This document shows, one piece after another, positions 1 to 64,000 of a DNA stretch of 64,000 nucleotides. The first letter of the stretch is position 1. Each line of letters begins with the position of its first letter. The stretch is taken from NCBI RefSeq assembly GCF_030848575.1, contig NZ_JAVDDX010000001.1, positions 62,001 to 126,000 of the forward strand. The letters run 5' to 3'. This stretch comes from Haloarcula sp. H-GB4 (lineage in GTDB: Archaea; Halobacteriota; Halobacteria; Halobacteriales; Haloarculaceae). The position numbers and the translations under genes were made by a program. Under the pieces are notes generated by a model, which was given only the letters and a program-made list of their open reading frames with translations, was not told where the DNA came from and ran no database searches.

Positions 1-77
1 ACGGTATCAAAATCACGTAAAAACACATACACCTGGATATTTTGGTACTGTATGTCGGCCCGGATATCTTCCCGGAA

Positions 78-380
78 TTAAACACGGGCCTGCTCGTTGT
101 CCACCCTTTCGAGAAGCGCACCAACAAGTTCGCTCTTCCGGTGTGAGACCAGCAGATGGCAGTAAATATCGTCTTCACTGTCCGCGCCACAGTTACACAA
201 CGGGCATCCGTATGTGTGGCTCTTTGCCGCCTCGGTCGCTCGCTCCGGGATGCTAGCTTGCATACGCGGGTGTTGTTCCGTGCTGAACATAGCAGTTTCT
301 AGGACCGCTATGTCACTCTCATTGTGTATATAGAGTCCTTCTCTAAGAACTCCATCGGAACCAACACTATCCGGTAACAC
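78..380 (-). CDS. small C2H2-type zinc-finger protein
   Basis: A 100-residue protein. The C-terminal half has the pattern CPLC near residues 59-62 followed by H74 and H80 (CPLCNCGADSEDDIYCHL then SHRKS), which fits a single C2H2-like zinc knuckle as found in small haloarchaeal zinc-finger proteins. The N-terminal half is without recognisable domain and holds internal Met codons at about residues 31 and 40, so the true start is uncertain. A role in nucleic-acid or protein binding is inferred only from the finger. It stands alone, with the AT-rich 510-600 region upstream. Confidence 0.6.
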   Translation of the reverse strand: MLPDSVGSDGVLREGLYIHNESDIAVLETAMFSTEQHPRMQASIPERATEAAKSHTYGCPLCNCGADSEDDIYCHLLVSHRKSELVGALLERVDNEQARV

Positions 381-621
381 ACCTCACCTCTGGTCCAGCG
401 CCGCGACAAGTCTCACAGTCCGTGCACCTCTCTTGCGCACCGAACGGGACTTCCGCTAGTCATACAGCCCACCGAAGCCAACGTACTGTGAGCAGTACCT
501 GCTGCGAAAATGACTGCATTCTTAGCTATATTCCCATTATATGTTCGCCGAATGGAATATATATGGCTGAATAGTCTAGTTTGAATATATACGCCCTCTC
601 GGATGTCGCTCAACGGCGCGG

Positions 622-1578
622 CTACCAACGGCTGCTCGATAGTTCGCTCGCCCTCGTAACATTACCATGCTGCGCTCGCTCCCGTAATCGTCGTATTCGT
701 TCGTCTGTCGGTGGATGCGTCGATAGGAGGCGCGAAAGCTTGCTATCCGCTTCACTGTGAACGTATAACTGTCGCAAGAGACCGGGTTCCGGCTTCGACG
801 CCTGCTCGATTTTTGCGAGGGCCCGGGCAAGTCCAACAGGATTCCCTGTTATCTCGACCGCGCGGCCGTCGGCTGCCAACTCGCGACGTCTGGAGTAGCC
901 GAGTATCAGCAGCGTTACGGCGAATCCGAGACCGGAAACGACCTGCAGCGAGTACCGTTGTGCCCGGCCAAGCCAGGATCGCGACCACGACGACGGGTCG
1001 CCGCGCAGTAATGCGAATGAACGGGCGATACCACCGGTTAGCACCACGATGGGGAACAACATGAGGCCGATGAGTCCGATAAGCGTCTGGACGAGACTAT
1101 ATCCGACAGTCTGAACGAGCGCATCGCGGGTCTCAAGATGCGCGAGTTCGTGTGCGAGAAGTCCCTCGAATTCTTCTGTGGACAACAGCCGGAACAGCCG
1201 CCTGTCGACAACGATAGTGCCAGTGCCGCCGCCGATGGCGAACGCGTTCGGGACCGGCAGCTCTGCCAGCAGTAGCGTCGGTGTCTCGACATCCATCTGA
1301 TCGACAAGCGTGTCAAGCCGGCGGTAGATCTCTGACGCACGCGTTCGCGAGAGTTCGACCGCATCGAGGGAGCGCTTGAGCCGCGCCGTTGCAGCCCAGT
1401 AGTTCACAACGCCGAGCGCAATCGCCGTCCCGAGAGCGACTAGAGCGGCTATCAGTGGTGATGGACGGCTGTCCCACACTGGCAGAAGCAGCAGATACCC
1501 GACGTATGCCGCCACGAGATAGACCAGCAGCGAAAACAGTCCGACGACGGCCATGAGTAGCCGTCGGGTCACAGCCAT
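622..1578 (-). CDS. M48 family (HtpX-like) membrane zinc metalloprotease
   Basis: A 318-residue membrane protease of the HtpX/Ste24 family, which degrades misfolded or surplus membrane proteins. Two membrane segments lie at about residues 7-30 and 40-62. The zinc motif HELAH sits at residues 143-147 (H143, E144, H147), and the third ligand region ELAADGRA at 233-240 supplies the downstream Glu. More hydrophobic segments at 155-190 and 213-228 flank the catalytic domain, as is usual in HtpX. The length is normal for the family. Haloarchaea usually carry several paralogues, so I give no symbol. Confidence 0.9.
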   Translation of the reverse strand: MAVTRRLLMAVVGLFSLLVYLVAAYVGYLLLLPVWDSRPSPLIAALVALGTAIALGVVNYWAATARLKRSLDAVELSRTRASEIYRRLDTLVDQMDVETPTLLLAELPVPNAFAIGGGTGTIVVDRRLFRLLSTEEFEGLLAHELAHLETRDALVQTVGYSLVQTLIGLIGLMLFPIVVLTGGIARSFALLRGDPSSWSRSWLGRAQRYSLQVVSGLGFAVTLLILGYSRRRELAADGRAVEITGNPVGLARALAKIEQASKPEPGLLRQLYVHSEADSKLSRLLSTHPPTDERIRRLRERAQHGNVTRASELSSSRW

Positions 1579-1810
1579 GTTCGCCGGTACGCCGTTGTGG
1601 GAAAAAACCGCTTCGGTGGTGCCACCACCGATCGGTCCTTCGAATGCTTCGATGCCAGCTTCGCAATCATCGGGCTATTTGATATAGCGACATTAGATTT
1701 ACCTCATCTACGGAAAACAGGTCGCTACTTTGCTGTATCGGCGATAAAACAGCGTCTCAGGGCTTGAAATGGTGATTGGAGTCGGTGGCGCACACGGTAG
1801 CCGACACGCC

Positions 1811-1815
1811 TTTTT
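1811..1815 (+). promoter_or_regulatory. TATA-like T-tract for the FAH-family gene
   Basis: A TTTTT tract centred 27 bp upstream of the ATG at 1840. The spacing is that of a leaderless haloarchaeal promoter and supports this start codon. Confidence 0.4.
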
Positions 1816-1839
1816 CCACCGCCACACAGACTACTCAGT

Positions 1840-2556
1840 ATGCGACTCGCACGACTTCTGACCGAGGATGGACCGGTCACCGGCGAATACGCCGACGGTG
1901 TCGTCCACGCTGACGATGGCCAGTACACGGTCGGCCGCGATGGACGACTGCTCCCGCCGTGTGAACCAACCGCGCTGTACTGCGTCGGCCGGAACTACGC
2001 CGCCACCAATGATCAGATGGATTACGACCCCCCCGAGGAGCCGGACTTCTTCATCAAGCCTCCGACGGCGCTACTCGCCCACGAGCAGGAGATCTCCTAC
2101 CCGCCGTTCACCGATGAGCTGACCTATGCCGGTGAATTAGCTGCAGTCATCGGCAAGCGGTGTCACGATATCGATCCGGCTGACGTTCCCGACGCGGTCA
2201 GGGGATACACGATCCTGAACGATGTCGATGCGCTGGACCAGCAGGGTCGAACCGCCCGAAAGGCCTTCGATGGTTCCGGGCCGCTGGGGCCGTGGATCGA
2301 GACTGACGTTGATCCAACCAGCATCGATATGTACACGGACATCAACGATGAGCGCCGGCAGTCTGCCAACACCAGCGAGATGCTGTTCGGTCCCCACGAA
2401 GTTGTCGCGTACCTCTCGGAGCGGTTCACGTTCCGGCCCGGCGACGTCGTCGCGTTCGGCAGCCCGGCCAACCCAGGCACGGTCGCGCCCGGCGACACAA
2501 TCGAGATAACCTATGAGGGCGTCGGGACGCTCCGCAACTCGGTTGCCGAACCGTAA
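1840..2556 (+). CDS. fumarylacetoacetate hydrolase (FAH) family protein
   Basis: A 238-residue protein of the FAH / 2-keto-4-pentenoate hydratase superfamily; members act on beta-dicarbonyl or 2-keto acids with a divalent metal. The family landmarks are the CVGRNY segment (residues 48-53), DFFIKPPTALL (69-79), GELAAVIGK (98-106), the GYT.LNDVDALDQQ segment and a C-terminal GDVVAFGSPANPG loop. In characterised FAHD proteins two metal-binding Glu form E-x-E-L; here the equivalent reads A-G-E-L (residues 97-100), so the first ligand appears to be missing. The substrate is unknown and no pathway gene is adjacent. Confidence 0.85.
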   Translation: MRLARLLTEDGPVTGEYADGVVHADDGQYTVGRDGRLLPPCEPTALYCVGRNYAATNDQMDYDPPEEPDFFIKPPTALLAHEQEISYPPFTDELTYAGELAAVIGKRCHDIDPADVPDAVRGYTILNDVDALDQQGRTARKAFDGSGPLGPWIETDVDPTSIDMYTDINDERRQSANTSEMLFGPHEVVAYLSERFTFRPGDVVAFGSPANPGTVAPGDTIEITYEGVGTLRNSVAEP

Positions 2557-2665
2557 CGTTATTCGACCGTTGAAATCGTAGTGTAGCGGCTTTTTGCGAC
2601 ACCTATACGGCAGAGTAGTAGATCTGACCACTCGGTATTGATAAACGACCATCTGCTATACGAAA

Positions 2666-4411
2666 TTACTGTAGCCGGGTCCGAATCGTCTCCGCAGTTT
2701 GCTCGCCAATACCGTCGATAGCCGTCAGCTCTTCGTCGGAGGCCGCTCTGACGCTGTCTACGCTACCGAAGCGTCGGAGCAGCCGCTTCCGCGTCTCGGG
2801 GCCGATGCCGGGCACGTCGTCAAGCGTTGTCGACACCTCGTCACGTAGTGTTTGGTGGTACTGGACGGCAAAGCGGTGCGCTTCGTCACGAACCCGCTGG
2901 AGCAGGTGGAGTTGCGGGGCGTCGTCATCCCAGTCGTACACGCGGTCGGGCGTGATGACCAGTTCCTCGTCTTTCGCGAGCGCGATGGCTGGCACGTCCC
3001 AGCCGGTCTCGGCGAGCGCGTCGCGAGCCGCCCCGAGCTGGCCGTCGCCGCCGTCGATGAGTAGCAGGTCTGGGTCTGGCCGGTCGTCCCGGCCCTCGAC
3101 GGAGCGTGCGGCCCGCCAGCGGAGGAGTTCGCGCATGTTCGCGTAGTCGTCGTTCTGTTCAGTGAGCTTCTTCCGCCGATAGTCGCTCTTCTCTGGCGTC
3201 TCGTCGACGAACGTGACGTTCGAGCCGACGGCCGACCGGCCCTGCGCATGGCTCACGTCGAAGCCCTCGATACGGCTCGGCCGGTCGATGCCTAGCGCGT
3301 CGGCCAGACGACCGCTCTCGTCGTCGGTCCCACCGCGCTGGCGGGCGTTTTTCAGTGCAAGGTCGACCAGCGTCGCCTCTCGGCCGGCCCCGGGCACACC
3401 GAGCGTGACGCCCTCGCTCTCAAGCCATGCTTCGATATCTTGGTTAGCGGGGTCCTCGGCACAGAGAATCCGGTCGGGTAGCTCCCGCTCGGCGTAGTAC
3501 TGGGGGATGAACGCCCGATACACGCCGGCGGTCCCTTCGCCGTCCGGTGCTTCGAGTGTATGTCGGTCCCGCTCGACGAGCTTGCCGCCCTCGGCGTGGA
3601 GCCGAGCGACGATGGCCCGCTCGCCCTCGACGGCGGCCCCGAGCACGTCTGTTGTTTGGTATCCCCTGGAGTCACTGACGGCGGTGTCGCCTTCGCCGTG
3701 GAGCGCCTCGACAGCCCCGAGCTTGTCACGGAGGTTCGCTGCGCGTTCGAACTCCTGGTTCTGTGCGGCGGCTTCCATCTCGCGGCGTAGCGGGTCCGCA
3801 AGAACGCCCGTTTCACCCTCGAAGTATCGCGTGACCGCTTCGACGTCCTCGGCGTAGTCGGCTTCGCCGATTTCGCCGGTACAGGGCGCGGTACAGATGC
3901 CCATCTCGTAGTCCAGACAGGGCCGGTCCCGGTTGCTGTACTTGTGGTCGGAACAGCCCCGCAGGCCGTACGCCTCCCGCAGTGCCTTCACCACTGTCTC
4001 CACCCGACCCTTTTCGGTGAACGGTCCGTAGACGGTCGCGCCGTCCGCGGGATCACGCGTCACCTCGATTCGCGGGACAGGATGGTCGGTCAACTGGACC
4101 AGCGGGTAGGACTTGTCGTCTTTCAGCCGGACGTTGTACGGCGGCCGGTGGCGCTTGATGAGGTTCGCTTCGAGCAACAGTGCCTGTGTCTCGGTATCGG
4201 TGACGGCAAAGTCGATGGTCTCGGCTCGCTCGACCATCTTGGCGATGCGCTCGCTCCGCGGGTCGGCGTAGGAGCGCACGCGGTCGCGGAGGTCGACGGC
4301 CTTCCCGACGTAGAGGACCCGGCGTGTGTCGTCCCGGCCCTGTTCGAACAGGTACACGCCGGGCTCCCGTGGCAACGACCCCGCGCGCTCTCGAACCTCG
4401 TCGGCGTCCAT
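2666..4411 (-). CDS. uvrC: excinuclease ABC subunit UvrC
   Basis: A 581-residue UvrC, the nuclease that makes both incisions in nucleotide excision repair with UvrA and UvrB. The N-terminal GIY-YIG domain is visible (GVY at 18-20, LYVGK at 33-37, R43). A UVR motif that binds UvrB lies near residues 208-235, the RNase H-like endonuclease domain occupies the middle to C-terminal part ([19 protein letters not shown]), and a helix-hairpin-helix pair ends the protein. The length is typical. UvrABC is of bacterial origin but general in haloarchaea. The gene converges with the FAH-family gene across about 110 bp containing a TTTTT run. Confidence 0.97.
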
Positions 4412-4444
4412 TACTCTGGGGTTAGCGCTCGGCGGGGTTGAACG

Positions 4445-5071
4445 TCACGGGAGCGGGTCGTCGGGCGGTGGCTGTGCCGTCCCTTCGGTCTCGGAAGGAG
4501 GGGCCTCCGGAACGATGGCAGCTTCGATCCGATCGACGACGCTCTCGTCCTCTGGTGCAGTCAACTCGATATCGTCGTCGCCGGCGACACGCACGACGAG
4601 CAGTCGGTCGCGGCTCCAGAGATAGACCCCGAGGACGACGGCGGCAAAGGCCAGTGCGAGGCCACCGAACAGGCGCATCAGGTCATCTAGCTGCGCCATC
4701 AGCGTCAGCATCGTCTGGAGCATCCCCAGCATCCCGCCGATGCCGACGGCGCTCGCAGCCCCCCCGCTGTCCAGTGAGACGTTGCCGACGAGGCTATCGA
4801 GGCTCACGGTCATCCCGGCGGCTACCAGCACAATACCGACGACCAGCGCCTTCACGCCGAGTTCGAGGAACGACCAGTCGCCGCTCGTGGTAACGTCGAC
4901 GCCCTCGACGTTGGGGCGGTCGACCTGCCGGTAGTTCGACCCCTCGCGGTCGGGCGTGAACACGAGGACACGGTGGCTCGTCACGACGACACCGCCACGG
5001 TCCAGCCGAACGTCCGCTTCGATCACCTCACCGTCGTACAGGAGGCTCTCGGCCCGTGCGACCCAATCCAT
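4445..5071 (-). CDS. membrane protein with N-terminal PH-like domain
   Basis: A 208-residue protein. The first 60 residues (LLYDGEVIEADVRL, VTSHRVLVFTPDREG) resemble the bacterial PH / YdbT-like fold that ends in a membrane anchor. Hydrophobic segments follow at about 70-90, 108-128 and 137-160, and the tail is acidic and Pro-rich. The gene lies 33 bp downstream of the uvrC start region, on the same strand and immediately upstream of uvrC in transcription order, so the two could be cotranscribed. The function is unknown. Confidence 0.7.
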   Translation of the reverse strand: MDWVARAESLLYDGEVIEADVRLDRGGVVVTSHRVLVFTPDREGSNYRQVDRPNVEGVDVTTSGDWSFLELGVKALVVGIVLVAAGMTVSLDSLVGNVSLDSGGAASAVGIGGMLGMLQTMLTLMAQLDDLMRLFGGLALAFAAVVLGVYLWSRDRLLVVRVAGDDDIELTAPEDESVVDRIEAAIVPEAPPSETEGTAQPPPDDPLP

Positions 5072-5145
5072 ACACCCCGTTTACCCCGGAGACGTGTATA
5101 TTCTCCCCCCGTAACCGCTAACTGTGCGCCCTCGAACATGACAGT

Positions 5146-5682
5146 ATGACCGCCGATCCCCGCTGCCCTCACTGCTCGGAGAAAGTCAGTGCGACCGCGA
5201 CGTGGTGTATGCACTGTGGCCGGGACTTCGAGAGCCCGGTCGACGCTGGAACCGGGACAACGGTCCTCGACGCTGGCGGCAGTCAAACCACGTCGGACCT
5301 CGAAGCGGCCCTCAACGCCGGTGACCTCGACGGTATCCAGAACGCGCTCGCACAGAGTGACAACGGGCCGACAATCGTCGGTGTCGTACTCGCCGGTATC
5401 GCACTGTTCACGCTCCCACTCGTTTCGCCTCCGGGTGCCGCGCTGTATCTCCTCGTCGTCGCTGGCGTCGGGGCAATTGCTGCGACACAGTCGACGTTCG
5501 ACGCGGCGCTCAGAACCGGCGGGAAGGCCCTCGCTCTCGCCCCCTTCGTGCTGGTGTTTATCGACGTGTTCCTCAGCTACCTGTTCAGTGGAATGGTAGC
5601 GACCGACCCCACGGCCTTGTTCGGTCCTGCGATTTATGCCGGGCTGGTCATGTACGGTATCCGCTGGTATCGTCGACGCTGA
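5146..5682 (+). CDS. zinc-ribbon membrane protein
   Basis: A 178-residue protein with an N-terminal zinc ribbon (C7-x2-C10 and C21-x2-C24), an acidic linker of about 60 residues, and a C-terminal half with three to four membrane segments (about residues 83-103, 108-122, 128-150 and 158-173). The start is the ATG next to the ribbon. It is divergent from the PH-like membrane gene. This is a common haloarchaeal architecture without known function. Confidence 0.75.
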   Translation: MTADPRCPHCSEKVSATATWCMHCGRDFESPVDAGTGTTVLDAGGSQTTSDLEAALNAGDLDGIQNALAQSDNGPTIVGVVLAGIALFTLPLVSPPGAALYLLVVAGVGAIAATQSTFDAALRTGGKALALAPFVLVFIDVFLSYLFSGMVATDPTALFGPAIYAGLVMYGIRWYRRR

Positions 5683-5806
5683 GGGGTTTGTGCCGGTGCG
5701 ATTGCGAGCCGTCGTGCATCTCGACTAGCGTGTCGGCGACTTGCTCGACCGCTCTATCGGCGACGGCCGCTCGCTGGGCGTCTGTGAGCGGGGTGTGGCA
5801 ACCCAT
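5648..5806 (-). CDS. small hypothetical protein (52 aa)
   Basis: An open frame of 52 codons starting MGCHTPLTDAQRAAVADRAV, with a plausible amphipathic helix, acidic composition and haloarchaeal codon use. Its last 35 bp overlap the 3' end of the zinc-ribbon membrane gene on the other strand. I do not recognise the family. It fills most of the gap before the aminotransferase gene. Conservation of the helix in relatives would decide whether it is real. Confidence 0.4.
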   Translation of the reverse strand: MGCHTPLTDAQRAAVADRAVEQVADTLVEMHDGSQSHRHKPLSVDDTSGYRT

Positions 5807-5978
5807 GGTCGAAGGTGGTTGTTCAATTGATAAATACTTCGTGGAGGGTACAACCGCTATCTGAGTATCCTCCCCGTGAGCGGTCCGCCCGCTTCAGGGC
5901 GCGCACCGGTTCGCTCCGTCCGGTATCAAAACTACCATGCCTCCCGGATTCGAGAGGCTACCTACTACAGGTGGTTCT

Positions 5979-7082
5979 GTGACCGAAAAACGCGAATACA
6001 AAGACGAGTATCAGGACAAGACGCTGTATCTCCCGGGGCCGACAGAGGTGCGCGAGGACGTTATCGAGGCGATGGCCGAGCCGATGTTCGGCCACCGAAT
6101 GGACCGGATGACCGACCTCTACACCACCATCGTCGAGGACACCAAGGAGTTCCTCGGCACCGACAACGACGTCATCGTGCTCACGGCATCTGGGACGGAG
6201 TTCTGGGAGTCGACGACGCTCAATCTGGTCGAAGACAGTATGCTCGTGCCGACCTCCGGCGCGTTCAGCGAGCGCCAGGCCAACGTCGCCGAGCGCCTCG
6301 GCAAGAACGTCGACCGCATCGAGTACGACTGGGGTACGGCGGTCAAGCCAGACGATATCCGAGACGCGCTGGAATCCGGTGACTACGACGCTGTCGGGGC
6401 CGTGATGAACGAGACCTCGACCGGCGTCCGGAACCCCATCGAGGAAATCGGTGACGTGGTCGCAGAGTACCCGGACACCTACTTCATCGTCGATGCCATT
6501 TCCTGTCTTGGCGGTGACCAGATCGACATCGAAGCCCACGGCATCGACGCCATCTTCACGTCTACACAGAAGGCCTTCGCCATGCCGCCCGGGCTGGCCG
6601 TCTGTGCCGTCAGCGATGCCGCCTACGAGCGGGAACTGGAGAAGGACTCTGCGTCGTGGTACGGCGGCTTCCAGCGCTGTCTGGACTACTACGACCGGAA
6701 GGGCCAGACCCACTCCACGCCGGCGACTCCGCTCATGCTTGCCTACCGCAAGCAGATGAAGCATATGCTTGATGAGACCCACGACGCCCGTGACCAGCGC
6801 CATCAGGAGATGGCCGAGTACACGCGCGAGTGGGCCCGCGAGCACTTCGACCTCTATCCCGAGGAAGGCTACGAGTCCCAGACGGTGACCTGCATCGAGA
6901 ACACGCGGGACATCAACGTTGCCGAGACGGTCGAAGCCGTCTCCGAGGAGTACGACATGGTGTTCTCCAGCGGCTACGGCGACATCAGCGAGGATAGTTT
7001 CCGTATCGGACACATGGGCGAACACACCGTCGAGAGTATCAAAGAGCTAACCGACGCAATCGAAGACGTGGCCGACCTGTAG
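5979..7082 (+). CDS. class V PLP aminotransferase (alanine-glyoxylate/serine-pyruvate type)
   Basis: A 367-residue pyridoxal-phosphate enzyme of the AGAT/SPT/PucG family, which moves amino groups between alanine, serine or aspartate and small 2-oxo acids such as glyoxylate. The LPGPTEV start motif (18-24), the ASGTEFWE cofactor loop (70-77), VDAISCLGG (171-179) and the PLP lysine K198 in TSTQKAFAMPPG are visible. The frame is open back to an ATG at 5937, but the intervening residues are not family-like. An AGGTGG Shine-Dalgarno four bases before GTG 5979 supports the shorter start. The exact substrate cannot be told. Confidence 0.88.
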   Translation: MTEKREYKDEYQDKTLYLPGPTEVREDVIEAMAEPMFGHRMDRMTDLYTTIVEDTKEFLGTDNDVIVLTASGTEFWESTTLNLVEDSMLVPTSGAFSERQANVAERLGKNVDRIEYDWGTAVKPDDIRDALESGDYDAVGAVMNETSTGVRNPIEEIGDVVAEYPDTYFIVDAISCLGGDQIDIEAHGIDAIFTSTQKAFAMPPGLAVCAVSDAAYERELEKDSASWYGGFQRCLDYYDRKGQTHSTPATPLMLAYRKQMKHMLDETHDARDQRHQEMAEYTREWAREHFDLYPEEGYESQTVTCIENTRDINVAETVEAVSEEYDMVFSSGYGDISEDSFRIGHMGEHTVESIKELTDAIEDVADL

Positions 7083-7221
7083 CTCACGTGAGAATCGACG
7101 AAGAACGGGGTTATGTATCGATTTGTCGAGATTCGGTGCCACAACTCGGTATTTTCACAGTTTGATAATGCTGGGAAGACTATATTACTGTTTGCTACTT
7201 TGCTATAGATAGACGAACCAT

Positions 7222-7539
7222 ATGAGTAAAAGCAACAGGCGGAGTAGGGACAGCGACACCGCAACACAGATGAACGTGACCAGAAAACAGTTCGACTGGA
7301 GCGAGACACGGCCGAGCGCGGCAGTGACTGAGTACATCTCCGCCATGACCGGCCGGGAACAGACTGACTTCGCACCGCTGTACGAGACTATCGACCCTGA
7401 GGCACTCGATTCACTCGTTGATTCGTCAGGCCGATCGACACCTGTCAGTATCTCGTTTGAATATGCCGGCCACTCCGTCACTGTCCGAAGCGACGGGGAA
7501 CTCGTGATCAAGGCCCCCAGTTCCAGTATCGGCCGATAA
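7222..7539 (+). CDS. HalOD1 domain protein
   Basis: A 105-residue protein made almost only of a HalOD1 (halobacterial output domain 1) fold: RPSAAVTEYISAMTG, then PLYETIDPEALDSLV, then the FEYAGHSVTV strand pair. The domain is known from haloarchaeal signalling proteins but is often encoded alone, and its ligand is unknown. An AT-rich segment (TTGCTATAGATAG) about 25 bp upstream fits a leaderless promoter. It stands alone between the aminotransferase gene and ligA. Confidence 0.75.
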   Translation: MSKSNRRSRDSDTATQMNVTRKQFDWSETRPSAAVTEYISAMTGREQTDFAPLYETIDPEALDSLVDSSGRSTPVSISFEYAGHSVTVRSDGELVIKAPSSSIGR

Positions 7540-7735
7540 CTGCAGTTTCTATGGCTGTTACACTCTTGTCTGCCGGTTTTTCTAGCCTCTCCGGGTAATC
7601 AACTGTCAAGTTTGTCTCTGCGTCGCTGTTTCGATGGTTCTGGCCGGTCTGTCGGGTCTGCCACAATTCATGTGATACGCGCTTTTTGTCGACTCTGAGA
7701 CGTGGAGCAGAGCCGTTTTTGTACGCGAGATGTAA

Positions 7736-9823
<2,088 letters not shown>

Positions 9824-9980
9824 GAGGCGGGTCGAACGGTCCCGAGTGAGCCGCTGTCGGCCGTAGCGGTAGCGTTTGGACACGCTTGAACCGACCAGTC
9901 ACGCTACCATCCGTCTCGTGTCTGGGTCCGTCTTGACCCTATCTATTTTATTCGCGTATTCCTGTGATACTTGGAAGACT

Positions 9981-12179
9981 ATGGACTTCGCCGGTGAGAC
10001 AGTCCGCGTTCTTCACGTCGACGACAACTCGGACCTCGTAGACGTGACGGCGTCGGTGCTCGAACACGAGGACGACCGATTGCGTGTCGAGACCGCAAAG
10101 AGTGCCGATGCGGCGATGGAGCGACTCTCCGTGGAGCGCTTCGACTGTATCGTCTCGGACTACGACATGCCGGACCAGAACGGAATCGAGTTCCTCGAAG
10201 CCGTTCGTGAGGACCAGGGTGACCTCCCATTCATTCTCTATACCGGGAAAGGCTCCGAGGAGATCGCGAGCGACGCGATCTCTGCTGGCGTGACCGACTA
10301 CCTCCAGAAGGGGTCAGGCACCGAGCAGTACAAACTGCTTGCGAACCGGATCTGCAACGCCGTCGACGCAAGCAGGTCCCGGCAAGAGCTTGACGAGCGA
10401 ACCCGGCGATTGGAGTCGCTCATCAGCAGCCTTCCGGGAATGGTCTATCGCCGTCTCAACGCACCGGGCTGGCCGATGGAAACCGTCGAGGGCGAGATCG
10501 AATCACTCACCGGCTACACGGCTGCGGACTTCGAAACTGGGGAGGTAGTCTGGGGCGACGACGTGCTCCATCCGGAGGACCGCGACCGGGTCTGGGAGAC
10601 GGTACAGGACGCGCTCGCGGCGCAGGGTGAGTTCGAGGTGACTTATCGGATTATCACTGCCGACGGCATCGAGAAGTGGATGTGGGAACATGGACACCAA
10701 GTTCCGGGGGCAGCGGACAAACCGGACGCACTGGAGGGGTTCGTCATGGACATCACCGACCTCCGGGAGCGAGAGCGCAAACTGGAGCGATACAAGCGGA
10801 TGGTAAACACGATGCCGGAATCGGCCTGCATCTACGACACGGCGGGGCGGTTCGAACTCGTCAATCAGTATCTAGCCTCGTTCTACGGAACAACCAGAGA
10901 CGAACTGGAAGGGAAACCGAGTAGCCTCCTGCCGAAGATCCGGAGCGAGTACGAGGGGGACCCGTACCAGGACCTAATCGACGGTGAACGCGACGAACTC
11001 CGCGGGGAGGTGAGCGGCGAGTTCCCCGGGCACGGGTACGAGGTGCTGGAGTATCGGCTCACGCCGCTTGTAATCGACGGGACGGTCGAGGGCGTGGTCA
11101 GTGTCACCCGCGAAGTGACCGAGCAGCGGGAACACGAGATGAAAATAGCCAGACAGCGGTCGGTTCTCAAAGCACAGCAAGAGGCGGTGATCGACGGGAT
11201 ACTCGTCGTCGACGAAGACGAGACCATCGTTTCTTACAACGAGCGGTTCGTCGATATGTGGGGCATCCCGCGGGATATTGTCGAACGTGGCGACGAGGAA
11301 GTCGCCTTGGAGTGGGCAATGGAGCAAGTCGCCGAACCGGAGGCGTTTCGCGTGGATGTCGAGGCACTGTATGAGCACCCCCAAATGTCTGCTAGAGACG
11401 AACTCGAACTCGCCGACGGTCGCGTATTCGACCGCTATACGGCACCTGTTGTCGCCGAGGACGGGACGCGGTTCGGCCGGCTGTGGACCTTTCGAGACAT
11501 CACGGACCTGACGGAGCAAAAACGGGAGTTGGCTCGGCAAAACGAGCGCCTCGAAGAGTTTGCTGGTGCTGTCTCTCATGATCTTCAAAACCCGTTACAG
11601 GTGGCTCGCAGCCGACTCATGCTCGCTCGCGAGGAGTGTGACAGTGTGCATCTGGACCCGCTCGATAACGCGCTCCAGCGAATGAACGACATCGCCGACA
11701 ATGTCCTCAGGCTGGCCCGTGAGGGAGTCGATATCGGGGTGACAGAGCCCGTCGATCTCCGGGAGACGATCGACGCCGCATGGACGATCGTCGCGGACGG
11801 CGACGAAGCCGCCGAGCTACGGTATGCGACCGACGAGAACCGGAAGTGGATCGCTGAGGCCGACAGCGACCGACTGTCGGGCCTGTTCGAGAACCTCTTC
11901 GGGAATGCGATCGAACACGGCGGCCCGGGGGTAACCGTTTCGGTCGGGCTCCTCAACGACGGAACAGGGTTCTACGTTTCCGACGATGGCCCGGGTATCC
12001 CCGCCGATGAGCGTGAGCAGGTGTTCGAGGCGGGCTACTCGACCGCCGAGGACGGGACCGGATTCGGGCTCCGGATCGCTAGACAGATCGCCGAGGTCCA
12101 CGGCTGGGAGATCCGTGTCACCGACAGCGAGGATGGGGGCGCTCGGTTCGAAATCACTGGTGTCGAGTTTCCCGAGTGA
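9981..12179 (+). CDS. receiver-PAS-PAS-PAS histidine kinase
   Basis: A 732-residue signalling protein. The N-terminal receiver domain (about 7-120) has the acidic pair D14-D15, a phosphoacceptor D60 in SDYDMPD and the conserved Lys in YLQKG. Three PAS domains follow (roughly 150-255, 272-385 and 395-500), then a HisKA helix with H533 in SHDLQNP and a HATPase_c domain with N, G1 (DDGPGIP) and G2 (GTGFGL) boxes. There is no membrane segment, so it should be cytoplasmic. The frame is open to 9876, but the receiver begins just after ATG 9981, and TATTTTA at 9944-9950 lies 31-37 bp upstream. No partner regulator is adjacent. Confidence 0.92.
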   Translation: MDFAGETVRVLHVDDNSDLVDVTASVLEHEDDRLRVETAKSADAAMERLSVERFDCIVSDYDMPDQNGIEFLEAVREDQGDLPFILYTGKGSEEIASDAISAGVTDYLQKGSGTEQYKLLANRICNAVDASRSRQELDERTRRLESLISSLPGMVYRRLNAPGWPMETVEGEIESLTGYTAADFETGEVVWGDDVLHPEDRDRVWETVQDALAAQGEFEVTYRIITADGIEKWMWEHGHQVPGAADKPDALEGFVMDITDLRERERKLERYKRMVNTMPESACIYDTAGRFELVNQYLASFYGTTRDELEGKPSSLLPKIRSEYEGDPYQDLIDGERDELRGEVSGEFPGHGYEVLEYRLTPLVIDGTVEGVVSVTREVTEQREHEMKIARQRSVLKAQQEAVIDGILVVDEDETIVSYNERFVDMWGIPRDIVERGDEEVALEWAMEQVAEPEAFRVDVEALYEHPQMSARDELELADGRVFDRYTAPVVAEDGTRFGRLWTFRDITDLTEQKRELARQNERLEEFAGAVSHDLQNPLQVARSRLMLAREECDSVHLDPLDNALQRMNDIADNVLRLAREGVDIGVTEPVDLRETIDAAWTIVADGDEAAELRYATDENRKWIAEADSDRLSGLFENLFGNAIEHGGPGVTVSVGLLNDGTGFYVSDDGPGIPADEREQVFEAGYSTAEDGTGFGLRIARQIAEVHGWEIRVTDSEDGGARFEITGVEFPE

Positions 12180-12237
12180 AGAATCCGTTGTAACGCTGTA
12201 GCACTCCCTGTTGGAGCCGTTGTGGACCAACACTCGT

Positions 12238-12262
12238 CCGGTCGCCGACGGTAGGCGACCGG
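12238..12262. terminator. perfect 9-bp hairpin between convergent genes
   Basis: The arms CCGGTCGCC (12238-12246) and GGCGACCGG (12254-12262) pair perfectly around a 7-nt loop. The hairpin lies between the 3' ends of the histidine kinase and the ABC permease, which converge. There is no long T-tract beside it, so termination or transcript-end protection is an inference. Confidence 0.4.
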
Positions 12263-12344
12263 CTTGGTACCCGTTCGACTACTGCCATCGCCGTTCGTTG
12301 TGGCTGCAAAGTTGCCGGAACGAGACTGCCGACAGCGACGACCG

Positions 12345-13349
12345 TTACAGGTCCTTGTTCTCGAAGACGTAGTAGCCGGCCACCAGCGGGACGACCAGCC
12401 ACAGCAAGAGGTAGCCGATAACCGCGACAGTGCTGTACTGGGGCGGCAAAGCGGCGTTGGCACACTCCGCACCAGTCTGTGTTATCTCGAGTGTCCCACC
12501 CAGCATTTCCTCACACGTCACCTGCGGGTTCGACGTCAGGAGAAGCCGGGAGCGGATCGGCGTTCCCTGCAAGACCTCCTGAACGAGCGTGCGGTACGCC
12601 GCGATAGGGCTCAGGAGTGAAACGAACAGTTCGACGTGGAGTTGGGTCACCTGCCCAATGTTTGCGTGGTCCGACAGCAGGTTTCCGAGGCCTGCTCCGA
12701 GGTTCGACCAGAACACCTGCAGGTAGACATAAATCCCGAGTGACGTTGCCATCGCCCGGCGTGCAGTTTTCAGCGCCGCCGAGAGACCGATCGCGAACGC
12801 CGTGAACACGACGCCGTACGCCATCGTGGCGAGCGCGAACAGCAGGAACGACTCCCACGCAATTTCGATTTCCGACGGGAGTATCACTAGTAGCGTCGTC
12901 AGGAGTCCGACTGTGACCGGAATGAGTGTGATCGCACTCCGGCCGACGAACTTGCCGGCGAGCAGTTCACCGCGTGTGTACGGGAGCGAGAGCAGTATCT
13001 TCAGGGAGCCGCGCTCGCTTTCCCGGGCAATTGCAGCGTAGCCGATGACGATGGCGACCGCGGGAAGCAGCGGCGCTGCGATCGGCAGTGCGAACCGGAC
13101 GTAGGCGTCCGTTGTCAGCGACGCGCCAGCCTCAGCGAACTGCTGGCCGATGTTGAAATACAGGCCAAGCAGTGCCGGTAACGCGAAGAGGACGATGAAA
13201 ATGAACGAGAGGACCCAGATCCACGGTGAGCGGACCGTATCGCGGAACTCCTTTTTTGAGATCGGGTACCAGTCGGCGAACTCGGAGTTCTTGATGCTCG
13301 TATCGATGTCCCCGAGGAATCGCTTGAGGGGGTTCTGCTCGGCGCTCAT
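12345..13349 (-). CDS. ABC-2 type exporter permease (NosY-like)
   Basis: A 334-residue membrane permease with six predicted segments, starting at about residue 36 (VLSFIFIVLFALPALLG) and ending near the C terminus (VAVIGYLLLWLVVPLVAGYY). The cytoplasmic loop SERGSLKILLSLPYTRGELL is the signature of NosY / ABC-2 permeases. The stretch between segments five and six holds two Cys (CEEMLGG, ECANAALPP) and probably faces outside. The gene overlaps the upstream ATPase gene by 4 bp, so the two make one exporter; the substrate is unknown. Confidence 0.88.
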   Translation of the reverse strand: MSAEQNPLKRFLGDIDTSIKNSEFADWYPISKKEFRDTVRSPWIWVLSFIFIVLFALPALLGLYFNIGQQFAEAGASLTTDAYVRFALPIAAPLLPAVAIVIGYAAIARESERGSLKILLSLPYTRGELLAGKFVGRSAITLIPVTVGLLTTLLVILPSEIEIAWESFLLFALATMAYGVVFTAFAIGLSAALKTARRAMATSLGIYVYLQVFWSNLGAGLGNLLSDHANIGQVTQLHVELFVSLLSPIAAYRTLVQEVLQGTPIRSRLLLTSNPQVTCEEMLGGTLEITQTGAECANAALPPQYSTVAVIGYLLLWLVVPLVAGYYVFENKDL

Positions 13350-14284
13350 GCGTCGGCCTCCGGGCGGTCCTGTTCTTGCTGTTCGGTGTAGGTGGCGAAC
13401 ACTTCATCGAGCGAGGCCTCTTCAGTCTCGAAGTTGGCGACCGCGCTTCCGCTTTCCTCGACAGCGTTGAGGACGCCCATCTTTGCGTCGCTATCACAGC
13501 CGACGGTGAGCGTTGTTCCATCCGCAGTCACTGTCGAGACCTCGTCGAGCCCCTCAATAGCCGCGACTGCGGCGTCGGTGCCGTCGCCGTCCGCAAGCGT
13601 CACGCGGAGGACGGTGTCACCGGCGGCGGCCTCGCGCAGCCCGGCGACGCTGTCTTTGGCGATAAGACGGCCGTTCTGGAGGATCCCAACCGTGTCACAG
13701 ACGGCCTCGACCTGGCCGAGGATATGGCTGGAGAAGAAGACGGTTGCGCCGCGTTCGTTCTCTTCGCGGATTAGTTCCCGCATCAGGCGGGCGCCGTTCG
13801 GGTCGAGCCCGGTCGTCGGCTCGTCGAGGATGAGGAGGTCGGGCTCGCCGACAAGCGCCATCGCCAGCACGAGGCGCTGCTGCATCCCTTTGGAGTAGCC
13901 GCCGGCCTTGCGGTCGATAGCGTCGGTGATGCCGACCCGTTCGGCTAGTTTGTCGGGGTCTTCGTCGGCGTCTTTCGACTCGATGACAAAGGAGAGGTGC
14001 TGGCGACCGGTGAGCCGGTCGTACACGTCGTAGCCTTCGGGGAGGACTCCAGTGCGGGCACGGATTCGCTTCGGTTCTTCGTGGATGTCGTGGCCGAGCA
14101 CCGTCGCCGACCCGTCGGTCGCGCGGACGAAATCAAGGAGGATGTTGATTGTCGTCGACTTCCCGGCCCCGTTCGGGCCGAGGAAGCCGAAGATTTCGCC
14201 CTCCTCGACGGTGAGGTCGACCCCTTGCAGTGCGGTGACACTCCCGAACTGCTTGGTGACGCCATCCAGTTCTATCGCTGCCAT
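13346..14284 (-). CDS. ABC transporter ATP-binding protein (exporter type)
   Basis: A 312-residue ATPase of the CcmA/NosF/DrrA class. The Walker A motif is GPNGAGKSTT near residues 36-45, the signature is YSKGMQQRLV, and the Walker B is DLLILDEPTTGLDP, followed by the H-loop SSHILGQ. An extra C-terminal domain of about 90 residues follows, as is common for exporters. It is the first gene of a two-gene operon with the overlapping permease. It powers export or membrane remodelling; the cargo cannot be told from sequence. Confidence 0.93.
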   Translation of the reverse strand: MAAIELDGVTKQFGSVTALQGVDLTVEEGEIFGFLGPNGAGKSTTINILLDFVRATDGSATVLGHDIHEEPKRIRARTGVLPEGYDVYDRLTGRQHLSFVIESKDADEDPDKLAERVGITDAIDRKAGGYSKGMQQRLVLAMALVGEPDLLILDEPTTGLDPNGARLMRELIREENERGATVFFSSHILGQVEAVCDTVGILQNGRLIAKDSVAGLREAAAGDTVLRVTLADGDGTDAAVAAIEGLDEVSTVTADGTTLTVGCDSDAKMGVLNAVEESGSAVANFETEEASLDEVFATYTEQQEQDRPEADA

Positions 14285-14379
14285 ACGGCGCGTTTGTGAC
14301 GGCCGCGTGTATAGTCTTTCGTGTTCCAGTTATCAATCAAAAAACTCGATAGACGGGTCGTAGCTGCCGAAACGCTCGC

Positions 14380-14655
14380 TTATACTTCGGCGTCGGGGTC
14401 GTGGCGCTCGGCCATCCGCTTGGCCTCCGTCGCGTACCGCTCCTGTGTGTCCTCGTCGGTGACGGGTTCGAGTCGGTCGGGTTCGACGTCGATGGCCGCT
14501 GTAATCCGCTTGCGCCTGAGCAGGTTCGGCGAGAGCTGCTTGGTCAGATGGCGGTCGCCGTCCGGGGGCGCGTAGATGAGCGTCACCATGCGCTCGTCGC
14601 CGTAACTGGAGCGTTCGACCAGCCAGCACTGGACCGTCTCCTCGTCGTCAGTCAT
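14380..14655 (-). CDS. conserved small hypothetical protein
   Basis: A 91-residue, strongly charged soluble protein (VQCWLVERSSYGDERMVTLI, then a KQLSPNLLRRKRITAAIDV segment and an acidic tail). It reads like one of the single-copy haloarchaeal hypothetical families; I recognise no catalytic motif. It lies alone between the ABC operon and the beta-helix gene. Confidence 0.65.
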   Translation of the reverse strand: MTDDEETVQCWLVERSSYGDERMVTLIYAPPDGDRHLTKQLSPNLLRRKRITAAIDVEPDRLEPVTDEDTQERYATEAKRMAERHDPDAEV

Positions 14656-14711
14656 TGCTATGCCGTTTGCGTGCCGGCGGTTTATATCTTACAACCCCTC
14701 TCGAACCGCCG

Positions 14712-16046
14712 TTACCGGGTCACGTTCAGCCCTTGCTGGATGCCCGCGGTGAACTCCTCGTCGATGTCGATCGCAGTCCCGGCGTTCCGGACCGTATTCG
14801 TCGCGACCACGCCCGCGTCGCCCGACCGGAGTCGGATACCGGCCGCCGAGGCGTCGCTGACCGTGTTGCCCGTGATAGTGAAACTGTACGGTCGCTCTTC
14901 TGTCCGTGTGTCGGTGTTGTCTGCATCTGCTGGGACTGTTCGCGCGAGTATCCCGACCGGACAGTTGTCGACCTGATTGCCCGAGATGGTGATATCGGAC
15001 GACCGGGCTGCGGGGGTCTCGGCTACCTCGTCCCGAAGGTGGGTCTCCTTGTACTCGATTTCGATGCCTGCCTCGCCGCCGGGGTCGGGCGCGAACTCAG
15101 TCAGGTCCCGACAGACGTTCCCGACGATGGTTCCGCGCTGGGCCGGCGAGCAGGCGATGAGGCTGTGGCCGCCGTCGACGGCGACGTTACCGATGACGGC
15201 GAAGTTCGCGACGTTGTACGGGGCGATGTTGTTGAACTTCACGCCGACAACGCGGTTACCGGTGATGACCACGTCGCTGGACTGCCGGAGGTCCCGGTCG
15301 CTGCCGGTCGGTGCGGCTCGGCTGGTGATACCGTACCAGTTCGGATTGACGACCTCGTTGTGCTTGACCGTCACGCCGGTACACCGCGTGAACGACAGCG
15401 CCATCTGGAAGCCGTTTACCGTACGGTTGCGGGCGATGTAGACGCCGTCGCACTGATCGGCCTGAATAGCTTGGTTGTTCAGTTGCGTCCCGTCGGCGTC
15501 GAACTCGATATTGGTGACCGAAGTAGCGTCACCGCGCACGCGAATGAGGTCGTGGCCGGCCGGCAGTGGGTTCGACTGTGATTCAGCCGGCGCGGGATCT
15601 TCAGCCGTCCCCGTCTGCGAGACGACGAAACGGGTCCCCTGCTGTCCGGTCAACGCGGTCTTGTCGCCCATCGTCGCCGGCCCGCCAAAGCGGAAGGTGT
15701 CGGCACTAGCGACAACGGCCCCGCCGCTGTCCGGTACGTTATCGAAGGCATATTGGAATGCCTCATCGGCAGTACCGCCGGTCGAGAACGCGACGCTGCC
15801 GCCGCCATCAAGTACCAGATACTCTGTCCCGTTGTCGTTACCGTTGCTGTTTGGCTGGCCGGCTCCTGTCGTGACAAGGTAGACTGCTCCTGTCCCCGGT
15901 GGTCCAGCTCCCGTCTGTGCCTGTCCGGTGCCACTGAATAGCCCGATACCCGCTGCCGCACCGATACTCGACAGCACGGACCGACGTGACGCCTGCCAGC
16001 CCGACTGTCGTGACCCGGTACCAGCTCCGTTTGTGTCAACAGTCAT
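14712..16046 (-). CDS. Tat-exported parallel beta-helix (NosD-like) protein
   Basis: A 444-residue protein with a twin-arginine signal (R21-R22 in ASRRSVL, hydrophobic stretch to about 38, likely cut after the Gln/Ala-rich GQAQ near 44). The rest contains the repeated NosD/PbH1 pattern of right-handed beta helices, for example VTVKHNEVVN, VVITGNRVVG, ITISGNQVDN and FTITGNTVSD. Such folds bind or cleave polysaccharides, but no catalytic triad can be assigned. It is probably a secreted or surface carbohydrate-related protein. Confidence 0.85.
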   Translation of the reverse strand: MTVDTNGAGTGSRQSGWQASRRSVLSSIGAAAGIGLFSGTGQAQTGAGPPGTGAVYLVTTGAGQPNSNGNDNGTEYLVLDGGGSVAFSTGGTADEAFQYAFDNVPDSGGAVVASADTFRFGGPATMGDKTALTGQQGTRFVVSQTGTAEDPAPAESQSNPLPAGHDLIRVRGDATSVTNIEFDADGTQLNNQAIQADQCDGVYIARNRTVNGFQMALSFTRCTGVTVKHNEVVNPNWYGITSRAAPTGSDRDLRQSSDVVITGNRVVGVKFNNIAPYNVANFAVIGNVAVDGGHSLIACSPAQRGTIVGNVCRDLTEFAPDPGGEAGIEIEYKETHLRDEVAETPAARSSDITISGNQVDNCPVGILARTVPADADNTDTRTEERPYSFTITGNTVSDASAAGIRLRSGDAGVVATNTVRNAGTAIDIDEEFTAGIQQGLNVTR

Positions 16047-16281
16047 CCACGTACAGCTGCCCGGCCACTCGCAATAATCGATTATAATAGCGGTCTGACC
16101 CGTACGTACTCGTTCATACCTGAATTATCAGCCCCAACCGACCCCGACCAGTGAGTCTCCAGAAGCACGTTGTTGGTGGCACCATGGGATTCCGATCTGT
16201 GGAACGCGACGCCAGGGCTCACTTCTCCGCCGCTGACAGCAGATTTATGCCGACAGCGACAGGACGATACGGTAATCCGAC

Positions 16282-19065
16282 GTGGGCTCCGACGACTCGC
16301 CGTTCGACGATGTGTCGGCAGACCGGGACTACCTCCGTGTCCTCCTCACTGCCGTGTGTGTCGTCGCCGTGGTGCTGGCGACGGCGACGCTCCCGATTCT
16401 GGCACCCGGTGGAACACAGAGCCCGATGGAGTCTCTTATTCCGCTCCCGCAGGAGAACCCGCTCGGCTCGGCGGGGGGCACCTCGACCGGCGGCAGCGGC
16501 GGCCAACTCGGCGCGCTGAACCCGGGAAGCCAGACCAGTGTCGGGGGCTCGCTCGATAGTGGCGACAGCGGCGACAGCCCGTACCAGTCACAGGACACGG
16601 ACCCGCATTTTACTGTCACGAGTTCGGAACCGGCGTACTGGCGGACTGGCGCATATGAAACCTACACTGGTACGGGCTGGGACGGGCAAGCGGACCCACA
16701 GGCCTATGAGGGGCCAATTGCGGTTGACGGGATGGCCGACTCGACGGTTGACTACAAGGTGCGACTGGCAAAGTCTGCCACGTCGCTGCCGACCGTCTGG
16801 CGGCCGAAATCGGTGTCCCGTGACGACGTAATGGTCACCGAGTACGGCGCGGTCACGTCCGAGCGACCGCTGCCCGCCGGAACGACCTACAGCGCGACCA
16901 GCGTGACACCCCCCGACGATCCGGCGGTGCTGCGGACGAGTGGCCGCGACTACCCTGAGGCCATCGAATCACGCTACACGGGCGTGCCGGCGTCGACATC
17001 AGCGCAGGTGGGCCCGTTCACCGACCGACTGACTGAGGACAGCGATTCGCCCTACGATACGGCGACAACCATCGAGCAGTGGCTGGAGGCGAACAAGAAC
17101 TACTCGCTGAACGTCAGCCAGCCACCCGAGGACGACGTGGCCTCGGAGTTCATATTCGAGATGGACAAGGGGTACTGCGAGTACTTCGCCACGTCGATGG
17201 TGGTCATGCTCCGGAGTCAGGACATCCCGGCCCGCTACGTCGTCGGCTACTCGACCGGCGAGCAGACCGGCCAGAACCAGTACACTGTTCGCGGAATGAA
17301 TGCCCACGCGTGGGTCGAGGTGTATTTCGAGGGCGTCGGCTGGGTGCAGTTCGACCCCACGCCCGGGCAAGAGCGCCTTGCGTCTGAACAGCAGGCGATG
17401 CAAAACAGTAGTCAGGATTACAGCGCCGCGGAGTCCGGAAGCCCCGATGAGGAGTTCGCCGTCGGGACGCCGACGGACGAGCCACGGACCGAAGTCCCAA
17501 ACGGGACTGGACAGGAGTCAGAGAGCGACGAAACCGAGGGCACTGAAACGGGCGCAGACGGGACCGGTGAGAGCGACGGAACCGGTAATTCGGGCGACGG
17601 ACAGACAGTCTCGCAGCCAGGCGAGTTCGTCATCGAACTCAACCGGACGGCGACGCCGGGCGCGGCGGTGGCTGCGACAGTGACCCGTGACGGCGCACCG
17701 GTGGAGGGCGTGACGGTCTCGTTCAACGGTGAGCCGGTTGGAACGACGGGCCCGGCTGGCACCGTTTCCGGGACGGTTCCCTACGAAGACGAACTGACGA
17801 TTACCATCGATGCAGTCGGCGACGCGGACTCACTCATCGCCCCGTCGGTCCCGCATGACAGTACTCGTGCCTTCGCCGTTATCGGCCCGCAGACCCAGCA
17901 GTTGACGAACGCGAGCTACGAACTGAACACAACCGCGTCGGTGAGTATCACTGGCGAACAGGTCACTGGCGGCGAGGTGACCGTCACTGCGACTGTCGAC
18001 GGCGTCCCGGTTCGGGACGGCGATGTCCTGCTTGATGGCGAACCAATGGGGACAACGGACCGGCAGGGGCGGGCAACAGTCACTCTGCCAAGCGAGCCCG
18101 GTAACGTCTCGATTGCCGTCGAGCGGGACGCTGTCAGCGGTAACACGACTGTGGTTCTTGAACGGCTTTCCGTGGCAACGTCGCCGACGCTCCCGCTGGC
18201 TCTGCCCGTTGCTGGCCAGACGGTGAACGCGACGATGGGCGGGGAGCCGGTCACGAACGCCACAGTTACCGTCGGCGGGGAGCCGACAGCACGGACCGGC
18301 GCGACTGGTCAGGCGATGGTCGGTCTCCCGCTCACGGCGAGTGCCGAAATTTCCGTTTCGAAGTACGGACAGACGGCCACGACGACCGTCAATGGCCTGT
18401 TCGTCAACGCCGCGGGCGTCGTGGTTGCTCTCGGCATCCTCATCGCCGGGGCGGTTGTCGGCGCTCGTCGGCGGAACGTCACGCCAGGGACGATATGGGG
18501 CTGGGTCCGGGCCGCACGCGAACTCGCCGTCAGGGCGCTCGTCGGCGTTGCGGTGGTGGCTGATGACCTGCTGGGCCGTTTCCGAGCGCGACTCGAACTC
18601 ACTGTCACGGCGCTCCGTGACCTGCTTACCGGCCACCGGTCGCCGGCGGCGCTGTTTGACGCGCTTCGAGCGTGGGTCAGTGAACGCCTTGCAGCGGCCG
18701 AAGACGCAGCCGGCGATGCGGTGGCGGCTGTTTCCACGACCAAATCCAACGGAGACGACGGAACGCCTGCGGCTCGCGTCACCATCCGCGAAGCGTGGAC
18801 GCGCTTCCTGACCCACGTCTCGCTCCGGCGGTACTGGACGCGGACGCCCGGCGAAATCGCGACCCACGCCATCGAACGGGACGGCCTCCCGCCGGCCGCG
18901 GTGCGGACGGTCCGGGACGCGTTCCGTGCGGTCGAGTACGGCCAGCGGGACGCACAGGAGCACGTCGCGGCTGTTGAGGACGCGATCCGAACCATCGAGG
19001 CGGCCGCCGGGCAGCAGTCCAGCCCGACAGACGACACTGACGACGCGACGGAGGGGCGGCCCTGA
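16282..19065 (+). CDS. transglutaminase-like membrane protein with Ig-like repeats and DUF4129
   Basis: A 927-residue membrane protein and first gene of a tight operon. A membrane segment (about 18-42) is followed by an extracellular transglutaminase-like core with the full catalytic triad C299 (GYCEYF), H342 (AHAWVE) and D358 (FDPTPG). An acidic Ser/Gly/Glu linker (about 380-440) leads to tandem beta-sandwich repeats with the theme VTVSFNGEPVGTT. A second membrane segment lies near 710-732, and a C-terminal cytoplasmic DUF4129-like region follows. Start GTG 16282. Together with the DUF58 and MoxR genes this resembles bacterial MoxR-transglutaminase loci of unknown substrate. Confidence 0.9.
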   Translation: MGSDDSPFDDVSADRDYLRVLLTAVCVVAVVLATATLPILAPGGTQSPMESLIPLPQENPLGSAGGTSTGGSGGQLGALNPGSQTSVGGSLDSGDSGDSPYQSQDTDPHFTVTSSEPAYWRTGAYETYTGTGWDGQADPQAYEGPIAVDGMADSTVDYKVRLAKSATSLPTVWRPKSVSRDDVMVTEYGAVTSERPLPAGTTYSATSVTPPDDPAVLRTSGRDYPEAIESRYTGVPASTSAQVGPFTDRLTEDSDSPYDTATTIEQWLEANKNYSLNVSQPPEDDVASEFIFEMDKGYCEYFATSMVVMLRSQDIPARYVVGYSTGEQTGQNQYTVRGMNAHAWVEVYFEGVGWVQFDPTPGQERLASEQQAMQNSSQDYSAAESGSPDEEFAVGTPTDEPRTEVPNGTGQESESDETEGTETGADGTGESDGTGNSGDGQTVSQPGEFVIELNRTATPGAAVAATVTRDGAPVEGVTVSFNGEPVGTTGPAGTVSGTVPYEDELTITIDAVGDADSLIAPSVPHDSTRAFAVIGPQTQQLTNASYELNTTASVSITGEQVTGGEVTVTATVDGVPVRDGDVLLDGEPMGTTDRQGRATVTLPSEPGNVSIAVERDAVSGNTTVVLERLSVATSPTLPLALPVAGQTVNATMGGEPVTNATVTVGGEPTARTGATGQAMVGLPLTASAEISVSKYGQTATTTVNGLFVNAAGVVVALGILIAGAVVGARRRNVTPGTIWGWVRAARELAVRALVGVAVVADDLLGRFRARLELTVTALRDLLTGHRSPAALFDALRAWVSERLAAAEDAAGDAVAAVSTTKSNGDDGTPAARVTIREAWTRFLTHVSLRRYWTRTPGEIATHAIERDGLPPAAVRTVRDAFRAVEYGQRDAQEHVAAVEDAIRTIEAAAGQQSSPTDDTDDATEGRP

Positions 19066-19664
19066 TGCGTCTGCGAACGGTCGTTTTCGGAACCGTGGGG
19101 CTGCTGGCGACCGCCGTCGCGGCCTCCCTCGTTTTCGCGCCGACGGCCGCCGGGGATTCGCTGGTCGCTGTGTTCGGTAGTGTTGCTCCGACAACCATCC
19201 TCCTCGCTGGCAGTCTGACCGTTGGACTCTGTGCGGTCCTTGCCGGCTGGCTCGGTGGACTTCTCAGCGGTGGCTCACCGACCGCCTTCGACGTTGCCGT
19301 CGACAGCCCCCCGGAAGACGTGACAGCGACGGAGAGCCGGCTGTTCGCCGCCGACATCGACGCGGCCATCGACGACGCCGTCGCTGGCGACGACGCGGCG
19401 ATGGACACGGTTACCGAGCGACTCACCGCGGCAGCGACCACGGCCTATGCCATTGGAGCCGGCGTCTCGCAGGCGTCCGCCCATCAGGCAGTCCGCGCGG
19501 GGACGTGGACCGACGACGCCGTCGCGGCAGCGATGCTGTCCCCGACGGAGCCCCAGTCGCTGCTGGCTCGACTCCGTCTATGGCTCGACCCGGAGAGCGA
19601 GCGCCGCCGCCGAATCCGCCGGACGGTCGACGCTATCGCACAAGTGTCGGGAGGTGAGCGCTGA
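19065..19664 (+). CDS. haloarchaeal membrane protein of the transglutaminase/DUF58 operon
   Basis: A 199-residue protein with two membrane segments at about 7-23 and 38-66, then a soluble acidic Ala/Asp-rich tail rich in helices. Its ATG shares one base with the preceding stop (TGATG), so translation is coupled. Proteins of this kind sit between the transglutaminase and DUF58 genes in haloarchaea. The function is unknown; it probably anchors or adapts the complex. Confidence 0.8.
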   Translation: MRLRTVVFGTVGLLATAVAASLVFAPTAAGDSLVAVFGSVAPTTILLAGSLTVGLCAVLAGWLGGLLSGGSPTAFDVAVDSPPEDVTATESRLFAADIDAAIDDAVAGDDAAMDTVTERLTAAATTAYAIGAGVSQASAHQAVRAGTWTDDAVAAAMLSPTEPQSLLARLRLWLDPESERRRRIRRTVDAIAQVSGGER

Positions 19665-19666
19665 CG

Positions 19667-21052
19667 ATGCACCGCCGCATGCGGCGCTGGAGTGGCGGCC
19701 TCGCGGCCGCGCTGTTTCTCGTCAGCGTCTCGCTGCTCACTGCCGAGCCGCTGTTACTCGCGGCGACCGCAATTCCGCTCATCTACGTCGCCTACGGCGC
19801 GCTCTCGAGGGTGCCGGCGGGAACTGACTTGCAAGCAGCACGGTCCGTCTCCGACGCACAGCCAACGCCGGGCGAGCCGGTCGCGGTCGAACTCACACTC
19901 ACGAACACCGGCAGCAGTTCGCTGACCGATGTGCGGGTCATCGACGGCGTGCCCGAGGAACTGGCAGTCGTTGAGGGGTCGCCGCGGCTCTGTACGTCGC
20001 TGCGGCCCAACGAGAGCGTGACGCTGTCCTACGCCGTGATGGCAAAGCGCGGGACCTACACGTTCGACGCCGCCGCAGTGCGGGTTCGGACGCTGTCGGC
20101 CAGCGACGAGGTGACTGTCGACCTGCCCGTGGCCGGCGATGGGACGCTGACGTGCTCGAACACCGTCTCAGAGGTGCCGATGGCCGACGCCACGCTCCCG
20201 CGGGCGGGAACGCTCCCGACCGACACCGGCGGAAGCGGGCTTGAGTTCCACTCGACACGGAGCTACCAGCCCGGCGATCCGGTCAACCGCATTGACTGGC
20301 GGCGCTACGCAAAGACCGATGAGCTGACCACCATCGACTACCGGGAGGAACAGGCCGTCAGGACGGTGCTGGTCGTTGACGCCCGGCCGCCGGCCCGCGT
20401 GACACCAGAGCCGGGGTTCCCGACCGGAGCCGAACTGTCGGCCTACGCCGCCGAGCGTCTGTTCGACGCACTCTCCCGGACCAGCGTCGTCGCAAGCGTC
20501 TGTGCCGTCGGATTGGCCGAAGCGGATGTCCCCGGCGGGCTCGGTCCAGACGGCTTGGCGTGGGTCGACGCCTCTGGCGGTCACGCGGACGCCCACGCGA
20601 GACAGATATTCGACAGCGTGGGCCGCGCCGCAGCCCGGCAGTCGGACGCCGATACGGCCGACGACGACGTGTCCGAGAACGATCAACCACAGCCGTCCCA
20701 GAGTGGAGCTACGAGGGTGACGACGGCCGACGGCGGCACCATCGAGGACCCGGCCCTGCTCGCGGTGCTCGCTCGGCTCCCACCGACCGCGCAGGTGGTC
20801 GTGTTCTCGCCGGCCGCCGACGACTGGCCCGTCTCGCTGGTGTCGTCGCTTGCGGTCCGTGAGTACCCGACGACGCTTGTCAGCCCGTCGCTGGCCCGCG
20901 GAGACTCGCTCGGCGCGGCTGTCGCGGGTACCGAACGCACCGCCCGCCTCCAGCGGGCCGAACTGTCCGGCGCGACCGTCATCGACTGGGACCTCGACAG
21001 CCCAATCGACGTGGCCCTTCGTGCCTCACTTGCCGACCTGTTCAGCGTGTAA
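19667..21052 (+). CDS. DUF58 domain protein
   Basis: A 461-residue protein with two N-terminal membrane segments (about 10-45), an extracellular-type beta-sandwich region (VELTLTNTGSSSLTDVRVID), and the DUF58 core FHSTRSYQPGDPVNRIDWRR near 193-212. A von Willebrand-A-like region that includes VLVVDARPPARV follows. DUF58 proteins are regular partners of MoxR ATPases. Two bases separate it from the gene before and two from the gene after, so it belongs to the same transcript. Confidence 0.9.
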   Translation: MHRRMRRWSGGLAAALFLVSVSLLTAEPLLLAATAIPLIYVAYGALSRVPAGTDLQAARSVSDAQPTPGEPVAVELTLTNTGSSSLTDVRVIDGVPEELAVVEGSPRLCTSLRPNESVTLSYAVMAKRGTYTFDAAAVRVRTLSASDEVTVDLPVAGDGTLTCSNTVSEVPMADATLPRAGTLPTDTGGSGLEFHSTRSYQPGDPVNRIDWRRYAKTDELTTIDYREEQAVRTVLVVDARPPARVTPEPGFPTGAELSAYAAERLFDALSRTSVVASVCAVGLAEADVPGGLGPDGLAWVDASGGHADAHARQIFDSVGRAAARQSDADTADDDVSENDQPQPSQSGATRVTTADGGTIEDPALLAVLARLPPTAQVVVFSPAADDWPVSLVSSLAVREYPTTLVSPSLARGDSLGAAVAGTERTARLQRAELSGATVIDWDLDSPIDVALRASLADLFSV

Positions 21053-21054
21053 CA

Positions 21055-22668
21055 ATGGATGACCACACCACACTCCCGACGCGGATGCCCTGGACCAGCC
21101 TCGCCACCGTCGTCGGCGTGACGGCGCTGTTGGTCGCAGGACTGCTGGGGACCGTTTCCGCCGACCGGGCCGCGCTCGTCGGTGTGGCCACCGGTGTGCT
21201 GCTGGCACTGTCGCTGTGGCTGAGCGGCTGGGACCGCTGGCAGGCGGTCGGCACTGTTCTGGCCAGCACCCTCGCGCTGCCGGTCGCCGTCGGGCTCTCG
21301 ATCGCCACCGGTGGTGCGGTCGTCTCGCTCGGTGCCGAACTGTTCCCCGTCACTTCCCAAGCTGGCGTCCGACCAGCAGTCGTCACGCTGCTATCGCAAG
21401 TAATCGTCGTTCTCGGCTGTCTGACCGCTGTCTTCGGTGCGACCGCGGCCACCCGCGGCGTCGTCGATACCGAACGGGTGGGGACCTACGGTGGCACCGT
21501 CGTGCGGACGACCGTCGTTCCGTTCGCTGTTGCCCTCGTACTGTTCACGCGGGGGGCCATCGACTTCTTGCAATCTAACGCCGGGACGCCGGGCATCCAG
21601 CAACTGACCGGCGAGGTCCTCACTCGGGTGCTGGAACCGATTTTCGACCCGGTGCCCGGACGAACGCATATCGCTATCTTCAGCCTGTTGCTCGCTCTCG
21701 CCGCCACGGCGCTGGCCCGCGGACTCGACGCCTTGCCGCTTTCCGAACTCGTCCCGGAAACGAGCGACGCGCCCAATATCGACAGAGCCGTCGCCGCCGT
21801 TGAACGAACCTTCCGGTGGACTGGCCGGCTGGCCATGCTGGTCGCGCCGGTCGCCGGTCTGTTCGAACTGGGTCTCGGTCAGAAATCACTGGCTGGACTA
21901 CTCCCGGCCGGGCTGTACGACCTCATCGTCGCAGTCACGGCCGCGCCGGGTCTCCGCGGCCTCCTCTGGTGGCTGTTCCTCAGTGGGACAGTCGTCTCGG
22001 TGGCTGTCTGGTTCCTCCGGCGGACGGTCCAGAGTTCGGCCGACCGCGTGGGGACCGTCCTCGCGCCGTACGTCGGCGGCGGCGTTATCACGCTCGGCGC
22101 GGTGGCGGTCGCGGGACCGGCAATTGATGCCATCGAAGCAGCGCTCCGGGCGACGCCGGCCGCGGCAGCCGTTGAACAGTTCTTTGTTCCGATACTGGAC
22201 GTTTACGGCCCCGAGACCCTCACGCTGGCGCTGGCAGTCGTTGCGCTGTTTTCGCTTATCGGTGTCGCCGGTCAGCTGTGGGTGGCGCTGGCGATGAGCT
22301 ATCTGCGTGCGCGGACGGCCGGCGTCACGCTTGCCGCGGCCGGCCTGTTCGGTGCGAGCGCCTTCGCCGCGACGCTTTCGACGCCGACGTGGCTGGTGCT
22401 TGCGGGTCTGGTCGGTGCCGTCGTCGTCTGGGACGCCGGCTCCTTCGGGACGACGCTGGGACACGAGGCCGGCAGCGGGGCCGCGACGCGCCGCACTGAA
22501 CTCGTCCACACCGGCGGGACCGTCGCGGTCGGCGGCGTCGGCGCGGCGGCGACGCTGGGGCTGTCAGGCGTTGCTCGCGGTTCTATTGCTGTTGAGCCAT
22601 CGGTCGCCGTGGCCGGCCTCGTGGTCTGTCTCGTCGCCGTGTTGGCGCTAGTGGCTGCGATACGGTAG
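21055..22668 (+). CDS. polytopic membrane protein of the DUF58/MoxR locus
   Basis: A 537-residue, very hydrophobic protein with about twelve predicted membrane segments and almost no soluble domain. It follows the DUF58 gene by two bases. I recognise no transporter motif. Its place in the operon suggests a membrane partner of the transglutaminase/DUF58 complex; this is inference. Confidence 0.85.
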   Translation: MDDHTTLPTRMPWTSLATVVGVTALLVAGLLGTVSADRAALVGVATGVLLALSLWLSGWDRWQAVGTVLASTLALPVAVGLSIATGGAVVSLGAELFPVTSQAGVRPAVVTLLSQVIVVLGCLTAVFGATAATRGVVDTERVGTYGGTVVRTTVVPFAVALVLFTRGAIDFLQSNAGTPGIQQLTGEVLTRVLEPIFDPVPGRTHIAIFSLLLALAATALARGLDALPLSELVPETSDAPNIDRAVAAVERTFRWTGRLAMLVAPVAGLFELGLGQKSLAGLLPAGLYDLIVAVTAAPGLRGLLWWLFLSGTVVSVAVWFLRRTVQSSADRVGTVLAPYVGGGVITLGAVAVAGPAIDAIEAALRATPAAAAVEQFFVPILDVYGPETLTLALAVVALFSLIGVAGQLWVALAMSYLRARTAGVTLAAAGLFGASAFAATLSTPTWLVLAGLVGAVVVWDAGSFGTTLGHEAGSGAATRRTELVHTGGTVAVGGVGAAATLGLSGVARGSIAVEPSVAVAGLVVCLVAVLALVAAIR

Positions 22669-22713
22669 GATCACACCGAACAATCCATTGTGTCGTGGTG
22701 ACAAGTCAGTAGT

Positions 22714-23121
22714 ATGACCGACCGGTCCCCGCTGCGACGGGCCAGAGACAACGCGACGGAACTCGCCTCGCTGGCGGTCACCGGGTTCTGGCTCGTTGCC
22801 CTCTTCACCGGACAGGAGTGGTGGCTCGCGGCGCTCCTCGTCGGCTACGTGGTGGTCGTTCCGCTGACGGAGCTGCTGTATGGCGATACAGACGAGGAGG
22901 ACGATATCGGGAGAGCGGATTCAGCCCCGCCGAGCGGTGCTGGTGACGAAACACCGCTGGAGCGCTTGCGCCGTCGGTACGCCGAGGGGAAGCTGACCGA
23001 CGAACAGTTCGAACGGAAACTGGAACGACTGCTGGAAACGGAGACGCTGGAAGACATCGAGGACGGCGCGGCGGTCCGGGGGCAGGAGCGGGAGCGACAG
23101 CGCGAGACCGAGCGAACCTGA
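22714..23121 (+). CDS. SHOCT-domain membrane protein
   Basis: A 135-residue protein with two membrane segments at about 17-32 and 36-53, an acidic linker, and a C-terminal SHOCT (short C-terminal) motif, PLERLRRRYAEGKLTDEQFE, near 88-107. It is 45 bp downstream of the operon on the same strand and ends only 4 bp from the stop of moxR, which runs the other way. SHOCT motifs are thought to promote oligomerisation. The role here is unknown. Confidence 0.85.
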   Translation: MTDRSPLRRARDNATELASLAVTGFWLVALFTGQEWWLAALLVGYVVVVPLTELLYGDTDEEDDIGRADSAPPSGAGDETPLERLRRRYAEGKLTDEQFERKLERLLETETLEDIEDGAAVRGQERERQRETERT

Positions 23122-23125
23122 ACGG

Positions 23126-24079
23126 TTAGGGACTGACCGCCGGCACCTCGACGCGGTCCAGCACGTCGTCGACGACAGTCGCCGGGTTGACGCCACGGAC
23201 GCCTGCGTCGGCGGTCAGAACGAGTCGGTGGGCGAACGCCTCCTCGACGACGGCCTTCACGTCGTCCGGGACGGCGTAGTCGCGGCCGTCGAGGACCGCG
23301 GCGGCGCGAGTCGCCTCGAACAGTCGCTGAATACCACGCGGGGAGACGCCGACGTCCACGCGGTCGTCCTCGCGAGTAGCGCGGCCGAGTTCGACGACGT
23401 AGTCCCGGAGCGTGCCGTCGACAGTGACCGACTCGACTGCTCGCTGGAGTGCCGGCAGCCGCTCGCCATCGATGACGCTGGTGACGCTTGGGGCCTGTGC
23501 TGTGCGGTCGGCCCGCCGGTCGATGAGTTCGCGTTCGCCGCCGAAGTCGGGATACCCCATCGATGTTTTGACGATGAAGCGGTCCCGCTGGGCCTCGGGG
23601 AGGCCGAAGGTCCCCTCCTGTTCGACGGGGTTCTGCGTGGCGATGACGAAGAACGGCTCGGGCAGGTCGTGAGTCACACCGTCGACAGTGACCTGCTTCT
23701 CGCCCATCGCTTCGAGCAGCGCGGCCTGCGTCTTGGGCGGTGCGCGGTTGATTTCGTCGGCCAGCACGACGTTGGCGAAGACGGGGCCGGGCTGGAAGTC
23801 GAACTCGCCGGTGGCTTCGTTGAACACGTTCGAGCCGGTGATGTCGGACGGGAGCAGGTCCGGCGTGAACTGCACCCGTTTGAAGGAGAGGTCAAGCGCC
23901 GTCGCGAACGACTGGGCAGTGAGCGTCTTCCCCGTGCCCGGCACGTCTTCGAGCAGGACGTGCCCCCGGGCGAGAATCCCGGTCATGACGGTTTCGAGGA
24001 AGTGGTCGTCAGCGATGACGGCACTGCCGACGGCGTCGAGAATCTGTCGGCTGGTTCGTCCGGCAGTGTCGTGGTCCAT
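23126..24079 (-). CDS. MoxR family AAA+ ATPase
   Basis: A 317-residue MoxR-type AAA+ ATPase, a chaperone-like motor that matures or activates partner proteins carrying VWA or DUF58 domains. The Walker A motif EDVPGTGKTLTA lies near 44-55 and the Walker B is VVLADEINRAPPKTQ. The sensor 1 segment FVIATQNPVEQEGTF and a C-terminal lid are present. It is encoded tail to tail with the transglutaminase/DUF58 operon, with a 4-bp gap, instead of leading it as in many bacteria. A functional link is inferred from this well-known association. Confidence 0.93.
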   Translation of the reverse strand: MDHDTAGRTSRQILDAVGSAVIADDHFLETVMTGILARGHVLLEDVPGTGKTLTAQSFATALDLSFKRVQFTPDLLPSDITGSNVFNEATGEFDFQPGPVFANVVLADEINRAPPKTQAALLEAMGEKQVTVDGVTHDLPEPFFVIATQNPVEQEGTFGLPEAQRDRFIVKTSMGYPDFGGERELIDRRADRTAQAPSVTSVIDGERLPALQRAVESVTVDGTLRDYVVELGRATREDDRVDVGVSPRGIQRLFEATRAAAVLDGRDYAVPDDVKAVVEEAFAHRLVLTADAGVRGVNPATVVDDVLDRVEVPAVSP

Positions 24080-24140
24080 ACCGGCGTGTAGATAGCCACC
24101 GACAAATACCCTCTCCCTCGGTTTCGCCGGTCGGCGAACC

Positions 24141-24154
24141 GATACCGTGGTATC
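24141..24154. promoter_or_regulatory. inverted repeat GATACC-N2-GGTATC upstream of metY
   Basis: Two 6-bp arms, GATACC and GGTATC, are separated by 2 bp, about 70 bp before the metY start and about 60 bp before the moxR start in a divergent intergenic region. It could be an operator for either gene; there is no other evidence. Confidence 0.3.
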
Positions 24155-24222
24155 CTATCACAATAAGAGAGAATTGCCGTAACTCTGAGTTATAGATAGC
24201 TAGAGATATATGCATACTGCAC

Positions 24223-25509
24223 ATGACCGACGACTACGGATTCGGGACGCGCTGTGTCCACGCCGGCCAGGAGGAGCCGGACCCGGCCACAGGGGCACGC
24301 GCGCCGCCCATCTATCAGACCTCGTCGTACGTCTTCGAGGACGCCGACACCGCGGCCGACCGGTACGCCCTGAATGACGACGGCAACGTCTACTCGCGGT
24401 TCGACAACCCCACTGTCCGGATGCTCGAAAGCCGTATCGCGTCGCTCGAAAACGCCGTCGACGCCGTCGCGACGGGGTCGGGGATGGCCGCACTCGACGC
24501 CGGGACGTTCGTCCTCGCGGCCAACGGTGACAACATCGTGACGGCCTCTTCTATCTACGGCGGCACCCACTCCTACTATTCCAACACCGCCAGCCGCCGG
24601 GGTATCGAGACGCGGTTCGTCGACACGCTCGACCCGGACGCCTACGCCGAAGCCATCGACGAAGACACGGCCTACGTCCACTTCGAGACCATCGGGAACC
24701 CGTCGCTGGTCGTCCCGCCCATGGAGGAAATCGCCGGGGTGGCCCACGACCACGGCGTGCCTGTCTTCGTCGACAACACGTTCGGGACGCCGGCCCTGTG
24801 TAACCCGCTAGACCACGGCGTGGACCTCCTCTGGGAATCGACGACGAAGTGGATCCACGGCTCCGGGACAACCGTCGGCGGTGTCCTCGTCGACGGCGGT
24901 TCGTTCCCCTGGGACGAGTACCCCGAGAAGTTCCCGGAACTCGGCGGCGAAAATGAGGCCTTCGGCAAGAACTTCTCCGAGGCCTTCGGCGACCGCGCCT
25001 TCTCCGTCGCCGCCCGCCAGCGCGCGCTCCGGTCGCTTGGCGACGGCCAGAAGCCGTTCGACGCCTGGGCGACCCTCCAAGGCGCGGAAACCCTCTCTCT
25101 GCGGATGGAACGCCACTGCGAGAACGCGATGGCTGTCGCCCAGCACCTCGAAAACCACTCCGAGGTCGCCTGGGTCACCTATCCTGGGCTGGAGAGCCAC
25201 GAGACCCACGACCTAGCACAGCAGTACCTCTCCGGCGGGTTCGGCGGTATCGTCACGTTCGGGCTGGAAGCCGGCTACGACGCCGGCCGACGGTTCTGCG
25301 AGGAGACGGATCTAGCCCAGTTCCTCGCGAACATCGGCGACGCCAAGACGCTGGTCATCCACCCGGCCTCGACTACCCACGCCCAGCTCAGTGAGGCGGA
25401 ACAGCGTGCCAGCGGCGTCACGCCGGACCTCCTCCGGTTCAGCGTCGGCATCGAAGACCCAGAGGACATCATCGCAGACATCGACGCCACAATCGAACGA
25501 GTCACATGA
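24223..25509 (+). CDS. metY: O-acetylhomoserine aminocarboxypropyltransferase (sulfhydrylase)
   Basis: A 428-residue Cys/Met-metabolism PLP enzyme. It adds sulfide to O-acetyl-L-homoserine to make homocysteine, the last carbon-skeleton step before methionine. Family marks are the start motif TRCVHAGQ, the cofactor loop [10 protein letters not shown], and the PLP lysine K209 in [11 protein letters not shown]; the [13 protein letters not shown] and [10 protein letters not shown] segments follow. The long C-terminal insert typical of sulfhydrylases separates it from cystathionine synthases. It overlaps metX by ATGA, so the two enzymes of the acetyl route are made together. AT-rich TAGATAGCTAGAG about 27 bp upstream can serve as TATA box. 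Confidence 0.95.
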
Positions 25510-26714
25510 ACGTCGAACACAACACCGTCTCGCTCGGCGAGTTCGAGTTCGACTGCGGGGAGACGATTCCGGATCTGGAAATCACCTACGAGGCCTACGG
25601 GGAGTTCGACGGCGACAACGCGGTGCTGGTCTGTCACGCCCTGACTGGTAGCGCCCACGTCGCCGGCCGCGACCGGGTCGACAGTGCCGATCAGGCCCGC
25701 GCTTGGTGGGACGACATAGTCGGGCCGGGCAAGGCCATCGACACCACGGAGTACTACGTCGTCTGTGCGAACGTGCCCGGTTCCTGCTACGGCTCGACGG
25801 GACCGAAAAGCGAGAACCCGGAGACGGGTGAGCCCTACGGCACCGACTTCCCGCCGGTCACCGTCACAGACTGGACCGAAGCCCAGCGCGCGCTGCTTGA
25901 CGAACTCGGGATTCCGCACCTCCATGCTGTCGTCGGCGGCAGCGTCGGTGGCATGAACGTCATCGAGTGGGCCAAGCGCCACCCGGACCACGTCGACCGC
26001 ATCGTTCCCATCGCCGCGGCTGCGCGACTGGACACGCAGTGCCTCTCGCTCGACGCTATCGCCCGCCGGGCCATCACGACCGACCCGAACTGGAATCAGG
26101 GCCACTACTACGGCGAGGATCAAGACCCGCCGAGCGACGGGCTGGCGCTGGCCCGCCAACTGGGCCACGTGATGTACCTCTCGAAGGCGTCGATGGAGCG
26201 GCGCTTCGGCCGCCGCGCCGCCGGCCGGGACGCCGTCCGCACGTTCCCCACTGACGCCGCGGGCGCGTTCTTTCCGTACCGCGACGTGGAGTCGTATCTC
26301 GATTACAACGCCGAGAAGTTCACCGAGCGATTCGACGCCAACAGCTACCTCTATCTGACGCGGGCGATGGACAACTACGACCTCGCCGCCGGGTTCGAGT
26401 CCGACACGGACGCGCTGGCGGCGTTCGACGGCGACGCGCTGGTGATGTCCTTTACCGCCGACTGGCACTTCACCACCCAGCAGGCGGAGGCGCTAGCCGA
26501 CTCGCTCCGGGAGGCCGACGCGAACGTCGCCCACCACGTCATCGACTCCGACCACGGCCACGACGCGTTCCTCGTCGAACCGGACAACGTCGGGCCGCCG
26601 CTCGCGGACTTCCTCGACGCGGGCGTCGACGGTAACGCCGTCACCGATTCGGTGGTCGAGGACAGTCAGGAGAGCGACTTCGCACCCGTCCACAACAGCC
26701 TGTTCTCGCGGTAG
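25506..26714 (+). CDS. metX: homoserine O-acetyltransferase
   Basis: A 402-residue alpha/beta-hydrolase-fold enzyme that acetylates L-homoserine with acetyl-CoA, supplying the substrate of the preceding MetY. The nucleophile is S146 in [13 protein letters not shown], the acid D319 in TADWHFT and the base H352 in DHGHDAF. The oxyanion region [12 protein letters not shown] is also present. The length is typical for MetX. Its ATG overlaps the metY stop by 4 bp. About 20 C-terminal residues after the catalytic domain are not conserved in the family. Confidence 0.95.
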
Positions 26715-26831
26715 CGACGCAGGCATCTCAGGGGCTGACTGGGCGATCTTCTCTCCTCGGTCGGCTCGTCGATCATGCAATTCTCGGCTCACGCTAGCAT
26801 TTAACACATCTCGGACCGACTAGCTCTATGT

Positions 26832-27134
26832 ATGGCTGACATGACCACGAACATCGAAAGCGAGGAGTATTCGTTCGGACAGACGGTGTACGACGAAGAC
26901 GGCAACGAACTCGGGACCATCCGCGGGTTCGACGAACACGGGTTCTACGTCACGGTTGAGGACGGCATCGAAGCGATGTCAAGCGAGCATCTCAGCGCTG
27001 GGGCCGCGGGCGAGGCCGAACTGATGTGGCGCTGCTGGGAATGCGGCGAAATGGGCCAAATAGAGGATATCCCCGACGAATGCCCGTCCTGTAACGCGCC
27101 AAAAGAGGATATCTACTATTGGCAGGAGGATTGA
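26832..27134 (+). CDS. rubredoxin-like zinc protein with N-terminal PRC-like domain
   Basis: A 100-residue protein. The N-terminal half (GQTVYDEDGNELGTIRGFDE) looks like a small PRC-barrel-type module, and the C-terminal half is a rubredoxin-like metal knuckle with CWEC and CPSC pairs (about residues 69-72 and 85-88). The similar haloarchaeal family is annotated as a DUF7130 rubredoxin-like protein. It may start at Met1 or at Met4. The function is unknown; zinc or iron binding is inferred from the four Cys. Confidence 0.75.
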   Translation: MADMTTNIESEEYSFGQTVYDEDGNELGTIRGFDEHGFYVTVEDGIEAMSSEHLSAGAAGEAELMWRCWECGEMGQIEDIPDECPSCNAPKEDIYYWQED

Positions 27135-27182
27135 GACGGCTCGGTGGCTGTCTGGAATCACCGACTGCATCCGCGACGGTGG

Positions 27183-27740
27183 TTACGCTTGCTCGAATCG
27201 CTCGGCGACGCCCGGTCCGACTGCTTCCTGCACTGTCTCGCCGGCCGACGGCGGGAGCGAGAACCGAAGCGTCGTCCAGTCGAGTTCGAGAATTGCGTGC
27301 CCGTCCTCGTCACCGATGACGACGTACACTAGTGTCCCCCCGTAGACTCGCGCCAGCGCGTCGAACGTTTCTGTCGTCAGCGGCACCGTTCCGGTCGTGT
27401 GAGTGTCCGTAGCCGAAACGTCGGTGTGGCCCGCGAGTGTCTCGACAGCAAACCGTTCGTGCTGGGGGGTGTCTCGCCGTCCGGCACCGAGGTGGACGAA
27501 CGCTTTTGCGGGAGACCGAGGTGACGCGTCCAGCACCGCTGCGAGCACGTCCAGCCCGACCGCCTCGTCGGGGTCGGCCAGTTCGAACCGACGCCTGGTT
27601 TCGTCTTCCGGCCAGGTCGGCCCCGGTTCGCCGTCGCCACCGATGCCCTCCCACGCCGTGACGATTGTCTCGGTCAACCGGTCGATACCGATCTCGTCGA
27701 TGGCCCGAACTACTGCCTCGGCGTCGTCGGAGTCGCCCAT
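27183..27740 (-). CDS. hypothetical haloarchaeal protein
   Basis: A 185-residue acidic soluble protein beginning MGDSDDAEAVVRAIDEIGID. The frame runs on to 27926, but the added part is Arg-rich and unlike a haloarchaeal protein, so ATG 27740 is chosen. No membrane segment or motif is recognised. It has a mixed helix/strand pattern (TLVYVVIGDEDGHAILELDW). It is divergent from the ketopantoate-reductase-like gene. Confidence 0.65.
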   Translation of the reverse strand: MGDSDDAEAVVRAIDEIGIDRLTETIVTAWEGIGGDGEPGPTWPEDETRRRFELADPDEAVGLDVLAAVLDASPRSPAKAFVHLGAGRRDTPQHERFAVETLAGHTDVSATDTHTTGTVPLTTETFDALARVYGGTLVYVVIGDEDGHAILELDWTTLRFSLPPSAGETVQEAVGPGVAERFEQA

Positions 27741-27829
27741 GCTCACTCGTTCGCCACTCGTGGGCAAGTGCGTGCTGATTCCGGTACGCCGGTGGTAGGT
27801 TTTTGTCTGGGCCGTCCGTGCGAGGCGGT

Positions 27830-28714
27830 ATGGATATCGTCGTCGTCGGGGCTGGGAGCCTCGGCAGCCTCGTCGGTGGCCTGCTCGCTCGCGAACACGA
27901 CGTGACGCTCGTGGGCCGAGAGCCACACGTGGGCAGCGTCAGCGAGAACGGTCTCTCGGTGGTCGGAGCCGAGCAGTTCCGGGTCCACCCGAACGCACAG
28001 ACGCCGATTCCGCAGCGTGCCGACCTCGCGCTGGTGACAGTCAAGGCATACGACACCGCTGCAACGGCAGCGGACCTTGCCGACTGTACGCTCGATGCGT
28101 GTCTCTCACTCCAGAACGGGATGGGCAACGAATCGCAGTTGGCTGCCGAACTCGACTGTCCGGTGCTGGCAGGGACGTGTTCATACGGCGCGCGACTCCA
28201 AGAGCCGGGTACCGTCGCGTTCACCGGCCGCGGCGAGATCGTGCTGGGGAACCGCAACGGCGGCCGGTCCGCAGTTGCCGACGACATCGGGGCGGCGTTC
28301 CGTGCGGCCGACATTGAGACGACCGTCGCGGCGGACATGCCAACCCGGCTCTGGGAGAAACTCGCAGTCAACGCCGGCATCAACGCGGTGACAGCGCTCG
28401 CCCGTGTGCCGAACGGTGCGCTGGCCGACTCACCGGCCGACGATATCGCCGCTGACGCCGCCCGTGAGACGGCCGCCGTTGCCCGCAAGCAGGGCATCGA
28501 CCTCCCCGACGAGCGCGCGGTGTCGCTCGTCGAGCGTGTCGTCCGTGACACTGCCGCCAACCACTCGTCGATGTATCAGGACATCTCGGCCGGCCGTCGG
28601 ACAGAAATAGACGCCATCAACGGCTACGTCGCCGAGACTGCGACGGTGCCGGTCCCCGTGAATGAAACGCTTGCCGGTCTGGTCCGCACATGGGAGCGCC
28701 ACCGCGAGCAGTAA
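27830..28714 (+). CDS. panE: 2-dehydropantoate 2-reductase (ketopantoate reductase family)
   Basis: A 294-residue NAD(P)-dependent reductase that converts ketopantoate to pantoate in coenzyme A synthesis. The Rossmann motif VVGAGSLGSLVGG is at residues 5-17, the VKAYDT segment carries the usual Lys, and the C-terminal ApbA_C domain contains EKLAVNAGINAVTAL and a late SSMYQDISAGRRTEIDAING active-site segment. The GTG/ATG upstream in frame would add nine residues that do not fit the family, so ATG 27830 is taken. The substrate is inferred from family only. Confidence 0.85.
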   Translation: MDIVVVGAGSLGSLVGGLLAREHDVTLVGREPHVGSVSENGLSVVGAEQFRVHPNAQTPIPQRADLALVTVKAYDTAATAADLADCTLDACLSLQNGMGNESQLAAELDCPVLAGTCSYGARLQEPGTVAFTGRGEIVLGNRNGGRSAVADDIGAAFRAADIETTVAADMPTRLWEKLAVNAGINAVTALARVPNGALADSPADDIAADAARETAAVARKQGIDLPDERAVSLVERVVRDTAANHSSMYQDISAGRRTEIDAINGYVAETATVPVPVNETLAGLVRTWERHREQ

Positions 28715-28814
28715 CTAGCTGCAACTGACCGCTACCGACGCGATAGCGGGGGTTTGCGTTATCACAAACACCGGGATATCGGCGCTGACGGCCGCTCTGG
28801 AATCACACAATGAC

Positions 28815-28820
28815 TATATA
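28815..28820 (+). promoter_or_regulatory. TATA box for the dgoD leader ORF
   Basis: TATATA is centred about 27 bp before ATG 28844 of a 31-codon upstream ORF and about 118 bp before the dgoD ATG. The spacing predicts a transcript that begins at the short ORF. Confidence 0.5.
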
Positions 28821-28843
28821 CACGTCTCCTATGTGTGTCTCAC

Positions 28844-28935
28844 ATGACTCCACACGCCGACGAAGCACGGTTCGAAACATCGCGTACTGCTCTCCACGGG
28901 ACTGATGTGCATGGCACAGCGCGGAGGACACTGGA

Positions 28936-28939
<4 letters not shown>
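28844..28939 (+). CDS. putative leaderless 31-aa upstream ORF coupled to dgoD
   Basis: A 31-codon ORF that begins ATG ACT CCA and ends in TGA at 28937-28939, overlapping the dgoD ATG (28936-28938) as ATGA. Its ATG sits where transcription from the TATA box at 28815-28820 should begin. A GGAGG lies inside it, 8 bases before the dgoD ATG. The peptide is not related to DgoD and has no recognised motif, so it may work as a leader that couples or tunes dgoD translation. Confidence 0.45.
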
Positions 28940-30111
<1,172 letters not shown>

Positions 30112-30211
30112 TCCGGCAGCGATTCCCTCTGTCGCCCCCCGTCAGCGACCGCGTTGGTGATTGAACGCACCAAAGGAAAGGGCTCATATCCCGCGCCCGA
30201 TACGTACCTGT

Positions 30212-30871
30212 ATGGCCTCCTCAACGTCGTGGAAGCGCGATTTCGCGAGCGGCCTTATTATCCTGCTGCCGCTTCTCGTGACAGCATACGTCATTCTCTA
30301 TCTCTACTCTATTCTCGCGTCCGCAGCGGTTATCGACGCCATTGACAGCCAGTTGCTGTCAACGCTGGGACTCCCTTCGGGAGAGCCGTCTGTTGAACTC
30401 GCTCGGGTGTTCACGACGCTGATTATCTTTATCCTCATCGTATTCTCTATCGGCTATCTGATGCGGACGGCCTTCGGCGATATCGTCGAACGCGCAATCG
30501 ATGACGCAATGAACCACGTGCCGGGCCTCCGGGTGGTGTACAACGCCTCGAAGATGGCGGTCGAGACGGCCGTCGGGGGAACCGAAGACCTCCAGGCGCC
30601 GGTAAAACTCGAAGTGTGGGACGGGATGCGGATGACGGCGTTCAAAACTGGACAGACGACCGACGACGGCCGCGAGGTGCTCTTCCTGCCGACGGCGCCG
30701 AACATCACGACCGGCTACGTCGTCGAGGTTGAACCGCACCGCTACGAGGAAATTGATGAGCGCGTCGAAGAAGCGCTGACGCGCATCCTCAGCGCCGGCT
30801 TCGGCGACACGGACCGTAGTAACGCGACGCCGATTCCGGTCGCCGACGAGGACGACCTCGCAGACAATTAA
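30212..30871 (+). CDS. DUF502 family membrane protein
   Basis: A 219-residue protein with two membrane segments at about 12-40 and 66-92, followed by the DUF502 soluble domain (NHVPGLRVVYNASKM near 108-122, then FLPTAPNITTGYVVEV). The family is widespread in bacteria and archaea and its function is unknown. ATG 30212 is chosen over 30161 because the extra residues are Arg/Pro-rich and TCATATCC at about 30184-30191 lies 25 bp upstream. Confidence 0.88.
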   Translation: MASSTSWKRDFASGLIILLPLLVTAYVILYLYSILASAAVIDAIDSQLLSTLGLPSGEPSVELARVFTTLIIFILIVFSIGYLMRTAFGDIVERAIDDAMNHVPGLRVVYNASKMAVETAVGGTEDLQAPVKLEVWDGMRMTAFKTGQTTDDGREVLFLPTAPNITTGYVVEVEPHRYEEIDERVEEALTRILSAGFGDTDRSNATPIPVADEDDLADN

Positions 30872-30891
30872 CCGCGGAGTTCAGTTCCCGC

Positions 30892-31824
30892 TCAGACGTA
30901 GTGGAACCACTCTTCGCGGTCACCGCTCTCAATCACGTCGAAGAAAGCCGACTGAAGCTCGTCAGTGACCGGCCCCTTCGTCCCCTTGCCGATTTCGTTG
31001 TCGTCAACGCTCCGGATGGGGGTGACCTCCGCTGCCGTCCCGGTGAAGAACAGTTCGTCAGCGGTGTACAGTTCGCCACGGGAGATGGTCGCTTCTTCGT
31101 GGACGGTGTAGCCCATCTCTTCGGCGAGCGTGATTGCGGTGTTGCGGGTGATGCCTTCGAGGATGCTCTCGGCCAGCCCGGGTGTGTAGATTTCGCCGTC
31201 CCGGACCATGAAGATGTTCTCGCCCGGCCCTTCGGCGACGTTGCCCTCCTTGTTCAGGACGATGGCCTCGGTGTAGCCGTTGCGGCGAGCCTCCTCGCCG
31301 GCGAGCATACTGTTGACGTACAGGCCGGTCGTCTTGATGTTGGTCGGAATCTGGCTGGAGGCGTGCTTGCGCCAGGACGACACCATCACGTCGACGCCCT
31401 CCTCCAGCGCTTCCTCGCCCAGATACGCGCCCCACGGCCACGCTGCGATGGTGGTCTTCGTCGGGCAGTCTTTCGGACTCACGCCGAGCGAGTCGAAGCC
31501 GTAGTAGACGATGGGGCGGATATAACACGACTCGAACCCTTCCGTCTCGATGAGTTCTGTCGTCGCCTCGGTGAGTTCGTCTTTGCTGAACTCGATGTCG
31601 AGGTCGTAGGGTTTCGCGGACTTGTACAGGCGGTCTAAGTGTTCCTCCCAGCGGAAGATTGCCGGTCCCTGTTCAGTGTCGTAACAGCGAACACCCTCGA
31701 AAACGCCGGTCCCGTAGTGCAGCGCGTGCGTGAGAACGTGGGTCTGTGCGTCCTCGAAGTCGACGAACTCGCCGTCCATCCAGATACGGTCGGTTCCCTC
31801 GAACATCTCCGGACGGTCGCTCAT
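30892..31824 (-). CDS. ilvE: branched-chain amino acid aminotransferase
   Basis: A 310-residue class IV PLP aminotransferase that makes or breaks valine, leucine and isoleucine by exchange with glutamate. The PLP lysine is K164 in TNIKTTGLYVNS, followed by EARRNGYTEAI and GENIFMVR. The length is typical. The start is the ATG that overlaps the stop of a 25-codon upstream ORF (ATGA); GGAGG lies 9 bases before it. The frame extends further upstream but the added residues are basic and unlike the family. It converges with the DUF502 gene. Confidence 0.95.
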   Translation of the reverse strand: MSDRPEMFEGTDRIWMDGEFVDFEDAQTHVLTHALHYGTGVFEGVRCYDTEQGPAIFRWEEHLDRLYKSAKPYDLDIEFSKDELTEATTELIETEGFESCYIRPIVYYGFDSLGVSPKDCPTKTTIAAWPWGAYLGEEALEEGVDVMVSSWRKHASSQIPTNIKTTGLYVNSMLAGEEARRNGYTEAIVLNKEGNVAEGPGENIFMVRDGEIYTPGLAESILEGITRNTAITLAEEMGYTVHEEATISRGELYTADELFFTGTAAEVTPIRSVDDNEIGKGTKGPVTDELQSAFFDVIESGDREEWFHYV

Positions 31825-31898
31825 CGCACGACCCCTCCAGTGAGTTGCCAGTCGCGATGTCCGCGGGTGGTGCCTCCTGCTGTCTCGTCGTGTGTCAT
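31821..31898 (-). CDS. putative leaderless 25-aa upstream ORF coupled to ilvE
   Basis: A 25-codon ORF, ATG ACA CAC GAC at 31898, ends TGA at 31823-31821, overlapping the ilvE ATG (31824-31822) as ATGA. A GGAGG for ilvE lies inside it. It starts where the promoter at 31921-31926 should begin the RNA. The peptide has only a short Leu/Val cluster near its end. The design is the same as upstream of dgoD. Confidence 0.4.
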   Translation of the reverse strand: MTHDETAGGTTRGHRDWQLTGGVVR

Positions 31899-31920
31899 AT
31901 CTACCCCATTGATTCCCTTG

Positions 31921-31926
31921 GTTAAG
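31921..31926 (-). promoter_or_regulatory. TATA-like box for the ilvE leader ORF
   Basis: CTTAAC on the minus strand is centred about 25 bp before ATG 31898. It is the only TATA-like sequence I see within about 110 bp of the ilvE start. Confidence 0.35.
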
Positions 31927-32038
31927 AGTGTTGACGATACCCCCGCGGGTCAGGGTCGCGCTGCCTGACACATCCAGTACGGATCACTGTTCCCGTGAGC
32001 GCAAACGCTTTAGTGAAATCTGGTCGTCTGCACCGCAT

Positions 32039-32265
32039 ATGTCCTCCCTGAAGCGGTCGCTCCACCGTAGCGTCGCTGTTCTGTTGCTTCCGCTGGGCCT
32101 GCTCCTGATTCAGGCCGAGGTCATCACGCGCAATCTCTCCGGTGTCGTCGAATCACCGGTCCCCGGGCTCTCTCGGTGGGTATCGCGTTGTTCACTGGAG
32201 CGACGCTGTACCTCGTCGCCAGCGGTCTCAGACAACTTGCCGCGGCCGCGGATACCCCCTTTTGA
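32039..32265 (+). pseudogene. small membrane protein gene with a CT-repeat frameshift
   Basis: From ATG 32039 the frame codes a membrane-type N-terminal part (SVAVLLLPLGLLLIQAEVIT) up to about codon 43. At 32168-32174 the sequence is CTCTCTC. After it the original frame turns Arg/Pro-rich, while the +2 frame continues as hydrophobic protein (VGIALFTGATLYLVASGL) and stops at 32265. Removing one CT would join both parts to a plausible two-segment membrane protein of about 74 residues. It is a real frameshift, a phase-variable repeat or a sequencing error. Confidence 0.5.
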
Positions 32266-32403
32266 CCCGCGACCCGGTCCAGCCCCATGATTGTCGGACA
32301 TAAACACTGGCTGCCCGCTTCTCATGGTGTCGGACGTACGTCCCTCAATAATCCCGACGCTACGGAGTGACGACTAACTATGTCTCAGCTACAGCCGCCA
32401 GTA

Positions 32404-33078
32404 TCAGTCGAAGCGCTCTAGCAGGCTGGCACCTTCGACGTACACGAGTCCCTCGCGGTCGGCGTAGGTCCGTGCTGCTGCCGGGGGTAGCGCTGCACCC
32501 GTCTCGTCGTCCAACATCTCACAGACCACGGCGGCCTCGGGTTGGTCGGCCGCGGTCGCGAGCGCGAGCGCGAGTTCGGTGTGACCTTCGCGGTCGGAAA
32601 GCCCGTCCGGAGCCGCGCGGAGGAGATGGACATGGCCCGGTGACCGGAAGGCATCGCTGAACGCGTCCGGGTCCGGGTCCGCCGCGACGGCGGCCAGTTC
32701 CCGGATGGTCAGCGAGCGGTCCTCGTCGGTGATGCCGGTAAAGGTATCGCGATGGTTCACCGTCAGCGAGAACGAGGAGCGCTCGTCGTACGCGAGGTCG
32801 TGGTCGGCCGCTGTCGGATGGTCGAGGACCTCCTGCATGAAGGGGAGTTCCAGCGCCTCGGCAACGTGGTCCGAGAGCGCGACGCAGACGAGGCCCCCGG
32901 CGTCGTTTCGCATCCGAGCGACGGCTTCGGGCGTGACGGCACCGGCCGGATAGACGAGGTCCGTCTCGCCCTCGCGGTCGGCGGCGTCGTGGATCAGCAC
33001 CGGCTCGCCCCGAGCGAATGCGGCGACGGCGTCGGCCACGCTGTCGGCGTCGGCAGCGGTTTCTTCACTCCGAGACAT
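32404..33078 (-). CDS. ribB: 3,4-dihydroxy-2-butanone-4-phosphate synthase
   Basis: A 224-residue RibB that converts ribulose 5-phosphate to the four-carbon unit of riboflavin, with release of formate. The acidic substrate loop [13 protein letters not shown] lies near 38-50, followed by [10 protein letters not shown] and [10 protein letters not shown], which contains the conserved His. The length is typical of the stand-alone enzyme. The start overlaps the end of the riboflavin kinase gene by 14 bp, so the two form one riboflavin operon. Confidence 0.95.
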
Positions 33079-33763
33079 GCACGATCACCTCGTCACCGTC
33101 GGCCAGTTCTAGCACGCCACGGAGCTTCTCGGGCGCGATCACTTCGAGTTGTTCCTCGCCGTGGTGGGTCCGCTCGGGGGCGATGACGTGGGCCGGCTCG
33201 TACTCGCCGTCGCTCCCCTCTATCGAGGCAGGGTAGCAGTACGCGGGGCCGTACGTCCGCTCGTCGTCCTCCCAGCCCTCAATGGTGACCGGCTCGATAG
33301 CGCTCATCCGCGCTCGCTTGCGGACGCTCTCGGCTGTGAGTTCGAGATTGAGCGTGCCCGCGAACGGCTCGTACCCCAGCCGTTCGATGAACTGCTCCAT
33401 GTAGCCCGGGAGCGTAATGTAGTGGCGACCCTCGCCCATCCCCGAGGTGACGACGCCGGTCAGATCGACGCTGGCGTCGGATTCGAAGATCCGTCGGTAG
33501 TCGGCGTATTCGGACTGGAGGCGTCGTTCACCGTCTCCGGTCAGTTCAACCTCTTGCCCGTCACTGACGATATCACGGGCCAGCAGCCCGGCGTCTTCGA
33601 GCCGCTGGAGCCGCCGCGAGGCGGTCTGGTTCGAGGCGTCCAGTCGTTCGGCGAGATCGGCACAAGACACCTTCGTCGACTCGTCGAGCGCACCGTCGAG
33701 GGCGAGCAGTTTTAGCGTCGCCAACTCGTCCCGACCGACGCCCTGTCCCATTGATTCAGCCAT
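33065..33763 (-). CDS. CTP-dependent riboflavin kinase fused to HTH regulator (RbkR type)
   Basis: A 232-residue bifunctional protein. Residues 1-95 make a winged helix domain ([20 protein letters not shown]) and residues 100-232 the archaeal DUF120 riboflavin kinase ([17 protein letters not shown], then FAGTLNLEL), which makes FMN from riboflavin with CTP. In archaea this fusion, RbkR, is known as a regulator of riboflavin genes. It shares an operon with ribB, which fits this role. ATG 33763 lies 27 bp after TATA-like GCTTATCC (33794-33787), and a palindrome lies next to it. Confidence 0.92.
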
Positions 33764-33786
33764 GCACTGCAGTAGGGATTCCCGCC

Positions 33787-33794
33787 GGATAAGC
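33787..33794 (-). promoter_or_regulatory. TATA-like box for the riboflavin kinase-ribB operon
   Basis: GCTTATCC on the minus strand is centred about 27 bp before ATG 33763, the spacing of a leaderless promoter. The palindrome at 33801-33822 covers the upstream BRE position. Confidence 0.45.
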
Positions 33795-33800
33795 ATACCG

Positions 33801-33822
33801 AAGGTGGAATGCATTCCACTTT
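33801..33822. promoter_or_regulatory. near-perfect 22-bp palindrome, putative RbkR operator
   Basis: GTGGAATGCATTCCAC at 33804-33819 is a perfect 16-bp palindrome; with the flanks it extends to 22 bp with one mismatched pair (33803/33820). It lies directly upstream of the TATA-like box of the operon that encodes an HTH-riboflavin kinase. Autoregulation by this protein is inferred from position. Confidence 0.6.
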
Positions 33823-33914
33823 TGGAACAGTAGAAAACTGGTACGGGGTTGGTAGCAGAAGCGCGTCTTACTGTTCCTGCTGGATACAATTTAAACCGCT
33901 GCCTAACACGTTCA

Positions 33915-33939
33915 GCCCATCACACTGCTGTGATTGGGC
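33915..33939. terminator. hairpin downstream of taw1
   Basis: GCCC-ATCACA and TGTGAT-T-GGGC pair as a 10-bp stem with a single bulged T and a four-base CTGC loop. It lies 22-46 bp downstream of the taw1 stop and upstream of the riboflavin operon. There is no T-tract; a role at the transcript end is inferred. Confidence 0.35.
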
Positions 33940-33960
33940 GTCCCCTGCTGTACGATGCAG

Positions 33961-34941
33961 TCAGTACTCCACAAGCGCGTCCTGCTCCCAAAAATCGCTC
34001 GACTTCTCCAGTTTCGGGACCCAGGTGTTCTCGTCCTCGGCGAGCATCGCCACGCGGGAGTCTTCGACCTCCTTCAGCACGTCATGGTCGGGGAGGTACT
34101 CGCCCATCTCCCGTGTGAACTCCCTGACTTCGCTGTGGTCGGGCATCGAGTCTCGGTCGAGACGACCACGCGAGTGGCCGACGTGCATGTACGCCTTCAT
34201 CTCGACGAAATCCGCGTCGGCCCGGTCACACATCGCCGCGTACCACTCGGGGTGGTGCATGTTGTGGCCCTTGACCAGCGTCGTCCGGATGACGGTGCGG
34301 GTGTCGTCTTTCTCGGCCAGCACGTCTAGCGTGTCGATGAGCGAGTCCCAGGCGTCGTCCTCCATCGCCTGCACCGTCGAGTCGAACGTCTGCCGGTCGG
34401 CGGCGTCGACGGAGATGTACAGCTGGGTCGGGTCACACCGCTCTAGCATCTCCGTGTTGGTCCCGTTGGAAACGAGGAACGTGGTGATGTCGCGGTCGTG
34501 GAACTCTTCGATGAGTTCCGGCAGGTGCGGATAGAGCGTGGGTTCGCCGTCCAGCGAAATGGCGACGTGGCGCGGTTCCATCGCCTGATCGAACACCTCG
34601 CGCGGGACCTCATCGTTGCCACCGAAGCCCGACAGCAGTTTTCGCTGGAGTTCCACGGAAGCGTCGGCGACTGCCGCCGGGTCGTCCCACTCCACGTCAC
34701 CGAGTTCGTAAGCGTGGCCAGCGTGGTCGCGCCAGCAGAACACGCACCGCTCGTTACATTTCACGACCGGCGTCATCTGGATGCAGCGGTGTGATTCGAT
34801 ACCGTAGAAAATGTACTTGTAACACTTCCCCTCGCCGCGGAGGGCGTTTTTTGTCCAGCCGCAGGTCTGGGCGGCCGTGTGGTTCTCGCTGTGGTAGGCC
34901 GGGTCCGAGACCTGTTTCGGACCGCCGTCGGCGTCACTCAT
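33961..34941 (-). CDS. taw1: 4-demethylwyosine synthase (Taw1/TYW1)
   Basis: A 326-residue radical SAM enzyme that condenses N1-methylguanosine 37 of tRNA-Phe with pyruvate, building the tricyclic wyosine base. The radical-SAM cysteines are C62, C66 and C69 (CNERCVFC). Three further cysteines, C27, C40 and C53, match the second Fe-S cluster of archaeal Taw1. EGEPTLYP-like LDGEPTLYPHL and the C-terminal wyosine region follow. ATG 34941 gives the usual N terminus; 34956 is also possible. The gene reads toward the riboflavin operon, about 200 bp away. Confidence 0.95.
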   Translation of the reverse strand: MSDADGGPKQVSDPAYHSENHTAAQTCGWTKNALRGEGKCYKYIFYGIESHRCIQMTPVVKCNERCVFCWRDHAGHAYELGDVEWDDPAAVADASVELQRKLLSGFGGNDEVPREVFDQAMEPRHVAISLDGEPTLYPHLPELIEEFHDRDITTFLVSNGTNTEMLERCDPTQLYISVDAADRQTFDSTVQAMEDDAWDSLIDTLDVLAEKDDTRTVIRTTLVKGHNMHHPEWYAAMCDRADADFVEMKAYMHVGHSRGRLDRDSMPDHSEVREFTREMGEYLPDHDVLKEVEDSRVAMLAEDENTWVPKLEKSSDFWEQDALVEY

Positions 34942-35020
34942 TGGACACCGATTCAACAGCCAGCGGCAAAAACTCCCGGATGTTGTGCGTCAGCAGCGAT
35001 GCTTCGGGACTGCGTTGCGC

Positions 35021-35158
35021 TTACGTCAGCTTGACGATGGGGTTGCTCATGTGGTGGCCGACAACGTTGCCGTTCTCGATGATTCGGTCGTAGCCATCGT
35101 CGTCAACTTCGATCCGCGTTTCGCTGTCCTTCTGCATCAGATAGAGTGTTTTGTTCAT
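35021..35158 (-). CDS. small conserved haloarchaeal protein (45 aa)
   Basis: A 45-residue ORF starting MNKTLYLMQKDSETRIEVDD and ending HHMSNPIVKLT. It has clean codon use, mixed charges and no motif I recognise. It lies about 80 bp before taw1 on the same strand, so it may lead the same transcript. Short haloarchaeal proteins of this kind occur widely, but I cannot name a function. Confidence 0.6.
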   Translation of the reverse strand: MNKTLYLMQKDSETRIEVDDDGYDRIIENGNVVGHHMSNPIVKLT

Positions 35159-35233
35159 ACACCTGTGGATGCCCCTGATAGGCAAGACCAGAACTACTAG
35201 GTGTATAGATACGCGCTGTGATGCATGCTATAT

Positions 35234-35266
35234 GTATCAAACCACACCGGAAATGTACTTCAGCCG
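35234..35266. repeat. dispersed motif copy 1 (AACCACACCG ... TTCAGCCG)
   Basis: GTATCAAACCACACCG and CTTCAGCCG with 8 bp between them. A related copy with a 12-bp spacer is at 62258-62294. It is either the end of a mobile element or a regulatory motif of the small zinc-protein gene that follows. Confidence 0.3.
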
Positions 35267-35301
35267 GAAGATTTTGGGGGCTCGACGTTGAGTACACTAG
35301 T

Positions 35302-35469
35302 ATGGGTGTGCTTGACACGGTCTCCGAGCTGTTCGGCTCCGGAGAACGGCCCTACAGGTTCCGCTGTGATGACTGCGGGACCGAGTTCGCACAGCGCGCG
35401 GCGACAGTCGAAGACCTGACCTGTCCGGAGTGTGGCGCTGAAACGGTACGGCCGGCCGAGGCGGCGTGA
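35302..35469 (+). CDS. zinc-ribbon protein (55 aa)
   Basis: A 55-residue protein with two CxxC pairs, FRCDDCGTEF and LTCPECGAET, which form a typical short zinc ribbon. The start MGVLDTVSELFG is preferred to the upstream ATG at 35218, which would add Arg/Lys-rich residues across the repeat motif. The role is unknown; zinc ribbons of this sort may bind nucleic acid or act as adaptors. Confidence 0.75.
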   Translation: MGVLDTVSELFGSGERPYRFRCDDCGTEFAQRAATVEDLTCPECGAETVRPAEAA

Positions 35470-35496
35470 GAGCGGGCGTCCAGCACGCCGACCGTA

Positions 35497-36069
35497 TCAG
35501 CGGCCCAGGTTGTAGAACTCGTCGTTCGGGCGGATGTCGGCGAGCTGTGCGAGGCGGTTCGAGAGGTTGAAGAAGGCGGCGACGCTGCCGATGTCCCAGA
35601 TAGCACGGCGGCTGTAGCCGTGTTCCTCCAGCCGTTCGAGGTCCGCGTCCTCGATACGGGCGGGCGATTCGGTCAGTTTGACGGCGAAATCGAGCATCGC
35701 CTTGTGCGTCTCGTTAATCTCGGCCGTCCGGTGGTTCGCGGCGACCTGCTCAGCGAGCTTGGGCGCGTCGGCGTAGATCCGCAGGAGCGCACCGTGGGCG
35801 ACGATGCAATAAAGGCAGTCGTTGACGCCGCTGACAGCGACGATTATCATCTCGACTTCTTCGCGTTCGAGCGCCGTCTCCTCTACTAAGGCGTCGTGGT
35901 ACGCGAAGAACGCCCGGAAATGCGAGGGGCGATACGCCATCGCCGAGAAAATGTTCGGCGTGAAGCCGGCGCGGTCGGTTTCCTCCGCGATACGCTCTTG
36001 CAGGTCCTCGGGGAGGTCGTCGATGTCTGGGGTATCGAACCGAGCCATCACTGTGTCGGAGTCTGCCAT
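35497..36069 (-). CDS. carboxymuconolactone decarboxylase / AhpD-like peroxidase-related protein
   Basis: A 190-residue all-helical protein of the AhpD/CMD superfamily. It contains the redox-type motif C-L-Y-C followed by H four residues on (NDCLYCIVAHG near 90-100), as in alkylhydroperoxidase D-like proteins. The length fits the peroxidase-related enzyme subfamily. ATG 36069 gives MADSDTVMARF; 36120 is an alternative. Peroxide or organic-radical defence is inferred from the family. It is convergent with the zinc-ribbon gene. Confidence 0.88.
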   Translation of the reverse strand: MADSDTVMARFDTPDIDDLPEDLQERIAEETDRAGFTPNIFSAMAYRPSHFRAFFAYHDALVEETALEREEVEMIIVAVSGVNDCLYCIVAHGALLRIYADAPKLAEQVAANHRTAEINETHKAMLDFAVKLTESPARIEDADLERLEEHGYSRRAIWDIGSVAAFFNLSNRLAQLADIRPNDEFYNLGR

Positions 36070-36217
36070 ACCACCTGTCCGTCCGGCCCCGGCTTGAAAG
36101 TTGGTTGCCTGTCTGGCCATGGCCGGCGGGAGCCAGCGTATAGTTCTTCCGGGGACGTGGCACGAGGCCGAACAGCCACGCCGGCTCTTTTGCTAGACGG
36201 CGTGACCGTTCGCCTGC

Positions 36218-36691
36218 ATGTCAACGACGACAGAAACGACACAGACGTACGATGTCAGTACCGGCAACTGGAAAGCCGGCGTTCTCGGCGGTATCGCCGG
36301 CAGCGCCGTCATGGGCGCGCTGATTCTCGTCATGAACACTGCGACGCTCGCCGTCGCAATCCCGTCCCTGTACGGGCTCGCACCGCCGCCGAGTCCGGGG
36401 GCCGGCCTCGTCGTCCACCTCTCACACGGGGCTGTGATGGGCGTAATGTTCGCCGGGCTAGCGAGGGTCCTCAGTCTAGAATCGTCCGGCAAACTGTTTG
36501 GACTCGGTGTCGGCTGGGGCGTCGCCACCTGGGTACTCTTCGCCGCGCTTCTGATGCCAGTCTGGCTCGGCGCGGTCGGCTCACCGGCCTCGCCCCCGTT
36601 CCCGAACTTCGCGCCGCCGTCGCTGCTGTGGCATGTCGTCTACGGTGCTGTCCTCGCGGTCGTCTACGCTGTGACTGCCGACCGCATCTGA
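36218..36691 (+). CDS. haloarchaeal membrane protein (four segments)
   Basis: A 157-residue protein with about four membrane segments (20-48, 63-82, 92-117 and 133-152), rich in Gly and Ala. The repeated theme SHGAVMGVMFAG / VVYGAVLAVVYA suggests an internal duplication. Genes of this kind are annotated as hypothetical membrane proteins in haloarchaea. The function is unknown. Confidence 0.75.
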   Translation: MSTTTETTQTYDVSTGNWKAGVLGGIAGSAVMGALILVMNTATLAVAIPSLYGLAPPPSPGAGLVVHLSHGAVMGVMFAGLARVLSLESSGKLFGLGVGWGVATWVLFAALLMPVWLGAVGSPASPPFPNFAPPSLLWHVVYGAVLAVVYAVTADRI

Positions 36692-36724
36692 GAGCGGACT
36701 GTTCCTGAGTTGTCGCGGTCGCCA

Positions 36725-37249
36725 CTACCGCTCCTGAAACACGGTCCACTGCCGCTCGTCGGTTTCGGCGTCGGCTATCGCCTCGACCTTCTCACGCTGT
36801 AGGTCGTCCAACTGCGCGGTCGCCAGCCGGACCCACGACAGGAACGCCCCGCGGAGCCGCTCACGCACTACTTCTGGCGGCTGTGGCGTGTAGACGTACA
36901 CGTGCCCACCCTCCGGCCTGATTCGCCGGCGCTTCTCGACGACGCCGAACTCCGCGAGATGGTTGAGATGCCGTGCGACCACGCTCCGGTCGTAGCCGAT
37001 CTGCTCGGCCAGTGCTGCAACGGTCAACTCACCGCCCTCCATCACGCAGAGACAGATGTCCAGCTCGGTCCCGGACATATCGAAGACGGTCTGCAGCAGG
37101 GTTTCGAGCGACGGCTCGCTGACTGCCGTCTCCCCTGTCTCGGTCGCCGCCATCGGCTCGCCGCAGCACGCCGGCCGGTTGTCGCCGATGCCGACGCCGC
37201 CACAGGTCGCGCACTCGAACATCTGCGCTTCATCAGCGGAGGGTGTCAT
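36725..37249 (-). CDS. winged-helix transcriptional regulator with N-terminal zinc knuckle
   Basis: A 174-residue protein. The N-terminal part has CATC and CC (FECATCGGVGIGDNRPACC, residues 11-29), a likely metal-binding knuckle. The middle (about 55-120) is a winged helix of the TrmB/MarR kind, with recognition helix GYDRSVVARHLNHLAE and a wing RIRPEGGHVYVYT. A helical C-terminal tail may dimerise. It might sense metal or redox state through the Cys. Its target is unknown. Confidence 0.82.
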   Translation of the reverse strand: MTPSADEAQMFECATCGGVGIGDNRPACCGEPMAATETGETAVSEPSLETLLQTVFDMSGTELDICLCVMEGGELTVAALAEQIGYDRSVVARHLNHLAEFGVVEKRRRIRPEGGHVYVYTPQPPEVVRERLRGAFLSWVRLATAQLDDLQREKVEAIADAETDERQWTVFQER

Positions 37250-37394
37250 ACCACGGGCTACTCGCCCCGCTCGTAGAAGGTTCAGGTATGTTCAGGGTAA
37301 CTACGGACAGGTGCCCGCGGGCCGCGGTTTCTCCCTCGTGATATAGATGTTAGTCCAAAGGTCTAAGCCCTCCCGGGACGGAATACAATTCACT

Positions 37395-37769
37395 ATGAGC
37401 ACTGAGACAGAGGACGCCAACGACCTGCGCGAGCGAATCACGAACTTCCTGCGCCGCAACTTCCCCCAGATCCAGATGCACGGCGGAAGCGCGGCCATCG
37501 AGGAAATTGACCGCGAGGAAGGCAGCGTCACGATCCGCCTCGGCGGTGCCTGTTCCGGCTGTGGCATTTCGCCGATGACCATTCAGGCCATCAAGACGCG
37601 CATGACCAAGGAGATCCCGGAGATCAACGAGGTCACCGCCCGAACTGGGATGGAACAGCAGGAAGGCATGTCCGGCGGAAGCGGCGGCATGAGTCCGTCC
37701 TTCCCCGGTGAGTCTCGCGGCGGCGACGTTGGCGGCGACGAAGACGAAGGCCCCGAAGCGCCGTTCTGA
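37395..37769 (+). CDS. NifU C-terminal domain (Nfu-type) Fe-S protein
   Basis: A 124-residue protein with the NifU C-terminal/Nfu domain, an Fe-S cluster scaffold or carrier. The cluster motif C-S-G-C lies in GGACSGCGISPMT, preceded by the LRRNFPQIQMHGG segment. A Gly/Ser-rich acidic tail is added. ATG 37395 is preferred to 37347, whose extension does not fit the domain. It is near neither SufU nor SufS here (13 kb away), yet probably works with them. Confidence 0.9.
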   Translation: MSTETEDANDLRERITNFLRRNFPQIQMHGGSAAIEEIDREEGSVTIRLGGACSGCGISPMTIQAIKTRMTKEIPEINEVTARTGMEQQEGMSGGSGGMSPSFPGESRGGDVGGDEDEGPEAPF

Positions 37770-37913
37770 GGCCAGTTCTCGATCTTTTTTAGACTCGTTG
37801 ACCAGCAACGCGTATAGGCGTGCCCGTGTAAGTCCCGGAGTCTGTGGCCACTCTCGCTAACCCCACAGCGGCGAGTCACACACATTAAGACGACGGGGGC
37901 AGACGGCGGGGAT

Positions 37914-38459
37914 ATGGAGACGGTCGACACGGTTGTCTGGGCGCTGTGGGCGATGTTGCCGGCGTACATCCCGAACAACGCCGCGGTACTCGCCGGTGGC
38001 GGCAGACCGATAGACGGTGGCCGAACGTGGGGCGGGCGGCGAGTGCTGGGTGACGGCAAGACCTGGCGTGGGACGCTCATCGGCACCGCCGCCGGGACGC
38101 TACTCGCGCTCGGACTGACGCAGGTCGCGCCCAGCGTGAGCACTGCACTGGGAACCGACCTCCCGACGTTTTCCCTCCGTGCGGGACTCGGACTCGCCTT
38201 CGGTGCGATGCTCGGGGACATCGGCGCGTCCTTCCTCAAACGCCGGACGGGCCGTGAGCGCGGGGCCGCGTTCCCCGGGCTGGACCAGCTGGACTTCGTC
38301 GTCGGAGCGTTGCTCTGTGCGCTCGTGGCCGCGCCGTCGTGGTTCACCGAGACGTTCACCCTCCCGGTGCTAGTCGTGGTCGTCATCGCGACGCCGGTGC
38401 TACATGTCGTGACCAACGGCATCGCCTACCTGCTCGGCCTGAAAAACGAGCCGTGGTAA
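37914..38459 (+). CDS. carS: CDP-archaeol synthase (CarS)
   Basis: A 181-residue membrane enzyme that couples CTP to unsaturated archaetidic acid (2,3-bis-O-geranylgeranylglyceryl phosphate), giving CDP-archaeol for ether-lipid head groups. Family features are the N-terminal segment [19 protein letters not shown], the loop [14 protein letters not shown] (41-54) and [15 protein letters not shown], with four to five membrane segments. The length fits the DUF46/CarS family. It stands alone. Confidence 0.93.
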
Positions 38460-38523
38460 CGCGCTGCATGGACTCACGGACTGCACCACAGAAATACGTG
38501 TACCCACCACAAAGCCGTACTCG

Positions 38524-38790
38524 ATGGCCCTGACCAGTTCCCTCCCGGTCGGTGTCCCGCCGGTCATTCGGCGCGCGACGGCTGCCGGCGTGCTCTGTAC
38601 GGCGGTCTTTCTGCCAGCCATGTACGTGCTCCTGCACGCGTTCGTAGTGCTCACAGTAAGTGTCGGTCCCGTCGACACGCTCAACAGACTGATCGACTTT
38701 GCCCTCGTCGCCGGGGGCGCGACAACGTTCATAGCGGGCTTCGTTTCGCAGTGCGTGCTCGGAACTGTGTTCGCTGAGACGACTGCGTAA
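38524..38790 (+). CDS. small membrane protein (88 aa)
   Basis: An 88-residue protein with two to three hydrophobic segments (about 18-46 and 56-80) and no recognisable motif. It lies 47 bp before the promoter of hemC, on the same strand. It is likely a haloarchaeal hypothetical family of unknown function. Confidence 0.65.
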   Translation: MALTSSLPVGVPPVIRRATAAGVLCTAVFLPAMYVLLHAFVVLTVSVGPVDTLNRLIDFALVAGGATTFIAGFVSQCVLGTVFAETTA

Positions 38791-38816
38791 CGACATCGAA
38801 TCGACGAAGAAGTGCG

Positions 38817-38823
38817 TTTTTAC
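38817..38823 (+). promoter_or_regulatory. TATA-like box of the hemC-cobA-hemD operon
   Basis: TTTTTAC is centred about 27 bp before ATG 38847 but only about 18 bp before ATG 38838, which argues for the later start of hemC. Confidence 0.45.
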
Positions 38824-38846
38824 GCGCTGACCGAGGAATGTCGGGT

Positions 38847-39995
38847 ATGACAACACGCGGGGAGACACTGCAACTGGCGACGCGGGGCTCGGACCTCGCG
38901 TTGCGCCAGGCGGCGACGGTTCGGGATTCACTGAGCAGTCGCCGACTGGCGGTCGAACTCGTCGAGGTGGAGACGACGGGCGACCAGATACGGGACGAAC
39001 TCATTCACCGACTGGGGAAAACCGGCGCGTTCGTGCGCAGCCTTGACGAGAAGGTGCTTGACGGCGAACTCGACGCGGCGGTTCACTCGATGAAGGACAT
39101 GCCGACCGAACGGCCCGAGCGCCTCGTTGTCGCGGCGGTCCCCGAGCGGGCCGCCGCCGAGGACGTGCTGGTGACGCCCGACGGCCGCTCGCTCGAAGAA
39201 CTGCCCGAGGGCGCGACCGTCGGCACGTCGAGCCTGCGCCGCAAGGCGCAGTTGCTCGCTGAGCGCGACGACCTCACTGTCGAACCGCTCCGGGGCAACG
39301 TCGACACGCGTCTTGCGAAGCTGTTGGCTCCGTCGCTCCAGCAGGAACATCAGGAGCGCCACGAGGCCGAACAGGAGCAGACGGACGACGCCGAGGACTC
39401 CGACGAAGGGGACGAGAAACACCCCTACGACCGAACGGTCGAGGAGTGGTTCGACGACCTCACCGAATTCGAACGGCGGGCGATGGAGCGGGACCCAGAC
39501 ACCGAATACGACGCTATCGTGCTGGCGAAGGCGGGGCTCCACCGCGCCGGGCTCACGCGCTACGTCGGGCTGTCTGATCTCGACCCCGACCGGTTTGTGC
39601 CGGCCCCGGGGCAGGGCGCACTAGCGGTGACCGCCGTCGATGGCGACCTCGCGCTGGATATCAAAGACCGGCTAGATGACCCCCAGACACGTGTCGAGAC
39701 GACCGTCGAGCGAACGATTCTCGAAGAACTGGGCGGTGGCTGTGTCGCTCCAATCGGCGTCCACGCCCAGCTAGAGGGTGGCGTTGTCCATACGCGAGTT
39801 CGCGTCCTCTCACAGGACGGCACTGAGGAAGTCTCGGTCGGTCGCGACATCCCGGCTGAATACCATATCGACGCGGCACAGGACCTTGCGGCGGAACTCG
39901 CCGAGCAGGGCGCTGACGACCTCATTGCCGAGGCCAAGCGGGACTCGACGGACGCCGATGACGCCTCGGCAGCGCGGGAGGAAAACGAGGAATGA
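38847..39995 (+). CDS. hemC: hydroxymethylbilane synthase (porphobilinogen deaminase)
   Basis: A 382-residue enzyme that joins four porphobilinogens to hydroxymethylbilane for siroheme, haem and cobamides. Family motifs are LATRGSDLALRQA (residues 8-20), VHSMKDMPTE, GTSSLRRKAQL and the dipyrromethane Cys in GGGCVAPIGVH. Between GNVDTRLAKL and AIVLAKAGLHR lies a very acidic insertion of about 60 residues, where most HMBS have only a few. An ATG nine bases upstream (38838) is possible; TATA spacing favours 38847. It overlaps cobA by ATGA. Confidence 0.95.
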   Translation: MTTRGETLQLATRGSDLALRQAATVRDSLSSRRLAVELVEVETTGDQIRDELIHRLGKTGAFVRSLDEKVLDGELDAAVHSMKDMPTERPERLVVAAVPERAAAEDVLVTPDGRSLEELPEGATVGTSSLRRKAQLLAERDDLTVEPLRGNVDTRLAKLLAPSLQQEHQERHEAEQEQTDDAEDSDEGDEKHPYDRTVEEWFDDLTEFERRAMERDPDTEYDAIVLAKAGLHRAGLTRYVGLSDLDPDRFVPAPGQGALAVTAVDGDLALDIKDRLDDPQTRVETTVERTILEELGGGCVAPIGVHAQLEGGVVHTRVRVLSQDGTEEVSVGRDIPAEYHIDAAQDLAAELAEQGADDLIAEAKRDSTDADDASAAREENEE

Positions 39996-40753
39996 CGGAC
40001 GCTGCACCCGGCAAAGTGTATCTGGTCGGCTCCGGGCCCGGCGACCCGGACCTGCTGACGGTCAAGGCAAAGCGCCTGCTGGAGGAGGCCGACGTGGTGT
40101 TGCACGACAAGCTCCCTGGCCCGGAAATCATCGGGATGATCCCCGAGGAGAAACGTGAGGACGTGGGCAAACGCGCCGGCGGCGAGTGGACGCCCCAAGA
40201 GTATACCAACGCCCGACTGGTCGAACTGGCCGAAGAAGGAAACACCGTCGTCCGGCTGAAAGGCGGCGATTCGATGGTGTTTGGTCGCGGCGGCGAGGAA
40301 CTGGCCCATCTCGCGGAGCACGGAATCCCCGTGGAGATCGTTCCGGGAATCACGAGCGCTATCGCCGGCCCCGAAGCCGCCGGGATTCCGGTCACGCACC
40401 GCGATTACACGTCCTCGGTCTCCTTCGTCACCGGCCACGAGGACCCCACCAAGGACGAATCGGCTGTCGACTGGGAGGCGCTGGCCGCGACCGGCGGCAC
40501 GCTCGTCGTCCTGATGGGCGTCGGCAAGCTCCCGCAGTACACCGAAGCCCTGCGTGAGGCAGGGATGGACCCCGACACGCCGGTTGCACTCGTTGAGCGC
40601 GCGACCTGGCCGGACCAGCAGGTCGCCACCGGGACGCTTGACACCATCGTCTCCGCTCGTGACGAGGCCGGCATCGAACCGCCCGCTATCACCGTCATCG
40701 GCGAGGTAGCCGGCGAGCGAGAGCAAGTGGTGGAGTTCCTGGAGGGGTACTGA
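39992..40753 (+). CDS. cobA: uroporphyrinogen-III C-methyltransferase (SUMT)
   Basis: A 253-residue SAM-dependent methylase that makes precorrin-2 from uroporphyrinogen III, the entry to siroheme, archaeal haem and cobamides. The start motif VYLVGSGPGDPDLLTVKA (10-27), the GxGGEE loop in VFGRGGEEL, and the EIVPGITSAIAGPEAAGIP segment are typical. The length matches a stand-alone SUMT. It overlaps hemC by 4 bp, and its stop shares one base with the hemD start. Confidence 0.96.
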   Translation: MTDAAPGKVYLVGSGPGDPDLLTVKAKRLLEEADVVLHDKLPGPEIIGMIPEEKREDVGKRAGGEWTPQEYTNARLVELAEEGNTVVRLKGGDSMVFGRGGEELAHLAEHGIPVEIVPGITSAIAGPEAAGIPVTHRDYTSSVSFVTGHEDPTKDESAVDWEALAATGGTLVVLMGVGKLPQYTEALREAGMDPDTPVALVERATWPDQQVATGTLDTIVSARDEAGIEPPAITVIGEVAGEREQVVEFLEGY

Positions 40754-41535
40754 TGCGCGAAGAACCGCGTCTACGCGTGGCCGCCTTCCGGCCCGATGAT
40801 GAGCGCCTGAACGACGCAGTCGAGCTCATCGAATCGCTCGGTGCCGACCCGGTTCCGGACCCGATGCTTGCGATCGAACCGGCGACGGCCGATGATTCCG
40901 AGGCCACCGACAGCCAAGTAACGCCCCGTACCGACGCCGACTACGTCGTCCTGACAAGCAAGACCGGTGTCGAACTCGCCGCCGAAGCCGGCTGGGACCC
41001 CGGCGAGGCGACGGTGTGTGCCATCGGCGAGTCGACCGCCGAGGCGCTTCACGAGGCCGGTTATGGCGTCGACATAATTCCCGCGGAGTACTCTTCGACG
41101 GGACTCGTCGAAACGCTGTCCGGAGCGGTGGCCGGCACGAGAGTTGAAGTCGCCCGGTCGGACCACGGCTCCGCAGTGCTGACTGACGGACTGGAGAACG
41201 CTGGCGCGTACGTCCACGAAACCGTGCTGTACCGGCTTATCCAGCCCCCGGAATCAGGCGAGTCCGCGGAGCTGGCAGCAAGTGGTGACCTCGACGCGGC
41301 GCTGTTCACGTCCTCGCTCACCGTCGAACACTTCCTTGATGCGGCTGCGGACCTCGGTGTCCGCGAGGCTGCGATCCACGGGCTGAACGAGGCGACCGTC
41401 GGCGCAATCGGCCAGCCGACGCGAGAAACGGCCGAGGCCGCCGGTATCTCGGTCGACGTCGTTCCCGACCAAGCCGACTTCGAGGCGCTGGCTTGCGACG
41501 CCGTTGAGGCGGCCGCGCCGACCCACCACGAGTAA
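40753..41535 (+). CDS. hemD: uroporphyrinogen-III synthase
   Basis: A 260-residue enzyme that cyclises hydroxymethylbilane with D-ring inversion. It has the two Rossmann-like halves of HemD with loosely conserved motifs (DYVVLTSKTGVELAA near 61-75, VCAIGESTAEAL, ALFTSSLTVEHFL and VGAIGQPTRETA). The low family conservation is usual. It is the third gene of hemC-cobA-hemD, in the order known for haloarchaea and coupled by overlapping codons. Confidence 0.93.
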   Translation: MREEPRLRVAAFRPDDERLNDAVELIESLGADPVPDPMLAIEPATADDSEATDSQVTPRTDADYVVLTSKTGVELAAEAGWDPGEATVCAIGESTAEALHEAGYGVDIIPAEYSSTGLVETLSGAVAGTRVEVARSDHGSAVLTDGLENAGAYVHETVLYRLIQPPESGESAELAASGDLDAALFTSSLTVEHFLDAAADLGVREAAIHGLNEATVGAIGQPTRETAEAAGISVDVVPDQADFEALACDAVEAAAPTHHE

Positions 41536-41568
41536 CGGCTCCGATACGGTTTCGGCGTTTCCCCCGAG

Positions 41569-42294
41569 CTATTCTGCGGCTTCTTCGACGGCTTCGCGCT
41601 CGTCCATCTCGGCCCGCAGCGCCGCCAGTTCGTTCTCGACGGCCCGTTCGCCGGAGAGGCGGTCGAGTTCCTGGTCGATTGAATCGCCCTCGTCGAGTAC
41701 GGATTCGAGCTGGCCGCTCGCTTCGAGTTCCTCCAGCGCGGCCGCACGTGCCTCCATCTGTTCCGTGCGCTCCGTGGCGCGTTCGATGGAGCGGTGTACA
41801 TCGGCCATCGTATCGCCAGCGCCGGTAAACGCCTCCGAGACCCGCGCCGACGCTTCGGCGGCCTGATAGCGAGCTTTCATCGTCTCTTTTTTCGTCCGGA
41901 ACTGTTCTATCTGGCTGCTGAGTTCGGCCCGCTTGCCGACCAGCCGGTCCTGTGTCTCTTGTAAGCCGTCTATCTGCCCTGTTAGCTCCGTTATCTGGCT
42001 GACGTTCACCTGCTTCTTTTCCAGCGCCCGGCGCGCGAGGTCGTCACGGCCCTCCTGCAGGGCGGCCCGGGCCTGCGTGTCGTGTTTCTCGACGTTCGAC
42101 CGCAACCGGGTTCGGTATATCTCCAGCCGTTTCTTCTGGGTCGTCACGTCGGCGATACCGCGCGTCACGTCCTGTAGTTCGCCCCGCATCTGTTCATATG
42201 AGTAGTCCAGTTCCGCCGCTGGGTCCGAGGTTCGGTTTAAGAGGGCGTTGAGCTTGGCACGGATAGCGAACGCGAACCGCTGGAGGAAGCTCAT
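41569..42294 (-). CDS. PspA/IM30 family membrane-remodelling protein
   Basis: A 241-residue, nearly all-helical coiled-coil protein of the PspA/Vipp1 family, which polymerises on stressed membranes. The N-terminal amphipathic helix FLQRFAFAIRAKLNALLNRT and the YSYEQMRGELQDV-like segment (YEQMRGELQDVTRG near 33-46) are typical. Long heptads follow to about residue 225. It is convergent with hemD. The upstream region (42340-42460) is AT-rich and probably holds its promoter. Confidence 0.9.
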   Translation of the reverse strand: MSFLQRFAFAIRAKLNALLNRTSDPAAELDYSYEQMRGELQDVTRGIADVTTQKKRLEIYRTRLRSNVEKHDTQARAALQEGRDDLARRALEKKQVNVSQITELTGQIDGLQETQDRLVGKRAELSSQIEQFRTKKETMKARYQAAEASARVSEAFTGAGDTMADVHRSIERATERTEQMEARAAALEELEASGQLESVLDEGDSIDQELDRLSGERAVENELAALRAEMDEREAVEEAAE

Positions 42295-42509
42295 CGGGAC
42301 CGCTCCGGCAGACAGATAACTCGATTCGGTTCCGACTGTGGCTCGGACGTGACAGCACTCATGTTATCTAGTATGAATGAACGCATTATAATAACAGGGT
42401 ACCACTCCGTTTAAGCCGAGTTTAATCCGCTAACATAACTGAGATCCGTGACTATCTGATCTTACTGTCTGGCTACTTGAGGGGTGCTGGGAGCAACGAA
42501 TACGTGAAG

Positions 42510-42764
42510 ATGACACGATCCTTATTGCGTACGGCCGGGACGCTGGCACTCGCACTGACACACCTCATCGGCGTGGCTGCGGCCGTACCCACAGCTGGTG
42601 GGGGCGATACGACGAACGCCGTCGGCCCGCCCGGCAGCTTCCCGGATCAGGTCCCTGACTTCGTGACGGCGATCATCGAAGCGATTCAGGTGTTCCTCAC
42701 CGATGAGAGCGGCGCCAGCCCTGAAGGGGCCGTGAGTGGCGTGGCTGGCGAGAACGGTGGCTAA
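42510..42764 (+). CDS. small secreted protein (84 aa)
   Basis: An 84-residue protein with a Sec-like signal (MTRSLLRTAGTLALALTHLI, Ala-rich cleavage near residue 25) and a short acidic/Pro mature part containing one more hydrophobic stretch (VTAIIEAIQVFLT). The frame opens at 42477, but ATG 42510 directly precedes the signal. It is one base from the next gene, so the two are cotranscribed. Unknown function. Confidence 0.6.
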   Translation: MTRSLLRTAGTLALALTHLIGVAAAVPTAGGGDTTNAVGPPGSFPDQVPDFVTAIIEAIQVFLTDESGASPEGAVSGVAGENGG

Positions 42765-42765
42765 G

Positions 42766-43314
42766 ATGGATGGTAAGCTACTCGCCGTCATCGGCATCGT
42801 CGTACTCCTGCTCGCGGGTGTTGGCGGGGCGTTCGTCACCAATCTCGGCCCGTTCCAGGCGGAAAGCAGCGGCGAGGACCTCTCGGAGTTCCCGACGGAA
42901 ACAACTGAAGCCACTGAGAGCGACACCGCAATTACCGATACTGGTGATTCTGACGGCGGCGCAGCAAGCACCCCGCCGTTCGCGTTCACCGTCGACTCCA
43001 TCGAGGAGTGCGGCCGGACCTGTCGTGATGTGACTTCCACGCTGACAAACCAGCAGAACAGCACGGCGGATGATATCACCGTTTACACACGGATTTACGC
43101 CGGGAACACTACCGACGGTGACGTAGTCTGGCAGGGCTCCGAGGACGTTGGCACACTCGAAGCAGACGGATCCTACACCACGACCCGGCGCGTCGATCTG
43201 GCGTTCAGTGACGCCTACGCTATCGAACAGGCGGATGGCTGGATAACTATCCGAACGACCGTCGAGACAGCCGACCAGACCGTCACCATCAGCGACCAGC
43301 GGGATGTCATCTGA
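42766..43314 (+). CDS. membrane-anchored exported protein
   Basis: A 182-residue protein with an N-terminal anchor (LLAVIGIVVLLLAGVGGAF, 5-23), an acidic Thr/Ser/Glu-rich linker to about 75, and a beta-sandwich-like domain (about 75-182) with a C-x3-C pair (EECGRTCRDV) and several NxT sequons. The domain resembles haloarchaeal FxLYD-like transport/stress beta folds. It starts one base after the stop of the small secreted protein. The function is unknown. Confidence 0.75.
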   Translation: MDGKLLAVIGIVVLLLAGVGGAFVTNLGPFQAESSGEDLSEFPTETTEATESDTAITDTGDSDGGAASTPPFAFTVDSIEECGRTCRDVTSTLTNQQNSTADDITVYTRIYAGNTTDGDVVWQGSEDVGTLEADGSYTTTRRVDLAFSDAYAIEQADGWITIRTTVETADQTVTISDQRDVI

Positions 43315-43389
43315 TGGGGCACGCCGCACTGGCGTGAACAACCGTGCGTCTGAACGTTTTTATGCCGGAGCGCACCTATCCCCGGTACG

Positions 43390-44853
43390 ATGACTACGAC
43401 CGGCCCTGTTCCAGCGCTCGCCGACCGCGCGGCCGCCTGCGCTGACCGACTCCGGGCGGCCGACCGCGTGTTGCTGGCCTCCCACATCGACGCCGACGGG
43501 CTGACCAGCGCCGCCATCGCCACCGCGGCGCTATCGCGGGCCGGGATCCCTGTCGAGACCGTCTTCAAGAAGCAACTCGACGCCGCCGAAATTGAGAGTA
43601 TCGCGGCCCGTGAGTACGACACCGTCTTATTCACCGACTTCGGCTCGGGCCAGCTAGACGTGATCTCCGAGCATGTCGCCGCAGGCGATTTTGAGGCAAT
43701 CGTCGCCGACCACCACCAGCCGTCGGACCCGGGCGACTGCCACCCGGACGCGGTTGTCGACACCGACGGCTACGCCGACTTCGAGACGCATCTCAATCCG
43801 CTGCTGGAAGGCATCAATGGCGCGTCGGAGCTTTCGGGTGCAGGCGCGGCATACGTCCTCGCCCGTGCGCTCTCGACCGGAGAGACGGACAACCGAGACC
43901 TCGCCGCGCTGGCGGTCGTCGGCGCGGTCGGGGACATGCAGGCCGTCGGCGGTGAACTCGTCGGGGCCAACGCCGGGCTCGTCGAGGATGGAATCGCCGC
44001 CGATGTGCTTGAGGAAGGGACCGATCTCTCGCTGTATGGCAAACAGACCCGGCCGCTGCCGAAACTGCTCGAGTACGCCACGGAAGTCCCGATACCGGGC
44101 ATCTCGAACGATCAGGCCGGCGCGACGCGGTTCCTCGAAGGCCTCGGACTGGATCTCAAATCCGATGATGACTGGCGCACGTGGGCCGACCTCTCCGATG
44201 ACGAGCGCCAGACTGTCGCCAGTGGGCTGGTCCAGCGAGCTGTCGAGCGCGGCGTCCCAGCGGACAAGATAGAGACGCTCATCGGCACGACCTACACGCT
44301 GACCGCGGAACCACGCGGGACGGAACTCCGGGACGCAAGCGAGTTCTCGACGCTTTTGAACGCCACCGCTCGCTACGAGCGGGCGGACGTGGGACTGGCC
44401 GTCTGTCTCGGCGAGCGTGACGCGCCGCTTGAGCGGGCGCGGACGCTGCTGTCGAACCACCGCCGGAACCTCTCGGAGGGCCTCACGCTCGTCAAGGAGC
44501 GCGGCGTCACGCCGGCGGGGACCGTCCAGTGGTTCGACGCAGGCGATGCCATCCGCGAGACCATCGTCGGCATCGTTGCCGGGATGGCGCTGGGGACCAA
44601 TGGTGTTGATTCGGACAAGCCTATCATCGCCTTCGCCAGCACCGACGAGGACGAGACCAAAGTGTCCTCACGGGCGACCGGCCCGCTGGTCGGCCGGGGC
44701 GTCGACCTGTCGGTCGTGATGCGTGACGCCGCCCAGTCCGTCGGCGGCGACGGTGGCGGTCACGATATCGCAGCGGGTGCGACTATCCCGTCTGGAGAGG
44801 AGTCGGCGTTTATCCAAGCGGCTGACGAAATTATCAGCGACCAACTGTCGTAG
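43390..44853 (+). CDS. DHH family phosphoesterase (RecJ-like nuclease)
   Basis: A 487-residue protein with the DHH domain motifs SHIDADGLTSAA (residues 33-44), FTDFGSG and VADHHQP, and the C-terminal DHHA1 motif GGDGGGHDIAAGATIP near 455-470. These are the marks of archaeal RecJ-like exonucleases, which act with the replisome on single-stranded DNA or RNA primers; some relatives are nanoRNases. TTTTTATG about 29 bp upstream of the ATG fits a leaderless promoter. Confidence 0.9.
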   Translation: MTTTGPVPALADRAAACADRLRAADRVLLASHIDADGLTSAAIATAALSRAGIPVETVFKKQLDAAEIESIAAREYDTVLFTDFGSGQLDVISEHVAAGDFEAIVADHHQPSDPGDCHPDAVVDTDGYADFETHLNPLLEGINGASELSGAGAAYVLARALSTGETDNRDLAALAVVGAVGDMQAVGGELVGANAGLVEDGIAADVLEEGTDLSLYGKQTRPLPKLLEYATEVPIPGISNDQAGATRFLEGLGLDLKSDDDWRTWADLSDDERQTVASGLVQRAVERGVPADKIETLIGTTYTLTAEPRGTELRDASEFSTLLNATARYERADVGLAVCLGERDAPLERARTLLSNHRRNLSEGLTLVKERGVTPAGTVQWFDAGDAIRETIVGIVAGMALGTNGVDSDKPIIAFASTDEDETKVSSRATGPLVGRGVDLSVVMRDAAQSVGGDGGGHDIAAGATIPSGEESAFIQAADEIISDQLS

Positions 44854-44949
44854 CGACGACAGCCCGGAACGCGCGACGGCGCAACGTACGACTTCCACCG
44901 CCAGTATCAGCAATAAAAGCTATACGTCCGCTTCTCCGAACACCCCACG

Positions 44950-45183
44950 ATGGACTCTCGGGGCCTGTTCGATATTGCACTCGTCGTCGTCGCCGGCCTG
45001 CTAGCCTACACTGAGACGTTCGGCTTCGCGAACCCACGGACGACGCTACAGGAGATTATCGCAGCTATTGCCGGGCTGGACATCCGCGTCTTTCTCGTCC
45101 TAGGTGGCATCTTCGGCATCTGTTTCGTCGCGTACCTCACGATGTATCTCCCGCAGAAGGACGCACGCACGATACAACGCTGA
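44950..45183 (+). CDS. small membrane protein (77 aa)
   Basis: A 77-residue protein with two clear membrane segments, LFDIALVVVAGLLAYTETFG near 6-25 and VFLVLGGIFGICFVAYLTMY near 47-66. Short charged ends point outward. It lies upstream of the DUF5783 gene on the same strand. No function is known to me. Confidence 0.75.
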   Translation: MDSRGLFDIALVVVAGLLAYTETFGFANPRTTLQEIIAAIAGLDIRVFLVLGGIFGICFVAYLTMYLPQKDARTIQR

Positions 45184-45225
45184 ACATCGGGCCATCTTTA
45201 TCCCCAGCCCCATACCGTTCTGGCA

Positions 45226-45543
45226 ATGACAGAGTTCGATCCCGAGAAGTTTGAGGACAAGTACGCGAACTACTTCCCGGAACTGCAGAAGGCCTACAAG
45301 AACGCCTTCGAGCGGATGAACGACACGTACGACTCCGAACTGGTCCACGCGATCGACCAGCAGATCCTCAATGAGTCAGAGCCGTTCTACGAGGACGGCG
45401 AGTTCAGTGTCGAATTACCCGAGAACCCGACAGAACGGCTTTCAGCGGTCATCGTCGACGACGAGAAACTCGACACCGTGCTTTCCGAATATATTGATGA
45501 AATCGAGCACGAACTGCGCCGCGTGTTCAATCTCGACGACTGA
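45226..45543 (+). CDS. DUF5783 family protein
   Basis: A 105-residue, strongly acidic and helical protein, beginning FDPEKFEDKYANYFPELQKA after the first residues. I recognise the haloarchaeal DUF5783 family. It is probably soluble and has no catalytic motif. It follows the small membrane protein gene by 42 bp. Confidence 0.85.
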   Translation: MTEFDPEKFEDKYANYFPELQKAYKNAFERMNDTYDSELVHAIDQQILNESEPFYEDGEFSVELPENPTERLSAVIVDDEKLDTVLSEYIDEIEHELRRVFNLDD

Positions 45544-45613
45544 CTGTACTCGCCGCGAACGATTGCTACGGTTCTGTTCTGCTAGTATACCAACGCAAAC
45601 GCCCGGTGACGCC

Positions 45614-46687
45614 CTATTCGTCGGACGTCATGGTCTCATTCGGCTCGGGGGCTGGGGTTGAATCCGGTTCGGACGGCAACGTGCTGCCACCGATTCCCGT
45701 ACCGGGGAGCGATCCGCCAGGTCCGGACTCACCAGACTCTGCGGTCTGTGGCGCGTCTGCGGGTGATTTCTCGCCCGTGACGAGGAAATCAAGCAGGTTC
45801 CCGACCAGTTGCTCGTTGTCGGCCCGGTAGAGGAACTCCTGCGTGAAAACGTTCGTGTCACCGACGGTGACGACATTCCCCGAGCGGGCAACGACGCCGT
45901 ACGTGTCCTGTCGCCGGGTCTTCGAGAGCGTTGTCTGTTCCGTCGTCGTGAGCGCGGTGTTGCCGCCATGAACGGGGATTGCGGCGTAGAAGACCGTTCG
46001 GTCGACGCCCGCTGTGAGTTCCGTATCTCCCGTTGGCGTGGCGTAGACGTTCTGGTAGTTGGTGTCGTACTCGTGCATATTGTACAGGTAGCCGTTCCCG
46101 TACGAGAGACCGTACTGGCTTGCCAGCGGCGCCATCGGCATGGTCACGCTGTCCGATCGAATCGGGCCGAACAGTCCCAGCCCTGCGGGGCTCGCCTGCG
46201 ACGGCTCGTTCAGCAAGAGCACGCGACCGCCTGCGTCACTGAACGCGGAGAGGCCGTTCAGTTCGCTCTCGGTGTAGCGCTGTTCCGCGCCGAGAACGAC
46301 GAGGGCGTCAGCCGAACGGAGTGACTCGTTGAGCGCGCTCCCGCTCTGTCGCTCACCGACGTGGTATCGCACTGTCGCTCCGTTCTCGGTCAGGGTCGAG
46401 ACGAGCGGCGTGAGTGCTTCGCGGTCGATATCGCCGGCGTGAGCGACGTCGATAACGACAACCTTCCCGGATGCGTCGGCCGACATCGAGAGGTCACCGC
46501 TCTCGTCCGCCGGAGTTGCGACGCCCTCGCCGCTGTTGAACGACGGGGCATTCACCTGACTTACATCGGGGGCCGATTGCACACCGCCACCAATCGCGAC
46601 GGTGCCGACAATCACCGAGAGGACGAGTATCCCGATGAAAAACCCTGCTCGGATGACCGGACTCGAACGTGAGCTATCGGCTGCCAT
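45614..46687 (-). CDS. DUF4350 domain exported protein
   Basis: A 357-residue protein with an N-terminal membrane anchor (RAGFFIGILVLSVIVGTVAI) and a DUF4350-like domain related to GldG/IFT glutamine-amidotransferase-like folds (KVVVIDVAHAGD, then ALVVLGAEQRYTESEL, GGRVLLLNEPSQ). The C terminus is a Gly/Pro/Ser-rich tail. GGAGGTG at 46694-46700 lies six bases before ATG 46687, so this start is chosen over 46696. It is one base downstream of the S49 protease stop, which makes a two-gene operon. Confidence 0.85.
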   Translation of the reverse strand: MAADSSRSSPVIRAGFFIGILVLSVIVGTVAIGGGVQSAPDVSQVNAPSFNSGEGVATPADESGDLSMSADASGKVVVIDVAHAGDIDREALTPLVSTLTENGATVRYHVGERQSGSALNESLRSADALVVLGAEQRYTESELNGLSAFSDAGGRVLLLNEPSQASPAGLGLFGPIRSDSVTMPMAPLASQYGLSYGNGYLYNMHEYDTNYQNVYATPTGDTELTAGVDRTVFYAAIPVHGGNTALTTTEQTTLSKTRRQDTYGVVARSGNVVTVGDTNVFTQEFLYRADNEQLVGNLLDFLVTGEKSPADAPQTAESGESGPGGSLPGTGIGGSTLPSEPDSTPAPEPNETMTSDE

Positions 46688-46688
46688 T

Positions 46689-47615
46689 TCAGGCACCTCC
46701 CTGTGCGGTGCTGTTGTAGACGACCTGTTGATTCTCCGGCGTGCCGTATATCATGAGGAAGTGGACCGTGTCGACGCCCTGGAACGTGTACGGGGCGCCT
46801 TCGGCGGCGATGGTGGCGTTCCCACTGGCTCCACTCCCGCCAGTGAGGAGGAACAGCCCTCGTGGATCCGCGGGGTTGTGGTATACGACCTGATACTCTG
46901 AGAGACCAGCCTCTTCGGCCGCGCCGGCTATCGCGGCTTCGAGTCCACCGACTTCATCCGCATAGCCGGTCTGGACCGCGCGGCCGCCCTGATAGGCTGA
47001 CGCTTCAGCGACAGTCTCGCGGGAGACGTTGAGCCTGTCACCGCGTTCAGTCATGACCGCACCGACGAATGCTCGCTTCATCGATTCGAGGCTCGCGTAG
47101 TACTGGTCACGCGTCATCCCTCGATGGGCCTTGTCGGGCCCAGTGGTTGCAGATGCACTCAGGCCGTCGCTCGGCGCGGTGCCGATGACGCCGACGTGGC
47201 CAACGAGGCTGGCCGGCGTCACGTAGATGCGGTCGCTCGGGACCGCGGTGTAGTACGCGCCGGAGGCGGCGTACTGGTCAACGCTCGTGTACACCGGTTT
47301 CTCCGCTGAGAGCCGCTTGACGGCCAGATACATCGACTCACTGGCGGCGGCACTACCGCCGGGACTCGATACCCGGAGAACGACCGCTTCCACCGACTCG
47401 TTGCTGCGGAGTTCACGGAGCTCCTGTACCGTGTCCTGTGCGCTAGAACTGGAAATTGTTTCGTCGACATTCACTACAGCGACGTACTGTTCGTCACCCT
47501 CGGCGACCGACGCCGCATACGGCACGACGGCGGCACCAATGAGAATGGCAATAACCGCAAGTACCGTGTACGACTGGAGGGCAGTTGCGACCCGTCTATC
47601 GATTGGGTTAGTCAT
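46689..47615 (-). CDS. S49 family signal peptide peptidase (SppA-like)
   Basis: A 308-residue membrane protease with an N-terminal anchor at about 16-36. The S49 catalytic Ser is S118 in QYAASGAYYTA and the general-base Lys K162 in GPDKAHRGMT, the Ser-Lys pair of the short SppA form. VVLRVSSPGGSAAASE (79-94) supplies the binding strand. ATG 47615 is chosen over 47639. Such enzymes cut remnant signal peptides or membrane proteins. Its stop lies one base before the DUF4350 gene start, so the two act from one transcript. Confidence 0.9.
   Translation of the reverse strand: MTNPIDRRVATALQSYTVLAVIAILIGAAVVPYAASVAEGDEQYVAVVNVDETISSSSAQDTVQELRELRSNESVEAVVLRVSSPGGSAAASESMYLAVKRLSAEKPVYTSVDQYAASGAYYTAVPSDRIYVTPASLVGHVGVIGTAPSDGLSASATTGPDKAHRGMTRDQYYASLESMKRAFVGAVMTERGDRLNVSRETVAEASAYQGGRAVQTGYADEVGGLEAAIAGAAEEAGLSEYQVVYHNPADPRGLFLLTGGSGASGNATIAAEGAPYTFQGVDTVHFLMIYGTPENQQVVYNSTAQGGA
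46694..46700 (-). promoter_or_regulatory. strong Shine-Dalgarno of the DUF4350 gene
   Basis: GGAGGTG on the minus strand, six bases before ATG 46687, inside the end of the S49 protease gene. It decides the start and marks this gene as the internal cistron of an operon. Confidence 0.6.
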
Positions 47616-47738
47616 GCGACAACATCGATTCGCTGTCACGTTAGGCTAATAAAAGGATAGCCTGAACTGCTGGCTCAGAAGTCGCCGTCCCGGGACGACA
47701 TGAGAAGTTTCCTTACTGTCGACCTGCAATCGGGATCT

Positions 47739-49748
47739 ATGGACCAACGCAAGCCGCCAGCCACGGAAGAGGGCTGGTACGCGCTGCACGATTGCCGGAG
47801 TATCGACTGGGACGCCTGGCGCGAGGCCCCCCAGCGAGTCCGCGATCGTGCACTCTCGGAGGGGATCGGCTTCCTCGACGCGTACGAAGCCGTCGAAGAC
47901 GCCGAGGAGGGGCAGACGGCGGTGTACACCGTCATGGGCCACAAGGCCGACATCATGATCCTCCATCTGCGGCCGACGATGGGCGACCTCGATGCGGCCG
48001 AGCGCCATTTCGAGCAGACGGAGTTCGCCGCCTTCACCGAGCAGGAGTTCTCCTACGTCTCCGTGACGGAGGCGTCGGGCTACACCGAGAAGTCCCGCGA
48101 GTACTTCGAGGGCGAAGTAGACGACGACTCCGGACTGGCCCAGTACATTCAGGCCCGGCTCCACCCCGACGTGCCGGACGAGGAGTTCGTCTGCTTCTAC
48201 CCGATGAGCAAGCGCCGCCAGCCCGACCAGAACTGGTACGACACATCCTTCGAGGAACGGGCAGCCCACATCAAGCGGCACGGCGACATCGGCCGTACCT
48301 ACGGCGGCGACGTGAACCAGATGATCGCCGGCTCTATCGGCTTCGACGACTGGGAGTGGGGCATCACACTCTGGAGCGACGATATGCGCCACATCAAGGA
48401 GCTGCTGACCGAGATGCGCTTTGACCCCTCGACCTCCCAGTTCGCCGAGTTTGGCCCCTTTTACGTCGGCCGGAAGTTCGATCCCGCCGAATTACCGGCT
48501 GTGATGGCCGGCCAGCGAGTCCCGACCGACGACGAGTCGGTTCCGGAGACGCCGGCGGACGTCGCGGAACACGAGCACGCGCCGGCTGATGCCAGCACGA
48601 GTCACAGCCACGACGGAGAGCCGACGACGGGCGGCGCACAGACGGGGGCACACGCCGGCGGAGACACCGACAACCACGGCGGTACCCACCCCGGGAGCGC
48701 CAGCGAGGGCGACCATCCACATTCCGAGGAGTCGTCCGACGAGGACGACTCGGGGTCGTCGAGTAGCTCAGGCGGCCGGCCGGACGTTTCAGCTGACTTC
48801 GAGGAGATAGACGACGCCGCACAGCGGCTCGGTCGGCTTGGACTGCACGAAGGCGACGCGTACGACGCTGGTGACTACGCGCTGGTGTTCCACTCCTCGG
48901 CCGATGCGGAGGACATCGTCGACGATGTGTCCGACCTCGAAAGCAACTTCGACCACTACGACCGCCACGTCCAGACGGCCGTGCGCGCCGACAGCGGTCA
49001 GACGCACCTCGTCAGCATCTGGACGGCGAAAGACGCCGCTGAGACGGCAGCCGGCTTCCTGAAGGATATCGATGGTGTCGACGAACAGTTCGGCGGCTCC
49101 CTCGGTGAGGATGCCGAGAGCGACGAGACCGTGGACAATAGCGACGCCCAGACCGCTGAATCGTCCCAGTCGATCCGCGAGACGCTCGAATCGGCGGGCG
49201 TCTACGCCGGGCAACCGCACGGCGAGGACGTGTACGCCCTCGTAGTGTACTCCGAGGCTGACGCCGAAACACTCGACGCGGAAGTCGCGGACCTCCGGAG
49301 CGCGTTCGAGCGCTACGACACGCACGTCCAGACGACGGTGTACGGCGATACCGACGGCGATCTCTCGGCCGTCGCGTCGCTGTGGGACACCGAGGACGCC
49401 GCCCAGACTGCCAGCGACTACCTCACTGACCTCCCCGGCGTCGTCGGCCGCCACGGCGAGGGCGACGGGTTCGGGACGATGGGGATGTTCTACACGGTCA
49501 AGCCAGAATACCACGAGGACTTCGTCGAGAAGTTCGACACTGTCGGTGGTCTACTCAAAGAGATGGACGGCCACCGCGAGACCTCGCTGCTGTTCAATCA
49601 CGACGACGAGAACGACATGTTCATCGCGAGCCAGTGGGACTCACAGGAGGACGCGATGGCCTTCTTCCGCTCCGACGACTTCTCGGAGACGGTCGACTGG
49701 GGTCGGGACGTGCTGGCCGACCGACCGCGGCACGTTTTCCTGGCCTGA
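47739..49748 (+). CDS. pitA: PitA-type haem protein: chlorite dismutase-like/coproheme decarboxylase domain fused to ABM domain
   Basis: A 669-residue fusion. Residues 1-250 are a chlorite dismutase/HemQ-type domain. The coproheme decarboxylase residues Tyr and Lys are kept as Y154 and K158 (FYPMSKRR), and H181 (HIKRHGDIGR) is the likely haem ligand. A His/Asp-rich linker (278-345) with about a dozen His follows. Two copies of a module of about 95 residues come next (352-448 and 478-573), each with a YDxHVQT core. The ABM domain (580-669) ends the protein. PitA is known in haloarchaea; TATA-like TTTCCTTACT lies about 27 bp before ATG 47739. Confidence 0.88.
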   Translation: MDQRKPPATEEGWYALHDCRSIDWDAWREAPQRVRDRALSEGIGFLDAYEAVEDAEEGQTAVYTVMGHKADIMILHLRPTMGDLDAAERHFEQTEFAAFTEQEFSYVSVTEASGYTEKSREYFEGEVDDDSGLAQYIQARLHPDVPDEEFVCFYPMSKRRQPDQNWYDTSFEERAAHIKRHGDIGRTYGGDVNQMIAGSIGFDDWEWGITLWSDDMRHIKELLTEMRFDPSTSQFAEFGPFYVGRKFDPAELPAVMAGQRVPTDDESVPETPADVAEHEHAPADASTSHSHDGEPTTGGAQTGAHAGGDTDNHGGTHPGSASEGDHPHSEESSDEDDSGSSSSSGGRPDVSADFEEIDDAAQRLGRLGLHEGDAYDAGDYALVFHSSADAEDIVDDVSDLESNFDHYDRHVQTAVRADSGQTHLVSIWTAKDAAETAAGFLKDIDGVDEQFGGSLGEDAESDETVDNSDAQTAESSQSIRETLESAGVYAGQPHGEDVYALVVYSEADAETLDAEVADLRSAFERYDTHVQTTVYGDTDGDLSAVASLWDTEDAAQTASDYLTDLPGVVGRHGEGDGFGTMGMFYTVKPEYHEDFVEKFDTVGGLLKEMDGHRETSLLFNHDDENDMFIASQWDSQEDAMAFFRSDDFSETVDWGRDVLADRPRHVFLA

Positions 49749-49767
49749 ATCGCAGGCAACCTATTCG

Positions 49768-50526
49768 CTATCGACCGGCGACGAGCCGTAGCCGTCGGTA
49801 GTCTGCGATCCAGGTGTCACCGTCGAAAAGCGTCGGGCGGAGCCGGTCCTCGACAGCCGACAGCACTGCCGCTTGCTCGCTATCGTCGACACCAGCGAAG
49901 AACTCATCACCGAACATCTCAATCCAGTTCTGGAGCCCGTCTTCACCGCCGTCCAGCGGCGTCGGTCGGTCGAATAGCCGTGAGAACTGCAGTTCGAGCC
50001 CGTGCGCTTCGACTCGCGGTGCGTACTCGCCGATACTCGGGAAGTACCACGGATGACTGGCGTCGTAGCCCCGCACATCCAGTTCGGCGATGAGTGCGTC
50101 GGCTATCGCCGCCACGTTGCCCTGCCCGCCGAACTCCGCGACGAACCGCCCGTTCTCAGTCAGTGTATCGGCAACCGTCGACAGGACCGCGTCGTGGTCT
50201 TCACCGGGAATCCAGTGTAGCGCTGCGTTCGAAAATACCGCGTCGAATGGCCTGTCGGCGGTGTAGGACCGCACGTCCGCCTGCTCGAACGTGAGGGTCG
50301 GATAAGCGTCTCTGGCCTGTGCGACCATCTCCGCCGACGCGTCGATGCCGACCACCTCGGCACCGCTGTCTGCGATTTCCGCCGTCAGGTGGCCGGTGCC
50401 ACAGCCGACATCCAGTACCCGCTCGCCGGGGTGGGGGTCCAGCAGGTCGACGACCGACTGACCGTGCTCGTGGACGAACCCGTGGCGGTCGTCGTAGTCG
50501 TCGGGGTCCCAGTCGTTGCCTGGCAT
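49768..50526 (-). CDS. SAM-dependent methyltransferase (class I)
   Basis: A 252-residue class I methyltransferase. Motif I is VLDVGCGTGHLTAEIA near 39-54, followed by VVGIDASAEMV, the DVRSY segment and SNAALHWI, the last typical of the trans-aconitate methyltransferase-like group (HW motif). The substrate is unknown. It is convergent with pitA, with 19 bp between the stops. Confidence 0.88.
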   Translation of the reverse strand: MPGNDWDPDDYDDRHGFVHEHGQSVVDLLDPHPGERVLDVGCGTGHLTAEIADSGAEVVGIDASAEMVAQARDAYPTLTFEQADVRSYTADRPFDAVFSNAALHWIPGEDHDAVLSTVADTLTENGRFVAEFGGQGNVAAIADALIAELDVRGYDASHPWYFPSIGEYAPRVEAHGLELQFSRLFDRPTPLDGGEDGLQNWIEMFGDEFFAGVDDSEQAAVLSAVEDRLRPTLFDGDTWIADYRRLRLVAGR

Positions 50527-50582
50527 GGCCTGTGCTATCCCGAGATAGAGTCAAAAGAATACCGACGGTGGTTCCGCCCGCG

Positions 50583-51011
50583 TTAGTCGTCGTCTTCGGT
50601 CACCGTTCGGTCGATGTCTTTCTCACCGAAGAAAATGTCTGCCCCGTCTTGGGCCACCTTCTCGGCAAGAACGGCACACTTGACGCGCATCGGCGAGATG
50701 TCGACGCCGAGCATCTCTGTGATATCGTCGCGGTCCATCGCTTTCAGGTCTTCGACCGCCATCCCAGCTAGCTCCTGTGAGAGCATCGACGCAGAGGCCT
50801 GTGAGATGGCACAGCCGTCGCCCTGGAAGGCGACCTGCTCGATGGTTTCCTCGTCTTCGTCGAGGACGACATCCATCCGTATTTCATCGCCGCACATCGG
50901 ATTCTCGCCGATGTGGGTAAACGTCGGGTCCTCAATCTCCCCGTAATTCCGCGGGTTCTTGTAGTGATCGAGGATCTGCTGCCGGTACATATCCGAGCCA
51001 CCGATACCCAT
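50583..51011 (-). CDS. sufU: Fe-S cluster assembly protein SufU (IscU-like)
   Basis: A 142-residue SufU/IscU homologue, scaffold or sulfur acceptor for cluster assembly. The residues C40, D42, C67 and C112 (MCGDEI, GDGCAIS, RVKCAV) match the zinc/cluster site of SufU, with the C-terminal Cys present. The first residues NPRNYGEIEDP are typical. An alternative start is Met8. The SufS gene at 52.3 kb is close by on the same strand; two unrelated-looking genes lie between them. Confidence 0.92.
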   Translation of the reverse strand: MGIGGSDMYRQQILDHYKNPRNYGEIEDPTFTHIGENPMCGDEIRMDVVLDEDEETIEQVAFQGDGCAISQASASMLSQELAGMAVEDLKAMDRDDITEMLGVDISPMRVKCAVLAEKVAQDGADIFFGEKDIDRTVTEDDD

Positions 51012-51141
51012 AATTGAACTATGATATGGCTGTCAGTCGGAAAAACGTTCCGAGGTATCGATTCGCATGTACGATGTCCTGTGATAGGAACCGCTTTGAC
51101 GGCCTGTGGGAACCGACAGACTCCCTTCTGCCAGTCGGTAG

Positions 51142-51149
51142 TATTTATA
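51142..51149 (+). promoter_or_regulatory. TATA box of the dual-specificity phosphatase gene
   Basis: TATTTATA is centred about 29 bp before GTG 51175, which supports that GTG as a leaderless start. Confidence 0.5.
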
Positions 51150-51174
51150 CTATCCCTGCCCGTTCTGTCAGCCC

Positions 51175-51651
51175 GTGGGAGAGAACAACGCTCCATCTCC
51201 GACTGACCATGCCGTTCGACCCGTGGGGTTCGTCAGTGACGAGCCGGTGATTCGCCAGATCGGCAACCGGGCGCTGTATCTCGGCAACAAACACGCAGCA
51301 CGGCCCGAGGCACACGACCACTCCTTCGAACACGTGCTTTCGGCGACGAGCGAGGCCTACTCCCTCACGACCGCCCACCACCCGCTTATCGACGGTGCAG
51401 GCAACGAATGGACGGCGTTCGAGGCGGCCGTCGATACTGCTCGGCGCTTCGTCCGTGCGGATGGCACGGCGTTGATTCACTGCAAGGCCGGCGTCTCACG
51501 GAGCGCGACGCTGATTGCGACGGCGCTCGCTGCCGAAGAGAACCGACCGCTTTCCGACGCACTGGCAGCTGTCCGGGCAGCCCGACCGATTGCGACCCCG
51601 AATCCGGCGCTGTATAAGCTAGCTGTCATCTATCTCGCTGCGAACCGATGA
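51175..51651 (+). CDS. dual-specificity protein phosphatase
   Basis: A 158-residue protein with the Cys-based phosphatase loop HCKAGVSRS, in which C103 is the nucleophile and R109 the phosphate-binding Arg. FEHVLSATSEAYS and the loop aspartate region precede it. This class removes phosphate from Ser/Thr/Tyr or from small molecules. GTG 51175 is taken as a leaderless start because a TATA box lies about 29 bp upstream; GTG 51223 would cut into the domain. Confidence 0.87.
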   Translation: MGENNAPSPTDHAVRPVGFVSDEPVIRQIGNRALYLGNKHAARPEAHDHSFEHVLSATSEAYSLTTAHHPLIDGAGNEWTAFEAAVDTARRFVRADGTALIHCKAGVSRSATLIATALAAEENRPLSDALAAVRAARPIATPNPALYKLAVIYLAANR

Positions 51652-51673
51652 TACACATCCACGCCTTCTAGAG

Positions 51674-52213
51674 CTACTCTGTGACGGCGTTCTCGTCTTT
51701 CTTTACGACTTCATCACGGATCCGGTCGACCCACAGCGCAATTGGCCAGTCTTCTGTCTGGTACGGTTCTGTGCCTTCGAGCAATTCGAGGCGTCCGACA
51801 GAGTCCGGCGGCATTGTGACCAGTCCCTCGTGACCGGTCTCACCCACTGCCTCGATCTTGTGTCGGGCCCCACCGGGTAGATAGACGAACTCGCGTGGTT
51901 CAGCCCGGAGCACCTGCTCGCTTCCGTCTTCACGTTTCAGCGTGTATCTAGCGGCGCCATCGAGACACAGACACACCTCGTCGAAACTGGGCGCGTGCGT
52001 GTGCCAGTCGATGACCGCGCCGGGGTCCATCTCGAAGTACAGCAGCTTGAATTCATTCGTGGTACACACTGGATACGTCCGGATGTCGTTCCCGCCCTGT
52101 TCGAAGTGGCTGGCGTCGTCGAGCGACACCTTGTACATCGTCTGCTCGGGGAGGTGCGTACGATCGAGTGATGCTGGCGTCAGCGATGGTTCCGCCTCAT
52201 CGGTGTCAGTCAT
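51674..52213 (-). CDS. cupin domain protein
   Basis: A 179-residue cupin. The first cupin motif is visible as DWHTHAPSFDEVCLCLDG (about 93-110), with His and Glu metal-ligand positions, and PREFVYLPGGARHKIEAVG forms the second. Cupins include dioxygenases, isomerases and ligand-binding regulators, so the function is open. It sits between the phosphatase and the sufS gene, with AT-rich sequence before the ATG. Confidence 0.83.
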   Translation of the reverse strand: MTDTDEAEPSLTPASLDRTHLPEQTMYKVSLDDASHFEQGGNDIRTYPVCTTNEFKLLYFEMDPGAVIDWHTHAPSFDEVCLCLDGAARYTLKREDGSEQVLRAEPREFVYLPGGARHKIEAVGETGHEGLVTMPPDSVGRLELLEGTEPYQTEDWPIALWVDRIRDEVVKKDENAVTE

Positions 52214-52323
52214 CGTCCTGTGAAAAATTATCGTTGGTATGTCATATAGGTGCTGTAAACACCGGTACTAGATTACAACTGAAAGCAAACGTCTTGAAGT
52301 CTAGCGACAGACTGAGCGTCAGA

Positions 52324-53571
52324 TTACGCGAACAACTGCCGGGCGTCGTCGATAGCCGACACGAGCTTGTCCACTTCCTCGCGTGTGTTATAGATGTAGA
52401 AGGAGGCTCGCGCAGAGGCAGGGACGCCAATCTTGTCGTGGAGGGGCTGGGTGCAGTGGTCGCCGGCGCGGATGGCGACGGCGGAGTCATTGAGGATCGA
52501 CGAGAGGTCGTGGGCGTGAACCGAATCGAGGTTGAACGAGACGAGGCCACCGCGCTCCGTTCCTGCAGAGGGACCGTACGTCTCTACGTCACCCTCTTCA
52601 CGGAGCTGTTCCAGCGCGTACTGGGCGAGCTGTTCCTCGTGGCGCTGGATCCGTTCCATGCCGATGTCGTCGAGGTAGTCACAGGCCTCGGCCAGCGCGA
52701 TGCCTTGCGCGATGACTGGGGTGCCGGCCTCGAATTTCCACGGAAGGTCGTTCCAGGTGGCGTCCTCGAAGGTGACTTTCTTGATCATCTCACCGCCGTA
52801 GAGGTACGGCTCCATCTCCTCGAGAATGTGCTTCTTGCCGTAGAGGACGCCGATGCCGGTCGGACCGGCCATCTTGTGGCCCGAGAAGGCCAGGAAGTCG
52901 GCATCGATGGCTTCCACGTCGACCGGGCGGTTCGGGACCGACTGCGCGCCGTCGACGAAGATATACGAACCGTGGTCGTGGGCGATATCTGCCAGTTCCG
53001 AGACGGGGTTGACTGTGCCGAGCGTGTTCGAGACGTGGACGACACTGACCATCGCGGTGTGATCAGTGATGATCTCGCGGGCGTGGTCCATGTCGAGTGT
53101 GCCGTCCTCGTCGACGCGGATATAGCGGCAGGTCGCGCCGGTCTTCTTGGCGATCTGCTGCCACGTCACGAGTGAGGCGTGGTGTTCCATCTCCGTGAGG
53201 ACGACCTCGTCCTCGGGCCCGAGTTCGTTCAGGCCCCAGGCGTAGGCGACGAGGTTCTCGCTTTCGGTGGTGTTCTTGGTGAAGACGATTTCCTCGCGCT
53301 CGCCGGAAGCACCGATGAACTCGGCGACGCGGTCGTGGGCGTCCTCGTAGGCGACGCTGGCCTCCTGACTGAGCTGGTGGAGGCCACGGTGGACGTTGGC
53401 GTTGGTCGTCCGGTAGTAGTCGGCGATGGTCTCGACGACCGGCTCGGGCGTCTGCGTGGTGGCCGCGTTGTCGAGATACACCACTTGCTCGCCGCCGAAC
53501 TCGCGCTGGAGGATGGGGAAGTCCTCGCGGATACGCTCCACGTCCAGTAGTTCAGATTCAGCGTGTCCCAT
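52324..53571 (-). CDS. sufS: cysteine desulfurase SufS
   Basis: A 415-residue group II cysteine desulfurase that removes sulfur from cysteine and passes it on through SufU. YLDNAATTQTP begins the domain; the PLP lysine is K233 in FSGHKMAGPTG, and the persulfide Cys is C373 in RAGDHCTQPLH. The length is typical. It lies 1.3 kb from sufU on the same strand, so this neighbourhood supplies Fe-S assembly. Confidence 0.95.
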   Translation of the reverse strand: MGHAESELLDVERIREDFPILQREFGGEQVVYLDNAATTQTPEPVVETIADYYRTTNANVHRGLHQLSQEASVAYEDAHDRVAEFIGASGEREEIVFTKNTTESENLVAYAWGLNELGPEDEVVLTEMEHHASLVTWQQIAKKTGATCRYIRVDEDGTLDMDHAREIITDHTAMVSVVHVSNTLGTVNPVSELADIAHDHGSYIFVDGAQSVPNRPVDVEAIDADFLAFSGHKMAGPTGIGVLYGKKHILEEMEPYLYGGEMIKKVTFEDATWNDLPWKFEAGTPVIAQGIALAEACDYLDDIGMERIQRHEEQLAQYALEQLREEGDVETYGPSAGTERGGLVSFNLDSVHAHDLSSILNDSAVAIRAGDHCTQPLHDKIGVPASARASFYIYNTREEVDKLVSAIDDARQLFA

Positions 53572-53654
53572 TGATACTATTCAGGGGCTCAACAGGCAAC
53601 ATTCCTTCGGTTCACCTAGAACTCTTCCCGTCCGGTAGCGGCCGTTTCTTTGCT

Positions 53655-54119
53655 CTATCCGGAGTCAGAATCGGACTCGGACACGGACTTGGCGGCTATC
53701 GCGTGCTGCTCCCGATAGGTCTCCAGTAGGTAGTTGTCCCAAACGAGATCGCCGAGAACGTGGGCGTACAGCACGACGGCAGTAAACAGTGCCAGCGGCT
53801 CGGAGACGAGCCAGAGGCCGAACACGACTACACCGCCGATGAGATGGTGACTGAGGAGGCGCTGGAGCGGCCAGAGGTCCTGCGGGCCGAATATTTCGTC
53901 CTGTTCGAGTACCGCTATCTTCGGATTGCGGAGGCAGCGCCGGAGCGCGGCCCAGTCGCCGGTCTCCAGTCGAGCCACGGCAAAGTGATCGAAATCGATG
54001 GCGACACCGACGACGACCGCGTAGCCGACGGCGGCCCACCAGGGGAGCGGGACCGGCAGAACGGCGACGGCGGCGGCCCCGACGGCTGCAGAGACGATGG
54101 CGTGGTCTCGAGAATACAT
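53655..54119 (-). CDS. membrane-bound metal-dependent hydrolase-like protein (YdjM/DUF457 type)
   Basis: A 154-residue protein with three to four membrane segments (about 7-28, 33-48, 90-108 and 113-135) and the family metal motifs DFDHF (near 42-46), SHHLIGG and AHVLGDLVWDN. This is the YdjM / DUF457 pattern, proposed to be membrane-embedded phosphohydrolase-like. ATG 54119 starts next to the first segment; the longer frame is Ser/Arg-rich and rejected. The C-terminal tail is Ser/Asp-rich. Confidence 0.8.
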   Translation of the reverse strand: MYSRDHAIVSAAVGAAAVAVLPVPLPWWAAVGYAVVVGVAIDFDHFAVARLETGDWAALRRCLRNPKIAVLEQDEIFGPQDLWPLQRLLSHHLIGGVVVFGLWLVSEPLALFTAVVLYAHVLGDLVWDNYLLETYREQHAIAAKSVSESDSDSG

Positions 54120-54183
54120 ACGTGTCACTCTCGACGGGCGCGTGCAAAGACTCTCGGGGTCGGGCGTGCGGCGGGGACCGCAG

Positions 54184-54474
54184 TTACATCCAGAGCAGTT
54201 GCGCGTGGCGCGTCTCTCCCAGATCGAGGACGTTCTCCTCATCGATGAAGCCGTGCTCGACGGCAACGCTGACGGCATCGTCGCCGACGATGTTGGCGAC
54301 CGAACAGCGGGCGAGACTATCGACAATTTCGTCTTCGGTAGCCGTTTCGCCGCCGTAGAACTCCTCGTTGACGGTGAGCGATACGGGGCCGTTCTCGAAC
54401 GTTTCGCCCATAATGTCAGGGTCACAGACCGAGACGAGCAACCCCTCGTCGGTGTCGCGTTCGTTGAGTATCAT
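54184..54474 (-). CDS. DUF424 domain protein
   Basis: A 96-residue archaeal DUF424 protein. It begins MILNERDTDEGLLVSVCDPD and contains the VANIVGDDAVSVAVEHGFID segment. The family is conserved across archaea with no firm function. It overlaps the TPR gene by 4 bp, so they are cotranslated. Confidence 0.9.
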   Translation of the reverse strand: MILNERDTDEGLLVSVCDPDIMGETFENGPVSLTVNEEFYGGETATEDEIVDSLARCSVANIVGDDAVSVAVEHGFIDEENVLDLGETRHAQLLWM

Positions 54475-55199
54475 TCAAGCAGTTGCTGTTCGGCCTCCTC
54501 GCGCATCTCGTCGACCTCCTCAGCCAACTCCTCGGCGCGGTCGAACTCGCCGACCTCTTCGAGGGCGCGGGCCTTCTCTTCGAGCACGTCGGCGTTGCGG
54601 AAGCCGAGGCGGACGGCGTTGTCGAACGCGTCGATAGCCTCGTCAGCTAGCCCGCGTTCGAGCAGGAAGAAGCCGCGGTTGTACCAGCCTTCACCGAAGC
54701 GGGAGTCGATCTCGACGGCGCGCTCGGCGTGTTCGAGTGCCTGCTCGGAGCGGCCGGATTTCCACAGCGCGTATGCGAGGTTCGTCTCCGCCGTGGCGGC
54801 GTGGTCGGACTCCTCGTCGAAATTGAGGGCTTCCTTGTACGCGCCGATGGCGGCGTCCCACTCCTCAAGTTCCGCGTGGGCCGCACCCTTGTTCGTCCAT
54901 GCCTCTTGGAGCAGACGCTCCTCCTCCGTGTGCTGGGCAACGCGCTCGAAGGTTTCGGCGGCCTGTTCGTGGCGGTTGATGTGCATATACTCTAGGCCGA
55001 CATCGAGTAGCTTCTCCGGTTCCACAGAGTCAGCGGAGATGTTCCGCTGGTCAAGCAGGTCGGTGACGACACGGGAGTCGACGGGGTCGACCTTGTCTGG
55101 GTCGACCTCGAACTCCGGCGGTTCAAGATCGAACCCCTCGTAGGGGTCGTCGAACCCTTGCCCTTCCGAAAAGGCGTGATCGTCGTCGTTGTCTGTCAT
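54471..55199 (-). CDS. tetratricopeptide repeat protein
   Basis: A 242-residue acidic protein with about four TPR units between 70 and 210, with repeats of the W-N-x-G and A-x-x-x-A kind (AWTNKGAAHAELEEWDAAIG; ANLAYALWKSGRSEQALEHA-like; WYNRGFFLLERGLADEAIDA). The N terminus (1-60) is disordered and very acidic. TPRs mediate protein contacts. ATG 55199 is chosen over 55241. It leads the pair with DUF424. Confidence 0.88.
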   Translation of the reverse strand: MTDNDDDHAFSEGQGFDDPYEGFDLEPPEFEVDPDKVDPVDSRVVTDLLDQRNISADSVEPEKLLDVGLEYMHINRHEQAAETFERVAQHTEEERLLQEAWTNKGAAHAELEEWDAAIGAYKEALNFDEESDHAATAETNLAYALWKSGRSEQALEHAERAVEIDSRFGEGWYNRGFFLLERGLADEAIDAFDNAVRLGFRNADVLEEKARALEEVGEFDRAEELAEEVDEMREEAEQQLLE

Positions 55200-55283
55200 A
55201 CTACCTGATTGACGGCCAATCCGGTTAAGGGCTACGTCCACGGCTCGCCAGGATTTAGGTGTCCTGCGACCGGATTCTCGGCT

Positions 55284-55682
55284 ATGCGGGATCCACTGGC
55301 AGTAGACGCGTTGCTCGTCTTCTTCGGGGGTGTATTTGCTGTCGTTGGTTGGGCTGCTATCACTTCGAACGCGGCCTCGCTGTCACTGCCTGCCGCTGGA
55401 GCGGGCGTTGCTGGAACGGTCGTTCTGGCGGCTCTCGTCGGACGCTACGACGCGCAGCTATCGGCGCTCTGGCGCCGGGTGTCCAGTCCGGCAGAGACGC
55501 CTCGGGAACGAGCGCAGATGGGCCTCCTGATTGTGGCGGTAATCCTCGCCCGGCTATCCCTTGGTCTACTTCCTGATACCGCCATCCCCGCTCTCTTCGG
55601 CGTCGCGGTCGCAATGGTTGCTCTGGGTCTCGGACATAGCCTGTGGCGGTGGTATACAACCCCAGACCATTGCGGCCACTGA
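55284..55682 (+). CDS. membrane protein (four segments)
   Basis: A 132-residue hydrophobic protein with about four membrane segments (8-28, 36-53, 76-92 and 97-115). Charged residues cluster in the loop RRVSSPAETPRERAQ. No motif is recognised. ATG 55284 is preferred to 55209. It is immediately upstream of thpR on the same strand. Confidence 0.65.
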   Translation: MRDPLAVDALLVFFGGVFAVVGWAAITSNAASLSLPAAGAGVAGTVVLAALVGRYDAQLSALWRRVSSPAETPRERAQMGLLIVAVILARLSLGLLPDTAIPALFGVAVAMVALGLGHSLWRWYTTPDHCGH

Positions 55683-55726
55683 TTCCCGCCGTAGCTTTCT
55701 TGCGGACACGATTGGAACCGCTAGCT

Positions 55727-56290
55727 ATGGCCAAACGCCTGTTCGTCAGCGTCGACCTGGACGGGCTCGAAGACGCTATCGATAGCGTACAGGACCGCTT
55801 CGACGGGGTGTCGGGCCTTCGATTGACCGACCCCGAGCAGGCCCACGTCACGCTGAAGTTCCTCGGTGACACCGCGCCGGACCGGGTTGCTGACGTCGTC
55901 GCCGCCCTCGAAACCGCGGTCGAAGACAGCGGCGTCGCGCCGTTCGAAGCCGAGTTTGGTGGGCTCGGTGTTTTTCCGTCGCTGTCCTACATCAGCGTTG
56001 TCTGGGTCGGCGTTCGCGACGGTCAGGGCGGCGCGGAACTGACCGCGCTGCACGAAGCCGTCGAAGATCGGACCGTCGCAATCGGGTTCGAGCCGGCGGA
56101 CCACGAGTTCACGCCACACGCGACTATTGCCAGAATGGACCACGCCGGTGGCAAAGAGACAGTACAGAACGCCGTCGAGAACGACGACCCCAACGTAGGT
56201 TGCTTGCAGGTCACGGAAATCCGACTGAAGGAGAGTGTGTTCGGGCCCGACGGTCCGACGTACCGGACCGTCGAATCGGTGTCGCTGTGA
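55727..56290 (+). CDS. thpR: RNA 2',3'-cyclic phosphodiesterase ThpR
   Basis: A 187-residue 2H phosphoesterase (LigT/ThpR) that opens or joins 2',3'-cyclic RNA ends, linked to tRNA processing. The two H-x-T motifs are H40-V-T42 (AHVTLKFLGD) and H131-A-T133 (FTPHATIAR). The length matches the archaeal enzyme. ATG 55727 is the start next to KRLFVSVDL. Confidence 0.93.
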   Translation: MAKRLFVSVDLDGLEDAIDSVQDRFDGVSGLRLTDPEQAHVTLKFLGDTAPDRVADVVAALETAVEDSGVAPFEAEFGGLGVFPSLSYISVVWVGVRDGQGGAELTALHEAVEDRTVAIGFEPADHEFTPHATIARMDHAGGKETVQNAVENDDPNVGCLQVTEIRLKESVFGPDGPTYRTVESVSL

Positions 56291-56543
56291 GCGTGTGCCC
56301 TCACAGCCAAACCGTTGCTACGGTGCGAGTGCTATGCGAACGGTGCCGACGGCAGTTATTACCATAATTTTGTCAGGAACTACACGATGACGTTAGGACT
56401 ACCGTAGTATGGACGCCATCCATGTTGAGGCCGTCAATTAGACACCCGCGTAGCTATCTACGGCGTACTGGCAAGCCGTTTAGGCCAGCCAAAACAATCA
56501 GGTTAGTGACAATTTTTATCGGTCCGAGCGGCGTAGGACCGAT

Positions 56544-57356
56544 ATGGTCGCCGTCGAGAACGTTGTCTTCGTGTTCGTCGCGGGGTTGCTTACGGCGCTC
56601 GCCACCGGCCTCGGTGCGATCCCGTTCTTCCTGGTCGATGAGTTCTCCGACCGATGGAACGTCCTGCTATGGGGGCTGGCCTCGGGCATCATGGTCGCTG
56701 CCTCACTGTTCGGGCTCGTCCGGGAAGGGCTGGCCTACGGATCGCCAGTGCTGCTGGTCCCCGGTATTCTGGCCGGGATCGGGCTCGTCGCCGTAGCACA
56801 CGAACTGCTAGACGATTTTGACCAGTCCCCAGAGGAGTTCGAGCAGGCCGATTTCACCAAGCTGCTGCTGATTCTGGGCATTTTGACTGTCCATAGCTTC
56901 CCGGAGGGCGTAGCTGTCGGCGTCTCCTTCGCAGAACTCGGACTGGAGGCGGCCACGCCCGACTCCGCCGTTGGTATCGTCGGCATCTCTGTCCCGCTGT
57001 TGGCGGTGTTCATGACAGTCGCGATTTCTATCCACAACATTCCGGAAGGGACTGCTATCGCCATCCCGCTCCGTTCGCTGGGCGTCAGCGAGTGGAAGAT
57101 GGTCTGGTGGGCAGTGTTCTCCTCGCTGCCACAGCCGGTCGGGGCCGTTATCGCGTACTACTTTGTCACGCTGGCAAAGGCGTTCCTCCCGTTCGGCTTC
57201 GGTTTCGCTGCCGGGGCGATGGTGTACCTTGTTCTCACGGAGTTCGTCCCCGAGGCCTTGGAGTACGGCGACGGCTTGCCGGGTGGTGGTAAACGCGAAC
57301 TACTCACTGGCATCGCTGTTGGTGTGTTGGCGATGGTTCCGCTGGCGTTCGTTTAG
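56544..57356 (+). CDS. ZIP family metal transporter
   Basis: A 270-residue membrane protein of the ZIP family, importers of zinc and other divalent metals. About eight segments; the metal motifs are HSFPEGVAVGV in the middle and HNIPEGTAIAIPL in the next segment. An acidic loop (DDFDQSPEEFEQADF) may bind metal. Its stop overlaps the stop of the convergent lipoprotein gene. TTTTTATC about 30 bp upstream fits a TATA box. Confidence 0.92.
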   Translation: MVAVENVVFVFVAGLLTALATGLGAIPFFLVDEFSDRWNVLLWGLASGIMVAASLFGLVREGLAYGSPVLLVPGILAGIGLVAVAHELLDDFDQSPEEFEQADFTKLLLILGILTVHSFPEGVAVGVSFAELGLEAATPDSAVGIVGISVPLLAVFMTVAISIHNIPEGTAIAIPLRSLGVSEWKMVWWAVFSSLPQPVGAVIAYYFVTLAKAFLPFGFGFAAGAMVYLVLTEFVPEALEYGDGLPGGGKRELLTGIAVGVLAMVPLAFV

Positions 57357-57868
57357 AAGGGGAGCTTGTTCCGGATGACGGTGATATCGACGAAGGCCTT
57401 CAGCGGGTCGTCGTAGTCATCGACGCGAGTTTCCATCCGGTAGTTCGAGTGATCAACGGCGAAGAAGTACGGACCGGGCTCGTCCAGTGACTCTCGTGCG
57501 CCGCCGTCGTCCGTCGATGCTTGGTAGATATCCGACCCCGCGGGCTGGACCGCTGTCTGGCTGAACTTGGGGTTCCCCGGCGGTGTCCCGTCGGGCTCAC
57601 GACCCTTGATGTACGTGTCGTACTGCTTGAACTGCTCGCGGTCCGTGAAAAAGTACACGTTGAACGGGATGTCTGCCTTGACAATATACTGTAGCTCACC
57701 GCCCGGGTCGGATACGTCCGGGATTTCCTCCTTTATCCACGCTTTATGTGGGTTGACTCTGACATCCTGCTGCACGCTGATGACAACTTCACCGCCCCCA
57801 CCCAAGCAACCAGAGCCGACGGCTGTTGCACCGACGCCCATTGTCCGGAGGAATTTGCGGCGCTCCAT
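57353..57868 (-). CDS. Tat lipoprotein of unknown function
   Basis: A 171-residue exported protein. The signal has the twin-arginine-like RRKFLRTMGVG and a lipobox ending in C21 (VGSGC), so it is probably lipid-anchored outside the cell. The mature part is a beta-rich domain (VVISVQQDVRVNPHKA, then FNVYFFTDREQ) that resembles secreted haloarchaeal beta-sandwich proteins. The TAA stop overlaps the ZIP stop by two bases, a tail-to-tail arrangement. Confidence 0.8.
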   Translation of the reverse strand: MERRKFLRTMGVGATAVGSGCLGGGGEVVISVQQDVRVNPHKAWIKEEIPDVSDPGGELQYIVKADIPFNVYFFTDREQFKQYDTYIKGREPDGTPPGNPKFSQTAVQPAGSDIYQASTDDGGARESLDEPGPYFFAVDHSNYRMETRVDDYDDPLKAFVDITVIRNKLPF

Positions 57869-57991
57869 CCTTTGATAATCAGGTCTACGTCGTACTTAGT
57901 TCTACGTCCGCAGTTATAGCCGCTGATAACGGGCCATGACCGGCTCGAAAAGGAAGGAATTTAAACCACGGCGCGGAACAAGCACCATACC

Positions 57992-58144
57992 ATGGGTAAG
58001 AAATCGAAGGCTACGAAGAAGCGACTGGCCAAACTCGACAACCAGAACAGTCGAGTCCCGGCCTGGGTCATGCTCAAGACGGACCGCGAGGTCCAGCGCA
58101 ACCACAAACGACGCCACTGGCGGCGCAACGACACTGACGAATAA
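57992..58144 (+). CDS. rpl39e: 50S ribosomal protein L39e
   Basis: A 50-residue basic ribosomal protein with the family pattern [20 protein letters not shown] and a C-terminal [10 protein letters not shown]. It lines the exit tunnel of archaeal ribosomes. It starts leaderless about 27 bp after TATA-like TTTAAAC (57960-57966), and its TAA overlaps the L31e ATG (TAATG). Confidence 0.95.
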
Positions 58145-58422
58145 TGAGCGCCAGTGACTTCGAGGAGCGTGTCGTCACCGTCCCGCTCCGAGACGCGCGA
58201 GCCGAACCGAACCACAAGCGCGCAGACAAGGCGATGATCCTCATCCGCGAGCACCTCGCCAAACACTTCTCTGTCGACGAGGACGCCGTCCGCCTCGACC
58301 CCTCGATCAACGAGGCGGCCTGGGCCCGCGGTCGCGCCAACACGCCGAGCAAGATCCGTGTTCGCGCCGCCCGCTTCGAGGAAGAGGGCGAAGCCATCGT
58401 CGAAGCAGAGACCGCAGAGTAA
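58144..58422 (+). CDS. rpl31e: 50S ribosomal protein L31e
   Basis: A 92-residue protein of the large subunit, near the tunnel exit. The family motif [20 protein letters not shown] and [19 protein letters not shown] are visible. It begins at the overlapping TAATG of rpl39e and is followed after two bases by eIF6, so the three are translationally coupled. Confidence 0.96.
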
Positions 58423-58424
58423 CG

Positions 58425-59090
58425 TTGCTCCGCGCGGCTTTCTCCGGGTCGTCGTACGTGGGTGTGTTCGCCCGTGCGACCGACGACTGCGTGCTGGTTC
58501 GCCCAGACTTAGACGAATCGCTACTCGACGACCTGAGTGACGAACTCGGCGTTCCGGCCGTGCCGACCACCGTCGGCCGCTCCGGGACTGTCGGCGCGCT
58601 CGCGACCGGCAACGAGAACGGGCTGGTCGTCTCCGAACGCGTCCGTGAAACCGAAATCGAGCGGATTCAGGACGTCGTCGACGTGCCCGTGACACGGCTT
58701 CCCGGCCGGATCAACGCCGCCGGCAACGTCGTCTGCTGTAACGACTACGGCGCGTACGTCCACCCCGACCTCCCCAGAGACGCTGTGCAGGCGGTCAAAG
58801 ACGGGCTGGACGTCCCGGTCGAACGCGGCGTCATCGCCGGTGTTACGACCGTCGGGACTGCCGCCGTCGCCACTAACAAAGGCGTGCTCTGCCATCCGAA
58901 GGCCACGGACGGCGAGCTCGACGCACTTGAGGACATCCTCGACGTGCCGGCCGACATTGGGACCATCAACTACGGTGGCCCGCTCGTCGGCTCTGGCCTG
59001 CTCGCCAACGACCACGGCTACGTCTGTGGGTCGGACACCTCCGGCCCAGAGCTTGGCCGTATCGACCAGGCACTCGGCTACATCGACTGA
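58425..59090 (+). CDS. eif6: translation initiation factor IF-6 (aIF6)
   Basis: A 221-residue aIF6 that binds the large subunit and keeps subunits apart until initiation. Five pseudo-repeats of the pentein fold are visible as [45 protein letters not shown] and [11 protein letters not shown]. The start is TTG 58425, two bases after L31e, coupled rather than led by a strong Shine-Dalgarno. The length is as in archaea. Confidence 0.95.
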
Positions 59091-59105
59091 CTTCTATTTC
59101 ACCGC

Positions 59106-59270
59106 TCAGGACGGATGCTGGTGGCTGAGTTTCTCCGCCACCACGCTTGGAACGGGTAGCCCGCAGTCCCCACACGCCCAAGACCGGCTGGTCCCGCCCC
59201 GCTCCAGCGCCATATCCTGCCTGAACCGCAGCGTCGCACCGCACCCACACCGGTAGGTCGTCTCGCTCAT
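59106..59270 (-). CDS. zinc-ribbon protein (54 aa)
   Basis: A 54-residue protein with C-G-C-G and C-G-D-C pairs (YRCGCGATLRF and WACGDCGLPVP), a short zinc ribbon. It converges with eif6. The longer frame to 59297 adds HHVRR and is less likely. Unknown function. Confidence 0.6.
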   Translation of the reverse strand: MSETTYRCGCGATLRFRQDMALERGGTSRSWACGDCGLPVPSVVAEKLSHQHPS

Positions 59271-59366
59271 GCCTCGACGTACGTGGTGCACCGGCAAATC
59301 CGCCGGGGTCAGTGACCATGACAGCTCGTGTCAAAGAATAATATAGTGTGTTCCCAAATATCACAC

Positions 59367-59504
59367 ATGGTCCAGCGAACACCATCCGCGGAAGACCAGA
59401 ACAGCCTCGTCTGCCGGAAGTGTGACTACTCGACAGGTGTACTCCGCCCGTCCTGTCCGGAGTGTGGCGGCGATATGGTGTACGCACCAGAACCCACCGA
59501 ATAG
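59367..59504 (+). CDS. rubrerythrin-like zinc-ribbon protein (45 aa)
   Basis: A 45-residue ORF with two CxxC pairs, VCRKCDYS and SCPECGGDMVY, like the rubredoxin-type domain of rubrerythrins. The ATG follows the AT-rich AATAATATAGTG stretch by about 20-25 bp. It lies inside the translation cluster. I recognise only the zinc pattern. Confidence 0.6.
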   Translation: MVQRTPSAEDQNSLVCRKCDYSTGVLRPSCPECGGDMVYAPEPTE

Positions 59505-59653
59505 GGGCTGAGAAATCTGTTTCTGGGTGGTTCGGACGCTGCCGGTTCGGGCCGAATAGCGATGCGTATTCCTCAGCGCTGTCACGGAGAGCTGCAATAC
59601 TCGAAAAAGGCGGAAGGGGAAGATACTTCCCTACCCTGCCCGCATCTGCGTGT

Positions 59654-59827
59654 ATGAGCACGTACACTGTTCGCGGTAGTTTCCCGGCCCGAGACGGCCC
59701 ACAACAGTTCGAGAAGGAGGTCGACGCGCCAAACGAGAACGTCGCTGAGGAGCGCGTTTACAGCGACTTCGGCTCCCAGCACAACCTCAAGCGCACGCAG
59801 ATCACGATTGAGGAGGTGGCAGCATGA
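59654..59827 (+). CDS. rpl18ae: 50S ribosomal protein L18Ae (LX)
   Basis: A 57-residue archaeal LX/L18Ae protein starting STYTVRGSFPARDGPQQFEK after Met and ending TQITIEEVAA. It overlaps the prefoldin alpha start by 4 bp (ATGA), and the gene order L18Ae-prefoldin-FtsY is conserved in archaea. Confidence 0.93.
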   Translation: MSTYTVRGSFPARDGPQQFEKEVDAPNENVAEERVYSDFGSQHNLKRTQITIEEVAA

Positions 59828-60285
59828 TGGGCGGTGGCGGCGGTGGCGGCGGCGGTCAGATGCAGCAGGTCGCACAGGAGATCGAGCAGATGGAGCAGGA
59901 AGTCGATGCTATCGACGAGGAGATCGAACGCCTCCGCGAGAAGCAGACTGATATCGACGAGGCCATCGAGGCCATCGAGACTCTCGATTCAGGGTCCACG
60001 GTGCAGGTCCCACTCGGCGGCGACGCCTACATCCGCGCAACAATCGAGGACATCGACGAGGTCGTCGTCTCCCTTGGTGGCGGCTACTCCGCAGAGCGCG
60101 AACAGGAAGGCGCCACCAGCACGCTGGAAACCAAGAAGGAGACGCTGGACGACCACATCAGCGACCTGCAGGAAGAGAAGGCCGAAGTCGAGACCGAGAT
60201 GGAGGAGCTCGAACAGCAGGCCCAGCAGATGCAACAGCAGCAGATGCAGCAGATGATGCAACAGCAAGAGCAGGAAGACGAGTAA
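59824..60285 (+). CDS. pfdA: prefoldin alpha subunit
   Basis: A 153-residue coiled-coil chaperone subunit that hands unfolded proteins to the thermosome. After a run of nine Gly the first helix is QMQQVAQEIEQMEQEVDAID; a beta hairpin VQVPLGGDAYIRATIEDIDE follows near 60-80, then a second helix ending Gln-rich (QQMQQQQMQQMMQQ). The Gly-run and Gln tail are haloarchaeal traits. It overlaps L18Ae by 4 bp. Confidence 0.95.
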   Translation: MMGGGGGGGGGQMQQVAQEIEQMEQEVDAIDEEIERLREKQTDIDEAIEAIETLDSGSTVQVPLGGDAYIRATIEDIDEVVVSLGGGYSAEREQEGATSTLETKKETLDDHISDLQEEKAEVETEMEELEQQAQQMQQQQMQQMMQQQEQEDE

Positions 60286-60292
60286 GGCCGCC

Positions 60293-61591
60293 ATGTTCGA
60301 CGGACTGAAGGACAAACTCAGCGGGTTCACGAGTGACGTCGAGGAAGACGTCGACGACGACGCACTTGAAGGGGAGGACGAACCGGACGCCGACGAGGTG
60401 GATGGTGAAGCGCCTGCCGATCAGGTGACTGAACCCGAGCCCGCGGTGGACGAACAGTCGTCCGAGGGCGACACGGCGGAACCGCCAGCCGAAACCGAGC
60501 AACCACAGGCTGACGCTGAACCGCCAGCCGCAGATTCCGAGGCGACAGACGAGTCAGCCACAGCGTCGACTACGGCAGTCGAAGACGCGGACGCGGACGC
60601 GGTCCGCGACGAAGGTTCACAGCCGGACGACGCCGCGGAGACCGACGAGGACTCAGCGTCCGAGGCCGACTCGGAGTCTGAAGCAGAAGACGATGATGAC
60701 GGTGGCCGCGGCCTCGCCGCGAAGGCGAAGCTCATGGCGACCGGGAAGACGGTCATCGAGGAAGAAGACCTGCAGAGCCACCTTGATGACCTCGAACTGG
60801 CGCTGCTGTCGAGCGACGTAGAGATGAGCGTCGCCAACGAGATCCTCGACGGCGTCAAGGAGAACCTCACGGGGCAGACCCGCCGACGGCTCTCCAGCAC
60901 GGGGAACCTCGTCCGGGACGCGCTTCGGGAGTCGCTGTACGACGTCATCAACGTCGGCCAGTTCGACTTCGACGAGCGCGTCCAGCAGGCAGACAAGCCT
61001 GTCACCATCGTGTTCACCGGGGTCAACGGCGTCGGGAAGACGACCTCGATTGCGAAACTCGCCCAGTACTTCGAGGATCGCGGACTCTCGACGGTGCTCG
61101 CCAACGGCGACACCTACCGCGCCGGCGCGAACGAGCAACTGGAGAAACACGCCGAGAACCTGAACAAGAAGATCATCACTCACGAGCAGGGGTCGGACCC
61201 GACGGCGGTCGTCTACGACGCCGTCGAGTATGCCAAGGCCAATGACATCGACGTGGTCCTGGGTGATACGGCCGGCCGACTCCACACCTCGGATGATCTG
61301 ATGGCCCAACTGGAGAAGATCGACCGCAACATCGACCCGGACATGACGCTGTTCGTGGACGAGGCGGTCGCAGGCCAAGACGCCGTCAACCGAGCGCGCG
61401 AGTTCAACGACGCGGCCGAAATCGATGGGGCAATTCTGACGAAAGCTGACGCCGACCCGCAGGGCGGCGCGGCCATCTCCGTCGCACACGTCACCGGGAA
61501 GCCGATCCTCTTCCTGGGGACCGGTCAGGACTACGACGACCTCGAACCGTTCGATCCAGAGGAAATCGTCGACAGCCTCATCGGCGAGTAG
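60293..61591 (+). CDS. ftsY: signal recognition particle receptor FtsY
   Basis: A 432-residue SRP receptor GTPase that docks ribosomes at the membrane. The N-terminal 140 residues are very acidic and disordered; the NG domain follows with GVNGVGKTTSIAKLA (G1), DTAGRLH (G3) and TKADADPQGG (G4). It closes the L39e-L31e-eIF6-L18Ae-prefoldin-FtsY cluster, joining synthesis, folding and targeting. It starts 7 bp after pfdA. Confidence 0.97.
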   Translation: MFDGLKDKLSGFTSDVEEDVDDDALEGEDEPDADEVDGEAPADQVTEPEPAVDEQSSEGDTAEPPAETEQPQADAEPPAADSEATDESATASTTAVEDADADAVRDEGSQPDDAAETDEDSASEADSESEAEDDDDGGRGLAAKAKLMATGKTVIEEEDLQSHLDDLELALLSSDVEMSVANEILDGVKENLTGQTRRRLSSTGNLVRDALRESLYDVINVGQFDFDERVQQADKPVTIVFTGVNGVGKTTSIAKLAQYFEDRGLSTVLANGDTYRAGANEQLEKHAENLNKKIITHEQGSDPTAVVYDAVEYAKANDIDVVLGDTAGRLHTSDDLMAQLEKIDRNIDPDMTLFVDEAVAGQDAVNRAREFNDAAEIDGAILTKADADPQGGAAISVAHVTGKPILFLGTGQDYDDLEPFDPEEIVDSLIGE

Positions 61592-62476
61592 GCCTCGGAC
61601 TTCTCGGTTATTGTTGCTGCAATCTCCAGACTATGAGCAGCTACTATCCACCCTGATTGTCCAGTACCTGGAGCGTTCGCGCCCCTCTAAGTAGAATGCA
61701 CCGTGTACCATACAGCAAATATCACCACAGCAGTGGAGAGATGGTTGTTTTCGCCGACAGGAGCGCGTTGAGGTCGATCGCTGTCCATCACCCACTCACG
61801 CAGTACTGAGCGTGACACCAATACAGACAATCGAACGACACGGCGTTTCTGGCAATGCTGTGAATGGGGGAGACAGCAATGCGACGGACGCAACTGTCGG
61901 CATGTCGCGCCGGCTGCTGTCGCACCTGAACTCATTGGGGCGTTCCCGGGTGACCGTAGTCCCTCGCTGACGAGCCGCAACTCGTAACTGACGGGCAAGC
62001 CGATTTCCCGTGTTCCAGGCGACGGTGACGATAACTGCGGCTGCGGGGGTTCCTGCAGGTATGTGGACTGATACAGGTACTGACACTGGGGACACGGGTT
62101 AGTACGTTGCTAAACGGCGACTGAGCGGGTTTTGACCGCTGAATCGTTGTCTTACTCACAGCGCATGGTAGGTAACAAGCTGATAGCTCGGCTTGGGGAC
62201 GTTGATACCTATGCACTCGATAACTGCTCGGGAACGGTGTGAATAATTATACCCCGAGTATCGAACCACACCGCAGCAAGTTGCATTTCAGCCGACAAAA
62301 GCGCAGAACCACCCGTGAACTGGCCGAGATACCGGGTTCGAACCAATCATGGTCTGAAACCGATTGTTTTGCGAACCGGCTCAACCTTCGGGTGTGGCTA
62401 ATCCGTTCTGTCGGCTCTCCGTCAGACGCTTAGCAGGTCATTCATAAACTGCCCAGGTTCTCTTCGGACAAATGCT
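61592..62476. other. 885-bp region without a convincing gene
   Basis: The composition is less GC-rich and has stops in all frames. Short frames on the minus strand (61687-61998, 61796-62095 and 61932-62216) are not haloarchaeal in composition and show no motif I know. The region holds a dispersed motif copy at 62258-62294 and the palindrome GGTTCGAACC at 62335-62344. It may be the remains of a decayed gene or mobile element, or a long regulatory region. Confidence 0.5.
62258..62294. repeat. dispersed motif copy 2 (AACCACACCG ... TTCAGCCG)
   Basis: GTATCGAACCACACCG and TTTCAGCCG with 12 bp between them. It differs from the copy at 35234-35266 by one base in the first half, one in the second, and a longer spacer. 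Confidence 0.3.
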
Positions 62477-63022
62477 ATGGGACGACCCACATCTCGACGG
62501 AACGTTATCAAGATTGCAGGCGGCGCACTCGTGGCGCTTGCCGGCTGTAGTGACACTGGCGGTAGTACGGAGTCCGACGGCGGTGACGGCGGTGCCGAAG
62601 CGCCGGGCACGTCCACGGCAGCAGAGACTGACGCGATGACGGAAGCCAGTACAGAGTCCGAGCCAGAAACTGCGGTCCAGACCGAGGAAGAAACCGGAAT
62701 GGATTCCGAAACGGAACTCGGCGAGAACGAAACCGATGCCCTCGGAAACGAGACGGAGATGCCGGATAATGAAACCGAACTGCCCGGCAATGAGACCGAA
62801 GTATCGGGCAACGAAACCGAACTGCCCGGGAACGGGACCGAGGCTCCGGACAACGAAACTGAAATACCTGGAAACGAGACAGATATTCCGGGTAACGAAA
62901 CCGAGATACCCGGTAACGAAACCGAGATACCCGGTAACGAAACCGAACTGCCTGGCAATGAGACCGGCACGGCCGGGAACGAGACAAGCAACGAGACGAC
63001 CGCGAACGAAACCGAAGCGTAA
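62477..63022 (+). CDS. Tat lipoprotein with repeated N-glycosylation sequons
   Basis: A 181-residue exported protein. The signal has RRNVIKIAGG and a lipobox ending in C24 (LALAGC-type, ALAGC), predicting lipid anchoring. After an acidic Ser/Glu stretch, residues from about 83 to the end repeat a PGNETE(I/L) unit. I count 15 N-x-T sites, nearly all NET, so almost every repeat could be N-glycosylated. Three 21-bp repeats at DNA level lie at 62891-62946. The function is unknown; a surface spacer or cell-wall-like glycoprotein is inferred. Confidence 0.8.
   Translation: MGRPTSRRNVIKIAGGALVALAGCSDTGGSTESDGGDGGAEAPGTSTAAETDAMTEASTESEPETAVQTEEETGMDSETELGENETDALGNETEMPDNETELPGNETEVSGNETELPGNGTEAPDNETEIPGNETDIPGNETEIPGNETEIPGNETELPGNETGTAGNETSNETTANETEA
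62889..62949 (+). repeat. 21-bp tandem repeats inside the sequon lipoprotein gene
   Basis: GGTAACGAAACCGA recurs at 62891, 62912 and 62933, exactly 21 bp apart, coding PGNETEI-type units. The neighbouring repeats are degenerate at DNA level. The register keeps the frame, so copy-number change would lengthen or shorten the protein by seven residues. Confidence 0.75.
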
Positions 63023-63066
63023 GCCGCCCACGCTGTATCAGGTCTTTCTCCCACCGGCCGGGTGAG

Positions 63067-63717
63067 CTACTCTCGGGCGGCCTCGACGGCGCCGACGAAC
63101 TCCGCGGCCTGTTCGCGGACACCGTCCATGTCGTCGTTCTCGATGGCCTCGTAATTGACCAGTGCTGAGCCCGCGCCAACGGCGACCGCGCCGGCATCGA
63201 AGAACTCGTCGACATTATCGGTCGAGACACCACCGGTTGGCATAATCGGGACGTCACCGAGTGGACCCTGCAGCGCGCCAATGTGGGCCGGCCCGACCGT
63301 TTTCGCCGGGAACATCTTCAGGATATCAGCGCCCGCTTCCATCGCGTCGGCGGCCTCCGTCGGCGTCATGACGCCCGGGATAGCGAGGACGCCCTCGCGG
63401 TTACACACATCGATGACGTCTTCGTTGAGGTTCGGCGCGAGGACGAACTCCGCGCCGGCCTCGATGACATTGCGGGCGGCGGCGGCGTCCATGACTGTGC
63501 CGGCTCCGATGATGGCGTCGGTGTCGTCAAGTGCCTTGTCGACGGCGGCGATCATGTCCGAGCAGCGCTTCGCATCCGCCGTCAGTTCCAGTGCTGTGAC
63601 GCCGCCCTCGTGGACAGCCGTCGCCACGTCGACCATCTTGTCCTCGGGAATTCCCCGCAGGACCGCCGTGACGCCGCTGTCGACCAGTTCCTGTTGTACC
63701 GCCTGTTTGCTCGTCAT
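63067..63717 (-). CDS. 2-dehydro-3-deoxy-phosphogluconate/galactonate aldolase
   Basis: A 216-residue class I aldolase of the KDPG/KDPGal family, which splits the phosphorylated 2-keto-3-deoxy acid into pyruvate and glyceraldehyde 3-phosphate. The Schiff-base lysine is K134 in ILKMFPAKTVG, the catalytic Glu E44 in ALELTADAK, and GAGTV and PTGGV bind phosphate. In haloarchaea this enzyme serves the semi-phosphorylative Entner-Doudoroff route, so it links to DgoD at 28.9 kb. Confidence 0.93.
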   Translation of the reverse strand: MTSKQAVQQELVDSGVTAVLRGIPEDKMVDVATAVHEGGVTALELTADAKRCSDMIAAVDKALDDTDAIIGAGTVMDAAAARNVIEAGAEFVLAPNLNEDVIDVCNREGVLAIPGVMTPTEAADAMEAGADILKMFPAKTVGPAHIGALQGPLGDVPIMPTGGVSTDNVDEFFDAGAVAVGAGSALVNYEAIENDDMDGVREQAAEFVGAVEAARE

Positions 63718-63770
63718 GGGCGCAACTGTGACGGGGTGGCTGAAAAGCGTGTCTGAACTGCCGGACCACG

Positions 63771-64000
63771 CTACGTGTCCGGGTCGTATGGGCGCGCGAT
63801 GTCGGTCGGTGGCGCGCCGACGCCCAGCACGGTAACCGACTCGTCAGCATCAGCGGGATTGTGCGCGCGATGTGGGCTGTCCGGTTCGGCGACGAACACC
63901 TCGTCGGCCGAGACGACGTACTCCCCGTCGGGCGTTTCGACGTGAAGCGTGCCCTTGAGCACGTAGAACAGTTCCTCGCGCGTCTCGTGGTAGTGGTAGG
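63771..64000 (-). CDS. cupin domain protein (5' part outside window)
   Basis: A partial ORF read from the window edge; its 5' end is missing. The visible part starts YHYHETREELFYVLKG and continues LHVETPDGEYVVSADEVFVA and PDSPHRAHNP, a classic cupin with two His, a Glu and a later His as metal ligands. The GTG at 63962 is internal, not the start. It lies 53 bp upstream of the aldolase gene on the same strand and may be in its operon. Confidence 0.85.
   Translation of the reverse strand, partial: YHYHETREELFYVLKGTLHVETPDGEYVVSADEVFVAEPDSPHRAHNPADADESVTVLGVGAPPTDIARPYDPDT

Follow-up and report, generated by a model that had tools for sequence, protein, structure and literature searches.

The closest precedent for the arrangement described here is, by analogy, the coupled leaderless small ORFs of mycobacteria. 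In these bacteria, 23 of 220 small leaderless ORFs terminate in RTGA, compared with 32 of 1000 random sites, and the coupled architecture has outlived the peptide sequence (Shell et al. 2015, PMC4633059). A second related system is found in Haloferax, where NTGA-overlapping gene pairs are strictly coupled and where the Shine-Dalgarno (SD) motif often assists reinitiation but, in 5' UTRs, does not drive initiation de novo (PMC6728339). In Haloferax volcanii, 72% of the mapped protein-coding transcripts are leaderless (Babski et al. 2016, PMC4983044). Short ORFs have also been named as possible delivery devices in a recent review (PMC12548453).

The window analyzed here is the whole 64-kb stretch of the Haloarcula sp. 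H-GB4 genome, in which ilvE occupies positions 30892-31824 of the minus strand and encodes a branched-chain aminotransferase of 310 aa belonging to class IV (Pfam Aminotran_4). Its start is overlapped by a leader ORF (uORF; 31821-31898, minus strand) of 25 codons plus TGA, which is unannotated and whose translation is MTHDETAGGTTRGHRDWQLTGGVVR. The uORF start codon (31896-31898) is a predicted leaderless start, at or adjoining the 5' end of the transcript. Its context on the minus strand is ...CGTCAACACTCTTAACCAAGGGAATCAATGGGGTAGAT-ATG, and upstream of it lies the putative archaeal core promoter of the ilvE transcript (31921-31938, minus strand), composed of a BRE (..CGTCAACACT) and a TATA-like CTTAAC (31926-31921). 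A leaderless-promoter matrix built from 465 starts of this genome gave the uORF ATG a score of 7.3, the 95th percentile of all ATGs being 2.9. A GGAGG SD-like motif (31834-31838, minus strand) lies within the uORF, upstream of ilvE. The uORF ends in a TGA (31823-31821) that has two bases in common with the ilvE start codon (31824-31822), forming the sequence ATGA (31821-31824, minus strand).

A previous sequence-only reading had placed an ATG at 31898, about 25 bp past CTTAAC, opening a 25-codon ORF with GGAGG inside it and an ATGA overlap with ilvE, and each of these coordinates was confirmed. The like arrangement that it had reported for dgoD was also found: the leader ORF of this dgoD-like enolase-superfamily gene (28844-28939, plus strand) starts with an ATG at 28844, contains 31 codons and ends in ATGA at 28936-28939.

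The ilvE uORF shares several properties with the mycobacterial coupled ORFs (PMC4633059), namely a short unannotated ORF (25 codons, within the 5-50 aa range of small ORFs with an RTGA overlap with the downstream gene), enrichment of the design over controls and an architecture retained while the peptide diverges; the start is 5'-terminal in mycobacteria and, from promoter spacing and matrix score, may be so here. Ribosome delivery was proposed for those ORFs too (PMC4633059). For the mycobacterial ORFs, measured transcription starts and ribosome footprints are available, whereas the haloarchaeal transcription start is deduced from the promoter. The present case is archaeal instead of bacterial, its conservation can be traced over many species, and one can see that it probably derives from what was once the leaderless start of a gene. 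The NTGA overlap, an SD-like motif towards the 3' end of the upstream ORF and the haloarchaeal ribosome are shared with the termination-reinitiation pairs of Haloferax volcanii (Huber et al. 2019, PMC6728339; 2023, PMC10666635), and the ilvE overlap is of the type seen in such pairs (ATGA or TGATG). However, both members of those pairs are annotated genes, while the upstream partner of ilvE is an unannotated mini-ORF with an unconserved peptide. Short ORFs also occur upstream of Haloferax volcanii genes with long 5' UTRs; in the accessible part of that report (Babski et al. 2016, PMC4983044), they lie in UTRs of 150-250 nt and have a low isoelectric point, and the combination of a leaderless start with NTGA is not described. 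An archaeal description of the leaderless coupled class was not found in the open-access papers searched, although an earlier mention is possible.

We located ilvE in 148 of 148 genomes of the family and inspected the upstream DNA for about 90 of them. Overall, two types of ilvE were observed: genes with an N-terminus of MSDRPEM or similar (58 loci in nine genera), and genes beginning with MSFDEMDV or similar (31 loci). In MSDRPEM-type loci, an ATG was present at the fixed leaderless distance after the promoter element in 57 out of 58 cases. The uORF stop was located at +1, giving the NTGA overlap, in 55 of the 58 loci; it was found at +5, that is, 4 nt further on, in two (L058 and L067). In the remaining one, Halosimplex aquaticum (L023/L388), both the promoter and the uORF were lost. 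The overlapping uORFs ranged from 13 to 37 codons, with 15 different lengths; lengths therefore changed by multiples of three, and the distance from the uORF ATG to the ilvE start was 2 mod 3 in 55 of the 58 loci. A single NTGA overlap is unremarkable, since an exact overlap results in about 20% of cases when sequences are shuffled at random length. Nevertheless, its exact preservation across 15 uORF lengths exceeds chance expectation: although the loci are not independent, counting each genus only once still leaves a very low probability (0.2 to the ninth power, about 5e-7).

The uORF peptide was variable. Among the 14 distinct 25-codon sequences of the closest group, 14 of 19 variable codons changed the amino acid, and between genera the peptides were scarcely alignable beyond the first residues. 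Within Haloarcula, the first codons (MTHDE) were better conserved than the remainder, and some sequence constraint therefore persists in the uORF. An SD-like motif, defined as a match of 4-6 nt to GGAGGTGATC, was observed in 41 of the 58 relatives and was absent from the other 17. The promoter, the position of the ATG, the open frame and the overlap were thus directly observed to be conserved while the peptide diverged, so that here, too, the architecture has outlasted the peptide. This comparison indicates that the design is under selection, with position and frame retained and peptide and length largely free to vary.

To examine the start that the promoter serves, we applied the same matrix to the relatives. 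The uORF ATG scored above 4 in 98% of the 58 MSDRPEM-type loci, the ilvE start in 0%; a separate leaderless promoter for ilvE was rejected for this type (median score −9.1, none above 4). In MSFDEMDV-type loci, 87% scored above 4 at the ilvE ATG itself. In this type and in other families, the promoter stands directly before ilvE, with a spacing equal to that before the uORF, and the promoter of Haloarcula sp. H-GB4 thus has a counterpart at equal distance from an ATG in both relatives and outgroups. Most other haloarchaea have a leaderless ilvE without uORF; examples of this plain arrangement from other families are Halorubrum, Natrinema, Haladaptatus, Natronomonas and Halobacterium. This polarity is directly observed. 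Because promoter spacing and scores match those of the leaderless ilvE of other haloarchaea, the uORF start is most likely the former leaderless ilvE start. Moreover, some uORFs retain what appears to be the opening of the old protein (MGFDET and MSFDDG, versus MGFDEM and MSFDDM in outgroups).

Several loci deviated from this scheme. In L123, from a different family, a uORF beginning MYSAHRDV... terminates in ATGA before ilvE, an arrangement that was apparently acquired independently. The apparent uORF of Halocatena (L391) is likely a coincidence, ilvE having its own leaderless promoter there. In Halosimplex and two neighbouring genera (L020-L031, L028, L068), an additional TATAAA was present about 38 nt before ilvE; it could be a second promoter, giving a short-leader transcript without the uORF. 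Finally, L122 (G153, another family) contains an ilvE of the Haloarcula-like MGNRPEM type without uORF, for which transfer or independent loss is possible.

Taken together, the conserved anatomy, the coupling of NTGA pairs in Haloferax and the prevalence of leaderless transcripts lead us to propose, with a probability of roughly 0.8, that the uORF is a leaderless entry point that feeds ribosomes to ilvE by reinitiation. Transcription would begin at or adjoining the uORF ATG, giving an mRNA whose 5' end is AUG, and leaderless initiation would load ribosomes on this 5'-terminal codon. After 13-37 codons of no importance in themselves, the ribosomes would stop at the TGA of the NTGA and begin anew at the ilvE start overlapping it, presumably aided in many species by the SD-like motif inside the uORF. 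The transcription start, translation of the uORF and reinitiation at ilvE are inferred steps. As to origin, the 5' end of ilvE was probably enlarged while a new start (MSDRPEM) arose downstream, the former leaderless start being detached as that of the uORF. Several observations run counter to this delivery model: the 17 relatives without an SD-like match, although Haloferax can reinitiate without SD; Halosimplex aquaticum, which evidently manages ilvE without the uORF; the additional TATAAA of Halosimplex and its two neighbouring genera; and the better-conserved first codons (MTHDE) within Haloarcula.

The uORF might also be incidental, left open by GC-richness, with ilvE initiating alone via its SD on a 5' UTR of about 75 nt. 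The SD-like motif of 41 relatives and the frequency of NTGA overlaps in shuffled sequences agree with this explanation, but we consider it unlikely: 17 relatives have no such motif, in the 5' UTRs of Haloferax SD gives no initiation de novo (PMC6728339), and nine genera have kept the exact overlap, through 15 lengths, together with an ATG spaced as for a leaderless start. More difficult to separate from delivery is repression in the eukaryotic sense, in which most ribosomes would leave after the uORF and a fraction would reinitiate. This explanation agrees with all conservation data, and a one-step leaderless start has indeed been replaced by a two-step start; only the net effect distinguishes it from delivery. 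It nevertheless appears very unlikely, as the exact overlap, which couples tightly in Haloferax (PMC6728339), has been maintained and has not drifted.

Leader peptides of branched-chain amino acid operons are classical, and ilvE serves this metabolism; the uORF could thus be a regulatory leader peptide, acting by attenuation or stalling and sensing these amino acids or another signal. A short ORF ahead of a gene of amino acid metabolism does recall the attenuators of amino acid operons, but the ilvE uORF has neither their regulatory codons nor a special structure. Isoleucine, leucine and valine together made up only 7.3% of the residues of 57 distinct uORF peptides, the peptide is unconserved past its first codons, the fold of the leader RNA was no better than that of shuffled sequences (z = 0.04), and the like design precedes genes of unrelated pathways. 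Branched-chain attenuation was rejected, given this composition, with neither enrichment in regulating codons nor alternative RNA structures being found. A riboswitch or structured leader was rejected on the ordinary fold and on an Rfam search of the ilvE leader, which gave no match. We therefore regard a regulatory leader peptide as highly improbable. Least credible of all is a small protein with its own function. Such a protein would account for the conserved MTHDE start within Haloarcula, but not for the amino acid changes at 14 of the 19 variable codons or for peptides that can hardly be aligned between genera. In addition, the uORF composition is arginine-rich and not acidic, whereas haloarchaeal proteins are usually acidic. 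Overall, an entry device agrees better with the evidence than a regulated switch does.

To determine if the design recurs, we scanned 1.2 Mb of the Haloarcula sp. H-GB4 genome, in which 1107 genes were called by a codon-usage script, for ATGs with a promoter score of at least 6 opening a short ORF before a gene. Fourteen of the 28 promoter-driven short ORFs (50%) terminated in an NTGA overlap. One of these 14, at C1:575682, is probably a tRNA misread as an ORF (WVQIPP; by eye) and was discounted, leaving 13. The overlap was less frequent in the two controls, namely a promoter followed by a non-start triplet (94 of 466, 20%; p = 7e-4) and ATGs without promoter (71 of 272, 26%; p = 0.009). At a score cut-off of 8, 11 of 18 ORFs overlapped, versus 18% in the control (p = 2e-4). 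An SD-like motif preceded 6 of the 14 candidates and 4 of the 82 control overlaps. In 0.8 Mb of a 70% GC genome from a second family, that of loci L316-L345 below, enrichment was not significant, with four cases in all (3 of 4 versus a background of 41%; p = 0.19).

The design is thus a real recurring class in Haloarcula, where roughly 1% of genes have it, and two families share at least one instance. The sequence-only reading had suggested a general haloarchaeal mode of translational control and proposed an enrichment scan. The arrangement is indeed selected, recurs at unrelated genes, is enriched over both controls in this genome and is conserved within the genus at five other genes. "General", however, is too broad, as most haloarchaea have a plain leaderless ilvE and the scan of the second genome gave no significant enrichment, and the term "translational control" is unsupported by evidence that suits an entry device. 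Whether haloarchaea possess a widespread unannotated class of such ORFs is, in our opinion, evenly balanced. This class would form a distinct route of translation entry for SD-bearing leadered genes, by loading on a 5'-terminal AUG and reinitiation at NTGA, and could originate from a leaderless gene that acquires extra sequence directly behind its start while retaining the old start for ribosome entry.

Haloarchaeal genes with leaders pose a puzzle because SD motifs are inactive there for de novo initiation; a conserved leaderless mini-ORF passing the ribosome to the next start would resolve it simply, at least for some of these genes. The coupled leaderless design of mycobacteria would then have a counterpart in the other prokaryotic domain, where one can follow how a leaderless gene came to be fed by a uORF, and haloarchaeal gene-start annotation and expression design would be affected.

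Among the other genes with this design, the dgoD uORF, with 29-31 codons, kept its overlap in 11 of 13 close relatives. The uORF of a PspA/IM30-family gene starting at 42294 (42291-42362, minus strand; 23 codons, ATGA at 42294-42291) was conserved in 25 of 30 genus loci (12-23 codons; these and the following conservation counts were made by eye). With ilvE and dgoD, three cases lie within the window, a density above the genome average. Outside it, the uORF of a PurU-like formyltransferase gene (G000:C1:257435-257470, locus L232) was found in 29 of 30 genus loci, with 10-11 codons, and, in another family, in 23 of 30 loci (L316-L345), with 9-14 codons; the latter uORFs mostly contain a GGAGGTG-like motif. 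Similar uORFs preceded a luciferase-like (F420-type) oxidoreductase (23 of 26 genus loci, 10-48 codons) and a CbiH-like methylase (18 of 28 genus loci, 16-17 codons). Further unconfirmed candidates on G000:C1, named by eye, include genes for an acyl-CoA carboxylase-like protein (495018), a D-2-hydroxyacid dehydrogenase-like protein (805102), an EamA-like permease (1135906) and a large lipoprotein-like protein (238326), among others. We also observed, on the minus strand of the window, two ORFs with a 14-nt overlap (32404-33078 and 33065-33889) that resemble, by eye, a gene for riboflavin synthesis and the corresponding kinase/regulator, and which likely form an ordinary coupled pair.

Follow-up and report, generated by a model that had tools for sequence, protein, structure and literature searches.

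A candidate autoregulatory operator of four half-sites at the promoter of the riboflavin kinase gene rbkR in haloarchaea

RbkR and comparable archaeal regulators

RbkR is an already known family of archaeal regulators, to which the locus described here adds a useful refinement, namely the layout of the site in salt-loving archaea. Rodionova et al. reportedly predicted RbkR operators in 94 archaeal genomes in 2017, with operators that vary between lineages, and in the same work the DNA binding of Thermoplasma RbkR is said to be strengthened by CTP and weakened by FMN. The structures 3cta and 5trd, among them one of a DNA complex, are presumably those of RbkR TA1064 from Thermoplasma acidophilum. 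In domain architecture and in the link to ribB or other riboflavin genes, the family as Rodionova and colleagues drew it is the same as what we find at the present locus. In Haloferax, HVO_0326 is listed as rbkR and called 'bifunctional as gene regulator and enzyme' in an entry of PMC8305020, where Rodionova et al. 2017 is the work cited.

With regard to the placing of sites at archaeal promoters, a section of PMC5937170 describes for TFB-RF1 of Pyrococcus furiosus a palindromic site that lies just upstream of BRE/TATA, at a distance that is conserved, with a footprint from -47 to -70 relative to the translation start. RbkR would be alike in its way of working if it activates; the functions of the two proteins are unrelated and we claim no shared family. 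At the sptA promoter of Natrinema, two semi-palindromes adjoin each other upstream of the TATA box, and the inner of them covers the BRE; the outer element acts positively and the inner one negatively according to the portion of PMC6085418 that treats this promoter, and the sequences of both differ from those of the RbkR array.

The window analysed here is the whole 64,000-nucleotide stretch of DNA from Haloarcula sp. H-GB4, and all coordinates below are positions within it unless a contig is named. The gene at 33065-33763 on the minus strand encodes a winged helix-turn-helix (HTH)/CTP-dependent riboflavin kinase with 232 amino acids; it is of RbkR type, as the first-pass annotation of this DNA had proposed. 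Its product scores 146.3 bits against the kinase family PF01982 (cut-off 25) and 33.3 bits against HTH_20 (cut-off 27), the latter over residues 26-62 and hence in an N-terminal winged HTH, and phmmer matches it to 3cta/5trd over residues 32-230, which takes in both HTH and kinase. The likeness to T. acidophilum TA1064 is one of protein alignment over these residues. Against NCBIfam NF010762 (PRK14165) the product reaches 223.2 bits, below the curated cut-off of 279, and therefore the equivalog name is not claimed for it; this cut-off is reached in 23 of 60 genomes, and all ten genomes of the order that were drawn lie below it. The ORF of ribB (32404-33078, minus strand; PF00926, and TIGR00506 with 214.9 bits against a cut-off of 177.45) starts within the end of rbkR, the two overlapping by 14 nt on the same strand, which fits the joining of rbkR and ribB in one operon.

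On its own strand, rbkR is preceded by the gene of TYW1 (4-demethylwyosine synthase; 33961-34956, minus), and a TYW1-like C-terminal coding sequence seems to precede rbkR in several other families. Extra rbkR-like matches with 38-42% identity were seen in the haloarchaeal genomes G112, G085 and G142, two of them with an in-frame stop, and may be paralogues or decaying copies.

A conserved array at the rbkR promoter

Directly 5' of the TATA box of rbkR we found an array of four half-sites (33796-33827) that read TnnCR, YGnnA, TnnCR and YGnnA, one per 9 bp. On the minus strand, half-site 1 is TTCCA (33823-33827), half-site 2 TGGAA (33814-33818), half-site 3 TTCCA again (33805-33809) and half-site 4 CGGTA (33796-33800), which occupies the BRE position. 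Half-sites 1 and 2 make up an upstream dyad, TTCCA-N4-TGGAA (33814-33827), marked out by covariation of its variable positions, and half-sites 3 and 4 a downstream dyad of the same spacing, TTCCA-N4-CGGTA (33796-33809), 18 bp from the first. The TATA element TTAT (33789-33792, minus) begins 3 bp beyond half-site 4 in the gapless promoter alignment, fits TTWT and lies about 27 bp before the rbkR start codon ATG (33761-33763, minus), from which the transcript is probably leaderless. For comparison, a part of PMC4983044 gives the haloarchaeal BRE as CGAAA and the TATA box as TTWT, and counts 72% of Haloferax coding transcripts as leaderless.

To place this promoter among its relatives, the upstream DNA of 145 genomes of the order was read together with 26 named loci. 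All 145 genomes have rbkR, and in 139 of them, from 45 of 49 genera, the rbkR promoters can be aligned without gaps over 48 columns; the six promoters outside the alignment are L136, L140, L142, L149, L259 and L260, and five low-scoring ones within it (L088, L115, L127, L129 and L146) were kept in the counts. At least 11 of 12 key positions are retained in 133 of the 139 aligned promoters, and the ATG stands at an identical offset from the array in 126. Half-site 1 (columns 4-8) keeps the C of TnnCR in 99% of the 139, half-site 2 (columns 13-17) its G in 99% and its A in 96%, half-site 3 (columns 22-26) its T in 96% and its C in 99%, and half-site 4 (columns 31-35) its C in 99%, its G in 96% and its A in 100%, the outer half-sites being about as well conserved as the inner two; in the TATA element (columns 39-42) the first two positions are T in 99% and 98%. 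A matrix of half-sites 1-4 places 142 of the 145 rbkR promoters above the 99% level of a null formed by 4960 Markov sequences modelled on other promoters.

The conserved array, the fixed offset of the ATG and the recurrence of the array before arfA and ribE in relatives, described below, together support well the reading of this site as an operator, with its anatomy corrected from that first proposed. Judged on these sequence comparisons, the four-half-site array at the rbkR-ribB promoter is very probably an autoregulatory operator used by RbkR, and we infer that RbkR is the protein that binds it. With TnnCR and YGnnA alternating every 9 bp, the dyads form a head-to-tail repeat of 18 bp, an arrangement on which RbkR dimers would probably sit side by side; dimers so bound could control the assembly of TFB and TBP on the adjoining BRE and TATA box. 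RbkR would thus combine the enzyme that makes the flavin coenzyme with a predicted regulator of the vitamin B2 genes. A vague palindrome thereby becomes a precise and testable candidate operator, and the regulator it would serve is itself the enzyme that makes the signal; the organisms concerned, Haloferax and Haloarcula, have good genetics.

Other families of the phylum and the sign of regulation

A two-domain rbkR gene is present in 47 of 50 genomes of the phylum outside the order, the three excluded genomes comprising two without a match and one with the kinase part only. The array before rbkR scores above the 99% null level in 38 of these 47 genomes, representing 13 of 15 families, and below that threshold in the other nine. 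In L348, for example, it reads TCTCA-N4-TGAGA-TGCA-TCTCA-N4-TGAGC. Half-sites 2, 3 and 4 are the strongest in these outgroup arrays and half-site 1 is weaker. In the outgroups a median of 6 nt separates the end of the array from the first in-frame start codon (no more than 25 nt in 37 of 38), and because the array lies so close to this codon the core promoter is probably upstream of it; the array would then probably cover the transcription start, which is the position of a repressor. An A/T-rich octamer stands upstream of the outgroup array in 33 of 38 cases, a weak sign as these stretches are A/T-rich anyway. Within the order itself, array half-sites likewise stand at the start codon in L259 and L260, and the other haloarchaea have the array upstream of the TATA box.

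With three half-sites upstream of the BRE and one on it, the haloarchaeal position allows either sign of regulation. We lean slightly towards RbkR being an activator in haloarchaea, a reading that we hold at an even chance, for two reasons: counted from the start codon, three of the four half-sites lie at about -42 to -64, on the upstream side of the BRE, and a binding that reportedly rises with CTP and falls with FMN would give sensible feedback for an activator. The outgroup array near the start codon suits a repressor and speaks against this lean.

Repression through the same operator is a serious contender, if short of an even chance: RbkR bound at half-sites 3 and 4 would cover the BRE and keep TFB off. 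FMN, should it suppress binding as is said of Thermoplasma, would then switch on its own synthesis, and a repressor blocking the BRE would have no use for half-sites 1 and 2 (-51 to -64), whose conservation nevertheless holds throughout. On the other side, half-site 4 does lie on the BRE, the outgroup arrays leave no room for a downstream core promoter between themselves and the start codon, L259 and L260 repeat this arrangement within the order, and, in the example given in a part of PMC6085418, semi-palindromes that overlie the BRE have a negative effect in haloarchaea. A reading that would accommodate both positions, and that we offer tentatively as rather unlikely, is that RbkR, one orthologous regulator with a single array geometry that it retained, changed sign while the array moved across the core promoter, from the start codon, the place of a repressor, where it is found in the other families and in two genomes of the order, to a place upstream of BRE and TATA box, that of an activator, in nearly all haloarchaea, the fourth half-site coming to double as the BRE. 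That the operator lies downstream of the TATA box in some lineages and upstream of it in others offers a natural experiment on how position sets the sign of an archaeal regulator; this shift and the layout are the parts worth testing, the kind of regulation itself being known.

The palindrome, the dimer unit and the regulon

The feature that had first drawn notice is a palindrome, GTGGAATGCATTCCAC, which is perfect over 16 bp (33804-33819) and extends to the 22 bp of AAGGTGGAATGCATTCCACTTT (33801-33822), 11 pairs with one mismatched, just as the first-pass annotation had it. It consists of half-sites 2 and 3 with the spacer TGCA and, on the anatomy set out above, is the middle pair of the larger four-part site; in the window it owes its perfect form to the TTCCA shared by half-sites 1 and 3 and to the TGCA spacer. 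Its location beside a TATA-like box is confirmed, with the TATA element at 33789-33792 downstream of it and half-site 4 between the two. Its placement at the BRE has to be given up, as the BRE-position element (33796-33800) lies between palindrome and TATA element; the palindrome adjoins the BRE, and only half-site 4 sits on it.

By itself, the palindrome is what chance would yield in 64 kb. The window holds three perfect palindromes of at least 16 bp where 20 first-order Markov simulations gave 1.75 on average, and two 22 bp palindromes with at most one mismatch where these simulations gave 1.55, so that its weight comes only from context, that is from position and conservation; the palindrome alone as sufficient evidence was dropped on these simulations. 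The two further perfect 16-bp palindromes of the window are ACATCGTCGACGATGT and ACGCTATCGATAGCGT, at 48913-48928 and 55773-55788. Across the 4.19 Mb genome the exact 16-mer GTGGAATGCATTCCAC occurs once, and the sole other place within two mismatches of it is GTGGAATTCATTCCAG (L002, G000:C6:47884-47899); the longer pattern TTCCANNNNTGGAATGCATTCCA, which includes the neighbouring TTCCA, is found with up to three mismatches at the rbkR locus only.

Before rbkR, the exact 16-mer is present in five of the 145 genomes of the order, all of the window's genus, and of the 26 named loci five have it, every one of them from Haloarcula; in 10 of the 139 aligned genomes the place of half-sites 2 and 3 is taken by a perfect 14-bp palindrome. 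Of the proposal that the palindrome is RbkR's own operator, what survives is a conserved operator-like sequence beside the TATA box, present also before arfA and ribE in relatives; what does not is the palindrome as the conserved unit, its exact form being confined to those five genomes of a single genus. The check that had been suggested for it, a search for the same palindrome in relatives, succeeds in these five and fails outside the genus, where the array is present, and it is therefore misleading: searching relatives for the palindrome itself would wrongly refute a real operator.

Two lines of comparison favour different pairs as the dimer unit. Covariation was assessed as complementarity between the variable two bases of each half-site in 100 distinct rows, against shuffles within families. 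Half-sites 1 and 2 covary, with 29 of 100 rows complementary against 17.8 +/- 3.2 and 4 of 5000 shuffles reaching 29, figures to be read with the knowledge that four pairs were tested and that kinship inside families is still in the statistic. No covariation signal was obtained for half-sites 2 and 3, the palindrome (17 of 100 against 14.2; 1039 of 5000 shuffles), or for half-sites 3 and 4 (9 against 7.6 in 100 rows). Covariation thus favours half-sites 1 and 2. Outgroup symmetry favours half-sites 2 and 3, for which all five arm pairs match in 19 of 38 promoters, against 8 for half-sites 1 and 2 and 10 for half-sites 3 and 4, absolute values that are inflated since the 38 rows were picked by a score rewarding the complementarity of the three pairs equally. 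The spacer yGCA between half-sites 2 and 3 is conserved in the order and in the outgroups. The idea that the palindrome merely arises where two dyads meet was dropped, half-sites 2 and 3 being the most symmetric pair in the outgroups. That the 16-bp palindrome alone is the operator, occupied by one dimer, has this outgroup symmetry and the shared spacer in its favour, but we consider it improbable in view of the comparable conservation of half-sites 1 and 4 in the order, the covariation within half-sites 1 and 2 rather than 2 and 3, and the small number of genomes with the exact form.

Beyond rbkR, which an operator-like site precedes in 139 of 145 genomes, such sites stand before arfA and ribE in relatives. 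At its 99% level the half-site 1-4 matrix picks out 10 of 31 arfA, 2 of 30 ribE and 2 of 33 ribH promoters (one of the latter marginal), and none of the 30 arfC promoters. The 145 genomes were also searched with a profile made from 68 rbkR promoters, which are themselves among the promoters refound. Among the matches listed, all those inspected that are stronger than E = 8.4e-5 are at rbkR, and 12 places lie away from it, each of which was inspected; five of these precede riboflavin genes (ribE in L301, L306 and L308, arfA in L302 and L305), and the other seven either stand elsewhere or are ambiguous.

Three genomes of one genus (g5) lack the array before rbkR, and G119 of this genus retains an RbkR HTH very like that of the window. 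Such a pairing of HTH without array would fit a genuine operator that belongs to another regulator of riboflavin genes, a reading we regard as very unlikely, since most of the genomes sampled in the phylum carry the array in front of rbkR itself and RbkR both has an HTH and is reported as a riboflavin regulator in the entry of PMC8305020. In the same genus an array-like site with a TATA box precedes the gene of a small predicted membrane protein (L303, G060:C1:2222890-2222922, minus), possibly a moved target such as a transporter.

That a chance palindrome lies beside an ordinary haloarchaeal core promoter, with no operator at all, is hardly credible: such palindromes are expected in 64 kb and CGGTA and TTAT resemble BRE and TATA box, but in 139 of 145 genomes the conserved stretch reaches more than 30 bp further upstream than the TATA box, the array is absent from arfC and nearly all ribH promoters, arfA and ribE were recovered independently, and CGKTAYGCTTAT, at the place of half-site 4 and BRE, is no common promoter, its single match in the 4.19 Mb genome being the one here. 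A generic core promoter was ruled out on this uniqueness of CGKTAYGCTTAT and on the matrix scores of the riboflavin promoters. CGGTA stands at the BRE place in most of the ribH promoters displayed, and half-site 4 may therefore be nothing but the BRE.

In the window's own genome, the array is absent from the inspected promoters of both arfA copies, ribH, arfC and ribE, and the regulon there may therefore be rbkR-ribB only. In this genome the profile search gave, apart from the rbkR site, two weak matches that both fall within other genes, and no second regulatory site. A wider regulon in this genome was rejected as unsupported, its riboflavin promoters being without the array and the two profile matches intragenic. 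The two arfA copies lie at G000:C1:576940-577656 and G000:C3:54178-54894. A sister genome (G012) likewise has second copies of arfA and ribH, one of each on the same contig, and its second ribH (L267, G012:C15) carries an array-like match of 9.0 bits on the minus strand.
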